Origin: Sulfurimonas sp.
Lineage (GTDB): Bacteria > Campylobacterota > Campylobacteria > Campylobacterales > Sulfurimonadaceae
Length of the DNA: 64,000 nt
Reading direction: 5' to 3'
NCBI RefSeq assembly: GCF_041583195.1
Contig: NZ_JBFHGL010000003.1
Location: forward strand, 62,001-126,000
Shown: positions 1-64,000 of the stretch, one piece after another
How positions within the stretch are numbered: position 1 is the first letter of the stretch
Layout of the letters: each line of letters opens with the position of its first letter
Notes under the pieces: generated by a model
Told to the model about the DNA's origin: nothing
Database searches by the model: none
Seen by the model: only the letters and a program-made list of their open reading frames with translations
Program-made: the position numbers and the translations under genes

Positions 1-9
1 TTGATACTC

Positions 10-228
10 TTAAAGAGCAGAAACGTTTTCAGCCTGTGGGCCTTTTTCACCCTGACCAATTTCAAAACTAACTTTTTGACCGTCATTAAGAGAAACACGT
101 TCATTTCCATTACTGTTAATTTGACGATAGTGTACGAATACATCTTTACCGCCGTTTTCTGGTTCGATAAAACCGAAACCTTTTTCACTGTTGAACCATT
201 TTACTGTTCCGTTTATTTGAGTTGCCAT
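10..228 (-). CDS. Cold-shock domain protein (CspA family)
   Basis: A 72-aa single cold-shock domain. It is an OB-fold that binds single-stranded RNA and DNA and normally acts as an RNA chaperone after temperature downshift or in stationary phase. Both nucleic-acid motifs are visible: RNP1 as KGFGFI (about residues 16-21) and RNP2 as VFVHY (about 30-34), with the usual KWFN opening. Length is normal for the family. The start is supported by AAAGGA about 6 nt upstream of the ATG. It stands alone, facing away from the TPR-methyltransferase. Which Csp paralogue it is cannot be told. Confidence 0.95.
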
Positions 229-275
229 TGCAATTCCTTTAGTTATTAATACATATCATTACTGAAATGCTCAAA

Positions 276-281
276 ATTATA
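276..281 (-). promoter_or_regulatory. Probable -10 box of the cold-shock gene
   Basis: TATAAT on the minus strand, about 48 nt before the cold-shock ATG, predicts a leader of roughly 40 nt. No good -35 is visible, as is usual for sigma-70 promoters in Campylobacterota. There is no long cspA-style leader unless another promoter lies further upstream. Confidence 0.45.
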
Positions 282-532
282 ATGTGGAGTGTTGTTCTGT
301 TGGGAGGTTAATACTGTAAACTGTAAGTAAGCAATAAAAATCTTGCCTTAGATGAAACTCTAAATCATCATTCGATTTGGAAAGTATAGCTGAATTGATA
401 TGTAATAGCAAGCTTTAAAAAAATAAATGTTTTATTTCGTATTTTAAAAAGTACATTATTTACTAGATAAGTTTTAATAAGTCATTATCTAAGTAATATT
501 TATTTAACCATTTACTTTAAAGGTTTAAATGC

Positions 533-538
533 TATACT
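533..538 (+). promoter_or_regulatory. Probable -10 box of the TPR-methyltransferase gene
   Basis: TATACT preceded by TGC (an extended -10) lies about 80 nt before the ATG at 618. It predicts a leader of about 70 nt that includes the hairpin at 592-614. Confidence 0.45.
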
Positions 539-591
539 CCCATAGAGCCTATTTTTATCTTTTTTGATTTAAAACTTAATTAATATTTTCT

Positions 592-614
592 GCAGCTCAG
601 TCCTTTGGAGCTGC
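592..614 (+). promoter_or_regulatory. Hairpin covering the ribosome binding site of the TPR-methyltransferase
   Basis: GCAGCTC (592-598) and GAGCTGC (608-614) form a perfect 7-bp GC-rich stem with a 9-nt loop. The 3' arm and loop edge contain the Shine-Dalgarno bases GGAG (607-610), 7 nt before the ATG at 618. The folded form would hide the ribosome binding site. A translational role is inference. Confidence 0.45.
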
Positions 615-617
615 TAT

Positions 618-1643
618 ATGAAAAAACAACCTACTACTGAAATTGACTCTAGTGAGATAGATGACTATCTTAAACAAGCAAATCACTATAACAATAATAA
701 CGATTATAAAAATGCACTTTTATATTTAAAAAAAGCAGTTAAATTAAATGACAAATGTTATATTTGCTATCACAATATAGCTAATATATATGATAAACTT
801 AATAAGTTTGAACTTAGTCTTTTTTACTTACAAAAGGCAATAAAAATAAACCCTGATTTTTCTGACGCTCTTTTTTCAATGGCACAATGCTATAGAAAAA
901 TGAAGAATGAAAATAAAATGCTCGAGTATCTTAATAAAACACTAGAAAAGACACCTGAACATCCAGGAGCGAATCATCTTTTAGCATCGACAAATAAAGA
1001 AACAAGTAGCCAATACTCTTCTGAGTATGCAGAAGATTTGTTTGACCGCTATGCTGATCATTTTGAAAACCATCTAGTAAATTCTCTGCAATACAAAGTA
1101 CCATCTATTATAAAAGAAAAACTACAATCTTTAAATCCTCCAAAAGATTCAAAAATCTTAGATTTAGGGTGTGGTACGGGACTGTTAGGAAAAGCTATTA
1201 TAGATATGTTTCCTAATATAGTCGGTGTAGATATATCTACCAACATGATAAAAGAAACAAGAAAAAAAGATATTTACACTACACTTTACATAGATGATAT
1301 TCATGATTTTCTCTTAGAAAATGTAAAAGAGTTTGATCTAATTTTAGCGGCAGATGTTTTCATATATATTGGAGATTTGCAAGTTGTCTTTTCTAGTGTG
1401 AGAAAGTGCCTAAATGATAACGGCTATTTTATATTTACTATTGAACTCTCCACAGAAGTTAATACATCAGACCATAAACTGGCAAAAAGCGGAAGGTTTT
1501 CTCATACTATGGAATATATAGAGTCCTTATGTAAAGAGGTCGGGTTTGATGTTCTAGATAAAGAGGAGATTATACTAAGACAAGAGAATCAAATTGGTCA
1601 AAAAGGGGCAGTCTTTACATTAAAGAACCTATCTGTTCGATAA
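618..1643 (+). CDS. TPR-repeat protein with class I SAM methyltransferase domain
   Basis: A 341-aa protein. Residues 16-115 hold about three tetratricopeptide repeats, and the rest is a Rossmann-fold methyltransferase whose SAM motif I, LDLGCGTG, is at 181-188. The linker (residues about 137-162, with DRYADHFENHL) matches the 'predicted methyltransferase containing TPR' group (COG4976 type). The substrate is unknown; the TPRs probably bind a partner or the target protein. It is monocistronic, with its own promoter and a hairpin over its ribosome binding site. No signal peptide, so it is cytoplasmic. The domain call is secure; the role is not known. Confidence 0.85.
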   Translation: MKKQPTTEIDSSEIDDYLKQANHYNNNNDYKNALLYLKKAVKLNDKCYICYHNIANIYDKLNKFELSLFYLQKAIKINPDFSDALFSMAQCYRKMKNENKMLEYLNKTLEKTPEHPGANHLLASTNKETSSQYSSEYAEDLFDRYADHFENHLVNSLQYKVPSIIKEKLQSLNPPKDSKILDLGCGTGLLGKAIIDMFPNIVGVDISTNMIKETRKKDIYTTLYIDDIHDFLLENVKEFDLILAADVFIYIGDLQVVFSSVRKCLNDNGYFIFTIELSTEVNTSDHKLAKSGRFSHTMEYIESLCKEVGFDVLDKEEIILRQENQIGQKGAVFTLKNLSVR

Positions 1644-1823
1644 AGTTTAATATGCCTTGATTTTTATATTGGAACGTAAAGTAAATATATTAGCTGTACG
1701 TGTTACTCAAAGCCTTAGAAATATTTGAATGCTATAAAAAGCTGAGTTTCACTAACTCTTGCTACAATTACAATAATATTTTAGAATAAAAGCTATAAAT
1801 AGTGTAATTTATGGAGTTGTAGG

Positions 1824-2195
1824 ATGCAGATAAGAGTTTATTATGAAGATACAGATACAGGTGGTATAGTATACCATTCAAACTATTTAAACTTTTGTGA
1901 ACGTGCAAGGAGTGAAGTTTTTTTTAGTCGCGGTATGACACCTGAACTTGAAAATGGACATTTCGTAGCTAGAAAGATAGTAGCTGATTATTATAGACCT
2001 GCAAAACTTGGAGATGTTTTAGATGTTAAAACAGAACTACTAGAGATGAAAAACGCATCTTTTTCGTTAAAACAAACGGTATATAAAGATGATGTTAAAC
2101 TTTTTGAACTTGTGATCACGTTAGCCTACATAGATTTTGAAGGACGTGCACAAAAGCTAAACGAGGTAAAAGAATTTTTATTAGAATTATTCTAG
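1824..2195 (+). CDS. ybgC: Acyl-CoA thioesterase, YbgC/4HBT hot-dog family
   Basis: A 123-aa hot-dog protein hydrolysing acyl-CoA or acyl-ACP thioesters. In many Gram-negative bacteria YbgC is encoded beside tol-pal, but no tol-pal genes are here. The family motif YYEDTDTGGIVYHSNY is at residues 6-21, and D11 aligns with the catalytic Asp (D18 of E. coli YbgC). An extended -10 candidate (TGC-TACAAT, 1763-1768) and the SD TAGGA precede the ATG. The 3' end overlaps the opposing gene by 9 bp. The family call is strong; the physiological substrate is unknown. Confidence 0.88.
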   Translation: MQIRVYYEDTDTGGIVYHSNYLNFCERARSEVFFSRGMTPELENGHFVARKIVADYYRPAKLGDVLDVKTELLEMKNASFSLKQTVYKDDVKLFELVITLAYIDFEGRAQKLNEVKEFLLELF

Positions 2196-3458
2196 TTTTG
2201 AAATATACTTTATAAACCTCGTTTTAGATGGTTGCAGTAACTCTATAGGGTACTGCATCTGATTATCAACTACCTTTATTTTGTATTGTCTATCCTGTTT
2301 TGTAATTAGGTTAAAAAAGTAATCTATTCCTACAGTAGTAGTATAGTTAATCCAATCATACACTATATCGTTTCCTAAAAGAGCATTTGTTTCTGTAAAT
2401 ATAGAGTTATTCTCTGTAATAGAGTTTGCTATAACCATATTTTCTCTGTCTTCATACTGTGTAAGTGACAAGATCAAAGGATCGTAGTTTATTTGAGTAG
2501 ATAATACATTTGTCGCATTTGTATCGTACATTGTAAGTTGAGAGATGATCATTGAGCTTTTTACAATAGGTGTATTTACAATAAATGATCCCTCTTTGAT
2601 AGCTTCGTTTTCAGAAAGTTGCTCTTCTAAGTTTGTAGTTCGTCTAGGTATTGAAAATTTTACTATACTGCGATTATCATCATAAGCTACTACTTCTGTT
2701 TGTTGTTCATCTTCAGAGTCATTAAACTCTGTTGGTTGAACATCTTTATACATATACTTTGTCTCTTGATATTCGGCAAGTTTTTTACCTGTTGAAGACT
2801 GATCGTAAAAAACTACTAGAGGGGATACAGCTTCTTTTAAAAGCATATCACTTTGAGCTTTGTAGTCAATTCCTCCAAAATACACATTCTGTAAGCTGGA
2901 ATTTGTATCTTTTTTATGTATAGTCGGAAAGTATACATTTTCATACGGTCTTAATGATATAAGAGTTTCTGCACCTTCTTTTGTAAAAGGGGCAATGATA
3001 TATCCAAAGCCGTCTTTTTGAATTTGAGTTAGTGCTTCTTGAATATCTTCTTTACTTTCATTATCAATGTTATATGTTTTTAGATCGAAGTTCTGATTTC
3101 TGGCTATAAGATATGCAAAAGATGCATTAGTTGTAGATGCTGCGTAACGACCTATTTTTTTATGAGGTAAAAGAAGTGCGATTTTAAGTCTGTCACTAAC
3201 TTGTGAACCAAGATTTAATATAGATATGCTCATCATCCTTACTTCATCTTGAGCAGGATCATCAAGTTTAGTTTGTGCATGAGCTAAAAATGATAAGATC
3301 ATATCGTTATCAAGCAATTCTTGAAGACAATCTTCATTACACGGATAAGGATCCAGGTTTTGAATATATGTTTTAGGCAGAGGTATGTTAGATATTAAAT
3401 AGCTCTGTGCATTAAGTATTACAGATAAAAATGTAATTATTAAAAATATTATTTTCAT
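2187..3458 (-). CDS. Putative exported protein with periplasmic-binding-protein-like fold
   Basis: A 423-aa protein with an N-terminal hydrophobic signal (residues 1-17, followed by AQS), so periplasmic or envelope-anchored. The segment beginning KIALLLPHKKIGRYAA (about residues 92-107), followed by an alternating beta/alpha pattern, recalls type I periplasmic-binding folds such as the LpoA/LppC penicillin-binding-protein activators. That is a weak resemblance by eye and no function is assigned. The start ATG overlaps the stop of the upstream UDG-like gene by 4 bp, so the two are probably translationally coupled. It converges with ybgC. Confidence 0.6.
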   Translation of the reverse strand: MKIIFLIITFLSVILNAQSYLISNIPLPKTYIQNLDPYPCNEDCLQELLDNDMILSFLAHAQTKLDDPAQDEVRMMSISILNLGSQVSDRLKIALLLPHKKIGRYAASTTNASFAYLIARNQNFDLKTYNIDNESKEDIQEALTQIQKDGFGYIIAPFTKEGAETLISLRPYENVYFPTIHKKDTNSSLQNVYFGGIDYKAQSDMLLKEAVSPLVVFYDQSSTGKKLAEYQETKYMYKDVQPTEFNDSEDEQQTEVVAYDDNRSIVKFSIPRRTTNLEEQLSENEAIKEGSFIVNTPIVKSSMIISQLTMYDTNATNVLSTQINYDPLILSLTQYEDRENMVIANSITENNSIFTETNALLGNDIVYDWINYTTTVGIDYFFNLITKQDRQYKIKVVDNQMQYPIELLQPSKTRFIKYISKLE

Positions 3459-4111
3459 AAACAGCTCTTTATAGTTATAAGGTCATTATATGTTGTTTTT
3501 TTGCTCTCAGGATTTCTAAGCAAGAAACTTGGATGATGAATAGGAACTAGTTTATATTCTCTAAAATCAATTACATGTCCCCTGACATTTTCAAAGTCTT
3601 CATCAACTCCCGTTATTTTAGCATATGCTTCTTTACCTAAAGTAACAATTACTTTAGGTTTTATAAATTCTATTTGTGAAAAAAGATAATTTTTACAAGA
3701 TTCCCATTCAGACTGAGAAGGCTTATTTGCGTTTAAAGGCTTACATTTGACGGCATGTGTGTAGAAAATATTCTCAGTCGTAAGTTCTAGTACGTTTTCT
3801 ATCATTTTTTTTAAAATTTCACCGCTTCTTCCGGAGTAATAAGAGTTCAGTTTATCGTCGTTTTGAGACACACTGTAGTCTACTATCATAAGATCTGCAT
3901 CTTTGTTTCCAAATCCAGGCATACTTTGAGAACGTGATTTACTTAAATCACAAAGATGACATAAAGATATGTTCTGATACAATTGAGAAATATTTAACGG
4001 TTTTTCATTATGTGAATTTGAATTAATTGAAAAAGGATCGGTATATTCATAGCCCAGAGCTTTTAAACGATAGAGGTTTTGTAAAAGTGCCAGGTTTTGA
4101 TAAGAATCCAA
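3455..4111 (-). CDS. Family-4-type uracil-DNA glycosylase homologue with altered catalytic motif
   Basis: A 218-aa protein. Four cysteines that would bind the [4Fe-4S] cluster of family 4 UDGs are present (C51, C54, C123, C139). The C-terminal motif HHPSFLLRNP (192-201) and the central VIVTLGKEA block are typical. However, the motif normally reading G-E-A/G-P-G after the first beta strand is replaced by VDYSVSQ (77-83). Family 4 enzymes remove uracil from DNA; with this motif changed, activity or specificity may differ. An N-terminal extension of about 45 residues precedes the Cys motif. It is coupled to the exported protein downstream. Confidence 0.75.
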   Translation of the reverse strand: MDSYQNLALLQNLYRLKALGYEYTDPFSINSNSHNEKPLNISQLYQNISLCHLCDLSKSRSQSMPGFGNKDADLMIVDYSVSQNDDKLNSYYSGRSGEILKKMIENVLELTTENIFYTHAVKCKPLNANKPSQSEWESCKNYLFSQIEFIKPKVIVTLGKEAYAKITGVDEDFENVRGHVIDFREYKLVPIHHPSFLLRNPESKKTTYNDLITIKSCL

Positions 4112-4144
4112 ATATTCACCTTCATATATAGTTTGAACTGTAAT

Positions 4145-4150
4145 TATAAT
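4145..4150 (+). promoter_or_regulatory. Probable -10 box of the EAL gene, very close to its start
   Basis: TATAAT ends only 10 nt before the TTG start at 4161, so the transcript would begin around 4156-4158 with almost no leader. The AGGAAT (4151-4156) that looks like a ribosome binding site would then lie outside the mRNA. Confidence 0.4.
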
Positions 4151-4160
4151 AGGAATTGTT

Positions 4161-5732
4161 TTGCATAAAGATAAAAATAAAACACTTGATATAAAAGAAT
4201 ATCTATTAGAATCATCATCGGAAGTTGAAAAGACTGTTAGAGAAATTTCTGAACTAGACTGTAAGCATATGTTAATTCATGTGTATTCAATAATACATAA
4301 CACTGTATTGGTTCAAAATTTAAAGCAGGAACTTTCAAAAAGAGTTGAAAATGCCGAAGTCGTGTTGTTAAAACATAATGATAGGACAAAAACTAGGGTA
4401 GTTGTATACGGCTACTATATGGATAGTACAGAAAATGATCTGCAAAGTAATATATTAAACACTTTAAATGATAATAACTATAAACTAGCAGAAGAGTTAA
4501 AGCAATGTAAAACAGAGTTCTTAAGTAGATACTTTACAGATAACCTGACTCATCTTCCAAACCTTTATAAACTAAGAAAAGACTTGGGAGACAGTGAAGA
4601 GAGTACTTTAATAAATATAATTGTAGATGACTTTAGTACGATTAATAACTTTTACGGCTTTATAGTAGGGGATTATGTATTAGAGCAAATAGGTAAATTT
4701 TTAGAAGAAAACATTAAAGACCAAGTTTACAGAATCTCAGGTACTGAGTTTGCAGTTCTTATAGAAAAAAATTTGACTTTTTATGATTTAAAACAATATT
4801 TAGAAGAACTGTATAAAAAGATCAATTTTATTCAAGTAGATTATCAAGGTTCACAGATCGCTATGAGTTTAACACTCTCATCAAGTGCAAGTTCTACAAA
4901 TGAAAATATGTTTGCTAAAGTTTCTATGGCTTTAAAATATGCACGAGATAATCAACTACCGTTTTGGATATATGAAGACAGCATGAGACTTGAAAATCAG
5001 TATGAGCAAAATTTAGATGTATCTGCAAAAGTTAGACATGCTGTTGAAAATTCAAAAATAATTCCATATTTTCAACCCATAGTAGACAATAAAACAGGGA
5101 AAATTGTTAAATATGAATGTTTAGCAAGACTGCTTGACGAGTCTGACAATGTAGTTAGTCCTGCTCTGTTTATACCTTTATCAAAAAGAATTAAAGTATA
5201 TAATTTAATAACAAAAATCATAATAGATAAGTCTTTTGAAGTCTTTAAAGACAATAATTATGACTTTAGCATAAACTTATCTATTGATGATGTTATGAAT
5301 ACGGAAATCTTCAAGTTTATAATAGATAAGTTAGAAGCTTCAGATGCTTCAGATAGGGTTACTTTTGAGATTGTTGAATCCGAAGCTATTGTTGATTTTA
5401 CAAAAGTATCAAAGTTTATAAATCAGGTAAAAAGACATGGCGCAAAAATAGCTATTGATGATTTTGGAGACGGGTATTCTAACTTCTCATATCTTATAAA
5501 AATGGACGTTGATTTTATAAAAATAGACGGTTCTTTGATCAGCAATATAGATGTAGATGTAAATTCACGTTTAGTAGTTGAGACAATAGTTGATTTTGCT
5601 AAAAAACTAAACATAAAAACAATAGCTGAATATGTTCATTCAAGCACAGTATCGGATAAAGTTAAAGAGCTTGGAATTGATTATTCACAAGGTTATTATA
5701 TAGATAAACCTTCTTTAAATATACAAAGCTGA
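4161..5732 (+). CDS. c-di-GMP phosphodiesterase with degenerate GGDEF and intact EAL domain
   Basis: A 523-aa cytoplasmic protein starting at TTG. The N-terminal ~110 residues are a small unassigned domain, faintly FIST-like. Residues ~120-275 are a GGDEF domain whose signature reads GTEF (194-197), so cyclase activity is unlikely. Residues ~285-520 are an EAL domain with the metal and catalytic residues present: E319 in ECLAR (EAL variant), N372, E403, D433-D434 in DDFG, K454 and E490. The likely reaction is hydrolysis of c-di-GMP to pGpG. It converges with, and overlaps by 37 bp, a diguanylate cyclase gene. Confidence 0.88.
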   Translation: MHKDKNKTLDIKEYLLESSSEVEKTVREISELDCKHMLIHVYSIIHNTVLVQNLKQELSKRVENAEVVLLKHNDRTKTRVVVYGYYMDSTENDLQSNILNTLNDNNYKLAEELKQCKTEFLSRYFTDNLTHLPNLYKLRKDLGDSEESTLINIIVDDFSTINNFYGFIVGDYVLEQIGKFLEENIKDQVYRISGTEFAVLIEKNLTFYDLKQYLEELYKKINFIQVDYQGSQIAMSLTLSSSASSTNENMFAKVSMALKYARDNQLPFWIYEDSMRLENQYEQNLDVSAKVRHAVENSKIIPYFQPIVDNKTGKIVKYECLARLLDESDNVVSPALFIPLSKRIKVYNLITKIIIDKSFEVFKDNNYDFSINLSIDDVMNTEIFKFIIDKLEASDASDRVTFEIVESEAIVDFTKVSKFINQVKRHGAKIAIDDFGDGYSNFSYLIKMDVDFIKIDGSLISNIDVDVNSRLVVETIVDFAKKLNIKTIAEYVHSSTVSDKVKELGIDYSQGYYIDKPSLNIQS

Positions 5733-7852
5733 TTTTTACCATTTTCTTTCGCTTTGTACAGTGCTTTATCGGCTCTATTTAGGGCACTGTCAATATTCTT
5801 GTCATCTTTTAAAACATTATCTACACCTAAACTAATGGTAAATTTTATTTTTAGGTTTTTGTCTATAGTCACTATTTCATTTTCAACTATAGCTCTAAGT
5901 TTCGATGCTATATTCGTCGCACCCTTTGAGTCTGTATGTGGGAGAAGAACTATAAACTCTTCACCGCCGAATCTTGCTATTATGTCACTCTCTCTGGTAT
6001 GCGTTGTTAAAATATTTGATAGGCTTTTTATAACTTCATCTCCGACAGCATGACCATGAGTATCATTTATTTGTTTAAAATTATCAATATCAAGCATTAT
6101 GATTCCAATATCAGTTTTTTCTCTTTTTGAAATGGTTAAAAGATTAGAAGCTACATCATATAAATATCTTCTGTTGTATAGATTAGTTAAAGGATCCCTG
6201 TTAGCTTGTTCAACGAGTTTATCCTGCAGTGCTTTTAGCTCTTTGTTTGCAAGTGATAGCCTTCTGTATGCGTAAATACCTATAGCTGCTAATATTGTAG
6301 CAATTACTAAGATTTTTATAATAAGACTATAGTCAGTGCCTTTTTCATATTTAATAGCTATATACCTATTTAATATATCTTGATGTTTACGACTTGATAT
6401 ACTCTGAATAGATTTTTCGAAAATATTTTGAAGTATAGGTTCATCGTTTCTAGTACCTATGCCAAGTTCCCATTTTTCATCAAATTTACCTGTGATTTTT
6501 AACTCACCCATGAAGTTTTTTTGAAAAGCATAACCTACACTTGCCAGCGTGCCGATAAAACCATATAGTTCACCGTTTATAACTTTTTGCAAACCGTCAT
6601 TTATATTTTTTACGTCTACTACTTTTATATTTTTGTACTTTTGTCTTATGATTTCGTTAAATGCATAACCTTTTACAATACCTATTCTTTGATCTTCTAT
6701 ATTTCTCATATCATTTATAAACGGTACATGCATATTTGTCGCAAGAACTAAAGGTATACTCAAATACGGAGAGGTAAAATTCATATATTCTTTGCGTTCA
6801 GGTGTTTCCATAGCTAAAGAATAGATATCACAACCTCTTGTTTTAGCAATTTGTATTGATTCCGTCCAGGTGCTTGATGGTACTACTTTTATAGGTATGC
6901 CTATTTTACTTTCAAACAACTTGAAATATTCAGCAGTCATGCCAATATGCTTTCCATTTTGATCAAATTTTTCATATGGCATCCAATTTGGATCGATACA
7001 CATCTTAATAACTTTTTTATTTTTAAGATATTGATGTTGTTCTTTTGTAAAAACAAGCTCTTTTGTATTTGTCTTTGAAAACCATTTTTTTTGAATGTCC
7101 AGTTTTTCAGTTGTGGTTAAATTATCATATGCTTTATTTAAAATACTTATTAGTTCAGGAGAAGTTTTATGTGCTACAAAATATAGGTACTTTTTCTTAT
7201 ATGCTTGATCTTCAATATATCCGCCATGTTTGACATTTGTAATAATATTCTCACTCATCAGAAACTTGATTGTATTAATGTTGTCTACAATAGCATCAAC
7301 TTTATTCATTGATAGAGCTTCTAGCATACTCAAGCTATTTGGTAGTTCTATTATAGTGGCATTTGGGTACTTCTTTTTTAAAGTTTTAACAATATCCCAA
7401 TCTTTTCCTGTTGCAATAGTTTTACCGTCTAAATCTTCACTTGAGTGTATACTGTTTTCGTCTGTTCTTATAATATAGGAGTTTTTATATGGCATATATG
7501 GAGCTGAAAAAAGATATTTATTATCTCTTGATTTATTCCATGCCATAGTATGCATCAGATCTATTTTGTTGTTGTTAAATTTTTCTAAAAGCTCACTCCA
7601 AGAAGGAGCGTTTATAAACTTAACTTTTATTCCGGATTTTTCAGCTAGTTTTTTTATTAGATCTACAGAGTATCCTCTGGCTACTCCATTTCTATTATAG
7701 TCACATGGAGCCCAATCACTTTGATTGCTGACTTTTACTACAGAGTGTTGCTTGATCCAGTCTTTTTCTTTTTTTGTCAGATTGAGTTGATCGGCTAGTA
7801 TAAAGTTATTAAATATTAAAAAGTAAGTAGTAAAAACTAAAATGTATTTCAT
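5696..7852 (-). CDS. Diguanylate cyclase with tandem periplasmic solute-binding sensor domains
   Basis: A 718-aa membrane protein. A signal sequence (1-20) is followed by two type-3 solute-binding domains (about 30-260 and 275-495) as in amino-acid sensors, a transmembrane helix near 515-535 and a C-terminal GGDEF domain. The active site is intact (GGEEF at 629-633), and the inhibitory I-site RESD lies five residues upstream. Ligand binding in the periplasm presumably controls c-di-GMP synthesis in the cytoplasm. Only a distant SD-like GGGGA is seen, inside a short tandem repeat upstream. The end overlaps the opposing EAL phosphodiesterase gene. Confidence 0.92.
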   Translation of the reverse strand: MKYILVFTTYFLIFNNFILADQLNLTKKEKDWIKQHSVVKVSNQSDWAPCDYNRNGVARGYSVDLIKKLAEKSGIKVKFINAPSWSELLEKFNNNKIDLMHTMAWNKSRDNKYLFSAPYMPYKNSYIIRTDENSIHSSEDLDGKTIATGKDWDIVKTLKKKYPNATIIELPNSLSMLEALSMNKVDAIVDNINTIKFLMSENIITNVKHGGYIEDQAYKKKYLYFVAHKTSPELISILNKAYDNLTTTEKLDIQKKWFSKTNTKELVFTKEQHQYLKNKKVIKMCIDPNWMPYEKFDQNGKHIGMTAEYFKLFESKIGIPIKVVPSSTWTESIQIAKTRGCDIYSLAMETPERKEYMNFTSPYLSIPLVLATNMHVPFINDMRNIEDQRIGIVKGYAFNEIIRQKYKNIKVVDVKNINDGLQKVINGELYGFIGTLASVGYAFQKNFMGELKITGKFDEKWELGIGTRNDEPILQNIFEKSIQSISSRKHQDILNRYIAIKYEKGTDYSLIIKILVIATILAAIGIYAYRRLSLANKELKALQDKLVEQANRDPLTNLYNRRYLYDVASNLLTISKREKTDIGIIMLDIDNFKQINDTHGHAVGDEVIKSLSNILTTHTRESDIIARFGGEEFIVLLPHTDSKGATNIASKLRAIVENEIVTIDKNLKIKFTISLGVDNVLKDDKNIDSALNRADKALYKAKENGKNQLCIFKEGLSI

Positions 7853-7858
7853 ATAAAT

Positions 7859-7885
7859 TTAAATATCCCCTTCTTAAATATCCCC
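7859..7885 (-). repeat. Tandem 12-bp repeat in the leader of the sensor-cyclase gene
   Basis: TTAAATATCCCC occurs twice (7859-7870 and 7874-7885) with a 3-bp spacer. In the mRNA sense this is GGGGATATTTAA twice, ending a few bases before the start codon at 7852. Each copy carries an SD-like GGGGA. It could be a regulator site or a duplicated ribosome-loading site. Confidence 0.6.
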
Positions 7886-7950
7886 ATATTTGTTTAATTA
7901 TATCATTTTAGATAAAAACTAAGTTTAAAATAATGTGATATTTGAATAAT

Positions 7951-7964
7951 TAACATAAATGTTA
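7951..7964. promoter_or_regulatory. Palindromic candidate operator
   Basis: TAACAT-AA-ATGTTA is a perfect 6+6 palindrome about 100 bp upstream of the sensor-cyclase gene, inside a wider TTAACA/TGTTAA inverted pair (7950-7971). Its shape recalls CRP/FNR-type operators, but no specific regulator can be named. Confidence 0.25.
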
Positions 7965-8040
7965 TTGTTAATGTTACTTAAGTTAAAAGATGTGATCGTT
8001 AAAAAAACGTATTGAGATAAAATGTGATAGTTGTTAAAAA

Positions 8041-8060
8041 AAGCCCTAAGAGTAGGGCTT
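8041..8060 (-). terminator. Rho-independent terminator of the superoxide reductase gene
   Basis: AAGCCCT (8041-8047) and AGGGCTT (8054-8060) form a 7-bp GC-containing stem with a 6-nt loop, starting about 16 bp after the stop codon. In minus-strand sense it is followed immediately by a run of T (complement of 8034-8040). Confidence 0.85.
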
Positions 8061-8076
8061 TAAAATATAAGGAGTG

Positions 8077-8463
8077 TTATTCAGCTACTTCAACAGTTAC
8101 AGGAGTTGATTCCCAAACACCGTGTTTAGTACAGTATGCATGAGCAACTAAGTCTAGTTTTTTACCCATTGGACGGATATTAAAAGTTACAGTTGTATGA
8201 GACTTTTCATTTCCTAATGTACCTGCTACGAAGTCAGCACGTGCTAAAAGAGTTTCACCATTGTAAAGTGCGATGTTAGCAATGTAGTGATCAAAGTCAT
8301 CTGGGTGAGTGTACTCTTCTCCCATTTTTACAGTTACAGCGAACATTTCACCTTTTTTTGCACTTGAATCACAGTGAATAAACGGTGAGTGACGGTCAAT
8401 ATAATCTTTTTTAGCTTCTCTTTCTACAGTGTCGATGTCAACGTATTTGTTAATCTTTGGCAT
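8077..8463 (-). CDS. Superoxide reductase (class II desulfoferrodoxin/neelaredoxin type)
   Basis: A 128-aa one-domain protein. It should reduce superoxide to hydrogen peroxide at a mononuclear Fe(His)4Cys centre in the cytoplasm. All five ligands can be placed: H25, H53, H59, C111 and H114 (motifs RHSP, THPDDFDHYI and YCTKHG). No N-terminal desulforedoxin Cys4 domain is present. The second-sphere Glu-Lys that usually precedes the first His is here D23-R24. SD AAAGGA precedes the ATG, and a strong terminator follows. Monocistronic; fits a microaerophile or sulfidic lifestyle. Confidence 0.87.
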   Translation of the reverse strand: MPKINKYVDIDTVEREAKKDYIDRHSPFIHCDSSAKKGEMFAVTVKMGEEYTHPDDFDHYIANIALYNGETLLARADFVAGTLGNEKSHTTVTFNIRPMGKKLDLVAHAYCTKHGVWESTPVTVEVAE

Positions 8464-8524
8464 TTTTTATTCCTTTGAAGTTTAAATTTATTCAATATTG
8501 TATCTTGAAATATATTTGATAAAG

Positions 8525-8553
8525 TTAAATAAGAGTTTATTTCTCTTATTTAA
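8525..8553 (-). terminator. Probable terminator hairpin after the haem-MCP-PilZ gene
   Basis: TTAAATAAGAG (8525-8535) and CTCTTATTTAA (8543-8553) make a perfect 11-bp stem with a 7-nt loop, 12 bp past the stop of the receptor gene. The following T-run is short, so termination may be partial and the hairpin could also lie in the superoxide reductase leader region. Confidence 0.5.
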
Positions 8554-8565
8554 GTTATTTTTAAA

Positions 8566-10515
8566 TTATATAATCTCAGCTCCACAAAATATTTTTGCAT
8601 TTCCCTTGTCTAGGGCATATTTAACTTTATATTTTTTATCAAGTATCTTATTGTAGCTAGGATCATTAAGTCCTGAATCAAGTTCTACTTTCATAGTTTG
8701 TTGTTCAAGATCACTTGGCTTAATAGTTTTGTCTGCAAAATAAAATGCTATACCTGAAGTACTAGAGTCAAATATATAACCTTCCTCTTTTATATTGTTT
8801 GAGAGGTGAAAGATAGCTTTTAAAGGTGGTGTAATTACAGTTCTATTTTCTACCCTGTTATTTAGGACTGCTTGGAAACCGTCACTTAAATCTTTTAGTT
8901 TAGAACTTTCATCCATGATCTCATCAATTGTTTCATTTAATACTTTTGAAGTTGCTAAAGAGTGTGTTGAGAACTCTTTTATGTCACTTAAGCTGTTATG
9001 AACAGATTCGAGTTTAGTTGTTTGTGTATCGAATTTTTCTTCAAAGCTGTTTATCGAACTTACAGTCATTTCAAGAGTTTCCTCTATTGAGCTGAAGTTG
9101 TTCTCAAGCTGTTCAGTCTTTTCTCTAAGTTCCCCAAATATCTCTTTAGTAGATTCTGTATCACTTGTAACTTCACTAATACTTTGTTCGATGTTAGATA
9201 TAACGCCTTTTATCTCAGTAGCACTTTTTTGAGATTTCTCAGCTAGTTTTCTAACTTCATCTGCAACAACGGCAAAACCGCGACCGTGTTCACCTGCACG
9301 AGCAGCTTCTATAGCAGCATTAAGTGCAAGCAGATTAGTTTGATCCGCTATATCTGAAATAGCAGCAATAGCATGTGAAACTTCAGCTGAAAGCGTTCTA
9401 AGGCCTTCAACCGAATCAGCTGTTTTTTCTATAGATTCATATACTTTATCAGTACTTTGCATGTTTGAGTTTAATACGTCTTTACCGTTTTCAACACTTT
9501 GGATAGATTTTTGAGAGTCATCTTTTAGAACATTCATCTGATCCATCAAATCCTGGTTTATTTGACTAACATCATTTATAGATTCTACAGATTTTGAAAC
9601 TGCACTGTCTTGTTCATATATTTTTATAGAGTTTTCCTCAACTTTTACAGTTGCATATGAAGCATTAAACGTTATCTCTTTTGATTTTTGAACAACATTA
9701 TGAATTACAGGCTGCAATGCTTTAGCAGTTTTATCAAGGTGTCTTATGATTCTGTCTAGTTCATTGTTTGTTGAACCCTGCTGTGTAACTTCACCTTTAA
9801 GATCCTCTTCTAAAACAAAGTTTCCTCTTTCTATTTTAAAAATTATATTTAATATTTTTGATACTCTTTTTGAGATCTCATAATGGAAAAACAACTGAAC
9901 GGCAAGTAGAACTAAAAAGATGTTTAAAAACCAGTTCAAAAGCAGTGTATAAAGATTAAAGTCAAGTGCATCGTTGTAATCAACCAGATCAATTTTTACA
10001 TTTTCAGCAGCTATAACTTCACCTGTGTTCCAAGTAGGGTGACACATCTTACATCTGTCTTCCGCAATTATTGGTCTTGCAAGTATATAAAAGTCTTTAT
10101 TGTCCTCTTTTATAAACTTTTCTTTTTGTTTTATATCCTTATTTTCAGAAAAATAGTCTATTAAAGTTTCTTCATAATCTACAGCCTTGTTTGTTTCCAG
10201 CATAGGGTGCTTTGAAGCTTGTTTAAAAAATACCTTTCCCTCTGAAACATCTGTGAATTTTTCAAATACTTCATTTTGTATAACCTGAGGAATTTCCGGT
10301 GATTCACCACTGAAAAACTTTTCATTTCTACTATTTAACAATACGCCTGCAAAATTAAGAATTGATTCTGCTTGAGATTTTAAATTATTGTCTAGTGTAT
10401 GTTTATTTTCAGTGTAAAGTTTTAAATATGCAGCTGTTGTAATTGTAACGATTGTTAAAAAAATTATTATTGAAAAAGCTGTACTTATTTTAAATTTTCT
10501 TAGTTGTTTTAACAT
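8566..10515 (-). CDS. Methyl-accepting chemotaxis protein with haem-c sensor and C-terminal PilZ domain
   Basis: 649 aa from the ATG at 10515, chosen because AAAGAG lies 7 nt upstream; a longer frame to 10596 would start at TTG without an SD. Order: TM helix (~14-33), periplasmic domain with CKMCH (155-159) for covalent haem c, as in Tll0287/DUF3365 sensors, TM (~189-210), cytoplasmic MCP signalling hairpin with the conserved tip ([20 protein letters not shown]), then residues ~553-649 with both c-di-GMP-binding PilZ signatures (RVENR 554-558, DSSTSG 583-588). It likely couples redox or gas sensing to CheA signalling and c-di-GMP. Domain calls are firm except the exact sensor type. Confidence 0.88.
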
Positions 10516-10659
10516 GTTGATACTCTTTATTGTTAGTGTTAATTTTGGTTGGAATATTACCATTTTATTACTTTTGGTTTCATTAATAGTATTCAATACA
10601 GCATTTTTTAACCATAATATGGGTAAAATCCCGAATATTTAATTATTAAAGAGATATCT

Positions 10660-12678
10660 ATGTTAAAACCACTTTTGATTGAGGTTGGAGTTGAAGAACT
10701 CCCGGCCGTTCCACTTTTAAAACAGCTAAAAGAAGTTGAAAAGAAATATGTTGAGATCTTAGAAGAATATTCACTTCTGTGTGAGTTTGAATTTTATTAT
10801 ACGCCAAGACGTTTGGTTTTATGGCATCCAGAATTCAAATTATCACAAGATGATTCAGTAGAAGAGTTTTTCGGAGCACCTGTAGCAGTAGCTTTTAAAG
10901 ATGGAGAGCCTACACCGGCAGCATTAGGGTTTGCTAAAAAGTGTGGTGTTAGCATAGATGAACTTGGACGTAGTGAAAAAAACGGCAAAGAGGTACTTTA
11001 CTACAAAAAGGATGTTAAAGGGCAGGAGTCTAAAACACTTTTAAATGAGATTATAACTAAGTGGATTATGTCACTGGATTTTGGTAAGTCTATGAGATGG
11101 TCAAGTAATTCTGAGAGTTTCATTCGTCCGATTCGTTGGTTAAACGTAATGCTTGGAGATGATCTGGTTGATGCAGAACTATTTGGCGTAAAATCTGAAA
11201 AACATACATTTGTACACCGTATAAGCAATTTTAACGCACTAAATGTAGATGGTGCAAAAGAGTATTTTAACACTTTAAAAGAGGGTGGTGTTACACTTTA
11301 TCAAGATGAAAGACGTAAAAGTATTTTAGATGCATTTAAGAAGTTAGAAAATGAAAACGGTGTTGTAATAGAGATTGATGAAGATCTTTTAGATGAAGTT
11401 GTTGCTATTACTGAAAATCCAACGCCTCTTTTAGGTAGTTTTGATGAGGAATTCTTGACTCTGCCACCTGAAGTTATTATAACGTCTATGAAAGAACACC
11501 AACGCTATTTTCCTGTATTTAAAGATAACAAACTTATAAATAAGTTCTGTGTAGTATCAAACGCTCTAACAGATGATTTTTCAGATGTTGTAGAAGGGAA
11601 TGAGAGAGTTCTTCGTCCACGTCTTGCAGATGGACTGTTCTTTTGGGAGAATGACCTTAAAAATGGACTAAGTACAGAGGGGCTTGAAAAAGTTGCTTTC
11701 TTTAAAGGTTTAGGAAGTGTTAAAGACAAGATAGAACGTGAGACTAAGATAGCAAACAAACTTTTTGAACTATACACGCCAAACGATAATAAAGATGATT
11801 TAAATACTGCTATATCTTTAGCTAAAGCTGATCTTATGAGTGAAATGGTTTATGAATTTACTGAACTTCAAGGTATTATGGGTGGTTACTACGCTCTTAA
11901 AGCAGGACATTCAAAAGCTGTAGCTACTGCAATAACTGAGCAGTATCTCCCTGAGGGTGAAGACTCTCTTTTACCATCAACTAAACTTAGTGCTATAGTA
12001 GCTATGAGTTTAAAGCTTGATACTTTAATAGCTCTATTTAGTATAAACCAGATCCCTACAGGTTCACGTGATCCATTTGCACTTCGCCGTGCTGTAAACG
12101 GGATCATCCGTATTACAAACGAATACGGTTTTGAATTTGATATAGTAGAAACAATAAAAGAGCTCTCAGCTGAATATGCAGAGTTCGACCTATCTAAGCT
12201 TGAAGCATTTATATTAGAGCGTGTGAAACAATACTATAAAGTTAATCCATCTATAGTAGAAGCTGTGCTTGCTTCAGGTGAGAGAGAACTTTTAGCTATC
12301 GCTAACAAGATTGATGCACTTAACAATATCGCAAACTCGGATAATTTTAAAGATGCAAGTTCAACTTTTAAAAGGGTTTCAAACATTACAAAAGATATCG
12401 ATCTTTCTCAAGATATGAGTGTAGACGAATCTCTGTTTGAAGCTGAGGCTGAAAAAGTTTTACACGCTGAGTATAACAAAGTTATTTCTGAGACATATGA
12501 GAATTACGAGCAGGAATTGGATGCACTTCTTGGACTTAAACCAAGTCTTGATAAATTTTTTGAAGATGTAATGGTAAATGCTGAAGATGAAAAGGTTAAA
12601 AATAACCGTAAATCTTTAGTGGCAAATATATATAAAAGTATTCTAAACATTGCAGATATCAAAGAGGTATCTATCTAA
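10660..12678 (+). CDS. glyS: Glycine-tRNA ligase, beta subunit
   Basis: 672 aa, full length for the beta chain of the alpha2-beta2 glycyl-tRNA synthetase that charges tRNA-Gly. It begins with the typical LLIEVGVEELPA and carries the RPIRW and PTGSRDPFALRR blocks of the GlyS family. The alpha subunit glyQ is not in this window, as is common in Campylobacterota where the two genes are separate. SD AAAGAG is 8 nt upstream of the ATG. An FAD oxidoreductase follows 3 bp later, so the two are probably co-transcribed. Confidence 0.97.
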   Translation: MLKPLLIEVGVEELPAVPLLKQLKEVEKKYVEILEEYSLLCEFEFYYTPRRLVLWHPEFKLSQDDSVEEFFGAPVAVAFKDGEPTPAALGFAKKCGVSIDELGRSEKNGKEVLYYKKDVKGQESKTLLNEIITKWIMSLDFGKSMRWSSNSESFIRPIRWLNVMLGDDLVDAELFGVKSEKHTFVHRISNFNALNVDGAKEYFNTLKEGGVTLYQDERRKSILDAFKKLENENGVVIEIDEDLLDEVVAITENPTPLLGSFDEEFLTLPPEVIITSMKEHQRYFPVFKDNKLINKFCVVSNALTDDFSDVVEGNERVLRPRLADGLFFWENDLKNGLSTEGLEKVAFFKGLGSVKDKIERETKIANKLFELYTPNDNKDDLNTAISLAKADLMSEMVYEFTELQGIMGGYYALKAGHSKAVATAITEQYLPEGEDSLLPSTKLSAIVAMSLKLDTLIALFSINQIPTGSRDPFALRRAVNGIIRITNEYGFEFDIVETIKELSAEYAEFDLSKLEAFILERVKQYYKVNPSIVEAVLASGERELLAIANKIDALNNIANSDNFKDASSTFKRVSNITKDIDLSQDMSVDESLFEAEAEKVLHAEYNKVISETYENYEQELDALLGLKPSLDKFFEDVMVNAEDEKVKNNRKSLVANIYKSILNIADIKEVSI

Positions 12679-12681
12679 TAT

Positions 12682-13776
12682 ATGTATGATATAGCTATAG
12701 TTGGGGCTGGGATCAACGGTACCAGTGTAGCTTATGAATTTATACAAGCAGGCAAAAAAGTAATAGTGTTTGATAAAGATGCTATTGCAGCCGGAGGCAG
12801 CGGGGCAGCCGGTGCTTTTATATCTCCAAAGTTTTCAAAAGCTGGTGAGTTAAAAGAGTTGATTCATGATGCTTTTGTTTATTCTACAGATTTCTATGAG
12901 AAAAACTTCCCAAATATTTATAACAAAACAAGACTTATCCATATTGCAAAAGATGAAAAAGATGCAGAGGATCTAAAGTACTATAAAACACACACATCTC
13001 TAAAGCTATATGATCAGAACTCTGTTAATATCGATCAAGAATATGTATCGATCGATTCTGGCATAGTAGATGCAAAAAATATGTGCGAAGCTTTATGTGA
13101 AGGTGCAAAATTTAAACAAGAAAATATAAGCTCACTTGTATATGAAGATTCTTACTGGGTGTTAAACGATATTTACGCTGCAAAAGAAGTTGTTTTGGCA
13201 ACTGGTGCATACAAATCACTGTTAAATGAACCTTGTATAAAATTGCGTGGAGTTTGGGGACACAGAATAGATATAAAAACAAGTACAAAAAATGAAAACT
13301 CCATTCATCATTTTGTATCTATGTCACCAAACAATGGCGGTGTAATGGCAATAGGTGCTACACATAATGTTCATTATCATCCAGAGACTTCTAAAGAGGA
13401 GTATGACCTAAGTTATGGCAGGGTAGAGCTGCTGGAGAAAGCCACACGTACACTTGACTTAACAGATGTAGAGATCATCAAAGATTATGTAGGGCTCAGA
13501 AGCGGTAGTTTTGATTATCTGCCTCTTCTAGGTCGTATAGTTAATTCACATGAGACACTAGAATGTGGTGAGAAAAATATACGTGTTAAAAAACCTGACT
13601 TTGAAAAATTTATATACTATCCGAACCTTTATATGATCAATGGAAATGGTGGTTACGGATTTGTTTTAGCCCCATATTTAGCTAAAAAATTAGCAGATTA
13701 TATTTTAAAAGGTAAAAAGATAGAAGATATGTTAAGCCCTGCGAGATTTTTTGCCCGCTGGGTAAAAAGAGGCTAG
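12682..13776 (+). CDS. FAD-dependent oxidoreductase, MnmC C-terminal-domain-like
   Basis: 364 aa with an N-terminal dinucleotide-binding motif (VGAGINGTS, 7-15) and the glycine-rich GGSGAAGAFISPKF (about 38-51), which resembles the FAD domain of MnmC that converts cmnm5s2U to nm5s2U in tRNA wobble uridines. The late GLRSG...YLPLLG block fits the glycine oxidase/DAO superfamily. The MnmC methyltransferase domain is absent, so this would be a stand-alone oxidase half. Family placement is good; the tRNA role is inferred. It follows glyS by 3 bp. Its stop shares a CTAG palindrome with the opposing gene. Confidence 0.72.
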   Translation: MYDIAIVGAGINGTSVAYEFIQAGKKVIVFDKDAIAAGGSGAAGAFISPKFSKAGELKELIHDAFVYSTDFYEKNFPNIYNKTRLIHIAKDEKDAEDLKYYKTHTSLKLYDQNSVNIDQEYVSIDSGIVDAKNMCEALCEGAKFKQENISSLVYEDSYWVLNDIYAAKEVVLATGAYKSLLNEPCIKLRGVWGHRIDIKTSTKNENSIHHFVSMSPNNGGVMAIGATHNVHYHPETSKEEYDLSYGRVELLEKATRTLDLTDVEIIKDYVGLRSGSFDYLPLLGRIVNSHETLECGEKNIRVKKPDFEKFIYYPNLYMINGNGGYGFVLAPYLAKKLADYILKGKKIEDMLSPARFFARWVKRG

Positions 13777-14507
13777 TCTATACGCTTTATTTGAGGTGGG
13801 TTAGTCATAAACGCACCTTTAAAAGCATACGCACGTGTATCTTTCGCTTTTCCTTGAGCTAATGGATGTAAAAAGTATGATCTTTCTATACACTCATCTG
13901 CATTGTAGTTACGATCGTGTATAAATACGACCTCTTTTCCAAGCTCCTGTGCTTTTTGGGCAATAGCTTTTGCATAGTTAGATATTCCTATATGTTGAGG
14001 GTCATATTTGTGCCCGACACCCATAAATACAAACTTTCCACTTATTCTAATGTTTTGAACATCTTGATAGTTCATAGTTTTTTCAAAAATAGTAAGCTGA
14101 CCTGAGTTATAAAGATCCAAATCAACTGCAAACTTATCTAAAATAGATGTAGTCTCAATGTTTGAAAGGTTTATGTTAAAAAGGTATTTAATCTCAATAA
14201 GTTTGCCTTTATACTCTTTTTTCGTAGCCTGATAAAGTAGGTTAGACATATCATCAAAGTTTAACTCAACAAACTCACCGTTAAATTCATAGCCTTGAGA
14301 TGCCAGTGAGCTGTTAGTGTTATAACCTTCAGGGCTCATACAAGGGTTAAATAAAAATATAGTACCCGCTACGTGCTTTCTTTTTTTCTTTAGTTTTAAC
14401 TCCAGATCTTTACTCGTGATCTTCTCATCGTCTTCATTTATGTATATGTAGTGTTCAACTAAAAATTCATCATCAAACTTTGTATCAAATCTTCCAAAAA
14501 TCTGCAT
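13773..14507 (-). CDS. Protein of unknown function
   Basis: A 244-aa soluble protein with no signal peptide or membrane segment. I do not recognise a family. It is rich in acidic and lysine residues near the N-terminus (KLKKKRK at about 38-44). The C-terminal half has a possible alpha/beta pattern (GKFVFMGVGHKYDPQ, then KEVVFIHDRNYNADE) ending in a Pro/Gly-containing tail. It is flanked by convergent and divergent genes, so it stands alone. The reading frame is intact and codon use matches its neighbours, so it looks real. Confidence 0.6.
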   Translation of the reverse strand: MQIFGRFDTKFDDEFLVEHYIYINEDDEKITSKDLELKLKKKRKHVAGTIFLFNPCMSPEGYNTNSSLASQGYEFNGEFVELNFDDMSNLLYQATKKEYKGKLIEIKYLFNINLSNIETTSILDKFAVDLDLYNSGQLTIFEKTMNYQDVQNIRISGKFVFMGVGHKYDPQHIGISNYAKAIAQKAQELGKEVVFIHDRNYNADECIERSYFLHPLAQGKAKDTRAYAFKGAFMTNPPQIKRID

Positions 14508-14542
14508 AAACTATCCTATTTGTTATTAAATGGAATTATAGC

Positions 14543-14548
14543 TAAAAT
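14543..14548 (+). promoter_or_regulatory. Probable -10 box giving a leaderless transcript of the ElyC-like gene
   Basis: TAAAAT ends 6 nt before the ATG at 14555 and no Shine-Dalgarno is visible next to the start. Transcription would begin at about the A of the start codon. Confidence 0.35.
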
Positions 14549-14554
14549 TTCACT

Positions 14555-15301
14555 ATGGATATTGGATTTATAATAAAAAAAACTATTACATTCTTTGTTG
14601 AGCCTATGGGTTTTATACTTCTTTTGTTCGCATTAGGGCTTTATTTCTTATATGTAGGCAAAAATAGATTTGCAAAAATACTACTGAGCGCTTCATTTGG
14701 CTTTTTATTTCTTTTTTCATACCCGCCTTTTTCAAATTTTCTTATTAAGCATATTGAAGAAAGGCATGAGAAATATGATTATTCTAAAAAAATAAAGTAT
14801 ATACATGTTCTTGGTGGTGGGCATACCATTGATGAAACACAACCTTTAAGTTCAAGTTTGTCTGATGCTTCAGTGAAAAGAGTATTAGAAGGAGTGATTA
14901 TACATAAAAGAACTCCAAATTCAAAGATAATTTTTACAGGTTATGGTGGAAAGATAGGAGTTCCTGCAGCTATTACAAATACAAAATTAGCTTTAGAATT
15001 AGGAGTTAAAAAGGAAGACATCATAGTTGGTATTAAACCAAAAGATACTTATGAAGAAGCTGAGTTTTCTAAGAGCATAGTTGGGGAAAAAGAGTTTGTC
15101 CTTGTTACATCTGCTACACATATGCCAAGATCTATGATGTTATTTAAAAGTAATGGTATGAATCCAATAGCTGCTCCGACATACTTTAAAAAATCAGGTG
15201 AATACGAGTTTTTACAACCTCCAAGTACAACAAGTTTAGAGAGAAGTCGTATGGCTATACATGAATATTTAGGTATTTTATGGGCGAAAATCAGAGGTTA
15301 A
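14555..15301 (+). CDS. YdcF/ElyC-like membrane protein (DUF218)
   Basis: 248 aa. Two transmembrane helices (about 14-33 and 38-58) anchor a DUF218 domain that begins KYIHVLGGGH (about 82-91) and contains the typical VLVTSATHMPRSMMLF block. In E. coli, ElyC affects peptidoglycan and lipid-carrier metabolism and SanA and YdcF are relatives; the biochemical activity of the family is not settled. No ribosome binding site is visible and a -10 box sits six bases before the ATG. The 3' end overlaps the opposing AlkD-like gene by 11 bp. Confidence 0.8.
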   Translation: MDIGFIIKKTITFFVEPMGFILLLFALGLYFLYVGKNRFAKILLSASFGFLFLFSYPPFSNFLIKHIEERHEKYDYSKKIKYIHVLGGGHTIDETQPLSSSLSDASVKRVLEGVIIHKRTPNSKIIFTGYGGKIGVPAAITNTKLALELGVKKEDIIVGIKPKDTYEEAEFSKSIVGEKEFVLVTSATHMPRSMMLFKSNGMNPIAAPTYFKKSGEYEFLQPPSTTSLERSRMAIHEYLGILWAKIRG

Positions 15302-15989
15302 GATAAAACTTTCTATCCTCCTTCGCAAACCTCTCGACAGCATACCTAAGCATCACTCTAGGCATCTTTTTAGCATGTTTATCTAAAAAGGTTTTTTCTA
15401 AAGCTTCATCTTTTTTACCAACCTCTCTTAACATCCATCCAACTGCTTTATGGATTAGATCCTCTTGATCGTTTAATAGCATCTCTGCGATCTTAAGCGT
15501 ATGATCAAAGCTGTTTTGTTTTATAAAATAAAAGGTGCTTACAATGGCAATACGTCTCTCCCACAAAGAGTTTGAAAGTGCTAGTTTATATAGTGTTTCT
15601 TTATCTTTATCTTCTAAATATGAACCGACTATATGGTGAGCTGAACAGTCAACCAAATCCCAGTTATTTATATGCTTTGTATTTTTTAGATAGATATTAT
15701 AGATATTATCTTTTTCTTTCTGGACAGCTTTTGAAAAACTGCCAACCATATAAAGTAGTGCAAAATGCCTAACTTCATGGTATTTTGAGCTTAATAACAT
15801 TTCTATCTTAATCAGTGAAGCAGTTGGAAATTTTTTAATGGCTTTACGTATATCAGGAACTTTAATACCTAAAAAAATATCACCGTGAGAATACTGACCC
15901 TTGTTAGTTTTAAAAAAGCTTTTAGTGACCTTGGCAACTTCATCATTGGAAATTGACTTTAAATATTTTACTATCGTATCTTCACTCAT
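15291..15989 (-). CDS. DNA alkylation repair protein, AlkD family
   Basis: A 232-aa all-helical HEAT-repeat-like protein. AlkD-type glycosylases excise positively charged N3- and N7-alkylpurines without base flipping. The residues known to matter in Bacillus AlkD (W109, D113, R148) have counterparts here as W110, D114 and R145 or R146, in NNWDLVD and LWERR. Length is normal. SD AAAGG precedes the ATG. Monocistronic and divergent from mltC. Activity inferred from the conserved residues. Confidence 0.85.
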   Translation of the reverse strand: MSEDTIVKYLKSISNDEVAKVTKSFFKTNKGQYSHGDIFLGIKVPDIRKAIKKFPTASLIKIEMLLSSKYHEVRHFALLYMVGSFSKAVQKEKDNIYNIYLKNTKHINNWDLVDCSAHHIVGSYLEDKDKETLYKLALSNSLWERRIAIVSTFYFIKQNSFDHTLKIAEMLLNDQEDLIHKAVGWMLREVGKKDEALEKTFLDKHAKKMPRVMLRYAVERFAKEDRKFYLNL

Positions 15990-16043
15990 TTTTAAAACCT
16001 TTTGAATTTAAACTTGATACAATAACATAAAAAAAGGTTTGAT

Positions 16044-17243
16044 TTGCGATATTTAGTTTTATTTGTTTTAGTTTTAAGTTTTGTGGGTTGTAGTACCAGG
16101 TTTGTACATGAACAAAAAACTAAACCAAAGCAAGTAGCAAAAGTTAAAGAGCAAAAGGTTGAATTTATACCGTTTCAAGAGCCTGAAATAGTAGATTATA
16201 AGCCAATACCAAAACCAAAAATTCTTCCACCAAAGCCAAAAGAACTAACTAAAGCTCAGATACAATACAATAAACGCGTAACTTATGTACAAAAAAAAGC
16301 AGCACCTCACTGGGGTAAAAAAGCGCAAGTTGCTACTAAATACAACTATGTTAAATATGTAAAAGATTTTAAAGCACGTACGATAATTGACTTTGAAAAC
16401 GGTGTAGTTAAAGTTGAAACAACAGATACACAAAATCCTATTAAAACTCTTCAAGAAGTTATATCAAGCTCACTTTTAAACCCTCAGAACCCTGAAGATG
16501 TGGATCTATTCTCAACAAGAAATGTAACTCATGTAGGTGTACCATTTTTACATGAGCGTGTTGTTGACTTTGATGGACAACCGATTCGTTGGCAGTGGAG
16601 GGCAGATCGTTTTGCAAAGCAGCTTATAGAAAGAAGTTTAAAAAAGCAAAGTATAAAAACAACTTCCGGATATAAAACGAATTACTATGTTACTTTTAAA
16701 ATGAAGCAAGATAATTATTCAAACACTTCTGAATTAAACTATGCTTCAATTGTAAAAGAACAAGCAAAACGTTTTGGGCTTGAGAGTGCACTTATATTTG
16801 CACTTATTGAGACTGAGAGCCATTTTAACCCTTATGCTACAAGTGCAATTCCCGCATACGGACTTATGCAGGTCGTTCCAAATTCAGCAGGACGTGATGC
16901 TTGGAAGTTTTTGAAAAAAACAGATGGGAAACCGACTAGAAACTATCTTTTTAATGCTAGAAACAACATAGAGATGGGAAGTGCATATATGCATATTTTG
17001 CAAGAGCGTTATCTATCAAAAATAACAAATGATAGAAATCGAGAGCTATGTGCAATAGCTGCATACAATACGGGTAGCGGGAATGTTCTTGAGAGTTTTC
17101 ATAAAAACAGAGACATTGCTGCTTCTAAAATAAACTCAATGTCACCAAGTTCAGTTTATAATCACCTTCGTAAACACTTGCCATATAAAGAGACGAGAGA
17201 CTATATAAAGAAAGTTACAGAAGCTAAAAAACGCTATCTATAA
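16044..17243 (+). CDS. mltC: Membrane-bound lytic murein transglycosylase C
   Basis: 399 aa, starting at TTG with AAAAGG about 7 nt upstream. A lipoprotein signal ends in LSFVGC (lipobox, C16). A Lys/Pro-rich spacer and an MltC-type N-terminal domain (about 90-215) follow, then an SLT lysozyme-like domain with the catalytic Glu in LIETESHFNP and the GLMQV motif. It cleaves the MurNAc-GlcNAc bond to leave 1,6-anhydro-MurNAc at the inner face of the outer membrane. It converges with an L,D-transpeptidase gene (20-bp overlap), pairing two peptidoglycan enzymes. Confidence 0.9.
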   Translation: MRYLVLFVLVLSFVGCSTRFVHEQKTKPKQVAKVKEQKVEFIPFQEPEIVDYKPIPKPKILPPKPKELTKAQIQYNKRVTYVQKKAAPHWGKKAQVATKYNYVKYVKDFKARTIIDFENGVVKVETTDTQNPIKTLQEVISSSLLNPQNPEDVDLFSTRNVTHVGVPFLHERVVDFDGQPIRWQWRADRFAKQLIERSLKKQSIKTTSGYKTNYYVTFKMKQDNYSNTSELNYASIVKEQAKRFGLESALIFALIETESHFNPYATSAIPAYGLMQVVPNSAGRDAWKFLKKTDGKPTRNYLFNARNNIEMGSAYMHILQERYLSKITNDRNRELCAIAAYNTGSGNVLESFHKNRDIAASKINSMSPSSVYNHLRKHLPYKETRDYIKKVTEAKKRYL

Positions 17244-18030
17244 TTAATACATACTTGCCTGCTAGTTGATAGTTTTTTGGATTTTTTGGTTTTGGTTCAT
17301 ACGGATGAGTCCATTTTTCACCATCTAGAAGGTTAGCAAAAAATACAAAGTTATTATCTAAAAACTTGTTCAGTTCTTCACTCATACGTATACACCCGTG
17401 AGACTGAGGTTTTCCAAGAGTTTCTCTAAGACTGTGTGCGTGCATAGCTAGACTCAGTTTGTCTTTTATAAGTATCCATTTCTTTTTATCTTTGATCTTT
17501 TTACCGTCTTTATCAAACGAGTTATATCTAACGCTATCTTGAATTCCAAAGAAAAATACAAATCTACCTTTGTTTCCATATGGTTTTGTTGTATTCTCAT
17601 CATTCATTTTACCATCAGAACGCCATCCACTTTTTATATCAAACAGCCCTGCGGGAGTTTTTACATAGTGGTCTTCACCAGTTTTAGTTTCAATCTCTCT
17701 ATTAATATCACCGCTTGATATATAGTCAAAACCTATAGGAAAAAAATCTTTTTCATCGTTATCCCAGATTGTTAATACAAGAACTTGTTGAGATAGATCT
17801 ACTAGGGCTACAAACTGTGTATAAGTAAAATTGTCTTGTTCTTTTAGTAAATGTATTTTTGCTTTATTGAAGTAGCTTTCAGAGAGATTAAATTTGTTAG
17901 GAGACTTTTTGTGATTTGAGTGTATAACGACTTTTTTATAGAAGTCTTTTTTGATATCTTCTAGATCGTAAGTGGATGCTTGTAGAAAAATCGATAACAA
18001 TATTGAGATGGATAGTATTTTAATAAACAA
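17224..18030 (-). CDS. L,D-transpeptidase, YkuD domain, periplasmic
   Basis: 268 aa with a cleavable signal (1-18, ending LQA-ST). The YkuD catalytic motif HAHSLRETLGKPQSHGCIRMS is in the C-terminal half, with the nucleophile Cys in SHGCIRM. These enzymes form 3-3 cross-links, attach lipoproteins or trim peptidoglycan peptides; some Campylobacterota relatives shape the cell. The start is TTG because no Met precedes the signal; a hairpin ends immediately before this TTG and contains the only SD-like bases. It overlaps the end of mltC by 20 bp on the opposite strand. Confidence 0.85.
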   Translation of the reverse strand: MFIKILSISILLSIFLQASTYDLEDIKKDFYKKVVIHSNHKKSPNKFNLSESYFNKAKIHLLKEQDNFTYTQFVALVDLSQQVLVLTIWDNDEKDFFPIGFDYISSGDINREIETKTGEDHYVKTPAGLFDIKSGWRSDGKMNDENTTKPYGNKGRFVFFFGIQDSVRYNSFDKDGKKIKDKKKWILIKDKLSLAMHAHSLRETLGKPQSHGCIRMSEELNKFLDNNFVFFANLLDGEKWTHPYEPKPKNPKNYQLAGKYVLIIDSVF

Positions 18031-18057
18031 TCATAAACCCTGGTTTTAGGTTTATGA
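18031..18057 (-). promoter_or_regulatory. Hairpin abutting the TTG start of the L,D-transpeptidase
   Basis: TCATAAACC (18031-18039) and GGTTTATGA (18049-18057) pair perfectly over 9 bp with a 9-nt loop. On the minus strand the 3' arm ends at the base before the TTG at 18030 and includes the SD-like AGGG. It may restrict translation, or act as a weak terminator for the CDGSH gene that ends at 18075. Confidence 0.45.
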
Positions 18058-18074
18058 AAGCAAAATACGTACCA

Positions 18075-18362
18075 TTACTTAACTTTTTTGCCTATATCAT
18101 CTTCAGTATAAAAGCTATGTGTACCATCACAAAACGGCATATTTTTGCTAGATTTGCACATACATATGTGATACTGCTTAGTTTTTTCTATATCAACTTT
18201 TTTCGGCAAACATGTAGTAGGGCATTTTGTATCTGCATGACTTCCATCACAAAACACACCCTCATCTTTACTTCTTCCACATTGGCAGATGTAGTAACTA
18301 TGTCCTGCTTCAAGTGTTACTGCTTTTGGTTTGTTGTCATAAACAATTGCATCTTTACACAT
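18075..18362 (-). CDS. Double CDGSH iron-sulfur domain protein
   Basis: A 95-aa cytoplasmic protein with two CDGSH (mitoNEET-type) motifs. The first has C26, C28, C38 and H42 (ending CDGSH), the second C67, C69, C78 and H82 (ending CDGTH). Each binds a redox-active, acid-labile [2Fe-2S] cluster through three Cys and one His. Roles in iron or redox balance are proposed for the family but unproven. C47 and C51 lie between the motifs and are not canonical ligands. It follows the PH-domain gene by 51 bp in the same direction. Confidence 0.9.
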   Translation of the reverse strand: MCKDAIVYDNKPKAVTLEAGHSYYICQCGRSKDEGVFCDGSHADTKCPTTCLPKKVDIEKTKQYHICMCKSSKNMPFCDGTHSFYTEDDIGKKVK

Positions 18363-18413
18363 AATGACTTCCTTTTTTATTTGCTTAGCTTATTATTGTA
18401 GTATTAATTTTGT

Positions 18414-18905
18414 TTATTTTTTATTAGACTTGTTTGAGTAGTGTGTAGCACTAACTATATCGCCTATTATGGCTTTATGAAACAGGTAAGGTCTTTTTAT
18501 ATTTCTTATTACATAGCGACCGCCGTATGTAGTTATAACTTCTAATGTTCCAACATCTAGTACATCTTTTAGCGTCTGGTTAATTGGTTTTATATATATG
18601 GTTCTTATATCTTCAAGGTTAATCGGGTATATCTCTTTTACCTTATGACCTTTTAGTATGATCAGTCTTTGTTCGGTAAGAAGACAGTGGTATGAAGCTT
18701 TTTCTTTGATCTCTTGCATGTTTACATAAAACGTGCGTATAACTAAAACCGCTCCAATAACTCCGATCTCGTACTCGTAACCTATAAAAAGCAGTGTAAA
18801 TCCAAGCATATAAAGCAGGGCAATAGATGTATAAAAAGTTCTTGAAATCTCTGCTTGTGCTAATATCGATTCATTCTCATGGAGAGTTTTACTTATGTTG
18901 TTCAT
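18414..18905 (-). CDS. Membrane protein with bacterial PH domain
   Basis: 163 aa. Two close hydrophobic segments (about 25-44 and 46-61) form a membrane hairpin, followed by a bacterial PH-like beta domain (about 72-150, with YHCLLTEQRLIILKG and YPINLEDIRTIYI). Such proteins are of unknown role; some bind membranes or form oligomeric rings. It lies 6 bp after a small exported protein gene and is probably co-transcribed with it. Confidence 0.7.
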   Translation of the reverse strand: MNNISKTLHENESILAQAEISRTFYTSIALLYMLGFTLLFIGYEYEIGVIGAVLVIRTFYVNMQEIKEKASYHCLLTEQRLIILKGHKVKEIYPINLEDIRTIYIKPINQTLKDVLDVGTLEVITTYGGRYVIRNIKRPYLFHKAIIGDIVSATHYSNKSNKK

Positions 18906-18911
18906 ACAGAT

Positions 18912-19166
18912 TTAAAAAATAATACCTTGCTTTTTACTAAGCGGCTGACATGCATTAGATAAAAAGTAGAAATTCTCATCAATCAGTTTAAAATAATAGT
19001 GACCGTTTATATGCTCAATAGTAGCATTTTTATGGGAGATCATTTTAAATGAGTGTTGACCGACATGACATAAAAGTTCATTTTTATCAGACTCTTTAAA
19101 ATAAGACACAGCATCATCTGCAAACATATATACACTTAGTGATAAGATCAATAATAATACACGCAT
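18912..19166 (-). CDS. Small exported protein of unknown function
   Basis: 84 aa with a clear signal peptide (MRVLLLILSLSVYMFADD, cleavage near 16). The mature part is short, beta-rich and contains two cysteines that could form a disulfide (LCHVG and NACQP). No family recognised. SD AAGGTGG precedes the ATG, supporting a real gene. It lies directly upstream of the PH-domain membrane protein. Confidence 0.6.
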   Translation of the reverse strand: MRVLLLILSLSVYMFADDAVSYFKESDKNELLCHVGQHSFKMISHKNATIEHINGHYYFKLIDENFYFLSNACQPLSKKQGIIF

Positions 19167-19216
19167 AAAACCACCTTATTTGTTATGTAACAATTTTAGC
19201 ACAATTTGTTATATAT

Positions 19217-19732
19217 TTATTTATATATAGAGTTTTTAAAAATCTCGTAACTAGCTTGCGATGAAAATACGAAGTTCACTTCCATAGTGTCGTCTGTTTC
19301 TAAAAAGGACTGGACTGCCTTGTAGGCTACTTTTGCCGCTTTATCTTTAGGATAGCCATAGATACCTGTAGAGATCGCAGGAAAAGAGACGGATGTACAT
19401 CCTAACTTACGAGCTACTTTTAGAGAGTTTACGTAGCAGTTAGTCAGCAGCTCTTCACAACGATCAGCGCAAGAGGGATAGACGGGACCTACCGTGTGGA
19501 TCACATACTTGGCTTTCATGTCTCCTGCACTTGTCACAACAGCTTCACCAGTAGGCAGACCGTCTTTGTAAGTTGTAGCTCTGATCTCTTTACACTGCTC
19601 AAGGATCTGTGAGCCTCCTGCACGGTGAATGGCACCATCAACTCCGCCACCACCAAGAAGTGAACTGTTTGCTGCATTTACCACTGCAGATACATCTTCT
19701 TGTGTAATGTCTGATATTTTTAGGTTAATCAT
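19217..19732 (-). CDS. Macrodomain protein, MacroD-type ADP-ribose hydrolase
   Basis: 171 aa from the ATG at 19732, chosen because GGAG sits 7 nt upstream and MINLKISDIT is the typical macrodomain opening; a longer frame runs into sbcC. The ADP-ribose-binding motifs VVNAANSSLLGGGGVDGAIH and AISTGIYGYP are intact. MacroD-type proteins remove ADP-ribose from proteins or nucleic acids or hydrolyse O-acetyl-ADP-ribose. One base separates it from the sbcC stop, so it belongs to the sbcD-sbcC-macrodomain operon, suggesting a link to DNA damage. Confidence 0.9.
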   Translation of the reverse strand: MINLKISDITQEDVSAVVNAANSSLLGGGGVDGAIHRAGGSQILEQCKEIRATTYKDGLPTGEAVVTSAGDMKAKYVIHTVGPVYPSCADRCEELLTNCYVNSLKVARKLGCTSVSFPAISTGIYGYPKDKAAKVAYKAVQSFLETDDTMEVNFVFSSQASYEIFKNSIYK

Positions 19733-19733
19733 T

Positions 19734-22103
19734 TTACAACTCCACAACACTCTCAAACATCTCTTTGATCTCCATCTCATGGCTGATCAAAAAGATCTGT
19801 CTGTACTGCTCTTTGATCGTATGAAACGCTTCTAGTATCTCCATACGTCTTGCCTCGTCTTGAGATCCAAACACTTCATCAAATGCTAAAAATCCTATAG
19901 AACTTGCACCGCTTAACTCTGTTAGTGTTTTACTTATGGCTATGCGAAGTACCAAGTTTGCAAGATCGACTTCACCGCCTGAGAATCTCTCGATCGGATA
20001 CTTTTTACTCTCATCATAGATGAAAAAGTCAAAGTCGTTGCTTACCTCTATGTGTTGGTATTTTCCTTTAGTTATGCGCGCGTACATTTCAGATGCAATG
20101 GCAGATATTCTAGGTGCTACTTTGGAATTAAGACGTGTTTTAAACTCCGCTAGGCTTGTTTTGATCTTCTCATAGTCTTGAAGATCATCTTTTTTACTTT
20201 GTACTTTTTTAAGTTGGGTTTCGTTGTTGTCAAGTGAGCTCTGAATTGTTTTGATCTCTCCCTCTATTGAAGCTACTTCAACTTTGATTTTGTGTATTTG
20301 CTCTGTTTGCTCTTCAACTGTTTTTAGAGCTTGAGAGTGTTCAGACTCTTTTTGTTTGTGAGCGTTTTCATCGTAGTTTACTTTGCTGAATTGCTGTTCT
20401 TTTTCTTTGTACTTTTGTTCTAGATCTTTTATGTTTGCAAGTGTCTTATCAAGATCTTTTTTTACAGAGTCCAAACGCTTGGTTTCAGTTTCTAGTGCCA
20501 ATATATGTTTGTATTTATGAGAAAGTTCATCAAAACTTTTTAACATTTTTGTATGAAGTTTAGGATCGTAGCTGTAGTTCTCTAACTCTTTTAGCTCTTC
20601 TTTGTTTTTTAGTCCTTTGAGTTCTACTTGTTTAAAGTGCTCTTTTGCGTTTGTCAGATCTTTTTGTTTGCTCTCTATGATGTTGAGTTTTTTACTTAGT
20701 TCTGCAAACTCTTTCTCTTTTACTTTTTTCTCATCTATTAGTTTTGTTTTTTGATCTGTGACATTTTTTAGCTGTTTATTAAGCTCATCGATCTTTTTTT
20801 GATGAGTCCCTTGGACTATAGCGTTTAAAGAGCTTATAACATTGTCGTATTCTTCTAAAAGCGGTCTTGTGCATATTGGACATTCAGATTCACTTCCGAG
20901 CTTTTCTAGGGCTTTTATTTTGGCATTTGTCTCATCTATAATTCTTTGCTCTGAACCTACCTCTATTTGGATCTCTTTCTCTATCGTATGTTTAGCCTCT
21001 ATATCGTCTTGTCTGATCGAGAGTTCTTGTTCTAAGTTCTTGTGATCAAAGCTGTATTGTTCGAACATTTCACACTCTTTTTCAAGTGTGTGTATATCTT
21101 CTTTGGCTTTTTTATATTGATCTCTTAGTTGGTCTTGTTCTTTTTGAAGACCTTCACGTCTAAGGTAGTGCTCTTTTAGTTTCTCTTGGTTTTTCAAATC
21201 TTCTTGCAGACTAAGATACTCTTTTTTTGCACCTTCAAGTGAAATAAGAGATTCTTTTTTGTGTTCTAGTTCGTGTACCTCGGCAATTAGTTTTGTCTCA
21301 TTTAGCAGTTCTATGCTTTTGTTGCTTTTTATAAGATCAAGTCCGGCTTGTAGTTTTTGTTTTTGCTCTTTTGTTTTTACAAAAACGTCCAGCTCTTTTT
21401 TTATTAGTGACTCTTTGTCTTTTAGGATTATAAGCTCTTTAGTTTTGTTTTGCTCATCTTTGATCAGCTGATGTTTTTTATCTTGGTTTTGTTTGATCTG
21501 CTCTTGTTTTGTTTTGATCTCGTCATCACTTAGAAGCACCTCTCTAAAAGCGTCTATCTCTTTTTTTAAAGTACGGCTTTTATCGATCAGCTCTTTTTCT
21601 ACAAAGTCTATTTTCTCCAGTCCCAAAAGACGGCGGATCATCTTTTTACGATCTTCGTTTTTAAGGCTGCTTAGGCTTGTTAGCTCTTTTTGAGATGCAA
21701 AGAGTGTATGCATAAAAGCATCTTTACTCATACCCGTTAGTTTTATAATAGCAGTTGTTACCTCTTTAGCTCCAGTTGTAGTAAGTTCACCATTTTTAAA
21801 GAGCTTTGCATTTGCACTCATAGCTTTTCCTCGAAACTCTCTTACAACTTTATACTCTGTAGATTCAAACTCAAATACTAGCTCAACCACTACTGCGTCT
21901 TTTTCAGATGAATAGCTGTTTCTAAGCAGCTCTTTGTTTCCACGTTTTTTAGCTTCACCGTAAAGGGAAAAAAGTATAGCTTCAAATATTGTAGATTTTC
22001 CACTTCCGTTTTTACCTATGATCCCAATGAGTCCCTCACCGAAATCTATATCGTACGAGGTATATTTTTTAAAGTTTTCAAGATGTAGTCTAGTTAGTAT
22101 CAT
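19734..22103 (-). CDS. sbcC: SbcC exonuclease subunit (Rad50/SMC-like ATPase)
   Basis: 789 aa from the ATG at 22103, which has GAGG about 7 nt upstream and begins just before the conserved LHLENFKKY; an eight-residue longer frame lacks this support. Walker A is GKNGSGKS, two long coiled-coil arms flank a zinc-hook CPIC, and the C-terminus has the signature FSGGE and Walker B FLAFDE. With SbcD it forms the ATP-dependent nuclease that cuts DNA hairpins and blocked ends. Somewhat short (E. coli 1048 aa) but typical of Campylobacterota. The start overlaps sbcD by 14 bp. Confidence 0.92.
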   Translation of the reverse strand: MILTRLHLENFKKYTSYDIDFGEGLIGIIGKNGSGKSTIFEAILFSLYGEAKKRGNKELLRNSYSSEKDAVVVELVFEFESTEYKVVREFRGKAMSANAKLFKNGELTTTGAKEVTTAIIKLTGMSKDAFMHTLFASQKELTSLSSLKNEDRKKMIRRLLGLEKIDFVEKELIDKSRTLKKEIDAFREVLLSDDEIKTKQEQIKQNQDKKHQLIKDEQNKTKELIILKDKESLIKKELDVFVKTKEQKQKLQAGLDLIKSNKSIELLNETKLIAEVHELEHKKESLISLEGAKKEYLSLQEDLKNQEKLKEHYLRREGLQKEQDQLRDQYKKAKEDIHTLEKECEMFEQYSFDHKNLEQELSIRQDDIEAKHTIEKEIQIEVGSEQRIIDETNAKIKALEKLGSESECPICTRPLLEEYDNVISSLNAIVQGTHQKKIDELNKQLKNVTDQKTKLIDEKKVKEKEFAELSKKLNIIESKQKDLTNAKEHFKQVELKGLKNKEELKELENYSYDPKLHTKMLKSFDELSHKYKHILALETETKRLDSVKKDLDKTLANIKDLEQKYKEKEQQFSKVNYDENAHKQKESEHSQALKTVEEQTEQIHKIKVEVASIEGEIKTIQSSLDNNETQLKKVQSKKDDLQDYEKIKTSLAEFKTRLNSKVAPRISAIASEMYARITKGKYQHIEVSNDFDFFIYDESKKYPIERFSGGEVDLANLVLRIAISKTLTELSGASSIGFLAFDEVFGSQDEARRMEILEAFHTIKEQYRQIFLISHEMEIKEMFESVVEL

Positions 22104-23226
22104 CTGAAACCTCTTCATAGCTTGCAAACAGCTCTTGAACTTTGTTCTTAAGTCTGTCGTACTCTTTATCTTCAGCGCCTTCTTTTATATGTTCTAAAAA
22201 GAACTCTTCAATACTTTGTGCTTCAACACCCTCTACGCTGTTATCATTTGCAGAGCTTTTAAACTCTCTTTTTATATTGACACTCATAGCTTCGCTGAAA
22301 CGCTCTTTTATATCAGAGTTTTGAATCTCAATAGATTGCATAGAAGAGAGGTTTTTTAGCTTAACCTCTACGATAGCATCTTTAGTGTCACTAGTATCAA
22401 GAGATGCAAGTGAATTTTCATAATCCTCACAGTCTATCTCTTTAGTGATGAAAGGACGTATATTGATCTCTTTGTATTCAACTTCCAAAGCGCCAAATAA
22501 AGAGTCTTCTTCATTTAAAGTTAGCTCAATGTAGCCTTTTGAATTTCTCTTATCATTCAGACTTGTCCTCTCTGTTGATCCGCTGTAGTATACATTCTCA
22601 TGTTTACCGACCTGACCAAAGCCGTGCCAATGCCCAAGAGCTACATAGTCCATTTTTTCAAATAGATACTCTTTATCTTTTGGGTATACCCACTCCCCAA
22701 ATTCTTGCATCAAGTAATGAGCCCCTACAGAGCAGTGCATCATCATAATGTTTTTTCTATTCTCGTCTATGCTTTTCTCACAAAGCTCTATTTGTGGTAG
22801 TGCTTTTGTTTCATCATTCATATGGGGCAGGGTGTGAAACGCTACATCTTTAAACTCTATCTTTTTGTATACCTGATTGTATGATGTATGTATGTTTTTA
22901 AAAGAGTTGAAAATTTTTAAAATTGGCGAGCTCAGATTTGTTCTTGGTGTTGAGTGATTACCTGCTATTATGATAAACGGGATGTTTAGCGAGTCTATTA
23001 TTTTAAATTGCTCAAGCGCAAAAGTTATGGCACGGTTAGAGGGAGATGAGCGGTGAAAGAGATCACCTGTATGGATGATATAGTCAGGTTTAGTAAGTTT
23101 TATATTTTCAACAACTTGTTTGAAAGCATCGTAAAAGTCAGCCTCTCTTTGGTTGATATTTTCATCGTTTAAAACTTCTAAGTCGTTAAACCCTAAATGG
23201 GTGTCGCTAAAGTGGATAATCTTCAT
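22090..23226 (-). CDS. sbcD: SbcD nuclease subunit (Mre11-like)
   Basis: 378 aa. The calcineurin-type phosphoesterase motifs are all visible: HFSDTHLG (5-12), HTGDLFH (about 52-58), AGNHSTP (about 92-98) and the later HCS and LGHWH blocks that complete the two-metal Mn site. It gives the SbcCD complex its exonuclease and endonuclease activity. It is the first gene of sbcD-sbcC-macrodomain, overlapping sbcC by 14 bp. Confidence 0.93.
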   Translation of the reverse strand: MKIIHFSDTHLGFNDLEVLNDENINQREADFYDAFKQVVENIKLTKPDYIIHTGDLFHRSSPSNRAITFALEQFKIIDSLNIPFIIIAGNHSTPRTNLSSPILKIFNSFKNIHTSYNQVYKKIEFKDVAFHTLPHMNDETKALPQIELCEKSIDENRKNIMMMHCSVGAHYLMQEFGEWVYPKDKEYLFEKMDYVALGHWHGFGQVGKHENVYYSGSTERTSLNDKRNSKGYIELTLNEEDSLFGALEVEYKEINIRPFITKEIDCEDYENSLASLDTSDTKDAIVEVKLKNLSSMQSIEIQNSDIKERFSEAMSVNIKREFKSSANDNSVEGVEAQSIEEFFLEHIKEGAEDKEYDRLKNKVQELFASYEEVSDDTN

Positions 23227-23271
23227 AAGATATGGTAGTGTTTTTGAACTTAAAACAACTTATAAAAACGC

Positions 23272-23982
23272 TTAATACTTTATCTTGGCTAGGTATAGTC
23301 CGTTTGCAAGTGCGGGTTTGATCTTATGCTGCTTTGTACATTCTAGCTGCTCTTTTATTTCAGACTCGCTGAGTTTTAAAAGCGCTCCGACCATAAGACG
23401 GATTTGGCTTCTTAAAAAGCCGTTGGCTTCAAAGTTTAAAACTATTAGACCTTTGTGTTTATATGCAAAAGACCTATAAATCTCTCTAACAGTCGAGCCT
23501 GTATCACTACCTGTTTTCATAAACTGCTTAAAATCATATTCACCTACAAAAACTGGCATCTTCTTTTGAATCTCTTCAAAGTTAACATCTTTGTAAAAGC
23601 TTATAAAGTCATCTTCAAAAGGGTTTGAATAAGTAGTTTTTATAAGGTAACGGTAGACTCTGCTTTTAGCTGAATATCTTGCATGAAACTCTTCATCTAC
23701 TTCTTTTATGGTTAGTATTTTTATTGAGTTTGGAAGCATCTCATTTAGAATGCGTTTGAGCTTTTTAAGATCAGTCCAAAACTCAGGCAGATCTATATGA
23801 AAAGTTTGTCCGCTTGCATGTACGCCTTTGTCTGTGCGTCCGCTTGGTTGCGGTTTTGAAGTGATGTTGATCTCGTTTAAAACGTGCTCAATTTGACCAA
23901 ATACAGTATTTTTAGTTTCACTCTGGGTTTGTGAACCTAAAAAATGAGTACCGTTGTATGAACATGTTAAAAGGGCGCGCAT
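23272..23982 (-). CDS. truA: tRNA pseudouridine synthase A
   Basis: 236 aa. TruA isomerises U38-U40 of tRNA anticodon stems. The catalytic Asp lies in SGRTDKGVHA (about 48-57), and the KSRVYRYLI and GFLRSQIRLM blocks are characteristic. It is the last gene of the glmU-coaBC-uppS-prepilin peptidase-lptF/G-truA run and starts 2 bp after the stop of the permease gene. The same order around truA occurs, as I recall it, in Campylobacter. Confidence 0.95.
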   Translation of the reverse strand: MRALLTCSYNGTHFLGSQTQSETKNTVFGQIEHVLNEINITSKPQPSGRTDKGVHASGQTFHIDLPEFWTDLKKLKRILNEMLPNSIKILTIKEVDEEFHARYSAKSRVYRYLIKTTYSNPFEDDFISFYKDVNFEEIQKKMPVFVGEYDFKQFMKTGSDTGSTVREIYRSFAYKHKGLIVLNFEANGFLRSQIRLMVGALLKLSESEIKEQLECTKQHKIKPALANGLYLAKIKY

Positions 23983-23984
23983 TT

Positions 23985-25010
23985 CTAAAACTTTGAAACA
24001 ATTACTTTTCTATATAGTATATATGTAGCACTCAACCAGCTTATAGCAATAACAGGGATCGCATAAAAGAAAAGTGGTACCCATAAAAGCTGTATAGCTT
24101 CATAGAATATGATGATCCCCAAAAACATATATAAATAAGCTTTCCCTTTATTATGTCTAACATGAACTATACCTATAGTAGCAGCTAAAAAAAGTGACAT
24201 CATAGGGAAAAAACTCATTAAAGTATCTGTAATAAATGTTTTATATTTTCTACCAATATCAAAATCTGACTGCCAGTATTCAATAGGTGTTTCGTATTTT
24301 ACAAGATCAGTTGTAAGGGAACTGTTAATAAACATCTTTTCAAAGTTTATTTGGGAAAACTTGTCATTTTTATAGCTGTATCCTTCACCGTCTGTCAGCT
24401 TTAGTCTAAGCAGGTTTGTTTCATTGATAATTTCTGCTTTTTTAGCACTAATTAAAACTTCTTCGTTGTTTTTTTGGTTCTTTTTAAATAAGAATACATC
24501 CTCAAAAGTCTCATCAGGATTGCTTTTACCTATATAAAGTAGCCAGTCTCCGAATTTATGTCCAAATTCTGATGCTGAGAGGTTAAATTTTGCCTGTGAT
24601 TTTTTATATGCAAAAAAGTTTTTAGATAGAGTTTTTGCATGCGGGTAAAGCACGAAAAAGTTTAAAAATAACAGTACACCTAGTAGCGCAGCCGGTTTTA
24701 GCAAAGTTTTGATAATAAAATTCGGATGTATACCGAGTGAGAAAAATACAATAATCTCATTATCGTTTGATAGTTTAAAAAGTGTTAGTGTAGCTGCTAT
24801 AAAAAAAGAAAACGGAAGAGTAAAGAAGAATACCTCAGGAAGTACGAAAATATACATTTTCGTCATCTCCCATATTGTTAGTTTTACAACAGCCGTAAAA
24901 GTAGCTAGTTTAATTAAAAATATAACAGATGCTATGGCAAACAGCGGTAAAAATACCGATAAAAAGAGTACAGATAAATGACTTAAGATATATTTTTGGA
25001 GTATTTTCAT
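23985..25010 (-). CDS. LptF/LptG family LPS export permease (YjgP/YjgQ)
   Basis: 341 aa. An N-terminal block of three transmembrane helices (to about residue 120), a periplasmic beta-jellyroll-like middle domain (about 130-260) and a C-terminal block of three helices fit the LptFG topology. With LptBC the family extracts lipopolysaccharide from the inner membrane and moves it toward the outer membrane. Which of LptF or LptG it is cannot be decided here; the partner is not in this window. It lies 3 bp after the prepilin peptidase gene. Confidence 0.85.
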   Translation of the reverse strand: MKILQKYILSHLSVLFLSVFLPLFAIASVIFLIKLATFTAVVKLTIWEMTKMYIFVLPEVFFFTLPFSFFIAATLTLFKLSNDNEIIVFFSLGIHPNFIIKTLLKPAALLGVLLFLNFFVLYPHAKTLSKNFFAYKKSQAKFNLSASEFGHKFGDWLLYIGKSNPDETFEDVFLFKKNQKNNEEVLISAKKAEIINETNLLRLKLTDGEGYSYKNDKFSQINFEKMFINSSLTTDLVKYETPIEYWQSDFDIGRKYKTFITDTLMSFFPMMSLFLAATIGIVHVRHNKGKAYLYMFLGIIIFYEAIQLLWVPLFFYAIPVIAISWLSATYILYRKVIVSKF

Positions 25011-25013
25011 TCG

Positions 25014-25832
25014 TTAGTAATTTGCCTCTATATATCTCATAATAGGTGAATCATAAATATAAACTATAAATGTTGCAAGTGCTAAAAATGGTACAAAAGG
25101 TACACGTTGTTCTTCTGCACTTTTATTATGAACCATTACCATTATAGGCAGTGTTAATATAGCAGATAAAAAGATAGCTACAAGAGCTAATTCAACACCT
25201 AGTAGTGCACCCATTGTTGCGGCTACCATTATGTCGCCTTCACCCATAGCTTCAATGTACGGATATCTTTGATAGTATTTTGTCCAAGGTGTTAGTGTTT
25301 TATCTGCTTCTATTCTGGCTAATGAGGTTAATATATAAGAGAGTGCAAATCTAAGAAGTGTAAATCCTCCTGCAACTAGCAGAGCATTTGTAAAGTTCTC
25401 AATAAGACTGCTAATACTCCACACACCTATAATCGCAAAAAGTATAGCTAAAAGGTTTAATGAATCTGGTACCATCTTGTATTTAAAATCTATCATAGAT
25501 AGTGCTAATAGCATTGTAAAACTAAGGTATATAAATATTGTTGGAATAGAGATAGTTAGTTTTTGCGCTAATGCTACAAATAATAGACCTGAAACAAGTT
25601 CTATTATTGGATATTGTTTTGATATTTTACTCTGGCAATATGCACACTTCCCACCTAAGAAAATCCATGAAAATAAAGGAATATTGTGCCAAGGTTTTAA
25701 TTTATTGTCGCAAGAGTAGCAGTGTGAGGCATTGAATATAACACTTTCGTTATTTGGTACTCTAAGTATTACTACATTCAAAAAAGAACCAAAAACAATT
25801 CCAAATATAAATATTAAAATAAGCTCAATCAT
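25014..25832 (-). CDS. pilD: Prepilin peptidase / N-methyltransferase (A24 family)
   Basis: A 272-aa polytopic inner-membrane aspartic protease that cleaves and N-methylates type IV pilin-like precursors. The cytoplasmic zinc-like motif (CYSC at about 38-41, CAYC at about 63-66) is complete. The two catalytic Asp are in MIDFKYKMVPD and GEGDI. It overlaps uppS by 4 bp (ATGA). No pilin genes are nearby, so its substrates (type IV pili or type II secretion pseudopilins) lie elsewhere. Confidence 0.92.
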   Translation of the reverse strand: MIELILIFIFGIVFGSFLNVVILRVPNNESVIFNASHCYSCDNKLKPWHNIPLFSWIFLGGKCAYCQSKISKQYPIIELVSGLLFVALAQKLTISIPTIFIYLSFTMLLALSMIDFKYKMVPDSLNLLAILFAIIGVWSISSLIENFTNALLVAGGFTLLRFALSYILTSLARIEADKTLTPWTKYYQRYPYIEAMGEGDIMVAATMGALLGVELALVAIFLSAILTLPIMVMVHNKSAEEQRVPFVPFLALATFIVYIYDSPIMRYIEANY

Positions 25833-26506
25833 TTTAGACCTCCAAAGCGTCTCTCAATTTTTTTAAATTCTTTGATAATTTTTTCCAGCTCTTTAGATGA
25901 AAAATCAGGCCACAATGTGTCACAAAAAAACAATTCCGCATATGCTAACTGCCATAATAAAAAGTTAGATATTCTGTGATCACCACCTGTACGGATCAAA
26001 AGATCTACATCGTGTGAACAATCAAGAGCGTTTAAAAGCATCTCTTCAGTGATGTCGTTTTCAGAACATTTTATATTGTTTATAGCACGAAGAAGTTCGT
26101 CTTTAGCACCGTAGTTTAGGGCTAATGACTGTACAAGTCCGTCACAATGTGCAGTTTTTTGCTGAACTTCGTTTATAGTTTTTTGCAGAGATTTTGAAAA
26201 AGCTCTTAAATCTCCGATTGGTTCAAAACGAATATTGTTTTTTATATATGTTTCAAGCTCATTTTTTAGATATTTTTCAAGAAGTTTCATTAAATATTCA
26301 ACTTCAAGACGCGGACGTTTCCAGTTTTCAGTTGAGAAAGCGTAAAGAGTCAGACGTTCAATGTCATTATGAGCGGCACAGAACTCTGTAATTTCACGAA
26401 CAACTTCAGAACCAGCTTCATGCCCTTTAACTCTCTTCTTACCTTTCATCTCGGCCCATCTGCCGTTTCCATCCATGATAATTGCTATATGTTTTGCTTG
26501 ATTCAT
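25829..26506 (-). CDS. uppS: Undecaprenyl diphosphate synthase (cis-prenyltransferase)
   Basis: 225 aa. Condenses isopentenyl units with FPP to give C55 undecaprenyl diphosphate, the lipid carrier for peptidoglycan and O-antigen. The family's first motif IIMDGNGRWA (9-18) holds the catalytic Asp, and the RTGGDHRISNFLLWQ block is present. A TATAAT lies exactly 6 nt before the ATG and no SD is seen, so a leaderless transcript from an internal promoter is likely, in addition to read-through from glmU-coaBC. Confidence 0.95.
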   Translation of the reverse strand: MNQAKHIAIIMDGNGRWAEMKGKKRVKGHEAGSEVVREITEFCAAHNDIERLTLYAFSTENWKRPRLEVEYLMKLLEKYLKNELETYIKNNIRFEPIGDLRAFSKSLQKTINEVQQKTAHCDGLVQSLALNYGAKDELLRAINNIKCSENDITEEMLLNALDCSHDVDLLIRTGGDHRISNFLLWQLAYAELFFCDTLWPDFSSKELEKIIKEFKKIERRFGGLK

Positions 26507-26512
26507 TTTGAC

Positions 26513-26518
26513 ATTATA
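26513..26518 (-). promoter_or_regulatory. -10 box giving a probable leaderless uppS transcript
   Basis: GATATAAT on the minus strand, then 6 nt (GTCAAA), then the uppS ATG. It occupies the 18-bp gap between the coaBC stop and uppS. The usual 6-7 nt from -10 to transcription start places the 5' end on the start codon, and no Shine-Dalgarno is present. Confidence 0.5.
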
Positions 26519-26524
26519 TCTTTT

Positions 26525-27793
26525 TTATATATTTTTTGCGTGTTCAAGTATTTCAAATGCTACACTAAGTTTATCACCGTGATCAATAGACTCTATTTTG
26601 TCGGCTTTTATAAATTCTACTTTATTTGTATCACTTCCAAAGCTGTTAGAGTCCTTTAAAATATTTAGACAAACTGCATCCAACTCTTTTCTATCAAGCA
26701 TATTAGTAGCATTTTTATGTGCATTCTCAGAATCCATTTCCGCTTTAAAACCTACTGTAGTTATATCCGTCTTATCTATTGAGTTTAAAATATCTATATT
26801 CTGAGTTAGTTTTAGATTCCATTCATCACCTAGAGCATCTTTTTTTAGTTTTCCCTCTTGTGCAAATTTTGGAATATAGTCACTAACGGCTGCTGCCATA
26901 AAAAGATATGGTTTTTTTTGTATTAGATGTATTTGTTCAGAATCCATCAGTGATGCTTTTGATAGCTTTCCTTTTTTTGCAATACGGATAGAGTCACTTA
27001 AATATTCTAACATTTCACTACTGTCATAAACATCGATTGTATGTATATCTTCTGCTAAATCACTCTCACGTCTTGTTGAGATTAGATTTACATCCGCGCC
27101 TTTGCAGTAAAGTGCTGTTGCCATAGCTGATGCCATTTTACCGCTTGAGTAGTTTGAGATATATCTAACGTCATCTATCTTCTCTACTGTTCCACCACCA
27201 GTTACAATTACACGTCTGTCACTCCAAAATTCATCTTTTAACAAAGCTTTTGCACATTGCCAAAATATCTCTATAGGCTCAGCCATAGCACCGTTACCCT
27301 CAGTTTTACAAGCTAACTCTTTTGTTTGAGTGTCTATAAGCTCATAATTCGCAAGTGCTAACATTTTTAAATTTGCTTGTGTTATAGGATTATAAAGCAT
27401 ATTTGTATTTGCTGATGGTGCTAATAATTTCTTATTTGGATAGGCTAGGGCAGCTTGCAGGAGCATATTGTCCGCTATAGCATTTGCAAGTTTTGCAATC
27501 GTGTTTGCAGACGCAGGAGCTATAACAAATAGATCAGCCCACTCGCCGATTTTTATATGATTAAAATCATTGCTCCAGTCTTCATTTGTGTCATCAAGAA
27601 CTTTGTTTGATGTTAACGTCTCAAAAGTAAGCGGAGTTACAAATTTTTTAGCGCTAGCAGTCATCACAACTCTAACTTCAGCTCCGGCTTTTGTAAGTAG
27701 TCTTATAAGCTCTAATGACTTATAGATTGCAATAGAACCAGTTACACCTAAAAGTATTTTTTTATCTTTTAGTAAAGTAGTAGGTATAAGCAT
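26525..27793 (-). CDS. coaBC: Bifunctional phosphopantothenoylcysteine decarboxylase/phosphopantothenate-cysteine ligase
   Basis: 422 aa. The N-terminal CoaC flavoprotein half (GVTGSIAIYKSLELIR at about 16-31, PASANTIAKLANAIADN, and GNGAMAEP near 165-175) decarboxylates PPC. The C-terminal CoaB half (VTGGGTVEKIDDVRYISNYSSGKM) ligates cysteine to phosphopantothenate with CTP. Two steps of coenzyme A synthesis. Full length. It sits 9 bp downstream of glmU. Confidence 0.95.
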   Translation of the reverse strand: MLIPTTLLKDKKILLGVTGSIAIYKSLELIRLLTKAGAEVRVVMTASAKKFVTPLTFETLTSNKVLDDTNEDWSNDFNHIKIGEWADLFVIAPASANTIAKLANAIADNMLLQAALAYPNKKLLAPSANTNMLYNPITQANLKMLALANYELIDTQTKELACKTEGNGAMAEPIEIFWQCAKALLKDEFWSDRRVIVTGGGTVEKIDDVRYISNYSSGKMASAMATALYCKGADVNLISTRRESDLAEDIHTIDVYDSSEMLEYLSDSIRIAKKGKLSKASLMDSEQIHLIQKKPYLFMAAAVSDYIPKFAQEGKLKKDALGDEWNLKLTQNIDILNSIDKTDITTVGFKAEMDSENAHKNATNMLDRKELDAVCLNILKDSNSFGSDTNKVEFIKADKIESIDHGDKLSVAFEILEHAKNI

Positions 27794-27802
27794 ATTAAAT
27801 CC

Positions 27803-29107
27803 TTATTTTTTTCCAAAAAACTTATAGTAGAAATCTTTTACAATTTTCACTTTGTTTCTGCTGATAGCTAAAGCACCTTTTTCTATTTTGTCATTTGTAA
27901 CAGTTGTACCAGCTGCTATCATAACATCATCTTCTATAGTTACAGGCGCTACAAGTTGAGAATCGCTTCCTATAAATACATTTTTACCTATAATAGTTTT
28001 GTATTTATTTATACCGTCATAGTTACATGTAATTGTTCCTGCACCTATATTTGTGCCTTCATCTATCTGAGCATCACCAAGGTAGCTTAAATGTCCTGCC
28101 TTAACACCTTTTAGAGAGCTTTTTTTAACTTCAACAAAGTTACCGATATGAGTATCTTCTATATATGAAGCAGGGCGAATATGTGCAAGTGGTCCAATGT
28201 CTGAATTTTTAACAACAGAATCTTCTACAACAGAGCCTGATTTTATATGTACGTTACTTATAAGTGTATCTCCAGTTATACGGCATCCATTTTCAACTAT
28301 ACACTCACCCTCAAATGTAACACTCTCTTCTATATAAATAGTTGAAGGAAGCTGCATAATAACACCTTGCATCATCCAGTGTGTTTTTATTCTGTCTTGC
28401 ATAATAATTTCAGAATCACTCAAATCTTTTTTAGAGTTAACACCTTTAAAATACTCTTCATCAACAATTAAAGGTTTGATCACCAAAGAGTCTTTTTTTG
28501 CCATAGAGATTACATCTGTTAAGTAGTACTCCTCTTGAGCATTGTCATTATTTAAAAGTGGGATATATTTATCAATAACATCTTTAGAAAATGCGTATAT
28601 TCCAGCATTTACTGTTGATATTTTTAATTCATCAGCATCAGCATCTTTTTGTTCTACTATATATTGAACTTCTCCACTTTCAATTTTTACACGTCCGTAT
28701 CCATCAGGGTTTTGCAGATCAAAAACAGACATTATAATGTCTGCATCGGTATCTATAAAACCTTGAAGTGAATCAGCATTTATGAGTGGCATATCACCGT
28801 TTAAAACTAACACTTTTTCGTTCTTTGGTTTTACGTTTTTCATAGCACCGCCAGTGCCTGGAAAGTTGTCTGCATCTTGAACTACAAAGTGAATATCAGT
28901 AAAAAAATTCTCCATCTCTTGTTGAACTTTTTCTTTTTGGTGTGCAATAACAACAGATATATCGTTACTGATCTCTTTTGAAGCTTTTATAATATGATAT
29001 AACATAGGTTTGCCACAAATATTATGTAAAACTTTTGCTTTATTTGACTTCATACGACTACCTTGACCAGCCGCTAGGATCACTATACTGATATTGTTTT
29101 TATCCAT
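27803..29107 (-). CDS. glmU: Bifunctional GlcNAc-1-P uridyltransferase / GlcN-1-P acetyltransferase
   Basis: 434 aa. The N-terminal nucleotidyltransferase begins [12 protein letters not shown] (11-22), and the C-terminal half is a left-handed beta-helix of hexapeptide repeats with GHLSYLGDA and the [13 protein letters not shown] block. It makes UDP-GlcNAc for peptidoglycan and LPS. First gene of the leftward envelope/cofactor operon (glmU-coaBC-uppS-pilD-lptF/G-truA) and divergent from motA. Confidence 0.96.
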
Positions 29108-29213
29108 TTTATAACTTCTTTATAATTTTTTAGTGATAGAATTTTAACATTTAAGAGATAATTTTAAAGTAAAGTGGTATTATAAGAGAATTATTTTTCA
29201 TAGAGGCTATTAT

Positions 29214-29975
29214 ATGGATTTAGGTACAGTCATTGGTTTAGTGTTAATTCTCGCGCTTCTAGCAGGTGCGATGGCTATGGGTGTTGGTATTGGAGCATAT
29301 ATCGATATTCCATCTGTATTAATTGTTATCGGTGGTTCTATGGGAGCACTGATGATCGCATTTAAACCGGTGCAGATGAAAAAATTTATGAAAGTTTTTA
29401 TGATCGCTGTAAAACCGCCTGAAGAGGATGTTGCAGAACTTATAAAAAAGCTTGTAGCTTATTCATCAAAAGCCAGAAAAGACGGATTGTTAGCATTAGA
29501 GGGTGATGCTAACAATGAATCAAACGACTTTTTAAGAAAAGGTCTTTCAATGGCAATTGATGGAAGTGAACCTGACACAATCCGTACTCTTTTAGAGATA
29601 GAGATGGAGCAAACTGGGGCTCGTCACAAAGCACACTCTTCAATATTTTCAACTTGGGCTGGGATTGCAGGTGCATTTGGTATGATCGGTACACTTATAG
29701 GTCTTGTTGCAATGCTTTTAAATATGGCTGATCCTTCAGCAATCGGACCATCAATGGCGGTTGCTTTACTTACAACAATGTATGGTGCTATTATCGGAAA
29801 TGTACTTGGTACTCCAGTGGCAAATATACTTGATATTAGAAGTTCAGATGAGATGCTTATTAAAGAGATAGTATTAACTGGAATTATGTCTATTCAAGAT
29901 GGAGATGCACCAAGAGATCTTGAAGCCAAACTGTTAGCTTATCTTCCACCAGAACATAGAGAAAGCAGTATTTAA
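29214..29975 (+). CDS. motA: Flagellar motor stator protein MotA
   Basis: 253 aa with four transmembrane helices (about 4-22, 30-50, 145-168, 178-200) and a cytoplasmic loop bearing the charged residues that contact FliG. With MotB it forms the proton or sodium channel of the flagellar stator. SD AGAGG is 8 nt before the ATG, and a TATTAT box lies at 29178-29183. It leads a tight motA-motB-fliP-trmA cluster with gaps of 2-10 bp. Confidence 0.96.
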   Translation: MDLGTVIGLVLILALLAGAMAMGVGIGAYIDIPSVLIVIGGSMGALMIAFKPVQMKKFMKVFMIAVKPPEEDVAELIKKLVAYSSKARKDGLLALEGDANNESNDFLRKGLSMAIDGSEPDTIRTLLEIEMEQTGARHKAHSSIFSTWAGIAGAFGMIGTLIGLVAMLLNMADPSAIGPSMAVALLTTMYGAIIGNVLGTPVANILDIRSSDEMLIKEIVLTGIMSIQDGDAPRDLEAKLLAYLPPEHRESSI

Positions 29976-29977
29976 TA

Positions 29978-30751
29978 ATGGCAAGAAAAAAGTGTCCAGA
30001 ATGTGAAAAATGTTTGCCGGCTTGGTTAGCCGCATTTGGAGATCTTATGTCTCTGCTTTTATGTTTTTTCGTTTTGTTATTATCAATGTCAAGTATGGAT
30101 GCTAAGAAAATTTCTGAGGCAATTGGATCTCTTTCAGGTGCTATGAGTGTACTTGAGGGCGGTATAAAAACTGAAATATCAAAACAGCGTATTCAAGAGT
30201 CTACACCTATTGAAGCTAGAGATGAAACTTCACAACAGGTAAATAAGGTAACTCAAGCTGTTATAGATGCAAATGAGATGATGGAAAAGGGTCATGGCCC
30301 TACTATAACTATGGAAGAAGCTCAAGAAGGGTTCAAGATAGAACTTCCATCATCGCTTCTTTTTAAACCAGGAAGTGCAACTATATATAATGAAGATGCA
30401 TTACTGTTTTTAAAACGTATAGCTCTTTTGATAGGTGAGATGCCAAATACAGTAAAGATCAGTGTACAAGGTCATACAGATAATATTCCGCCTAGTAAGA
30501 ACTCTCCATATAAAGACAACTGGGAACTATCATCTGCAAGGGGTATATCTGTACTTCAAGAGTTAATACTTGACGGTGTAGATCCAAAACGTATCAGTGC
30601 AGCAGGTTTTGCAGAGTTTACGCCAAAAGCTACTAACGAAACAAAAAGCGGTAGAGAAAAAAACCGTCGTGTTGAGATACATTTTTACGGCTCTAAAAAT
30701 GAAAATGAGGCAAAAGTTAAAAGATCAGTATTAGATAAGGCCGCGTCTTAA
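29978..30751 (+). CDS. motB: Flagellar motor stator protein MotB
   Basis: 257 aa. A short cytoplasmic N-terminus with CPECEKC, one transmembrane helix (about 16-38) containing the ion-carrying Asp in AAFGDLMSLLLCFFVLLLS, a plug region, and a C-terminal OmpA-like peptidoglycan-binding domain (QGHTDNIPP, NWELSSARG, NRRVEI). It starts 2 bp after motA and anchors the stator to peptidoglycan. Confidence 0.96.
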   Translation: MARKKCPECEKCLPAWLAAFGDLMSLLLCFFVLLLSMSSMDAKKISEAIGSLSGAMSVLEGGIKTEISKQRIQESTPIEARDETSQQVNKVTQAVIDANEMMEKGHGPTITMEEAQEGFKIELPSSLLFKPGSATIYNEDALLFLKRIALLIGEMPNTVKISVQGHTDNIPPSKNSPYKDNWELSSARGISVLQELILDGVDPKRISAAGFAEFTPKATNETKSGREKNRRVEIHFYGSKNENEAKVKRSVLDKAAS

Positions 30752-30753
30752 TA

Positions 30754-31488
30754 ATGATTAGAATAATCTTTTCTTTATTGGCTTTAGTTTCAATTTTAGG
30801 AGCTGAGGCTGTAACTATACCTACTATGAATTTCAACTTGGCTTCTCCTGATACGCCGCAGCAGTTAGTTAGTTCATTAAATGTATTAGTTGTACTTACA
30901 CTTTTATTTTTAGCACCATCTATGGTGCTTGTTATGACAACATTTACAAGATTTGTTATTGTGTTTGGTTTTTTACGTCAAGCTTTGGGTACACAGCAAG
31001 TTCCACCTACACAGGTTTTAGTAATGCTTGCTATGATACTTACTTTTTTTGTGATGGAACCGGTTGGTACAAAAGCATACGAGCAAGGTATAAAGCCATA
31101 TGTAGAAGAGAAGATCGGCTATGAAGAGGCTTTTGACAAAACGGCACTCCCGTTTAAAAACTTTATGATTAGAAACACAAGAGAGAAAGACTTAGCTCTT
31201 TTTTTTAGAATTAGGGAGATGGAAAATCCGCAAAGCGTAGCCGATGTACCACTTTCTGTAGTGATACCTGCCTTTGTAATAAGTGAGTTAAAAACAGCCT
31301 TTGAAATAGGTTTTTTACTATTCTTACCGTTTTTGGTAATAGATATGGTTGTTGCATCTATCCTTATGTCAATGGGTATGATGATGCTCCCACCTGTTAT
31401 GATATCTCTGCCATTTAAGATACTTGTCTTTGTCCTTATAGATGGATGGAACTTACTTATCGGAAACCTCATAGCCTCAATAAAATAG
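30754..31488 (+). CDS. fliP: Flagellar biosynthesis protein FliP
   Basis: 244 aa: signal sequence (1-17), four transmembrane helices and the conserved blocks MTTFTRFVIVFGFLRQALGTQQ and PFLVIDMVVASILMSMGMMMLPP. FliP forms the core of the flagellar type III export gate with FliQ and FliR. It starts 2 bp after motB. Its position next to glmU also matches, as I recall, the Campylobacter arrangement. Confidence 0.96.
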   Translation: MIRIIFSLLALVSILGAEAVTIPTMNFNLASPDTPQQLVSSLNVLVVLTLLFLAPSMVLVMTTFTRFVIVFGFLRQALGTQQVPPTQVLVMLAMILTFFVMEPVGTKAYEQGIKPYVEEKIGYEEAFDKTALPFKNFMIRNTREKDLALFFRIREMENPQSVADVPLSVVIPAFVISELKTAFEIGFLLFLPFLVIDMVVASILMSMGMMMLPPVMISLPFKILVFVLIDGWNLLIGNLIASIK

Positions 31489-31498
31489 GAGAATAACT

Positions 31499-32605
31499 TT
31501 GGAATGTAAACATTTTGGCGAATGTGGTTCATGTAAAATATATGCAGATGGATATGAAGCACAATTAGATCAGAAATTAAAAATCAATCAAGAAAGATTT
31601 GGTGCTTTTTATAACTCAGATATAAAAATATACAGATCTCCAACACAAAATTACCGCTCACGTGCAGAGTTTAAAATATGGCATGTAGAAGATGAGATCC
31701 ATTATGCTATGAATCATTTGGAACATAAAGGTGTGGTCTTAATAGAAGAATGTCCACAAGTAAGCGAACATATTCAATCTATAATGCCAAAACTTTTAGA
31801 TAAGATAAAAGAATTTGGTATTGGTTTTAAACTATTTGGAGCAGACTTTTTAAGCTCTCAAAACGGCGAGATGGTAGTATCTTTACTATATCACAGAAAA
31901 CTCGATGACGAATGGAAATCTTTAGCACAGAAGATTGCAAATGAGCTCGGTATATACATAATAGGAAGAAGCCGTAAACAAAAGCTGGTGATCGGACAAG
32001 ATTATATAACTGAGAATTTAAATATAAATAATGAAGTTTATAAGTTTAACTATATAGAAAACAGTTTTACTCAGCCAAACGCAAAAGTTAATGAGCAGAT
32101 GATAGAGTGGGCTATATCTTCACTTGAAGATACAGACAGCGATCTGTTAGAACTTTATTGCGGTGCAGGAAATTTCACAATACCTTTTGCCAACAGATTT
32201 AATAAAGTACTTGCAACCGAGATCTCGAAGTCATCTATAAATGCAGCAAAAAGCAATATGGCGCTTAATGATGTAGATAATATAGAATTTGTACGTATGA
32301 GTGTTGAAGAGTTTGTTCAGGCGCTTGATGGTGTACGAGAATTTAGAAGAATGAAAGATATCGATATAAATGATTATAGTATAAATACAATTTTCGTAGA
32401 TCCTCCTAGAAGTGGAATGGATTTGGCTTCTTGTGAGTTTAGTGCAAGACAGGATAATATTATTTATATTTCTTGTAATCCTGAGACATTGGTACGTAAC
32501 TTGGAAGTTTTATGCAAAACACATAAGATAGTTGATATGGCTTTATTTGATCAGTTTCCATATACTAATCATGTTGAGATGGGTGTAAAGTTAAAAAGGG
32601 TTTAG
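31499..32605 (+). CDS. trmA: tRNA (uracil-5-)-methyltransferase TrmA with N-terminal cysteine cluster
   Basis: 368 aa from TTG with AGGAG 7 nt upstream. It should make m5U54 (T54) in tRNA with SAM. TrmA signatures are strong: YRSRAEFKIWH, FTQPNAKVNEQM, LELYCGAGNF and the catalytic Cys in YISCNPETL. Unlike E. coli TrmA, it opens with C3-x5-C9-x2-C12 and has a further Cys in EECPQ, an arrangement that recalls the [4Fe-4S] ligands of the RlmD/RumA branch. It is attached to the motility operon, 10 bp after fliP. Confidence 0.88.
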   Translation: MECKHFGECGSCKIYADGYEAQLDQKLKINQERFGAFYNSDIKIYRSPTQNYRSRAEFKIWHVEDEIHYAMNHLEHKGVVLIEECPQVSEHIQSIMPKLLDKIKEFGIGFKLFGADFLSSQNGEMVVSLLYHRKLDDEWKSLAQKIANELGIYIIGRSRKQKLVIGQDYITENLNINNEVYKFNYIENSFTQPNAKVNEQMIEWAISSLEDTDSDLLELYCGAGNFTIPFANRFNKVLATEISKSSINAAKSNMALNDVDNIEFVRMSVEEFVQALDGVREFRRMKDIDINDYSINTIFVDPPRSGMDLASCEFSARQDNIIYISCNPETLVRNLEVLCKTHKIVDMALFDQFPYTNHVEMGVKLKRV

Positions 32606-32606
32606 A

Positions 32607-33176
32607 TTGAAATATTTTCTTTTGCTTATTTTAATAGTTGGTTTTTTAAATGCTGATGAGATAAAAAGAATAGAGTCTATAGTTGAAGATATTACAAAGT
32701 TAAGAGTAAAATATCAAGAGTGTCAAGATACAAACTTAGAGACTGATTCAAAGTTAGTAAAACTTGAAAAGCAACTGGATAAATATAAAAAACTTTTAAA
32801 AGCCAAAGAAAATGAACTATTTATTTATAAAAGTCAAAAAAATAAAGATAAAGTTGTAGAAAAGGTAAAAATTTCTGTTTGCAAAGATATAGATACTGAT
32901 AAACCAAATAAATTTCCAAAATTAGTATTAAAAGACAAATTTAATGCACATAAAATTATAAATACTAACCCATCTACATACAGATTGAAAAACAATGCAA
33001 AAATATACGATTCTATAAATGGAAAAGTTATTGAAGAATGGGAAAACAAGACCTCCTTTACATCAAATAAAAAAAGTGACGGCTGGGTAAAAATAACCGG
33101 TTTTTTTATAAATAAAGTTTGGGTAAGGTCTGAATCACAAATGTGGATAAAACTAAAAGACGTTCAAAAAAGATAA
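32607..33176 (+). CDS. Exported coiled-coil protein with SH3-like C-terminus
   Basis: 189 aa, TTG start one base after the trmA stop. Signal peptide 1-16 (ending LNA-DE), a lysine-rich coiled coil (about 20-75), then a C-terminal beta domain (about 115-185; YRLKNNAKIYDS, DGWVKITG, KVWVRSES) resembling bacterial SH3 folds that bind peptidoglycan or proteins in the periplasm. The function is unknown. A single position in the motAB-fliP-trmA run hints at, but does not prove, an envelope or motility role. Confidence 0.7.
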   Translation: MKYFLLLILIVGFLNADEIKRIESIVEDITKLRVKYQECQDTNLETDSKLVKLEKQLDKYKKLLKAKENELFIYKSQKNKDKVVEKVKISVCKDIDTDKPNKFPKLVLKDKFNAHKIINTNPSTYRLKNNAKIYDSINGKVIEEWENKTSFTSNKKSDGWVKITGFFINKVWVRSESQMWIKLKDVQKR

Positions 33177-33200
33177 TTTCATCAAAGATAGATTTAATGA

Positions 33201-33206
33201 TATAAT
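33201..33206 (+). promoter_or_regulatory. Probable -10 box of the TrkA-like gene
   Basis: TATAAT, 24 nt before the GTG at 33231, in a short gap after the SH3-like gene. It suggests independent transcription of the TrkA-like gene. Confidence 0.4.
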
Positions 33207-33230
33207 ACTCACAAAAAAAGTAAGTATAAA

Positions 33231-34637
33231 GTGAAAAAAATATTAATAATAAGTGATGGTGATATTGGAAAGCACTTTGTAAACAGGGTTATCCAAACAC
33301 ATACATCAGAAAACATATATTATGTTGTAGAAACTAAAGCGGTCGAGTATGAAGAGTATAATCCTGCTCGCTTTAAGTTTTTCGAATTTGATCCTACAAG
33401 TCTTCATAAGTTGGCAAATATTTTAAAAATGGACTTTGTACAAGTTATCATATTAATGGATGATGAAACAGAAGCAAAATACACACTAAAAAATATAAGA
33501 TCCCTAAAGAGCAAAGTTAGGATAATTTTACTTGACAGCTGGGGTATCGAAAATACTGACCCTGACACTGTACTTGTTGATTCAAAAGAGATAGTTGCTT
33601 CAAGGTTGATTGACTATCTTCCAAACGTTCCTGTAATTGCACAAAATGTCGGTATAGGCGAGGGTGAAATTATGGAAGTACTAGTTCCGTTTGGAAGCTC
33701 TTTTGTATACAGACATATTGGAGTAATTGAGCAAAAAGACTGGCGTATAGTTGCTATGTATAGAAACAGAAAACTTTTAATGCCTTCACGCAGACGTATG
33801 ATACAGCCAAACGACTTGCTTGTTTTAGTAGGTCAGCCGGCAGTTTTAAAATCTGTTTATCGTGCTATTAAACGTGAGCTTGGTCAATTTCCTGAACCTT
33901 TTGGCTCAAATATTTATCTATATTTAGATATGGATCTCTCAAATAAAGAGACTATTAAAGAGCTGATCAGACGTTCAATTTTTATACATAAAAAATTCAA
34001 CCATAACTTAATTATAAGAGTTGTAAATCCAAGTGATATAGATATTATTCAACATATTAAAGAGCAGGTGAGCTTAGATGTTATAGTCGATATAAAGTAC
34101 GATAATACTCCGACAGATGTTAGCTTTTTTGATGATATACAAAACTATCATGTAGGTCTTGTGATTGTGCCTAAAGAGACATTTAACCATACAGAAACAA
34201 GAAATATGCTTTACGAATCTCATGTACCGGTATTAAAAATGGCAGATAAATCTTTCTCTGCGGTTAAAGATGCTGCACTTATTTTAAGTGACAACAGAGA
34301 TCTTGAAAAAATTTCTACAACTATATATGACATTTCAGAACAAATGGGTTTTAATATTAACTTGTATGATTATCAAAATGAACATGAAGCTCAAAAAGAG
34401 CAGGTAATAGAGCACTATTATAACCTTTCTACCATCTTTTCTAAAAGCATTAAAGTGATAAAAGAGAATGAAAATCCTATAAATGTTCTAAGACAAAAAG
34501 ATGATTTTATACATATTCTTCCTTTTACTTTTAAGTTGACAAAAAAATCATATTATTCTTTTTTATCAACAGATAGTGAGAGACTTTATCATAAACTTGA
34601 CGATTATCATCAGATTTTTATACCAGTACAATTGTAA
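33231..34637 (+). CDS. TrkA-domain regulatory protein (COG3400 type)
   Basis: 468 aa from GTG, no membrane segment. The N-terminus is a Rossmann-like RCK domain (ISDGDIGKHF, 6-15), followed by an RCK_C/TrkA-C domain (about 140-215; GEGEIMEVLVP, PNDLLVLVGQ) and a third alpha/beta region. Such proteins gate potassium transporters by binding NAD(H) or nucleotides, but the channel partner is not encoded beside it. The mechanosensitive channel three genes on is not known to be a partner. Domain call good, role uncertain. Confidence 0.72.
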   Translation: MKKILIISDGDIGKHFVNRVIQTHTSENIYYVVETKAVEYEEYNPARFKFFEFDPTSLHKLANILKMDFVQVIILMDDETEAKYTLKNIRSLKSKVRIILLDSWGIENTDPDTVLVDSKEIVASRLIDYLPNVPVIAQNVGIGEGEIMEVLVPFGSSFVYRHIGVIEQKDWRIVAMYRNRKLLMPSRRRMIQPNDLLVLVGQPAVLKSVYRAIKRELGQFPEPFGSNIYLYLDMDLSNKETIKELIRRSIFIHKKFNHNLIIRVVNPSDIDIIQHIKEQVSLDVIVDIKYDNTPTDVSFFDDIQNYHVGLVIVPKETFNHTETRNMLYESHVPVLKMADKSFSAVKDAALILSDNRDLEKISTTIYDISEQMGFNINLYDYQNEHEAQKEQVIEHYYNLSTIFSKSIKVIKENENPINVLRQKDDFIHILPFTFKLTKKSYYSFLSTDSERLYHKLDDYHQIFIPVQL

Positions 34638-34665
34638 TTTAGCAAAGTATTAGCATAATTTAAGT

Positions 34666-34706
34666 ATTATCTATCAAATAATAAATTTTATGTTTGGATA
34701 GATAAT
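34666..34706 (+). promoter_or_regulatory. Hairpin covering the aroB ribosome binding site and start codon
   Basis: ATTATCTATC (34666-34675) and GATAGATAAT (34697-34706) are a perfect 10-bp inverted repeat with a 21-nt loop. The 3' arm includes the SD-like GGATAG and the first two bases of the aroB ATG at 34705. Four more pairs (CAAA/TTTG) can form after a one-base bulge. Confidence 0.45.
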
Positions 34707-35754
34707 GCAGGTAAATATTCCCCTTAAGAAAACAATAGACAATTCGTACGATATAACAATAGACACACTTCCAAAACTACATTTTGATAGAAAAGTGGCA
34801 ATTATTACAAATACAACGGTTTCTGACTTGCATTTAGACTATTTAAAAGAGAAAGTTAGTGCAAAAGAATTGGTAATTGTTACATTGCCTGATGGTGAAC
34901 AGTACAAAAATCAAGAGAGTATAGATAAAATACTAAATGCTCTTTTTGAAAATAAATTTAATAGAAAATCACTTCTTATAGCTTTTGGCGGCGGTGTTAT
35001 AGGTGATATGACAGGTTTTGCTGCAAGTATATATCAGCGCGGAATAGATTTTATACAGATACCTACTACTCTTTTATCTCAGGTTGATGCCAGTGTAGGC
35101 GGTAAAACTGGTATGAACAACAAATACGGAAAAAATTTAGTGGGTGCTTTTCATCAGCCTCAAGCTGTATATATCGATCCATACTTTTTAACAACGCTTC
35201 CAAAAAGAGAATTTGGTGCAGGTTTTGCAGAGATTGTAAAAATGGCCGTGACATTTAACAAAGAGTTTTTTGAATTTTTACAAGATGCTGATATGAGAGA
35301 TCAAGAGACTTTGATCGAAGCTATTACAAAAGCTGTAAAAACTAAAGCTGAAGTTGTAGCAAAAGATGAAAAAGAGCAGGGAATTAGAGCTGCTCTTAAT
35401 TACGGGCATACTTTTGGGCATGTTATAGAGAACGAGACAAAGTATGAAAAATATCTACACGGTGAAGCTGTATCTATCGGTATGGTTATGGCTAATGAGC
35501 TGGCTTGTTCAATGGATTTGATGAGCAACGATGAAGCTGTAGCAATTAAGTTTTTGCTTGAGAAGTATGATCTTCCGGTTGATTATAAGATCAAAGATAT
35601 AGACAAGTTTTATGATGCATTCTTTTTAGATAAAAAAAGCTCAGACTCTAAAATAACTTTTATCATTCCAAAAGGTATCGGTGATGTAGTTATTAGCGAT
35701 GAGTGTTCAAAAAATTTAGTTATTTCTGTTTTAGAAAAATTTGAGGATAGATAA
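34705..35754 (+). CDS. aroB: 3-dehydroquinate synthase
   Basis: 349 aa. NAD- and metal-dependent second step of the shikimate pathway (DAHP to 3-dehydroquinate). Conserved blocks include AFGGGVIGDMTGFAAS, TTLLSQVDASVGGKTG and the metal His motifs LNYGHTFGHVIE and LHGEAVSIGM. First gene of a tight cluster aroB-mscS-mtaB-FtsH-like-BioV-like, with 1-bp overlap (TAATG) to mscS. A hairpin spans its start. Confidence 0.97.
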   Translation: MQVNIPLKKTIDNSYDITIDTLPKLHFDRKVAIITNTTVSDLHLDYLKEKVSAKELVIVTLPDGEQYKNQESIDKILNALFENKFNRKSLLIAFGGGVIGDMTGFAASIYQRGIDFIQIPTTLLSQVDASVGGKTGMNNKYGKNLVGAFHQPQAVYIDPYFLTTLPKREFGAGFAEIVKMAVTFNKEFFEFLQDADMRDQETLIEAITKAVKTKAEVVAKDEKEQGIRAALNYGHTFGHVIENETKYEKYLHGEAVSIGMVMANELACSMDLMSNDEAVAIKFLLEKYDLPVDYKIKDIDKFYDAFFLDKKSSDSKITFIIPKGIGDVVISDECSKNLVISVLEKFEDR

Positions 35755-37427
35755 TGGTTAAAAAATTATTAGTATTTTCATTTATCTTTTTTTCCGTAAT
35801 ATCAACTTTTGCAGCTGAAAATAAAGATGCGAATGTTATCGAAGAATATTCTCAAAGCGGTGATTATACAAATGAAGTAAATACTCAAGAAGCTAATAAC
35901 ATCAAAATAGCAAAATATTTTGCTCTTTTAGACAGTTTGGATATTGAAATTTCAAAAGAAAAAGTTTGGACTAAAAGTTATGCTACTTATCTTACAGCTT
36001 TAGAAGTTAAGTCGAATTTGGATGATATTAGACAAAGAATTACATTTTTATCTAAAAAGAAAAAAGATCAAGCTGCAAAAGAGGAACTTAGAGCATTAGA
36101 AGCAAAAGAAAAAATATTAGCTGCTCAAGTATCTCAGTTAAAAGACAGCTACTCTACACCTTTTTCTGAACTTATTACTCCTCCTGAAATCGATGATGCA
36201 CCTCAGATATCAAACCCTTTTGATATATTTACAGGTATTTCATACATCAAAAAAGCTAATTCTGATTTTGATGCATATATGAATAACAAGCAGGAGTTAA
36301 CGAAGCTTATTAAACTGCTAGAGCGTGAGAGTGAAATATATAAATCTATTGAAAAACTTGATAAAGAAAAAACATATTTAGCTCAGGCTGTAACTAAACA
36401 AAAACAGCTTGAACGTTTTAAAAATGCACTTAGTACAATATCAGCTGCAGTAGAGGTGTATGAAAGAAGATTAGAAGTTTTAGAGCTAAATATTAACCAA
36501 GAGATTGAACAACAAGTATATAAGCTAATCAAAATCGGTATATTGGTTTCTATTGTATTTGTAATTTTCTTTTTATTAAAACTAGCACTAAAAAAATATT
36601 TTACAGACAACGAACGTTTCTATATGGCTAATAAAGCTATAAACTTCAGTAATTTCACACTGATCATCTTAATTGTATTTTTTAACTACATTGAGAATGC
36701 AAGTTATCTTGTAACTATTTTAGGTTTTGCGTCAGCCGGTATCGCCATCGCTATGAAAGACTGGTTTATGTCTATTCTAGGATGGTTGGTTATCGTATTT
36801 GGTGGAAGTATACATGTAGGTGATAGAATCAGAGTAGATATGGATGGTATGTTGTATGTTGGAGATGTTCTTGATATATCACCTATGCGTATGACTATCA
36901 TGGAAGATATTACGCTTACATCAGTTATGCATAATAGACGTGCAGGTAGGATTATATTTATACCTAATAACTACATTTTCACAAGAATGATAGCAAACTA
37001 TACACACTCATCATTAAAGACGGTATGGGATGGTGTTAAAATAACTATCACTTTTGAATCCAATCACAAAAAAGCGATGAGTATAATTAAAGATATAACG
37101 AAAAAATACTCAAAAGGTTATACGGATATTACAAGAAAACAGTTAAATAAACTTAGACACCACTACAGTTTAAAAAACACAAGTGTAGAACCTAGAATTT
37201 TCTCTTTTATAGAAAGTAACGGTATAAACTTGGAAGCTTGGTATTTAACAAATGCATATGCTACTTTAACACTTAGAAGTGTTATTAGTACGGAGATTAT
37301 AGATGCATTTAATCAAGAAGACGACATTACAATTGCTTACCCAACTCAAATGCTACATTTAGAAGCTTCGGCTAAAGATAAACCAATAATGCCGGTAGCT
37401 AGTGATGAAGGTACGGTAAGTCAGTAA
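35754..37427 (+). CDS. Mechanosensitive ion channel, MscS family, with long periplasmic N-terminus
   Basis: 557 aa. Signal peptide (1-21, ending FAA-EN), a roughly 230-residue helical coiled-coil periplasmic segment, transmembrane helices at about 258-278, 292-312 and 318-345, and a cytoplasmic MscS beta domain (GDRIRVDMDGMLYVGDVLDIS). It probably releases osmolytes on membrane tension. The N-terminal extension places it among the larger MscK/YnaI-like members. Its position between aroB and mtaB matches, as I recall, the gene order in Helicobacter pylori. Confidence 0.88.
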   Translation: MVKKLLVFSFIFFSVISTFAAENKDANVIEEYSQSGDYTNEVNTQEANNIKIAKYFALLDSLDIEISKEKVWTKSYATYLTALEVKSNLDDIRQRITFLSKKKKDQAAKEELRALEAKEKILAAQVSQLKDSYSTPFSELITPPEIDDAPQISNPFDIFTGISYIKKANSDFDAYMNNKQELTKLIKLLERESEIYKSIEKLDKEKTYLAQAVTKQKQLERFKNALSTISAAVEVYERRLEVLELNINQEIEQQVYKLIKIGILVSIVFVIFFLLKLALKKYFTDNERFYMANKAINFSNFTLIILIVFFNYIENASYLVTILGFASAGIAIAMKDWFMSILGWLVIVFGGSIHVGDRIRVDMDGMLYVGDVLDISPMRMTIMEDITLTSVMHNRRAGRIIFIPNNYIFTRMIANYTHSSLKTVWDGVKITITFESNHKKAMSIIKDITKKYSKGYTDITRKQLNKLRHHYSLKNTSVEPRIFSFIESNGINLEAWYLTNAYATLTLRSVISTEIIDAFNQEDDITIAYPTQMLHLEASAKDKPIMPVASDEGTVSQ

Positions 37428-37428
37428 A

Positions 37429-38676
37429 ATGAAAAAAGTTTACTTTAAAACATTCGGTTGTCGCACAAATCTTTATGATTCACAAGTGATGATCTCTGCA
37501 CTAAAAGAGTATGAAGTTACTAAAAATGAAGATGAAGCAGATGCAATAGTTATAAACTCGTGTACCGTAACAAACGGAGCTGATTCTCATGTTAGAACTT
37601 ATATATCGCATATAGAAAAAACATCAAATGCAAAAATATTTTTAACTGGATGTGGAGCTCATACGAAGGGTGAGAGTTTACTCTCATCTGGTCGTGTTCA
37701 CGGAGTTTTCGGTCAAAGTGAGAAATTAAAGATAGATAGTCTGCTCTCAGCAGAGAACCCATACTATAATCCAGGTGATCTAAATCATATTGATAACGCA
37801 ATAGTAGATGATTTTGTAGGAAAGAGTAGAGCGTTTATAAAAGTTCAAGAAGGCTGTGACTTTCGTTGTTCATACTGCATAATTCCATTTGTTCGTGGTG
37901 ATGCAAGAAGTATGAATGAAGATAAGATCTTAGAACAAATCTCACGTCTTGCACTTAATGGTTTTGGAGAATTTATACTTACAGGTACAAATGTAGGTAG
38001 CTATGGAAAAGGCAACAACTCGTCTATGGCAAAACTAATGAAGCGTATATCTCAGATTCGTGGAGTTAGACGTATACGTCTGGGCAGTGTAGAGCCTATT
38101 CAAATTACAGATGAATTTAAAGAGATTTTAGATGAGCCTTGGTTAGAGAAACATCTTCATATAGCTTTGCAACATACATCGCCTAAGATGCTAAAAATTA
38201 TGAATAGAAGAAATGTCTATAAGCAAGACAGAGAATTGTTTGAATTTTTATCTGATAAAGGTTTTGCAATAGGGACTGATTTTATTACAGGACACCCTGG
38301 TGAGACTCAGGAAATTTGGAATGAAGCTATAGAAAATTTAAACAATTTACCTTTAACACATCTACATGCTTTTACATATTCTAAGCGTGATGGGACACCT
38401 TCTGCCATAATGAAGCCAGAAATAAATGGCAAAATTGCTAAAGAAAGACTACATGAGATAGAAGCTATTATTGAGCAAAAAAATTATGATTTTAGACAAA
38501 AGCATAATGTAAACCTTGAAGTGTTGATTGAGAGTCAAAGAGAAGAAGGTCTCTATCAAGGGTTTGATCAGTTCTTTAATAAACTTCTTCTAAAGTCAGA
38601 TGAAGATATGTTAGGTAACTGGATAGATATAGAAAAATATGAGATCAAGAAAGGAAATAACTATGCCGAACTTTAA
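37429..38676 (+). CDS. mtaB: tRNA t6A37 methylthiotransferase MtaB (radical SAM)
   Basis: 415 aa. Converts t6A to ms2t6A at position 37 of tRNAs reading ANN codons. The N-terminal cluster-binding half begins KTFGCRTN and has the later NSCTVTN and TGCGAH cysteines; the radical-SAM motif is CDFRCSYC (about 143-150). A TRAM-like C-terminus is truncated or weak. MtaB is favoured over MiaB by the overall pattern, so the subtype is slightly less sure than the family. Starts 1 bp after mscS. Confidence 0.87.
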   Translation: MKKVYFKTFGCRTNLYDSQVMISALKEYEVTKNEDEADAIVINSCTVTNGADSHVRTYISHIEKTSNAKIFLTGCGAHTKGESLLSSGRVHGVFGQSEKLKIDSLLSAENPYYNPGDLNHIDNAIVDDFVGKSRAFIKVQEGCDFRCSYCIIPFVRGDARSMNEDKILEQISRLALNGFGEFILTGTNVGSYGKGNNSSMAKLMKRISQIRGVRRIRLGSVEPIQITDEFKEILDEPWLEKHLHIALQHTSPKMLKIMNRRNVYKQDRELFEFLSDKGFAIGTDFITGHPGETQEIWNEAIENLNNLPLTHLHAFTYSKRDGTPSAIMKPEINGKIAKERLHEIEAIIEQKNYDFRQKHNVNLEVLIESQREEGLYQGFDQFFNKLLLKSDEDMLGNWIDIEKYEIKKGNNYAEL

Positions 38677-40306
38677 AACAAATAGAATTGCACTTTACGT
38701 ATCCTCTTTTTTTATTGTTGTTTTAGTTTTATTTGCGATTTTTAGAGATAACTCTGAGGTTATTACTCTAGTTGAAGCTAAAAAGATCCTATCTAATAAG
38801 AGTGTTGAGAGTGTAACAGCTACTAAAGAGTTTGTTTATTTAAAAACAGAACACGGTATTTATAAAATTGCTTCATCTCAAGTAAATCCTGCTATGTTTG
38901 AAGGTTATACAGTTGAAGTTGGGAGTGAGAGCAATATAGTTTTATATCTGTTTTTATTGGTTATTCTTCTTGGTCTTGGATCAATTGGTATTAGATATTT
39001 ATTAAAGCAAATAAATAAAGATCTTCCTACTCTTAAACAATCATCGGCTCCAATTGGTACAAATCAAAGTATGGTTGTAGAATCTATTAAAAGTGATGTA
39101 AGCTTTGATGATATAGGCGGGATTAGTGATGTTAAAGTAGAGTTAGAAGAGATCATTGACTTTATGAAAAATCCAAAGCGTTACAAAAGCTTTGGTGCAC
39201 GTCTACCTCGTGGTGTTTTACTTGTGGGACCTCCAGGTGTTGGTAAAACTATGATTGCAAAAGCAGTTGCAAGTGAAGCGGATGTTCCATTTTTTTATCA
39301 AAGCGGTGCATCTTTTGTTCAAATATACGTAGGTATGGGGGCAAAACGCGTACACGAGCTTTTTGAAGCTGCAAAAAGAAATGCTCCTTCAATAATTTTT
39401 ATTGATGAGATAGATGCAGTTGGAAAAAAACGAGACGGGCAAAGAAATGATGAACGTGAAGCTACACTAAATCAACTGTTGACTGAGATGGATGGGTTTG
39501 AAGCTTCAAGCGGTGTTATAGTTGTCGCAGCTACAAATAAGATAGATGTATTAGATGAAGCACTTCTTCGTGCAGGGCGTTTTGATAGACGTATATTTGT
39601 AGAACTACCTACAAAAATTGAGCGTGCATCTATACTTTCAAAGTATCTTGATAAGGTACCTCATTCATTAGATGTATCTGTTATAGCAAATATGACTGTT
39701 GGATTTAACGGTGCATCACTAGCAGCACTTGTAAATGAAGCTGCACTATTATCGATTCGTCAAAAAGATATGCAAGTTACACAGGAGCATTTTGAACAGG
39801 TAAAAGACAAAGTTGTATTTGGAAAGAAAAAGCTTCAAATACTTAGTGAGAAGCAAAAAATGTATCGTGTTACATATCAGGCTGCAAAAGTAATGGTAGC
39901 TACATATTTTGACATACCTTTTGAGAAATTGATTTTAAGTAATGAGAGATTAACTCCTGCTACAAATGAACCTTTTATTAAGCATGAACTTCAAAACAGA
40001 GTTAAAATGCTTTTAGCCGGTGTTGTAGCTTGTTCTATGAAGTATAATGAGCATTCAAGTAGCGCAAAACAAGACTTGGATGAAGCTAAAGAGTTAGTAG
40101 AAAAAATGATTACTGAATATTCTATGGGTGAAAATATATATCCAAAAGAGAATGAAAAAGAAAATGTAATGAATGCTTTATATGATGATACTTCTAAACT
40201 TATTTCATCATTATCAAAAGTTATTCAAAAGATTGAAGCTGATCTAAATGAGTTTGAAAGCATTACGAAAAAACGTGTTAAAGAGTATATAGATGAAGTT
40301 CTTTAG
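38663..40306 (+). CDS. FtsH-like membrane AAA+ ATPase lacking the protease zinc site
   Basis: 547 aa from the ATG at 38663, which has AAAGGA 7 nt upstream (an in-frame upstream ATG lacks support). Two TM helices (about 7-27, 91-113) flank a periplasmic domain. The AAA+ module is complete: Walker A GPPGVGKT (189-196), Walker [32 protein letters not shown] and a pore loop FVQIYVG. In the C-terminal domain the FtsH HExxH site is replaced by QAAKV (406-410), though the downstream D in KQDLDEA remains. It is likely an unfoldase or scaffold without proteolysis. It overlaps mtaB (14 bp) and the BioV-like gene (14 bp). Confidence 0.85.
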
Positions 40307-40814
40307 TGGTTTTTCTCTGCAAAATGAAGAGTATCTTTTTGAAGATTACATAAAAAAAAGTGACTATACTGTTTGCGGTTTTTCATATGGTGCTATAAAA
40401 GCTTTGGATTTTGTACAAAAACAGATAGTAAACGGGAATAGGGTAGATACATTACAACTTCTTTCTCCTGCCTTTTTTCAAAGCAAAGATGCAAAGTTTA
40501 AGCGCCTTCAGCTTATCGCTTATAGAAAAAATGAAGATGTGTATCTAAATCAGTTTTTAAACTCTTGCTTTTATCCTTATGAGAAAAAAATAGTTGAGCG
40601 TTCAACTACCGTTATAGATGAGCTTGAAGAGTTGTTGGATTATGAATGGGAACTAGAAGCTTTAAATGCCTTAGTCAAAAAAGGTATAAATATTGAGGTA
40701 TATTTAGGCGGTGAAGATGCTATAGTAGATGCAGAAGCTGCAAAAGAGTTTTTTAAAAATGTAGCTACAGTTACATATATAAAAGATGCAAACCACTTTT
40801 TACAATTGAATTAA
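40293..40814 (+). CDS. bioV: Alpha/beta hydrolase, BioV-like pimeloyl-ACP methyl ester esterase
   Basis: 173 aa. A short alpha/beta hydrolase with the nucleophile motif GFSYGA (29-34, Ser31), a probable acid D142 and His168 in DANHFL. Size, motifs and location directly after an FtsH-like gene fit BioV, known from Helicobacter, which releases methanol from pimeloyl-ACP methyl ester to end the BioC-dependent first part of biotin synthesis. No other biotin gene is in the window, so the assignment rests on family and context. It overlaps the ATPase gene by 14 bp. Confidence 0.65.
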   Translation: MKFFSGFSLQNEEYLFEDYIKKSDYTVCGFSYGAIKALDFVQKQIVNGNRVDTLQLLSPAFFQSKDAKFKRLQLIAYRKNEDVYLNQFLNSCFYPYEKKIVERSTTVIDELEELLDYEWELEALNALVKKGINIEVYLGGEDAIVDAEAAKEFFKNVATVTYIKDANHFLQLN

Positions 40815-40830
40815 TTTTACCGGAGAGAAT

Positions 40831-41364
40831 ATGAGTGATATAAAAATAGGCGTAATAACTGCCAGTGACAGAGCTAGTAAAGGTATTTATGATGATATTA
40901 GCGGTGTAGCTATACAAGATACAATGAAAGATTATCTAATAAGTGAGTTTGAAATTGTATACAGATGTATTCCTGATGAGCAAGATGAGATCGAAGCTAC
41001 AATGAAAGAGTTATGTGATAAAGAGGGATGTTGTTTGGTTGTAACAACAGGCGGTACAGGTCCTGCTCTAAGAGATGTAACACCTGAAGCTACAGAAAAT
41101 GTGTGTCAGAAAATGATGCCTGGTTTTGGTGAATTAATGCGTCAAGTAAGCTTGCAGTATGTACCGACTGCTATTTTATCAAGACAAACTGCCGGAATAA
41201 GAGGAAAAAGTTTAATTATAAACTTACCTGGAAAGCCAAAATCTATTCGTGAGTGTTTAGATGCAGTGTTTCCTGCAGTACCTTATTGTATTGACCTTAT
41301 TGAAGGTCCGTACATTGAAACAAATGAGGAAGTTATAAAAGCTTTTAGACCAAAACAAGCATAA
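40831..41364 (+). CDS. mogA: Molybdopterin adenylyltransferase
   Basis: 177 aa. Activates molybdopterin with ATP to MPT-AMP before Mo or W insertion. Motifs TASDRASKG (about 9-17), TTGGTGPALRDVTPEAT (about 71-87) and NLPGKPKSI are typical. SD CGGAGAG is 6 nt before the ATG. It ends the aroB-mscS-mtaB cluster. Its stop codon lies inside a 28-bp tandem repeat. Confidence 0.94.
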   Translation: MSDIKIGVITASDRASKGIYDDISGVAIQDTMKDYLISEFEIVYRCIPDEQDEIEATMKELCDKEGCCLVVTTGGTGPALRDVTPEATENVCQKMMPGFGELMRQVSLQYVPTAILSRQTAGIRGKSLIINLPGKPKSIRECLDAVFPAVPYCIDLIEGPYIETNEEVIKAFRPKQA

Positions 41365-41414
41365 GCGCAGTTTCTTCAGAAAACAAGCGTAAGTGAAGTT
41401 TCTTTAGAAAACAA
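41352..41414 (+). repeat. Imperfect 28-bp tandem repeat across the mogA stop codon
   Basis: Unit 1 at 41352-41379 and unit 2 at 41380-41407 match at 24 of 28 positions (both begin AAAACAAGC and end in TTTCTTnAG). A partial third copy, AAAACAA, follows at 41408-41414. The mogA stop (41362-41364) is in the first unit, so the last mogA codons are part of the duplicated sequence. Confidence 0.75.
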
Positions 41415-41485
41415 AAATAATGCTACGTTGTTGCTACTTTTCAATTGTATAATGTAATGAAGTTAGATAAGAGGGAGTTAATAAG

Positions 41486-41827
41486 ATGACACTAGTTGAA
41501 CTTTTTACAGACTATATCGTTAATAGAAAAGATTTAAAAGATTATGTAGAAGAGCGTAAGACAAGAAATGAGAGAGGTGAGTTTAATGATACTAAACTTC
41601 TCACTGCTCAGGAAAATTTAGATAGATTAAAAAAAGAAGATTTAAAGACTTACGAACAGATGTATATGATTTTGGACAAAATAATGAAAGCAGACAGAGG
41701 TCACTATGTAGAGTATTCTATAAATTTTACAAAAGCTATCTTAAAGATGTACAGAGGACATGCTACACCGGAAGATGTGTGTAAAGAGTATGCAAAAGAG
41801 TTAAATCATCGTTATCACGATGCATAA
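41486..41827 (+). CDS. Small helical protein of unknown function
   Basis: 113 aa, soluble, strongly charged and predicted all-helical (many Glu, Lys, Asp, Tyr). No family recognised. SD AGAGGGAG lies about 10 nt before the ATG. It sits alone between the mogA repeat and the cysteine-depleted SdhB/SdhE-like gene, 82 bp upstream of the latter and in the same direction, so joint transcription is possible. Confidence 0.6.
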   Translation: MTLVELFTDYIVNRKDLKDYVEERKTRNERGEFNDTKLLTAQENLDRLKKEDLKTYEQMYMILDKIMKADRGHYVEYSINFTKAILKMYRGHATPEDVCKEYAKELNHRYHDA

Positions 41828-41909
41828 ATAAATTCAATGCTCATGGATTTTAAAGATTTTCAAGTATTAAACGATAAAATTTTTTTAGCTATTAAATTAG
41901 GAAAATAAA

Positions 41910-43049
41910 ATGGATAATAAATTAAATATAGAAGTTTATAAGTTTAACCATAAACAGGATTATTTACCGTACTATAAACAATACACTATAAAGTTTAAAG
42001 AGGATGATACTGTAGAGGATTTGCTTGATGCGATAAATTCTTTAGAAAAGATTGGTTATGAAAAGTCTTGCAACGTTTCAATAAATAAGCTATTTGTAAA
42101 CTCAAGAGAGTCAATAGAGAATGTTATTAACAAGCTTGGTAAAGATTTAAAAATTGAACCTATAAGTAAATTCAGAGCTAAGAACGATTTGATAATTGAT
42201 AAAAATGACTACTTAGGCAAACTAAATAGATTTAATCAGTTTTTAAAAGAAGATGAACTGCTTAAATATGAAAAAGAGCTTGAACTGCTTTACTATTCAT
42301 CTAATAGTATTAACTACAACAGAGATTATATAGGCGATCATTCTCTACTTATAGCTTATGATATTATCAAAAACAAACCTGAGTACAAAAAAGCTATTTT
42401 AAATATACTTTCTGATGAAAACAACGGTATATATAACTATACTTCTTCAAAAAAGCGTATGTTTAATTACGATGATTCAGTTGATGAAAAAGTTGAATAT
42501 CTATTTGAACTTGTAGGTGAACATACAAAGCCTCTCTTAGCGCAAAACAAATACTTAAGCAGTTTTTTTAACAAGCTTATGAAAAAAGATGAATCAGTAT
42601 CTAAAGAAGAGTCAAACACTCAAAAGAATGTAGATATAAAACAGTATTTTGAGAATTTCAATATAGCATACTATGCTGATGACCAAGACCTAAATATAGA
42701 AAAATATATAATAGATTCAAAGGCAACGTTTATAAAAACAGATATGCAGCATGAACAAATGCCAAAAAGAAATTTTACGCAAAATACAAAACTTCTTAGA
42801 GCAATTGCCGCAGATATATTGCTAGATGCTAAAGATAACAATGCAGATTTTTTAATAGTAAAAGATGAGCAGCTTATCAGTCTGTTTGATAAAGATCAAG
42901 ACAAACTAGCTTCTATATCAGGTAGAGAGATTGATATGATCATTATCAGTTTTTCTCAGTTTTTAATGCTGCTAAGTGGAGAAAAAGACAAAGAGGTTTT
43001 AGGTCTTGACAAGCATAAAGTCAAAGTTGACTTTTTAGCTTCCGCTTAA
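41910..43049 (+). CDS. Cysteine-depleted fusion of SdhB-like and SdhE C-terminal-like domains
   Basis: 379 aa. Residues 5-220 align with SdhB (gene at 46425-47405): VYKFNHKQDYLPYY matches VFRFNANDDYLPYY, EPISKFRAKNDLIIDK matches EPLSIKRSVKDMIIDK, and YIGDHSLLIAYDI matches FMGPAAFAKAYRF. Residues 247-379 align with the second CCG half of SdhE (45534-46415): NFNIAYYADDQD matches DFNIAPFYGCHN, and LGLDKHKVKVDFL matches LGLNHHLTKVDFV. Of all Fe-S cysteines only C54 survives. The protein therefore cannot carry these clusters and may be a decoy, assembly or regulatory subunit. SD AGGAAA. The stop shares a TTAA palindrome with xth. Confidence 0.8.
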   Translation: MDNKLNIEVYKFNHKQDYLPYYKQYTIKFKEDDTVEDLLDAINSLEKIGYEKSCNVSINKLFVNSRESIENVINKLGKDLKIEPISKFRAKNDLIIDKNDYLGKLNRFNQFLKEDELLKYEKELELLYYSSNSINYNRDYIGDHSLLIAYDIIKNKPEYKKAILNILSDENNGIYNYTSSKKRMFNYDDSVDEKVEYLFELVGEHTKPLLAQNKYLSSFFNKLMKKDESVSKEESNTQKNVDIKQYFENFNIAYYADDQDLNIEKYIIDSKATFIKTDMQHEQMPKRNFTQNTKLLRAIAADILLDAKDNNADFLIVKDEQLISLFDKDQDKLASISGREIDMIIISFSQFLMLLSGEKDKEVLGLDKHKVKVDFLASA

Positions 43050-43822
43050 ATAGAGATTTTAATCCCTACAGGGCAGTGATCTGAACCGCCTATATCATCA
43101 AGTATAAAGGCATCTTCAAGATTTTCTGCCAGATCCTCACTAATGAAAAAGTAGTCTATCCTCCAGCCAACGTTTTTACCACGTGCACCAAAGCGGTAAC
43201 TCCACCAGCTGTATCTATCCTCTTCGTCACCGTTAACATATCTAAATGTATCTATATATCCATGATCTATAAGTTTGTCTATCCAAGCTCTTTCAATAGG
43301 TAAAAAACCAGATGTTTTGGAATTTGATTTAGGGTTTTTTAGATCAATTTCTTTATGAGCTGTATTTACATCTCCACATATAATAATAGATTTTCCTTCA
43401 TCTTTTAACTGCTCACAATGATCTAAGAACTTATCATAAAATTCCATTTTATAAGCAAGACGTTCATCGTCTTTTTGCCCATTTGGGAAGTATACGTTAA
43501 AAAGTACGGTATCACCATATTGAGTCTCTATTATTCTACCTTCATTTAAAAGATCTATATGTTCTGAAGTTGATGTTTTATCAGATTTTATAGATGAAAA
43601 GGTGGCAGTTCCACTATATCCTTTTTTTTCTGCTGAGTTTACTTTTAGTTCTAAAAATTCTTTATTAAACAGATCGTTTGGAATTTGCTCAGGAAGTGCT
43701 TTTATCTCTTGAAGGCATAATATGTCTGTGTCACGCTCATCAATCCATTTAAGAGCTTCTTTATTAGCTACAGCGCGTATACCATTTACATTCCATGAAA
43801 TTATCTCTATTGAGTCTGACAT
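43046..43822 (-). CDS. xth: Exodeoxyribonuclease III
   Basis: 258 aa of the endonuclease/exonuclease/phosphatase fold. The enzyme cuts 5' of abasic sites and has 3' to 5' exonuclease and phosphatase activity in base excision repair. Motifs SWNVNGIRA (9-17), LCLQEIKA (about 35-42, metal Glu), CGDVNTAH and the C-terminal GSDHCPVG (catalytic Asp-His) are intact. SD CGGAA and a TATAAT at 43851-43856 precede the ATG. Monocistronic. Confidence 0.95.
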   Translation of the reverse strand: MSDSIEIISWNVNGIRAVANKEALKWIDERDTDILCLQEIKALPEQIPNDLFNKEFLELKVNSAEKKGYSGTATFSSIKSDKTSTSEHIDLLNEGRIIETQYGDTVLFNVYFPNGQKDDERLAYKMEFYDKFLDHCEQLKDEGKSIIICGDVNTAHKEIDLKNPKSNSKTSGFLPIERAWIDKLIDHGYIDTFRYVNGDEEDRYSWWSYRFGARGKNVGWRIDYFFISEDLAENLEDAFILDDIGGSDHCPVGIKISI

Positions 43823-43850
43823 ATTTATTCCGTTGATTTAAAATATTGGA

Positions 43851-43856
43851 ATTATA
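43851..43856 (-). promoter_or_regulatory. -10 box of xth
   Basis: GATATAAT on the minus strand 28 nt before the ATG, giving a leader of about 22 nt that carries the SD CGGAA. It overlaps the region next to the stop of the REC-PAS-PilZ gene. Confidence 0.45.
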
Positions 43857-43857
43857 T

Positions 43858-45381
43858 CTAAAGAGTTTTATCTTTCATATTTTTAAACTCTTTAATAATT
43901 TCAACCTGTCTATTTTTTATATATTTTAGAAGATGATTTTTTTGATTTATATTTAAATTTAGTAAAAATACTACATTTGAATTATGTTGTTCTTGAGCCT
44001 CTCTCAGTACTATGGCTTCTGAGTTTATAATTAATGGTTTGTTATCAATATTAAAAATTATATCAATGGTAACTTTATCGTTTTTTTTCAAATTAAGTGG
44101 TACATCTTCAAATTTTAGATTAACTGACTCTATAGAAATGTCTATTATGCTGATATCTGTTTTATATCTTTGGTTATTAATAAATAATGAAACACTATAT
44201 TTAGAGTTTGGTGATAAACGAATTGTTTTTCTAAGTGCCGGAGATGTTCTTGAAAATTCCAAGTCTCCAAGTTCAACAGTGTGTTTCTTGTAGTCGATTT
44301 TTACCACTTTATTGCAAACAATGCTATATGGTAATACAGGTGATGTTATTATGGCTCTTTTATCTATCTGTATCGCTTTTTGTTGTAGATAAACTGTTGT
44401 AATAGTTATACTATTTTCTTTAACATCAATAATTTCTGCATCGTGTACTATAGTTAAGCCTTTATAGTAGTTATGTACATGTACTTTAACTTTACTTTTT
44501 TGAAGAAGTTCAAGTAGGTTGTAAACATTTTCTTTATCTTTTTCAAGTAGTTTTGTTTTTGATTCGTTATGTGCTTTTTCTGTATCTAGTGTTTTAGTTA
44601 AATCAAGTTCTGTAACATCGTCAAAAGATAAAATAGCATAGGCTTTTTCTTGAGATATAAGATGGTATTTAAATAAAAAATGTCTCGGCTCACCACGTTT
44701 ATTTTTAATTTGGACATGGAATAGGTTGTTGTGATGTGCTTTTGCATTGTCAAGCCAATAGTTGTTCAATTGGCTAAATAAATATCCTTCATGATGTAAA
44801 AAAAACTCACCTAAATCAGGATACTTATAATTAAATTCTTTTACACTTTCTACATTGAAAAAATTTAAAAAAATATGATTTGCAACTACAGGTCTTCCGT
44901 TCTTCAGCATGATAAGCATAGATTTATCATGGTTATATATATTATATACATACGTATTGAATATCTTTATATCATTTTCATGTTGAAGTTGCTGTATACA
45001 AAAATTTATAGCATCAGATAATTCAGTCGGTGTTGCGGGCTTAACTAAAAATTTTGTTACACCTAAATTTATTGCTTCCATCAGCATTATATGGGCATCA
45101 AATTTTGAGATAAGTATAATTTTTGTATTTGATTTTATATCTTTTATACGAGTTACGGTTTTTACCCAGTCATAACGTCGATCATCTATATCTATAATAA
45201 CTATTTTTGGCTTGTGAGTTCTGAAAATATCTATAGCTTCATCAGCATTTTGTGTATTATAAACATTAGTAAAATGCTCTTCTAAAATATCTGAAACCTG
45301 TTTTCTAAAGTCATATTTATTTTCGATATATAAGAGTTCTAGGTTATTTAAGCTATTTAATATATGTTTATTATCATACAC
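43858..45381 (-). CDS. Response regulator with REC, PAS-like and PilZ domains
   Basis: 507 aa from GTG (SD AAAAGG 9 nt upstream). REC domain at about 13-130, with phospho-acceptor Asp in VIIDIDDRRYD and Lys in LVKPA; PAS-like segment at about 150-265; short coiled coil; a beta domain (about 295-370) resembling the YcgR-type N-terminal partner of PilZ; and a C-terminal PilZ domain with RKTIR (384-388) and DISIES (414-419, with Ser where Gly is usual). It likely joins phosphorelay input and c-di-GMP binding. No kinase gene is adjacent. Confidence 0.75.
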   Translation of the reverse strand: MYDNKHILNSLNNLELLYIENKYDFRKQVSDILEEHFTNVYNTQNADEAIDIFRTHKPKIVIIDIDDRRYDWVKTVTRIKDIKSNTKIILISKFDAHIMLMEAINLGVTKFLVKPATPTELSDAINFCIQQLQHENDIKIFNTYVYNIYNHDKSMLIMLKNGRPVVANHIFLNFFNVESVKEFNYKYPDLGEFFLHHEGYLFSQLNNYWLDNAKAHHNNLFHVQIKNKRGEPRHFLFKYHLISQEKAYAILSFDDVTELDLTKTLDTEKAHNESKTKLLEKDKENVYNLLELLQKSKVKVHVHNYYKGLTIVHDAEIIDVKENSITITTVYLQQKAIQIDKRAIITSPVLPYSIVCNKVVKIDYKKHTVELGDLEFSRTSPALRKTIRLSPNSKYSVSLFINNQRYKTDISIIDISIESVNLKFEDVPLNLKKNDKVTIDIIFNIDNKPLIINSEAIVLREAQEQHNSNVVFLLNLNINQKNHLLKYIKNRQVEIIKEFKNMKDKTL

Positions 45382-45497
45382 AATATATAACCTTTTAAAT
45401 GTAAATTTAATATTAGTATATTATTTTTTAGTTATTTTAAGCTTATATAGATGCAGTTGTGAATGTTTTTGTATATGTTGTGTAGCAAAAAGATATA

Positions 45498-45515
45498 TCT
45501 CGGAAAAATCCGAGA
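45498..45515 (-). terminator. Possible terminator of the sdhABE operon
   Basis: TCTCGGA (45498-45504) and TCCGAGA (45509-45515) form a perfect 7-bp stem with a 4-nt loop, about 20 bp after the sdhE stop. A T-run follows only about 6 nt later, so it is an imperfect intrinsic terminator. Confidence 0.5.
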
Positions 45516-45533
45516 ATATAAGTATAAAGTTAA

Positions 45534-46415
45534 TTAAACGAAATCAACCTTAGTAAGGTGGTGATTAAGACCTAACTCATCAGGAGTACAACCAAGAGCA
45601 AGACCAAGCATTTGCTGCATATGTAATACAGGAAGTGCAACTTCACGACCGATTGCTTCAGATGCATGGTGAGTTTGAGTATCTAGTTTTAAGTGACATA
45701 GTGGACATGGTGTAACCATCCAGTCAGAATCGTTATCCATTGCACCTGCAATTGCATTACCAGTTAATGTAGCAGCAGTTTTTGGTGCTTGTAATTCAGC
45801 ATGGAAACCACAACACTTTGTTTTTTCTGCATAATCAACATTATTACCGCCACAAGCGATGATTAAATCATCTAGTGAAGTAGGGCGGTATGCACTCTCT
45901 GCAGACTTATGAGTTTCATTTTGAAGCTCTGAAGGGCGGATGTTATGACAACCGTAGAATGGTGCAATATTAAAATCACGAAGAGGTGTTTTAACCATCT
46001 CTTTAATCTTATCAAGACCAAAGTCATCAATAATAGCATATAAGAAGTGAGTAACTTCAGATGTACCTTTGTATTCAAGACCAACTTCTGCTAATTTCTC
46101 ATTTACTTGAGCTTTTAGTTTTTCGTTATTATCTAAACGGTGTTTAGTCATAGCAGTATTAAGCTGACATGTATTACAGATAGTAACCATAGTTAAACCA
46201 TGCTTCTCTGCATATGCTATATTTCTAGCATTTAGTACTAAAGATAAAAAGTCATCATAGTCTTGTAGATGTGAAGCTCCACAACAAGAAGCTTCAGTAA
46301 GTTCTACTAATTCTATTCCTAATTTATCAGCAACTGCCATAGTAGACTTCATTTGTTCAGGAGTACTTTGCTTAGCTGTACAGCCAGTAAAAAGTGCGTA
46401 TTTTAATTTTTCCAT
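45534..46415 (-). CDS. sdhE: Succinate dehydrogenase/fumarate reductase subunit E (HdrB-like, two CCG domains)
   Basis: 293 aa. Two cysteine-rich CCG domains with complete motifs: C12, C44-C45, C80, C83 and C156, C201-C202, C237, C240. These domains bind non-cubane or zinc centres in HdrB-type proteins and in type E succinate:quinone oxidoreductases, where SdhE replaces the haem-b membrane anchor and passes electrons to quinone. No TM helix; membrane association would be through amphipathic helices. It starts 9 bp after sdhB. Not the unrelated FAD-assembly factor also called SdhE. Confidence 0.9.
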   Translation of the reverse strand: MEKLKYALFTGCTAKQSTPEQMKSTMAVADKLGIELVELTEASCCGASHLQDYDDFLSLVLNARNIAYAEKHGLTMVTICNTCQLNTAMTKHRLDNNEKLKAQVNEKLAEVGLEYKGTSEVTHFLYAIIDDFGLDKIKEMVKTPLRDFNIAPFYGCHNIRPSELQNETHKSAESAYRPTSLDDLIIACGGNNVDYAEKTKCCGFHAELQAPKTAATLTGNAIAGAMDNDSDWMVTPCPLCHLKLDTQTHHASEAIGREVALPVLHMQQMLGLALGCTPDELGLNHHLTKVDFV

Positions 46416-46424
46416 TTTTATCTC

Positions 46425-47405
46425 CTAGAACTTCACAGTTGATGATGATTTAACAAGCTTTTTAATCTCATCAAGGTTTTGTGATTTTGTAATTGCCCAT
46501 GGTGGTACAATTTTACCTTTTTTAAACATTTTAAGTGCTACAGGTACATGTTTAACGATAGCAGGACCTTCAGAGTAAAGAACTAATCCACCCTCGTCAA
46601 GTACACCGTTTTTAGCAATTGAGTGTTTAAACCCAACTGCATGGCGAGTAGCAACATTTGAAGTTGCAACACCCTCTTTAAACAGCATTTGGTGAAGCTT
46701 AGTGATCTTATCAATAGGATTAACCTCTTTAGGACAAACCTCTGCACATTCATAACATTTAACACAGTCCCAAACACCTTGTTTCTCAGAGTGAAGCTCA
46801 GATAGTCTCTCTTTATGAGCCTGATCACGTACATCTGCTTCAAAACGGTAAGCTTTTGCAAATGCAGCAGGACCCATAAAATTATCGTTTACTTCAATTA
46901 CAGGACAAGCATAGTGACATGCACCACATTGGATACAGATATCTGCATCTAACAGTGCTTCAGCTTCATCTTGAGTAACTATATGTTCATGCTCAGGGTT
47001 TTCATCAACATCAGAGATTAAGAACGGGTGAATTGCATCGTGTTTCTGCCAAAAGTCACCTTTATCAATGATCATATCTTTTACAGAACGCTTGATGCTT
47101 AGCGGTTCAATTGTAAGCTCGTTTCCAAAAAGCTCAATCATAGTTGTCATGCTCTCTTTACAAGCAAGAGTACTCCTACCATTTACTTTTATAGCACAAG
47201 CACCACAAATACCGTGACGACAGCTTCTTCTATATGAAAAGCTTCCGTCATGATCCCATTTAATTCTATTTAATATATCTAGTACAACTTCTTCAGAAGT
47301 TACATCCATCTCATAGTTTTCGTAGTATGGAAGATAATCATCGTTAGCATTAAAACGAAATACTTTGAAGTTTACTTTTTGTGTTGTAATACCATCTGTA
47401 CTCAT
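46425..47405 (-). CDS. sdhB: Succinate dehydrogenase/fumarate reductase iron-sulfur subunit
   Basis: 326 aa. [2Fe-2S] ligands C62, C67, C70, C82; [4Fe-4S] region C157, C160, C163, C167; and C214, C217, C220, C224. The extra Cys (C217) relative to E. coli SdhB predicts a second [4Fe-4S] in place of the [3Fe-4S] centre, as in other type E enzymes. About 80 residues longer than E. coli SdhB because of a C-terminal extension. It passes electrons from SdhA to SdhE. 17 bp after sdhA. Confidence 0.94.
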   Translation of the reverse strand: MSTDGITTQKVNFKVFRFNANDDYLPYYENYEMDVTSEEVVLDILNRIKWDHDGSFSYRRSCRHGICGACAIKVNGRSTLACKESMTTMIELFGNELTIEPLSIKRSVKDMIIDKGDFWQKHDAIHPFLISDVDENPEHEHIVTQDEAEALLDADICIQCGACHYACPVIEVNDNFMGPAAFAKAYRFEADVRDQAHKERLSELHSEKQGVWDCVKCYECAEVCPKEVNPIDKITKLHQMLFKEGVATSNVATRHAVGFKHSIAKNGVLDEGGLVLYSEGPAIVKHVPVALKMFKKGKIVPPWAITKSQNLDEIKKLVKSSSTVKF

Positions 47406-47422
47406 AACTCTACCTCCCTTAC

Positions 47423-49135
47423 CTAGTATGTTCTTGCTTTAAGTTCATGTTTGCCAAGAACGACATCCATGTAATCAAGTGTAATATCACCGTTATTATC
47501 CATATAAGCCATAGTATGCTTTAGGAAGTTTTCATCATCACGAGATTCGAAATCTTCTCTATAGTGAGCACCACGACTCTCATTACGAGCAATGGCACTC
47601 TCTACGATAAATGCTGAATAATCGATCATGTGTCCAAGCTCAATTGCTTCTTGTAATTCAGTATTGAATATTTTAGATTTATCTTTAATACGGATATTTT
47701 TAAATCTTTTTCTTATCTCTTTAACGTCTGCAACAGCTTTTGCTAAAGTCTCTTTAGTTCTAAATGCACCAGCATTTTCTGTCATAGTGTCTTGAAGTTC
47801 TTCTCTTAGTTTTGTTACAGTCTCATCACCGTTGTTACTTAATACAAAGTCGATTTCTGCTAAAGCAGTAGCAGCATCTTCTTCAGTTGCAACTCTTAGT
47901 TCAATTTCATCAACTTCTGCAACCATAGTTTTACCAACGTAGCGACCAAATAGAAGCGCTTCAAGAACAGAGTTTGCACCAAGACGGTTAGCACCATGAA
48001 CAGATACACATGAACACTCACCAGCTGCATAGAAACCTTCTACAAGTTCATCGTTGTTCTTTCTAACGTGACCAGGAATATCTACAGGAATACCACCCAT
48101 TGAGTAGTGTGCAGTTGCAGAGATTAAAATAGGTTCTTTGATCATATCTAGACCTAAGAATGTAAGTGCTAAGTCACGTAATTCTGGAAGTCTTTCCATA
48201 ATTAGATCTTTTCCTAAGTGAGTTAGATCGATATATACAGCATCTTTTCTTGGACCAACACCGCGACCTTCACGAATCTCATTTAAGATAGCACGAGATA
48301 CAACGTCACGAGATGCAAGTTCCATTGCATTTGGAGCATATTTTTCCATAAAACGCTCACCCTCAGAGTTAAATAAACGTCCACCTTCACCACGAGCAGC
48401 TTCAGATATTAAAACACCGTTTCCTGAAAGACCTGATGGATGAAACTGTACAAACTCCATATCTTCTAATGGAAGACCGTGACGAGCTACAATAGATAAA
48501 CCATCACCTGTATTTGCATGAGCATTTGAATTGATTTTATATGAACGTGCATAACCACCAGTAGCAAACATAACTTGTTTACAGTTAAAGATAGCCATTT
48601 GCATATCGCGGATATTAAACGCTACAACACCAGATACTTTTCCGTCTTTGTAAATGATATCTGCAGCATACCACTCATCCCAAAATTTTACACCAACACG
48701 GTGTGCTTGTTCATAAATAGTTTGTAATAATGTAAGACCAGTTCTGTCTTTTGCATAACAAGCACGAGGTGAACTTTGTCCACCAAAAGGGCGTTGAGCA
48801 ATTTTACCGTCTTTACAACGGCTAAAAGCTGCACCCATTCTTTCTGCCCAGCGAATAGTCTCTGGTGCATTTTTACACATAAACTCAACTGCATCTTGAT
48901 CAGCAAGATAATCAGCCCCTTTAACAGTGTCAAATTCATGAAGTTCAACAGAATCTTCGTCACTAAAAGCTGCATTTACACCACCTTGAGCTGCACCAGA
49001 GTGGCTTCTTAAAGGGTGTAGTTTTGTAATAACGGCAACTTTTTTTCCTGCATTTTGCAATTCTCTAGCTGCTGCACAGCCTGCAAGACCGGCACCAACA
49101 ATTATTGAATCGTAAGTATAGATAGGAATACTCAT
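47423..49135 (-). CDS. sdhA: Succinate dehydrogenase/fumarate reductase flavoprotein subunit
   Basis: 570 aa. FAD-binding [15 protein letters not shown] (11-25), the covalent-flavin His45 in [10 protein letters not shown], and substrate-site blocks FHPSG and [16 protein letters not shown]. There is no twin-arginine signal, so it is cytoplasmic, unlike the periplasmic MfrA of Campylobacter and Wolinella. It acts in the TCA cycle or its reductive direction. First gene of sdhABE; no sdhC or sdhD anchor is present. SD AAGGAAA precedes the ATG. Confidence 0.96.
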
Positions 49136-49190
49136 TAGCTTTCCTTAAAAATTAGAATAATGTATAAGTGATCATATCTGATAAAGTCTT

Positions 49191-49196
49191 ATTATA
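49191..49196 (-). promoter_or_regulatory. Probable -10 box of sdhABE
   Basis: TATAAT on the minus strand about 56 nt before the sdhA ATG, giving a leader of about 49 nt. No -35 consensus at the expected distance. Confidence 0.4.
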
Positions 49197-49272
49197 GGTT
49201 AAATTGTGACAAAGTTTGGAGAGAGAAAAGATATGTTACATTTTGGAACAAAATGCTAGTCTAGAAGGTGTT

Positions 49273-50478
49273 TCAAATATGCACACCTTCCATATCTCTT
49301 TTTTGAGCGATTCTATTTTTTTCACCTTGTTGAGCAAATCTTAGAATCTTTTTAGCTTCTTCCATAGCGTTAGCTAAAACTACATTGTTTGGTTTTATGA
49401 AAAAGCCTCCCGATACAGTTATTTGTACAGGAACTTTTGTTTGAGTTACGAATTTCAGTTCAGATATCGCTTCACGAATAGCTTCCATATCTTTATAAGC
49501 CTTGTCTTTTGTCTCACGAGATAATATTACTGTAAACTGATTGTAATCAGTTCTTCCAATTACGTCTGTAGCTTGTTCAAATAAAGATATAGTATAAGCT
49601 ATTTTTTTAAGTGCTGCTTGAGAAAACTCTTGATTAAATGCTCTATTGGTTTTTGAAAAATTATCAACTTCAAGTACAGTTACCGAAGTAAAGTTATTTT
49701 CTTTAAAGTTTTTCTTCTCACCGTATTCTGTAATAAGACCTTTGTGATTATTAATTTTTGTAATTGGATCAATATTACTAGGGTTATCTTTTACATCAGG
49801 CTTCTTTTTCATTCTGATAGATATTGCATCTGCTTCAATTGTACATATTTCGTAGTCTTTTTTACTTTTAGATGGTGATTGAAGGTATGCTATGTCGTTA
49901 TATATTTTTTTAAGTCTTGTGTAGTACCAGATTGATAGTAACAGAACTATAACAAAAGTTGCTATTGTTATTTGAATCATAAAGCTGAATTTTTGAGAAT
50001 CATATTCCATGTTTTTAAAAAGAAGAGAGTTTATTCTGTTTTCTAACACTATATGAGATTTGTCAAGTTCGGTTTTTGTCTGCTCTACGTTCTTTTTTGA
50101 AGATTTATAGTATGTGTAAGCTTTAGTATTGAAATCATCTATAGCACTTGATAATTTATCTAAATCACTTAAGTACTCTTGAGAGTTGCCTAATATATAG
50201 TTTCCCGTAATATCATATTCGTATAGTTCGCGAAGTTTATTTACTTGGTATTGAAGATCAGTACTTTTTCCGTTGTATTGGATCAGAGCAAGCTCTACAT
50301 CTTTTTTATCAATCATCCTTAACGAATTAATTATATCTTTTTGATCTTTTAGTATATCTGTTTTAATATATGAATTAGTTTGCTCAAACGTAAACAACAT
50401 TGCAGATAGTGAAACAAACGTAAAAAACATTAGAAATATCGATATGTTCTTAAACACAGCTTTTATTGATATTTTCAT
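49273..50478 (-). CDS. Membrane protein with degenerate GGDEF domain
   Basis: 401 aa. An N-terminal TM helix (about 10-30), a helical periplasmic region (about 31-170), a second TM helix (about 172-190) and a C-terminal GGDEF-fold domain (about 240-395). The signature loop reads TDYNQF rather than GGDEF, so cyclase activity is unlikely; it may bind nucleotides or act as a sensor. The DPITKINNHKG opening confirms the fold. SD TGGAG. It lies next to sdhA in the same direction with its own start region, and a role in succinate metabolism is not implied. Confidence 0.75.
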   Translation of the reverse strand: MKISIKAVFKNISIFLMFFTFVSLSAMLFTFEQTNSYIKTDILKDQKDIINSLRMIDKKDVELALIQYNGKSTDLQYQVNKLRELYEYDITGNYILGNSQEYLSDLDKLSSAIDDFNTKAYTYYKSSKKNVEQTKTELDKSHIVLENRINSLLFKNMEYDSQKFSFMIQITIATFVIVLLLSIWYYTRLKKIYNDIAYLQSPSKSKKDYEICTIEADAISIRMKKKPDVKDNPSNIDPITKINNHKGLITEYGEKKNFKENNFTSVTVLEVDNFSKTNRAFNQEFSQAALKKIAYTISLFEQATDVIGRTDYNQFTVILSRETKDKAYKDMEAIREAISELKFVTQTKVPVQITVSGGFFIKPNNVVLANAMEEAKKILRFAQQGEKNRIAQKRDMEGVHI

Positions 50479-50579
50479 AAAAGTTACTCCAATTAATGTT
50501 ATAATTGCGCTTATTATAGCACATGTTTTGTAATATTTAGCATATCGACATATCTAACAGTTTTTTAAGAGAATAACAA

Positions 50580-51398
50580 TTGAATATAGAAAATCATTTT
50601 ATTTCACAGTTTAGCAGTGTCAACATAGGAGATGACGGAGCCTATATAAATGGTTATGTTTATTCAAAAGATGCTTTTTTTGAAAACATCCATTTTAAAA
50701 CAAAATGGATGAGTTATTATCAAATTGGTGCAAAAGCAATGTTAGTAAATATCTCTGATGCTATTGCAATGAACGCAAAACCAATGTTCGCACTTTTGGC
50801 TGTAGCTATGCCAAAGAGTATTTCAAATGAACAAATGGCTGAGCTTGTCAGGGGATTTGAAGATGTTGCTTGTAAGTATGGTATTGAGATAATAGGTGGA
50901 GATACTATAGCTAATAACAAACTTGACATAACTGTGACAATTATCTCTAAAAGTAAAAAACCTCTTTTTAGAAAAGGGATAAGAGAGAATGATTTATTGG
51001 CTTATACAGGTGAACTTGGCAGAAGTAAAAAAGATTTGAAAAAGCTTTTAAGCGGTGGTAAAATAAATAAAAACTCTAAGTTCGTAAATATTAAGCTAAG
51101 AGATAAGTTTGTTAGTCAAAATAGAAGATTTTTAAATGCCGGAATGGATATATCTGATGGATTATATACAGATTTGGAAAAAATTCTTGATTCTAATAAA
51201 ATAGGTGCTAAAATTTTTAAAAAGTTAGATAAAAGAATAGTGTGTAGCGGTGAAGAGTATGAGATGCTTATAGCCTTTGACAGACGTCATAAAAAAACAA
51301 TTTTAAGACGTTCAAAACTCTCTAGAGTCAATCTAACCATTTTTGCAAAAGCAAAACAGATTAGATATCGCTCTAGATGTAAAGCAAATCATTTTTAG
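50580..51398 (+). CDS. thiL: Thiamine-monophosphate kinase
   Basis: 272 aa from TTG with AAGAG upstream. Phosphorylates TMP to the cofactor TPP. The Mg-ATP motif IGDDGAYI (17-24), the MNAKPMFALLAVAMP block, GGDT and NAGMDISDGLYTDL are present. About 50 residues shorter than E. coli ThiL, which looks like the normal short form of this phylum because the C-terminal GEEYEML motif is kept. It leads thiL-truD-psd. Confidence 0.92.
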   Translation: MNIENHFISQFSSVNIGDDGAYINGYVYSKDAFFENIHFKTKWMSYYQIGAKAMLVNISDAIAMNAKPMFALLAVAMPKSISNEQMAELVRGFEDVACKYGIEIIGGDTIANNKLDITVTIISKSKKPLFRKGIRENDLLAYTGELGRSKKDLKKLLSGGKINKNSKFVNIKLRDKFVSQNRRFLNAGMDISDGLYTDLEKILDSNKIGAKIFKKLDKRIVCSGEEYEMLIAFDRRHKKTILRRSKLSRVNLTIFAKAKQIRYRSRCKANHF

Positions 51399-51405
51399 GA
51401 AAACA

Positions 51406-52479
51406 ATGGATAGATTTTATTCTTTAAATCATGCAAGTATTGATTTTCATTTTAAACAAAGTCCACGTGATTTTGTTGTTGACGAAATACCACTGTATGA
51501 GTTTAGTGGAGAGGGGGAACACCTGATCCTACATGTTAGAAAAAAGAACCTTTCAACTATGGAGTTAATAGGCATTCTTGCAAAGTATTTAGGTATAAAA
51601 AACAAAGAGATTGGTTATGCAGGTTTAAAAGATAAACATGCTATGACCAAGCAGTATATATCTGTACACAAAAAACATGAGGAACTATTGGAAAAGTTTG
51701 AGCATGAAAATGTTAAAATACTCTCTACAACATACCATAATAATAAAATAAGAATAGGGCACTTAAGTTCAAATAGATTTTATATCAGACTGAAAAAGGT
51801 AAACCCGACAGACGCTAAAAAAATTGATGAAGCATTAAAAAATATATCAAGCCAAGGTATGCCAAACTTTTTTGGGTATCAGCGTTTTGGCAGTGATGGA
51901 AACAATCATATTGATGGTGAAAAAATTGCTAAGGGTGAAAAGAAAGAGCGTAATGTAAAAGTTAGAAAGCTTTTAATTAGTGCATACCAGAGTCATCTGT
52001 TTAATTTGTGGTTAAGTAGAAGGTTGGAAATTAATTCACTTGTTGCCAGTTTTAGTTTAGACGAGTTAGAAAATTTGTTAAATTTACCAAAAAATGAGAT
52101 TAAAAAACTAAAGGAACAAAAACACCCGTTTAAATTACTAGAGGGTGATGTGATGGAACATTATCCGTATGGAAGACTTTTTGAGTTTGATCAGAGTGAA
52201 CATGATTTTGAAAGATTTAACTCCAGAGATATAAGTGTAACCGGTCTGTTATGTGGTAAAAAAGCCAGACTCTCTAGTGGGTATGCACGTGAAATTGAAA
52301 AAGATTTCGACGATAATATAAATGCAGACGGTACTAGACGATATGGATGGGTATACCCTACAGATGTAGAGGGCAGGTTTAATGCACAAGAAGCACAGTA
52401 TGAACTGAATTTTACATTACCAAAAGGCTCGTACGCAACAGTTTTAATTGAAGAGATAGCAAAGCGTAAGCTTGATTAA
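51406..52479 (+). CDS. truD: tRNA pseudouridine synthase D
   Basis: 357 aa from the ATG at 51406 (AGGA 5 nt upstream, right after the thiL stop). Makes pseudouridine at position 13 of tRNA-Glu. The catalytic Asp is in GYAGLKDKHAMT, and the MPNFFGYQRFG and GLLCGKKARLSSG blocks are typical. It overlaps the psd reading frame by 8 bp if psd starts at 52472. Confidence 0.95.
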   Translation: MDRFYSLNHASIDFHFKQSPRDFVVDEIPLYEFSGEGEHLILHVRKKNLSTMELIGILAKYLGIKNKEIGYAGLKDKHAMTKQYISVHKKHEELLEKFEHENVKILSTTYHNNKIRIGHLSSNRFYIRLKKVNPTDAKKIDEALKNISSQGMPNFFGYQRFGSDGNNHIDGEKIAKGEKKERNVKVRKLLISAYQSHLFNLWLSRRLEINSLVASFSLDELENLLNLPKNEIKKLKEQKHPFKLLEGDVMEHYPYGRLFEFDQSEHDFERFNSRDISVTGLLCGKKARLSSGYAREIEKDFDDNINADGTRRYGWVYPTDVEGRFNAQEAQYELNFTLPKGSYATVLIEEIAKRKLD

Positions 52480-53332
52480 CAAATATTATAAAAATAGAGG
52501 ATTAAATAATTTAATGAAAAGACATATTACTTCGGCTATATCGCAAGGATTTGGAAAGTTCGCCAATAAAGAGTTCTCTTTATCTATTCAAACATTTGTA
52601 AATAAAGCATACGTATCTTTAATGGGTTTAGATATGAGTGAGTTTGCTCATCCTAGCTCTTACAAATCACTAAATAAACTTTTCACAAGAAAACTTGAAA
52701 AACAAAGAGAATTTTCTTTGGACGGGGATGATTTTATATCACCATGTGATTCATGGATATCAGCTTGCGGTGAAATCAAAGAAGATACAGCTCTACAAAT
52801 AAAAGGTATGGAATATAGCTGTGGAGACTTTTTAGGAGACAGCTTTAGTGAAGAGGAAAAAGCTCTTGTCAAAGACGGTACATTTATAAATTTTTACCTA
52901 TCACCTAAAGATTATCACCGTTACCATATGCCGACAAATACAAAAGTACTAAAAGTTGTACATATTCCTGGAAAGTTTTACCCTGTAAATGTACCATCAT
53001 TAAATAAAAGAATAAATCTTTTTATAGAGAATGAACGTGTCGTTCTGAAATGTCAAGCACAAAACGGTAAGTGCTATTACATGGTTTTAGTAAGTGCATT
53101 AAATGTAGGTGTGATGCAGGTTGGTTTTGAACCAAATATAAAAACAAATGCAGATGTACAAAATAGCAGTGTGTATGAATATGAAAACATGAACCTTGAT
53201 AAAGGTGATGATTTTGGTTGTTTTGAGATGGGATCAACAATTGTTATATTAACGGAAAAAAATATGCTAAAATTAAATATAAATAATAATGACAATGTAA
53301 AATTTGGGCAAACCATAGCAAAGGTAATCTAA
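52472..53332 (+). CDS. psd: Phosphatidylserine decarboxylase proenzyme
   Basis: 286 aa from TTG at 52472, or 272 aa from the ATG at 52514; neither has a well-spaced SD, so the start is unsure. The proenzyme cleaves itself at the Gly-Ser of MGST near the C-terminus to create the pyruvoyl group that makes phosphatidylethanolamine. The YHRYHMP and FYPVN motifs (catalytic His and beta-chain region) are intact. Follows truD. Confidence 0.92.
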   Translation: MINKYYKNRGLNNLMKRHITSAISQGFGKFANKEFSLSIQTFVNKAYVSLMGLDMSEFAHPSSYKSLNKLFTRKLEKQREFSLDGDDFISPCDSWISACGEIKEDTALQIKGMEYSCGDFLGDSFSEEEKALVKDGTFINFYLSPKDYHRYHMPTNTKVLKVVHIPGKFYPVNVPSLNKRINLFIENERVVLKCQAQNGKCYYMVLVSALNVGVMQVGFEPNIKTNADVQNSSVYEYENMNLDKGDDFGCFEMGSTIVILTEKNMLKLNINNNDNVKFGQTIAKVI

Positions 53333-53338
53333 AAAAGT

Positions 53339-54124
53339 ATGTTTGATACAAAAGAACAGTTAGAAGAGTATATCGAAAAAATATTGAATAATTTAGAGTT
53401 ATTCGAGTGGGATGTACTTCATGTTTCTACAAATACAGACAGAGCTGAAGTTATGGAAATTCTGTCTAAAAGTTTTGTTAACGACAGTTTGAAGAACGAT
53501 ATAAACTTTTTGTATATAACAGATATAGAACATATTAAATACAGCAAAATTAAGCAGGCAATATTTAAAGATATTGTTGCTGAATGGGTAAGTTTCTGCA
53601 ATGAAGTTTTACATATATCTAAAGAACAGGCTATTGAATCTATAAAAAAAGACGGTAGAATCAATTTTATAAACTCTATTGTAAACAACTATTTTAAAAA
53701 ATTTCATAGAATAATATTCAGTGAGATGTTCGAGACATTTTTAGAATATTTTAATAGAGTGCCAATAACAAAAAGCAAGCAGATTTTTATTGACAAGATA
53801 CTTCAAAGCTCACTAAATAAAGATAACAGTTCAATAGCTATACGCAAGTTTAATCAGCTTCACAATAGGATAAGAATAGCTCAGGATAAAAAAAATAAAG
53901 AGATCTTAAAGTTAAAAAATAGAATCAGAGAGTTAAGAACTGAATTAAATAGTAGTGCTGAGATTAATTTTAATGAAGACAATGAGTTGTTATATGATAT
54001 AGAGGATTTAGAAGAGGATCTAGAAGAGTTAGAAGAAACAAGCCTTTATCATTTTGATGACGTTATAGCCAATCTTAGAGACAATATGATAGACTCTATG
54101 AGAGTAGCTAGTTTAGGAGTTTAA
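53339..54124 (+). CDS. Coiled-coil protein of unknown function
   Basis: 261 aa, soluble, almost entirely helical and charged, with an acidic coiled coil (about 195-240, YDIEDLEEDLEELEE). No family recognised. It starts 6 bp after psd and is probably read from the same transcript. The 3' end overlaps another unrecognised gene on the opposite strand by 17 bp. Confidence 0.6.
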   Translation: MFDTKEQLEEYIEKILNNLELFEWDVLHVSTNTDRAEVMEILSKSFVNDSLKNDINFLYITDIEHIKYSKIKQAIFKDIVAEWVSFCNEVLHISKEQAIESIKKDGRINFINSIVNNYFKKFHRIIFSEMFETFLEYFNRVPITKSKQIFIDKILQSSLNKDNSSIAIRKFNQLHNRIRIAQDKKNKEILKLKNRIRELRTELNSSAEINFNEDNELLYDIEDLEEDLEELEETSLYHFDDVIANLRDNMIDSMRVASLGV

Positions 54125-54713
54125 CAACTTTTAGTTTTGAAAAAACTTCTCCATCTTCTTTAAATATTTCAAGTTCTGTATCTATAGGGTTTCTTTGTTT
54201 TAGAAGTGAACCTTGAACAGAGTGAAGCACATGTGTAAATTTTGCAAATAACGGTACGACTATATATTCTATATGTGCATTAGCTATTACATCTGCCAAC
54301 TTATCAATAATACAATAGTAAACTGCTTTGTTAACTGAGCGCTGAATTAAATAATCATGCATTATCTCTATATTGCTCTCTAGTATTTCAATTTCATCAT
54401 CTGTTAAAACTTTTGATTCATGAGCTCTCTGTATATTATGCTCAATCTCATCTTCAACATCATGGTTTTCTTTTTCAATAAGTTTATTTAAATCACTGCA
54501 GTATTTTTTTAATTCTTCAAAAAGTTCATCTTTACTCAGTCTTCTTGTATCTGCATGATATTTATATGTATTTCCCTTTAGATTTTCATCACCTAAAGCT
54601 TTTATCAGTTGTATAACTATATTAAGGTAGACATATTTATCTTCTTTATTGTTGTCAAATTCAATACTAGTGTGAGAGATTATAGGTTTAGGACCAACAT
54701 ATTTTAATTGCAT
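54108..54713 (-). CDS. Protein of unknown function
   Basis: 201 aa, soluble, mostly helical. The N-terminus (LKYVGPKPIISHTSIEFDNNK) has a beta-hairpin look; residues 75-130 form a likely coiled coil. No family recognised. SD AAGGGG is well placed before the ATG, and ychF ends 18 bp upstream in the same direction, so it may be the second gene of a ychF transcript. Confidence 0.6.
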   Translation of the reverse strand: MQLKYVGPKPIISHTSIEFDNNKEDKYVYLNIVIQLIKALGDENLKGNTYKYHADTRRLSKDELFEELKKYCSDLNKLIEKENHDVEDEIEHNIQRAHESKVLTDDEIEILESNIEIMHDYLIQRSVNKAVYYCIIDKLADVIANAHIEYIVVPLFAKFTHVLHSVQGSLLKQRNPIDTELEIFKEDGEVFSKLKVVKLLN

Positions 54714-54731
54714 ATCTACCCCTTTATATTG

Positions 54732-55832
54732 TTATACGTTAAATCTAAAGTGCATTATATCACCATCTTGCACTATATACTCTTTTCCTTCAAGTCTCAT
54801 TTTTCCGGCTTCTTTGGCTTTTTGCTCTCCACCACATGCTATATAGTCCTCATAAGAGATAACTTCAGCACGAATAAAGCCTTTTTCAAAGTCATTATGA
54901 ATAGCTGCTGCTGCACGAGGAGCTGTTGAATTTTTTCTAATTGTCCATGAGCGAACCTCTTTTACACCTGCTGTAAAATAACTCATAAGACCAAGTTTAT
55001 CAAATCCTTTGTGAATGATCTGCTCTAGACCTGATTCTTTCACACCTAGTTCATCTAAAAACTCTTTTGCTTCCTCTTCATCAAGACCTACAAGTTCTTC
55101 TTCAACTTTTGCGCATAGTTTGATAAGTTCACAGTTGTTTTTATCTGCATGTTCTTTTAATGCTTTTACATAATCATTATCTTCTAAAAGACCGTCTTCA
55201 TCAGTATTAGCACCATACATAATCTCTTTGTTTGTTAAAAATCTAACTTCTTGATTTAGCTGTTTGTATTCATCAGTATCAGTTTTGTCAAAGTTACGTG
55301 CTAAATTTCCATCAGCTAGGAATTCTAAAAGCTCTTCCGCTATATCTAAAATACCTTTTGCACTTTTATCAGCTTTTGCTTGACGCTTTAGTCTGTCTAT
55401 ACGGTTTGATAGTACTTCAATATCAGCTAAAACAAGCTCACCTTCAATGATCTCAACATCACGTAAAGGGTCAATACTTCCTTCGTTATGAACAATATTT
55501 TCATCATCAAAGCATCTTACTATTTGAAGAATAACTTCTGTTTCACGGATATTAGATAAAAACTTGTTTCCAAGACCTTCACCTTTACTTGCACCTTTTA
55601 CAAGTCCTGCAATATCAACAAAATCAAGTGTTGAATACTGAATACGCTCAGGGTTAACAATCTTCGCAAGTTCTGATAGTCTTGAATCAGGAACAGGAAC
55701 TATTGCTTTATTTGGCTCTATTGTACAAAAAGGGTAGTTTGCAGCTTCTGCGTTTTGAGCCTTTGTTAGTGCATTGAAAGTTGTTGATTTACCTACGTTT
55801 GGAAGTCCTACTAGACCTATACTTAATCCCAT
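54732..55832 (-). CDS. ychF: Obg-like ATPase YchF
   Basis: 366 aa, full length. A P-loop protein of the TRAFAC GTPase class that prefers ATP. G1 GLPNVGKST (about 8-16), G3 DIAGLVKGAS, a coiled-coil insertion and the C-terminal TGS domain (about 280-366) are present. It interacts with ribosomes and affects stress responses in other bacteria. It appears to start its own transcription unit, 51 bp after pepA. Confidence 0.95.
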   Translation of the reverse strand: MGLSIGLVGLPNVGKSTTFNALTKAQNAEAANYPFCTIEPNKAIVPVPDSRLSELAKIVNPERIQYSTLDFVDIAGLVKGASKGEGLGNKFLSNIRETEVILQIVRCFDDENIVHNEGSIDPLRDVEIIEGELVLADIEVLSNRIDRLKRQAKADKSAKGILDIAEELLEFLADGNLARNFDKTDTDEYKQLNQEVRFLTNKEIMYGANTDEDGLLEDNDYVKALKEHADKNNCELIKLCAKVEEELVGLDEEEAKEFLDELGVKESGLEQIIHKGFDKLGLMSYFTAGVKEVRSWTIRKNSTAPRAAAAIHNDFEKGFIRAEVISYEDYIACGGEQKAKEAGKMRLEGKEYIVQDGDIMHFRFNV

Positions 55833-55883
55833 TTTTTACCTTTAGAAAATTTATACTTAATTTATCTTAAATAATTTTTGAGA

Positions 55884-57284
55884 TTATAGCAAGTTTTTTA
55901 GAAAACTGCTCATAAGTCTAACGCCAGCACCTGTTCCGCCGTATACATTACAATCCCAAGGTGACTCAGTATATGCACTACCAGCTATATCAAAATGTAG
56001 CCATTTACCTTTATTTTCTTCTCTTATAAAGTTGTCTAGATATAATCCTGCCGTAATAGCTCCACCAAATGGTTTTGAAGCTACATTTGAAATGTCTGCT
56101 ATATCGCTTTTTAGAAGTTTTTTAAGGTGTCTGTTAAAAGGAAGAGAACCAACTAGTTCCCCTGAATTATTCGCTGCATCAAATACATAGTGTTTAAGTG
56201 TATTTGAGTGTCCCATAACACCTGTAGTATATTGTCCAAGTGCTACCATACATGCACCTGTTAGTGTTGCAAAATCAAATATGTAATCTGCTTTTACTTT
56301 ATCTTGAGCATAATCAAGTACGTCACATAAAACTAATCTTCCCTCTGCATCTGTATTTCTAACCTCTACAGTTTTCCCGCTTCTTGTAACTAAAACATCA
56401 TCTGGCTTGTAAGCATCTCCACCGATCATATTCTCAACTGCACCTACAAATGCGTGAACTTCAATATCTAGTTTTAGTTCACTTACAGCTTTAATGATCC
56501 CAAGAACAGCACAAGCTCCAGCTTTATCCATCTTCATGGTTACCATAGAAGTTGATGGCTTAAGACTAAGTCCACCACTATCATATGTTAGACCTTTACC
56601 AACAAGAGTTATAACTTTTTTAGCTTTCTTCTTAGGTTTGTATGTCAGGTGTATAAGTTGGCTCTCGTGTCTTGAAGCACGTCCAACAGCAAGCATAGCG
56701 CCACATTTCTCTTTTTTAAGAGCTTTTTCACCTAAAATATTACATTCTAAGTTATTTTCTTTAGCAAGCTCGCTTGATAGTTTAGCAAGTGTTTCTGGGT
56801 GTATATCTTCAGGAATAGTATTTACAATATCACGAGTAAAACATGTAGCTTCTGCAACTATTACGGCTTCTTCAAAAGCATTTTGCAGCTTCTTGATATC
56901 TTTACATACTAAATTTATATTTTTTAGAGTAGTTTTTTTAGGTTCTGATTTATAAGTGTTGTATTCATAACCCCCTAATATAATTCCCTCTACAACAGCT
57001 TTTATATTTTGATCATCTACATCAAAACTAGCAGTTTTGTATTTAGCAGATTTTAGTGCTTTGATCGCTATTGAACATACACTTCTTGTGTTATCGCTTG
57101 ATTCATCATCAACGCCACATGCTAAATATCCTTTTTCATGTAAAAAGCATATAGTGTCTTGCTCAGCTGTAAAACCTGCTAAGTCAAGGATCTTTTTGTC
57201 TTTAATTGTTTTTAGCTTATCTTTTGTAATTAAGTCAACTGATACGTCTGAACCATTTTTATTCTGTGTTAGTTTGATATTCAT
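55884..57284 (-). CDS. pepA: Leucyl aminopeptidase (M17)
   Basis: 466 aa. Cytosolic hexameric metallopeptidase releasing N-terminal residues. The M17 signature NTDAEGRLVL (metal and catalytic residues) and the KMDKAG motif with its catalytic Lys are intact. SD GGAT; candidate -10 TATACT near 57314-57319 on the minus strand. E. coli PepA also binds DNA, but nothing here speaks to that. Confidence 0.94.
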   Translation of the reverse strand: MNIKLTQNKNGSDVSVDLITKDKLKTIKDKKILDLAGFTAEQDTICFLHEKGYLACGVDDESSDNTRSVCSIAIKALKSAKYKTASFDVDDQNIKAVVEGIILGGYEYNTYKSEPKKTTLKNINLVCKDIKKLQNAFEEAVIVAEATCFTRDIVNTIPEDIHPETLAKLSSELAKENNLECNILGEKALKKEKCGAMLAVGRASRHESQLIHLTYKPKKKAKKVITLVGKGLTYDSGGLSLKPSTSMVTMKMDKAGACAVLGIIKAVSELKLDIEVHAFVGAVENMIGGDAYKPDDVLVTRSGKTVEVRNTDAEGRLVLCDVLDYAQDKVKADYIFDFATLTGACMVALGQYTTGVMGHSNTLKHYVFDAANNSGELVGSLPFNRHLKKLLKSDIADISNVASKPFGGAITAGLYLDNFIREENKGKWLHFDIAGSAYTESPWDCNVYGGTGAGVRLMSSFLKNLL

Positions 57285-57358
57285 AATAATCCATTTTAGT
57301 TTAATATATAAAAGTATAATAGCAAAAAATGTTAAACCTATATATTGATGCTTTTTGA

Positions 57359-57364
57359 TATAAT
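57359..57364 (+). promoter_or_regulatory. -10 box giving a probable leaderless transcript
   Basis: GATATAAT, then 6 nt, then the ATG at 57371. No Shine-Dalgarno is present between them, so the transcript should begin at or next to the start codon. Confidence 0.45.
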
Positions 57365-57370
57365 TTCTGT

Positions 57371-58267
57371 ATGAGAAAAAAAAGGGTTTTAATACTAGAG
57401 ATAAACGACAAGAACTTTAATTCTTTAGAATCAATTTTAAAGCAAGAGGGGTATGAATCTATACAGTATAGATTCGATGTTGAAGATTTTGATTTTAATG
57501 CAGAAGATCTTGATGTAGCTTTAGTTAATACAAATATAGACTATATAAATATAGAACAGGTTTTTACACGTATAAATTTAAATAATGTGATTAAAGTTCC
57601 TATAGTTTTTTTAGATAATTCGCAAGAACATGACAAACAAGTTTTACAAAAATGTTATGAAAACGGTGGAAGTGATTTTATAAAAAGACCATTTGGTTCT
57701 AAAGAGATTATTTCAAGACTTAATTATCATTGTGAACAGATATACAAGTTGCGTGAATATAAACTAAGGGTGGATAAATTAGCACATCTTGCGACGGTTG
57801 ATCAGATGTCAAAACTCACGTCAAAGATGCATATGCAAGGGATTTTAAAACACCAAGTAAGTAACTTTAACAGATATAAAAGTCCGACTTCTATTTTATA
57901 TATAGGTTTAGAAAGTGTTGATAGGGCAGTTAGCACCTTTGGTTTTGAATATGGAGAAAAAATGATTCAACTATTCTCAAAACAACTTAAAAACTTACTA
58001 AGAGATTCAGATGCGGTGTCTCGCTGGTATGGATCGAATTTTATGATCTTGTTATCTGGAACAAATGTAAAGCAAGCTGAGATAGTTGCTAAAAAATTAA
58101 ATACATCATTGTCGACTTTAGAAATTATGAACGATACCAAACCGGTTGTGGCATTTGGTATAACTGAGTTTACAGAAGACGATTCTGTAGAAGAGATAGA
58201 GCAAAGGGCGGTTTACGCCCTTAAAGAAGCGAAAAAGAAAGATTACGGAAAAATTTTTGTTTGCTAG
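57371..58267 (+). CDS. REC-like plus GGDEF-like protein, both domains degenerate
   Basis: 298 aa. The N-terminal ~120 residues have the response-regulator fold, but the acceptor position in ALVNTNID appears to be Asn rather than Asp. The C-terminal GGDEF fold (about 140-298) has RWYGSNFMILL where GGDEF is expected. Neither phosphorylation nor cyclase activity is likely, so it probably signals by binding. The start is placed at the ATG because the REC strand begins at once. Ends 1 bp before trpB on the opposite strand. Confidence 0.75.
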   Translation: MRKKRVLILEINDKNFNSLESILKQEGYESIQYRFDVEDFDFNAEDLDVALVNTNIDYINIEQVFTRINLNNVIKVPIVFLDNSQEHDKQVLQKCYENGGSDFIKRPFGSKEIISRLNYHCEQIYKLREYKLRVDKLAHLATVDQMSKLTSKMHMQGILKHQVSNFNRYKSPTSILYIGLESVDRAVSTFGFEYGEKMIQLFSKQLKNLLRDSDAVSRWYGSNFMILLSGTNVKQAEIVAKKLNTSLSTLEIMNDTKPVVAFGITEFTEDDSVEEIEQRAVYALKEAKKKDYGKIFVC

Positions 58268-59467
58268 TTAGTCAAAGTGTAAAATATCTTTGGCTTGTAT
58301 CATATCTTTATCACCACGACCTGATAGGTTTACAATGATAATTTTATCTTTAATATTTTCCATTTTTTTAAGGTATGCTACTGCATGAGAACTCTCAAAT
58401 GCAGGTATAATTCCCTCTTTTTGACTTAACCAAACAAAAGCATCTAGTGCTTCTTGATCAGTTGCATAATCATACGAAACTGATTTGTTGTCTTTATGGA
58501 ATGCGTGTTCTGGTCCAATTCCTGGATAGTCAAGTCCTGCACTAATAGAGTGAGCTTCTAATACTTGTCCATCTTCATCTTGAAGTAAATAACTCATTTG
58601 CCCGTGTAGAACTCCAGGACGCCCCTTATTTAATGAACAACCATGTTTATCAGTATCAATTCCAAGTCCACCAGCTTCAATACCTATGCATTCAACACCT
58701 TCATCTTCTAAAAAGTGTTGAAACATACCTATAGCATTACTACCGCCACCTATACATGCGATTACATGATCAGGAAGTCGGTTTTCTTTCTCTAGTATTT
58801 GAGCTCTTGTTTCATACCCAATTATTGCTTGAAAATCACGTACCATTAATGGATATGGGTGTGGACCAGCTACAGTACCTATAATGTAAAAAGTATCTCT
58901 TGCATTTGTAACCCAGTGGCGGATTGCATCATTCATTGCATCTTTAAGTGTACGGCTTCCGCTCTCAACTGCATTTACCTTTGCTCCAAGAAGTTTCATT
59001 CGAAATACATTAAGTTCTTGACGTGAAACATCTTTAGCACCCATAAATATCTCACACTCTAGTCCTAAAAGTGCACATATAGTAGCTGTAGCAACACCGT
59101 GTTGTCCTGCACCAGTTTCAGCAATTATCTTTTTATAACCTAAGCGCTTTGCCATAATCCCTTGAGCTATAACGTTGTTTACTTTATGAGCACCTGTATG
59201 GTTTAGATCTTCACGTTTAAAATAAACTTTTGCCCCAAGTTCATCAGATATGTTTTGAGCAAAGTATAAAGGGCTAGGGCGACCTACATAGTCTTTTAAA
59301 TAGTAATGAACTTCTTTCCAAAACTCTTCATCGAAACGGATAGACTTATATTCTTGTTCTAGTTTTAAAAGTGCGGGCATTAGTGTTTCAGGTACATATC
59401 TCCCACCGTGTATATCAAAATGACCATTTAGATCAGGATCATATTTCGAAGCTTTTGGTATATACAT
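58268..59467 (-). CDS. trpB: Tryptophan synthase beta chain
   Basis: 399 aa. PLP enzyme joining indole and serine. The PLP Lys is in [15 protein letters not shown] (about 87-101), the phosphate-binding [10 protein letters not shown] and the C-terminal SGRGDKD are intact. trpA is not adjacent in this window; it follows apt directly (stop and start share one base) and ends the folD-lepB-rpiB-apt-trpB run. Confidence 0.96.
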
Positions 59468-60015
59468 TAATCAACCTCTAAAACTGTATATACATCAGTT
59501 TTTTCACTTAAGTTTTTTATACCATCTAGAAATGATAGACCTAGAATAAAACAAGCCTCTACACATTTAGCGCCTGTCTGGTTTACAAGTGTTGCAGCTG
59601 CATTTGCAGTACCGCCTGTAGCTATTAGATCATCTATTAGTAGTACACGAGCATTTTCTACACCGCTGAATGCGTCTAAGTGTACTTCTATCTCATCAAC
59701 ACCGTATTCAAGTGCATATTTTTCACCGATTGTCGTATAAGGTAGTTTTCCTTTTTTTCTGATAGGAACAAAACCTATGCCAAGCATCTGAGCAAGTGCT
59801 GCACCAAATATAAATCCACGTGCATCTATACCTGCAATATAATCAAGGTTATAACTACTGTATCTATGGTGAAGATGTTTCATTAAAATACCATAAGCCT
59901 CTTTATTATTTAAAAGTGTTGTAATATCTTTAAATATAATTCCCTCTTTTGGAAAGTCTTTTATATTTCTAATTGAATTTTCTATTATTTGTTTATCGTT
60001 AGCGCTTAATGTCAT
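59467..60015 (-). CDS. apt: Adenine phosphoribosyltransferase
   Basis: 182 aa. Purine salvage enzyme forming AMP from adenine and PRPP. The PRPP-binding motif [17 protein letters not shown] is complete, and [15 protein letters not shown] and the KDITTLL block are typical. It lies 11 bp after the small coiled-coil gene. Confidence 0.95.
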
Positions 60016-60026
60016 AATTTTCTCCG

Positions 60027-60359
60027 TTATAGTAATGCATCTATTCTGTTTTCAAGTGCTTTTATTTTTCCGTTTAGTCTGTCGGTTTCTTGTCTATGTT
60101 TTGAGTTTCTTGATTTTAAAACTTTCAGTTCGTTTCTTAACTTTGTTAATTCTTCACTTAAAATGTCTACATTTCCTAGTGCACGCTGAAGCTGAATCTG
60201 ATATTTACGTATCAATATCTCTGCTTCTTGAAGAGTTAGTTTCATCAAGTCGTTGCTTCTTTGCTCTTTAGAAGTGATACTTTTAAAGTAAAACATCTTT
60301 ACAAAAAGGTAAATTGATAGTATCGATAAAACTGAAAGTAGTGACCATTCCCAAAACAT
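60027..60359 (-). CDS. Small membrane-anchored coiled-coil protein
   Basis: 110 aa. An N-terminal TM helix (about 5-25, [19 protein letters not shown]) followed by a cytoplasmic or periplasmic coiled coil to the end (about 35-108). No family recognised. SD AAAGGA precedes the ATG. It is embedded in the folD-lepB-M50-rpiB-apt operon, which argues that it is a real conserved gene. Confidence 0.65.
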
Positions 60360-60369
60360 ATTTATTCCT

Positions 60370-60801
60370 TTAGTTTATTTCTATTTTTTCTACGCGTCCG
60401 CAGTGTCTACCACCATCAAAACTACCGGCAATCCAAGCATCTAAAATAGACTCTGCTACACCTTTGCCTACAATACGCTCACCAAAACAAAGTACATTCG
60501 CATCATTGTGACCACGTGCTACGGTTGCAGTGTATGCATCGTGACATAGTGCTGCACGAATACCTTCATGGCGATTAGCAGCCATACTCATTCCTATACC
60601 GCTGCCACAGATTAAAATCCCTTGTGCATCTGAGTCTTCTAAAACGCTAAGCGATAGTTTATGAGCATAATCCGGATAATCAACTCTATCTTTTGTAAAA
60701 GGCCCAAGGTCAATTACTTCATGTCCCTTTTGTTTTAAAAGATCAACAGTGTAATCTTTTAATTCTATACCTGCATGATCAGTTGCTATATAAAATTTCA
60801 T
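60370..60801 (-). CDS. rpiB: Ribose-5-phosphate isomerase B
   Basis: 143 aa. Interconverts ribose-5-P and ribulose-5-P in the pentose phosphate pathway. The catalytic Cys is in CGSGIGMSMAANR (about 66-78), and the N-terminal ATDHAG and RHCGRVEKI blocks fit RpiB (LacAB family). Normal length. 12 bp after the M50 protease gene. Confidence 0.94.
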   Translation of the reverse strand: MKFYIATDHAGIELKDYTVDLLKQKGHEVIDLGPFTKDRVDYPDYAHKLSLSVLEDSDAQGILICGSGIGMSMAANRHEGIRAALCHDAYTATVARGHNDANVLCFGERIVGKGVAESILDAWIAGSFDGGRHCGRVEKIEIN

Positions 60802-60813
60802 CTAACTTCTCTC

Positions 60814-61494
60814 CTATGTAGTTAATAATAATTCTAAAATTGTTTGTACCGGTAAAAGCAGTACATAATCTTTAATAGGCGTCATAAGTACAATTAGTAC
60901 TATTATGATACCATAACGTTCATTTTTATAAAAAAACTCCGCTACACTTCTTACCTTATGTTTTAGCGATAGGTGCATTAAAAAATGCGCACCGTCAAAC
61001 TGTGGTATTGGCAGCAGGTTAAATACTGCTAAAACTATATTTATCAGTAATAAATTCCATACAAACAGATATGTAAAAATATAAAATAAACCATCTAAGG
61101 TAGTTGGTTTGGCCATTGCTAAAATAGCAACAGACGCAATAACACCAAGTGTGAAATTATACACTATACCTGCTAAATCTACCTGCATAGCACCATTGTA
61201 ACCTGCATTTCTGATAACGGTAACGGTATTTATAGGTACAGGTTTAGCCCAACCAAATAAAAAACCACTCTCTCCACCTAAAAGTATAGGTAAGAAATAC
61301 ATAGTTGCCGGAACTAAAATTGTTCCAACAAGATCAACGTGAACTATTGGGTTTATGTTTAGTCTTCCTGCATTTTTTGCAGTCATATCACCATATTTAT
61401 AGGCAACCCATCCGTGCATAATCTCATGTCCGATTATTGCCACGGCTAAGGCTAATACTGCAGTTATGATTTTTAATAAATCAATAGATTCCAT
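60814..61494 (-). CDS. Site-2-protease-like membrane metallopeptidase (M50)
   Basis: 226 aa with about five transmembrane helices. The zinc motif HEIMH (HExxH, about 23-27) is near the N-terminus, and the third-ligand motif LLPIPQFDGAH is in the last third. No PDZ domain. It may perform intramembrane cleavage; the substrate is unknown. It overlaps lepB by 14 bp, suggesting translational coupling of the two membrane proteases. Confidence 0.85.
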   Translation of the reverse strand: MESIDLLKIITAVLALAVAIIGHEIMHGWVAYKYGDMTAKNAGRLNINPIVHVDLVGTILVPATMYFLPILLGGESGFLFGWAKPVPINTVTVIRNAGYNGAMQVDLAGIVYNFTLGVIASVAILAMAKPTTLDGLFYIFTYLFVWNLLLINIVLAVFNLLPIPQFDGAHFLMHLSLKHKVRSVAEFFYKNERYGIIIVLIVLMTPIKDYVLLLPVQTILELLLTT

Positions 61495-62293
61495 GATCGT
61501 CTTTGTCGTGTTTTTCTCTCTCGGCTATAGCTTTATCCAGATGAATAGGTTGTTCTAAATCCGTTGGAGTTTTACCCATTCTATCCCATCTGATCTCCCA
61601 GTTTTCATCTATTGAAAAATATACAAACCAAGGTGTACCTTCAATATTTTCATATGGAACTGTACCCCAAAAACGGCTGTCATTTGAGTGATCACGGTTA
61701 TCACCCATCATAAAATATTCACCTTCAGGCACTCTTATAGGACTTAGGTTAAATAGAGGTGCACGTCTTGGATTGCCGTCATTTATTACTTTGTCATCAT
61801 TATGAATTCCATGATGATCTTTTCTATAAGGATTTTTTACCCATAGTTTTCCTGCAAGTTTTACTACTTCATAACCCTCATAGTTTTTTTCTATCCATTC
61901 ATCACCTTCGTTGAAGTGTATAAAAAGATCTTTATTTATAAGAAAAAGCTCATCGTTTGGAAGTGCTACACATCTTTTTACAAAGTGAGTTTGAGTGTTG
62001 TGAGGGTATCTAAATATTACAACATCACCACGTTTTGGTTTGTCCCCATCGATCAGTTTTAAAGAATCACTCCATGGCATAATTGAGATCTCTAAAAAAG
62101 GGATATGTGGCATAGGGATACCATATGCGAACTTTTTACCAAATAGGTGATCGCCTATTAAAAGTGAATCTTTCATACTTCCAGATGGAATTCTAAAAGC
62201 CTGTGCTATAAAAAAGATTATAAATAAAACAATTATTATTGTTCCTGTCCAAGAGTTTGAGAATCTGTAAGCTTTACCTAATACCTCTTTCAT
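61481..62293 (-). CDS. lepB: Signal peptidase I
   Basis: 270 aa. One TM helix (about 14-34), then the serine-lysine dyad: Ser in FRIPSGSMKDSLL and Lys in KRCVAL (after VVIFRYPHN). The GDNRDHSNDSRFWG box is intact. It cleaves signal peptides from exported proteins. It shares one base with folD's end and overlaps the M50 gene. Confidence 0.95.
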   Translation of the reverse strand: MKEVLGKAYRFSNSWTGTIIIVLFIIFFIAQAFRIPSGSMKDSLLIGDHLFGKKFAYGIPMPHIPFLEISIMPWSDSLKLIDGDKPKRGDVVIFRYPHNTQTHFVKRCVALPNDELFLINKDLFIHFNEGDEWIEKNYEGYEVVKLAGKLWVKNPYRKDHHGIHNDDKVINDGNPRRAPLFNLSPIRVPEGEYFMMGDNRDHSNDSRFWGTVPYENIEGTPWFVYFSIDENWEIRWDRMGKTPTDLEQPIHLDKAIAEREKHDKDDHGIY

Positions 62294-63165
62294 TAAGCTT
62301 CTTTCTCTTCTTTAAGTTTTTTAGCATTTATCTTTGCAGCTTTTAGAGTATTGCTTAGAAGCATAGCAATAGTCATAGGTCCAACTCCACCAGGACTTGG
62401 TGTTATGTATGAGCTTTTTTTACTAACATTTTCAAAATCAACATCACCAACTAGTTTTCCCTCTTTAGTTCTGCTAACTCCAATATCTACGATCACAACA
62501 TCATCTTTAACCATATCTTCCGTTATTAGGTTGATCACACCAACTCCACATAAAACAATGTCAGCGCCAAGTGTGTGTTTTTTCAGATCATCTGTAAAAA
62601 TGTGACATATCTCAACTGTAGCATCTGCATTTAAAAGTAGGGCAGCCATAGGTTTACCAACAATGTTTGAAGCTCCAACAACTACACAGTTTTTACCTTT
62701 TACATCTATGTTGTACTCTTTTAGTAACTCCATTACACCAAGTGGCGTACACGGTACAAAACCATCAAGATTAGTTACTAAACGTCCTACGTTGTATGGG
62801 TGGAATCCATCTACATCTTTTGCAGGATCAACTAGTTCTAAAAGTTTAGTAGTGTCTATATGAGCTGGAAGAGGCAGTTGAATTAAAATACCGTCAACAT
62901 TTGAATCGTTATTTAGCATTGTAATCGTTTTTTCAATAGCTTCTTGAGAGATTGTTTCAGGCATATCATGAGTAATAGAGTAAAACCCAACTCTGTCACA
63001 AGCTTTTTTCTTCATATTCACATATGCTGCACTTGCAGGATCTTGACCAACCAGCACAACAGCTAGTCCAGGTGTACAACCACATGTGTCTTTTAATTGT
63101 TTAACTTCTTGTTCAACTTGTTGTTCGATTTTTTGAGAGAGAGCTTTACCGTCTAATAATTGCAT
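62293..63165 (-). CDS. folD: Methylenetetrahydrofolate dehydrogenase/cyclohydrolase
   Basis: 290 aa. Supplies one-carbon units by interconverting methylene- and formyl-THF. Catalytic Lys in AAYVNMKKKACDRVG (about 46-60), and the signatures DGILIQLPLP, GKPMAALL and TPSPGGVGPMT are intact. First gene of the leftward folD-lepB-M50-rpiB-coiled-coil-apt-trpB operon. Confidence 0.96.
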   Translation of the reverse strand: MQLLDGKALSQKIEQQVEQEVKQLKDTCGCTPGLAVVLVGQDPASAAYVNMKKKACDRVGFYSITHDMPETISQEAIEKTITMLNNDSNVDGILIQLPLPAHIDTTKLLELVDPAKDVDGFHPYNVGRLVTNLDGFVPCTPLGVMELLKEYNIDVKGKNCVVVGASNIVGKPMAALLLNADATVEICHIFTDDLKKHTLGADIVLCGVGVINLITEDMVKDDVVIVDIGVSRTKEGKLVGDVDFENVSKKSSYITPSPGGVGPMTIAMLLSNTLKAAKINAKKLKEEKEA

Positions 63166-63192
63166 TTAAACCTCATAAATAATTTTTTAGAT

Positions 63193-63198
63193 ATTATA
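63193..63198 (-). promoter_or_regulatory. -10 box of folD
   Basis: CGATATAAT on the minus strand, 27 nt before the folD ATG, giving a leader of about 21 nt. Confidence 0.45.
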
Positions 63199-63224
63199 TC
63201 GTTTTAATATTAACTGGAGTTTTT

Positions 63225-63566
63225 ATGAGATTCGTACCGGCACTTTTTTTGCCACTTTTTTTATTTGCACAAAGTTCTTTTATAACACCGCTGGAGTACT
63301 CATCTTCGCTTTACAAAAATCCTAGAGGGATAGGGTGTTTTCATTGTCATGGTGAAAAAGGAGAGGGGAAAATAGTTGCAAATTACACTCATAACAAGCA
63401 GAAAAAAAACTTTGGCGGACCTGCTATAAACTCACTAAACTATGATGATTTTAAAAAATCTTTAGAGGTTTCAAAAAAAGGTATGCCGAGATACTACTTA
63501 ACGACAGATGAGATAAAAGCTTTGTTTTTTTATCTGCAACAGATGAAGGTGGAAAATGAAAATTGA
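63225..63566 (+). CDS. Periplasmic cytochrome c
   Basis: 113 aa. Signal peptide (1-16, FLFA-QS), then one haem-c motif CFHCH (about 38-42). The C-terminal part ends in a helix with KGMPRYYL that provides the probable axial Met, as in small class I cytochromes. Electron carrier of unknown partner. SD TGGAG precedes the ATG. The 3' end overlaps the next gene by 11 bp. Confidence 0.85.
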   Translation: MRFVPALFLPLFLFAQSSFITPLEYSSSLYKNPRGIGCFHCHGEKGEGKIVANYTHNKQKKNFGGPAINSLNYDDFKKSLEVSKKGMPRYYLTTDEIKALFFYLQQMKVENEN

Positions 63567-64000
63567 TTTTAAAGATGCGTTGATGCTCTCAACACATAAT
63601 GAAAAGCACCTTTTAAAAATACCACAGCTTGATGCACAGTGCATAATGTTAAATCTTGAAGATGGTGTTAGTAAAGAGCAAAAACCGGAAGCTTTAAGAC
63701 TTTGCGGTGAGTATCTACAAAAGTATAAAGAACAAGAAAAGATGTTTGTAGTTCGAGTCAATGCTATAGATGAGGGTGGAATTGATGAAATTAACTATAT
63801 AAATCAATTTAAACCTGATGCTATACGCGTACCTAAAATTCAAACACCTGAAGATGTAGAGAAAATTATAAATTTAATAGATAAAGATATTGAAGTTCAT
63901 CTGTCAATCGAGAGTGCCAATGCATGGAATAATTTAAATAAATTACGCATAAATGAACGTGTAACTACTTTTTATATCGGTATGCTTGATCTCTCGGCGG
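63556..64000 (+). CDS. CitE-like HpcH/HpaI aldolase family protein (3' end outside window)
   Basis: 148 codons visible, cut by the window edge. The start ATG is inside the end of the cytochrome gene (11-bp overlap), with GGTGGA upstream. The segment MLNLEDGVSKEQKPEA matches the citrate-lyase beta/malyl-CoA lyase family signature (LxLEDAV), and RVPKIQ gives a later strand. The family cleaves or forms C-C bonds on acyl-CoA substrates; the exact substrate cannot be given from the fragment. Coupling with a cytochrome is odd and unexplained. Confidence 0.75.
   Translation, partial: MKIDFKDALMLSTHNEKHLLKIPQLDAQCIMLNLEDGVSKEQKPEALRLCGEYLQKYKEQEKMFVVRVNAIDEGGIDEINYINQFKPDAIRVPKIQTPEDVEKIINLIDKDIEVHLSIESANAWNNLNKLRINERVTTFYIGMLDLSA

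Follow-up and report, generated by a model that had tools for sequence, protein, structure and literature searches.

A cluster-less counterpart of the SdhB–SdhE module in Sulfurimonas: an SdhB–half-SdhE fusion protein of the DUF5644 family

The protein described here belongs to DUF5644, a family that is already catalogued and for which a crystal structure has been solved. That structure, of HP0468 from Helicobacter pylori (PDB entry 3kwl), was released in 2010 and has been listed without an assigned function (PMC3397514). HP0468 has also emerged as a hit in a genome-wide association study, which called it a hydrogen-induced gene of unknown function (PMC6090961), and among genes over-represented with flagellar sheaths, the authors of the latter study cautioning that the approach is phylogenetically confounded (PMC9570263). 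No functional study of the family, HP0468 and 3kwl included, was found in the literature searched, which lay mostly outside subscription journals, and no printed source was found there for the domain interpretation that we give below for the family as a whole. Among the known partners and assembly factors of complex II, SDHAF2 and SDHAF4 are chaperones of SDHA, TRAP1 is bound by SDHB, and Tim18, which is paralogous to an SDH anchor subunit, serves another complex (PMC10238741). The SdhABE of Wolinella is a Tat-exported methylmenaquinol:fumarate reductase (PMC2680327).

We analysed a stretch of 64 000 nucleotides from Sulfurimonas sp. (the window), in which a first-pass annotation had described one gene as a natural fusion of SdhB with half of SdhE, stripped of its Fe–S cysteines. 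The gene (Table 1) begins with ATG at 41910 behind a good Shine–Dalgarno sequence (AGGA, 41899–41902) and continues to 43049 without an internal stop, giving a product of 379 residues with a single cysteine (C54); the long open frame and its ribosome-binding site are therefore as first described. An Rfam search near the gene gave no match, and promoter and terminator scans around it gave results at chance level. Immediately 5' of the gene, in the same orientation, is a 113-residue open reading frame to which no family was assigned (41486–41827). The sdhABE operon is indeed encoded on the other strand, with the end of sdhE 2.5 kb from the fusion gene, and the two are separated by two genes, one of which we take to be exonuclease III-like. 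The other, a PilZ-domain response regulator (43858–45381; Pfam), is located between the exonuclease III-like gene and sdhE. The SHS motif of the window SdhA is consistent with covalent FAD, and we saw no Tat-type N-terminus.

Table 1. Positions of the fusion gene, its parts and the neighbouring genes used as context (window coordinates)
Feature	Position	Strand	Evidence
Cluster-less SdhB–HdrB fusion gene, DUF5644 family, 379 residues	41910–43049	+	Pfam, PDB sequence search, profile–profile comparison, AlphaFold2, structural comparison
AGGA, probable Shine–Dalgarno sequence, 7 nt 5' of ATG	41899–41902	+	Direct sequence reading
Residues 1–103: SdhB N-terminal [2Fe–2S]-type fold, cysteine loop deleted	41910–42218	+	Pfam Fer2_3; vacant ligand columns; AlphaFold2 model and 1kf6_B match
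Residues 104–205 (= DUF5644): SdhB C-terminal helical domain without [4Fe–4S] cysteines	42219–42524	+	PF18712, E = 2.7e-8
Residues 206–242: helix, then linker; 223–237 predicted to be disordered	42525–42635	+	pLDDT < 50 at 223–237
Residues 243–376: second CCG-type half of SdhE/HdrB, cysteine-free	42636–43037	+	PF22196, E = 3.6e-6; hhalign to SdhE; 5odc_B, Z 17.5
sdhE (context), genuine, cysteine ligands present, two CCG domains	45534–46415	-	Pfam; NCBIfam
sdhB (context), genuine, 12 cysteines	46425–47405	-	Pfam; NCBIfam; alignment
sdhA flavoprotein (context)	47423–49135	-	ORF list
thiL (context), recurring neighbour of the fusion locus in other genomes	50580–51398	+	AIRS domain; synteny

In Pfam the window protein matches Fer2_3 at residues 6–101 (E = 1.4e-7, above the cut-off) and DUF5644 at residues 106–202 (34.2 bits against a gathering cut-off of 25), with HdrB-like_C (PF22196) at residues 298–370 falling below the cut-off; PF02754, which describes the CCG motifs, has no match in the protein. 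Profile–profile comparison using hhalign relates the fused family to SdhB with a probability of 99.8 across residues 2–203 and to SdhE with a probability of 98.7, clear across residues ~240–376, while the four non-homologous pairings that served as controls all scored 0.3 or less. The AlphaFold2 model of the window protein has a pLDDT of 87.4 and a pTM of 0.81. On structural comparison, FrdB (1kf6_B) matches residues 1–214 of this model with a Z score of 14.5, and HdrB (5odc_B) matches residues 232–379 with a Z score of 17.5; the C-terminal part covers HdrB only from HdrB residue 120 onwards, as it does in relatives of similar length. The top structural match is 3kwl (Z 27.1, 361 residues, r.m.s.d. 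3.0 Å), which a PDB sequence search also retrieves with the window protein (E = 2.4e-20). The window protein is a catalogued member of DUF5644 with a solved relative and not an orphan. It is confirmed to consist of an SdhB-like domain pair (residues 1–205), a disordered linker and the second half of SdhE/HdrB (residues ~243–376). Profile–profile comparison, AlphaFold2 and structural comparison agree on this SdhB and half-SdhE parentage, and both likenesses that had been drawn by eye are borne out by significant matches. We regard its identity as a cluster-less twin of the SdhB–SdhE module as close to certain.

To describe the former cluster sites, 86 dereplicated relatives were aligned to SdhB. 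None of the 12 SdhB ligand columns retains cysteine as a feature of the family. The columns of C62, C67 and C82 are gaps in 85–86 of the 86 sequences, and the loop of the first cluster ([2Fe–2S]) is deleted in the family alignment. The C167 column has become serine in 80/86 relatives (Ser131 in the window protein) and the C214 column histidine in 51/86 (Tyr177 in the window protein), and the remaining sites hold mixed, mainly hydrophobic residues. The ligand columns of SdhE are vacant too, with a second CCG-motif cysteine occasionally kept in split and other relatives. The stripping of the cluster cysteines was thus read correctly from the single sequence, whereas the accompanying claim that C54 is the one remaining ligand was rejected, as its column is occupied by Phe, Leu, Ala, Ser or Ile in most other relatives; its pairing with a ligand came about by chance through the placing of gaps. 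The recurrent serine and histidine could be taken to mean that a new ligand or metal is bound at the old cluster sites, through Ser131 and, in many relatives, the histidine at the C214 site, but the tyrosine at this position in the window protein and the mixed, mostly hydrophobic character of the other sites make this very unlikely. With the ligands missing, electron transfer through clusters is excluded. The residues conserved in the N-terminal half are mostly those that SdhB conserves (D17–Y22, P84, R89, D93 and D100), which fits a retained binding surface.

PF18712 has matches in no fewer than 156 of 298 Campylobacterota genomes and in 0/14 control genomes; one pattern scan and these 14 controls gave no relatives outside Campylobacterota. 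The scan of genome contigs was built on a nine-protein alignment of the family; an alignment of all 27 family proteins was too divergent as a query, and a contig scan with the window protein alone returned no matches. The family occurs in three layouts. In Sulfurospirillum-like genomes, some Campylobacter-like genomes and parts of Helicobacteraceae, two adjacent genes encode an SdhB-like protein (~210–255 residues) and an SdhE-like protein (~210–300 residues). Helicobacter has a long fusion of ~500 residues, the form of 3kwl/HP0468, with both HdrB halves. A short fusion of ~340–410 residues without the first HdrB half, the form of the window protein, is found in Sulfurimonas, Sulfurovum, Arcobacteraceae and part of Campylobacter. 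Profile–profile comparison pairs 278 of the 281 columns of the split SdhE-like protein with SdhE, and the model of this protein is a complete HdrB fold (Z 31.7 against 8rvy_B). In the tree, the N-terminal halves of the family form a single clade (support 100/100) that excludes E-type SdhB, MfrB and FrdB, and fusion took place on at least two occasions. This repeated fusion and the tight spacing of the split genes (-4 to +10 nt between them in 15/16 pairs) make it probable that the two halves work as a pair, in the manner of SdhB and SdhE. The family is a paralogous copy of the SdhB–SdhE pair in which all cluster ligands have been lost and both folds have been kept.

Pairwise dN/dS values among family relatives range from 0.06 to 0.25, and the family is under purifying selection in these relatives; the nearest available relative of the window copy has 43 percent identity, so the values are evidence at the level of the family. 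A functionless copy, decaying or relic, would accord with the patchy occurrence in Sulfurimonas, where only four of the sampled genomes were found to have the gene. Set against this are frames that are intact across the phylum and the low dN/dS values, which led us to rule out a relic or pseudogene as extremely improbable, in agreement with the first-pass annotation. The loss of the clusters and the retention of the shape under selection point to a role other than electron carriage.

Linkage to sdhABE is frequent where both are present. The proximity seen in the window recurs in other genomes: an E-type sdhE and the family gene are at most ~6 kb apart in 13 of the 15 sampled genomes that have both. 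The family gene directly adjoins sdhA, on the same strand or divergently, in 26/34 loci with both on one piece, although these loci were collected via the family gene and are not a random sample for such a count. Among same-strand short fusions the gap to sdhA is 134–229 nt in 18/19 cases, a spacing that does not show a common transcript. Because thiL and truD also persist at the fusion locus in other genomes, a tandem duplication may have left the adjacency behind as a relic. In eight genomes sdhE aligns in two pieces inside one longer frame (323–359 residues), which suggests an insertion between its CCG halves. In Sulfurospirillum-like genomes the split pair lies between thiL and a desulfoferrodoxin gene and sdhABE is gone, and elsewhere sdhABE occurs without the family gene. 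Behind sdhABE, and likewise behind the split pair, there is often a gene for a desulfoferrodoxin of the superoxide reductase type (10 loci), as if the pair had replaced the operon. Most Sulfurimonas genomes have SdhABE and lack the family gene, which is therefore not required.

By hand tally, the family gene is present in 15 of ~70 genomes with an E-type SdhE, and an E-type SdhE in ~10 of the 156 DUF5644-positive genomes. In mirror-tree comparisons the family distances correlate with those of SdhA (r = 0.866) exactly as with those of the bystander ThiL (r = 0.866), and the value for the family and SdhA given ThiL is the same as that for the family and ThiL given SdhA (0.303); the positive control, SdhA and SdhB given ThiL, reached 0.763. 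As the gene is common without sdhABE, sdhABE is common without the gene and co-evolution is at the level of ThiL, it is unlikely that the protein is an obligate subunit or regulator of SdhABE. Of the original interpretation, the natural fusion, the removal of the ligands and the proximity to sdhABE stand, and a subunit or regulator dedicated to sdhABE finds no support. The same figures bear on a decoy or negative regulator that would compete with SdhB–SdhE for SdhA and throttle complex II. A cluster-less mimic of SdhB–SdhE that often adjoins sdhA would suit such a part, but most members occur in genomes without E-type SdhABE and their distances follow SdhA no better than ThiL, and we consider this improbable.

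From a module whose shape is kept and which can no longer carry electrons through clusters, we infer docking at the SdhB(-SdhE) site. The explanation that we put first, tentatively and at somewhat less than even probability for identity and mechanism together, is that of a redox-dead SdhB–SdhE twin that docks on complex-II-type flavoproteins or assists in their assembly. The protein would dock at the SdhB(-SdhE) position on such a flavoprotein, SdhA or, where SdhA is absent, FrdA. By keeping the place temporarily or by chaperoning assembly, it would hold, mature or stabilize the flavoprotein. It would be an accessory factor rather than a core component, since many SdhABE or FrdABC genomes lack the family gene. 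At least one dhsB-type subunit is present in 40/40 genomes checked, so a possible partner is always there. FrdB is present in 237/298 genomes, family-negative ones included, and is missing from some family-positive Sulfurimonas genomes; an association with FrdB was accordingly rejected as the cause of presence. PF03937, the Sdh5/SdhE flavinylation factor, was above the cut-off in 0/298 Campylobacterota genomes, with E. coli and Caulobacter positive as controls. This absence counts for docking, as do the adjacency to sdhA, the purifying selection and the existence of known SDHA chaperones. Counting against it are the deletion of the 2Fe–2S loop, which in complex II faces SdhA, the ThiL-level co-evolution, the absence of the gene from SdhABE genomes and neighbours that are not complex II genes. 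That the protein is a shape-mimic chaperone, holding the SdhB site of SdhA or FrdA until the real subunits load in a phylum without a recognizable SdhE/SDHAF2, seems unlikely.

Those neighbours are an argument for a scaffold that has been neofunctionalized outside complex II, its fold kept for stability and its partners new, for example the products of small lineage-specific genes on its 3' side. In Arcobacteraceae, Helicobacter and Campylobacter the family gene is located beside murA, pepF or rsmD and not beside complex II genes. With Q for the family gene and c8, c9, c14 and c20 for its uncharacterized neighbours, the orders are murA-Q-c14, pepF-c20-Q-c9 (Helicobacter) and Q-c8-rsmD-flg (Campylobacter); these tightly spaced neighbours differ by lineage, and c14 lies within 24 nt of the family gene in 34/35 Arcobacteraceae loci. 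In almost every Arcobacteraceae locus the fused gene is followed by one for a protein of ~200 residues that has a hydrophobic N-terminal segment and belongs to no Pfam family (in one such locus at 6938–7564 of the locus sequence). The cell envelope, flagella and metabolism are candidate processes, and the over-representation of HP0468 in Helicobacter with sheathed flagella would be in keeping with the second, subject to the caution of its authors about phylogenetic confounding (PMC9570263). On the other side, few positions are newly conserved and the conserved residues of the N-terminal half are mostly those of SdhB, and c8, c9, c14 and c20 lack Pfam matches above the cut-off and so indicate no alternative process. 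The lineage-specific neighbours, the dissociation from sdhABE and the lack of co-evolution beyond that with ThiL nonetheless make such repurposing possible, and nearly as likely as docking.

Roughly one in two Campylobacterota genomes in the sample, including ones of Helicobacter and Campylobacter type, has a conserved DUF5644 gene. Reading the family as a cluster-less complex II module turns it into a testable hypothesis on flavoprotein maturation without the standard factor, and makes it a clear example of an electron-transfer module retained for its shape alone.

The closest known protein, 3kwl/HP0468, belongs to the same family and has the same SdhB-like to HdrB-like order as the window protein, and a homologue of 496 residues, from a Helicobacter genome, can be matched to 3kwl_A along its whole length; HP0468, at ~500 residues, has both HdrB halves, whereas the window protein lacks the first, which membership of the Pfam family does not demand. 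SdhB/FrdB shares its fold and conserved non-ligand residues with window residues 1–205, but has 12 ligand cysteines of which the window protein keeps none, and the family forms a separate clade. The E-type anchor SdhE and HdrB share their fold with window residues 243–376 and are matched end to end by the split relatives; they have CCG cysteines and two halves, and the window protein has the second half only and no CCG cysteines. The SdhABE encoded in the window is, by sequence, E-type and SQR-like, and belongs to a different group from that of Wolinella. The assembly factors SdhE/SDHAF2 and SDHAF4 resemble the window protein only in the proposed docking to a flavoprotein, being unrelated in sequence and size. 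TfrB of thiol:fumarate reductase has the same one-chain SdhB to HdrB order, and its NCBIfam model (PRK06259) is the best weak match, with 36.5 of 385 bits, far under the cut-off; TfrB is a cluster-bearing enzyme, unlike the window protein.
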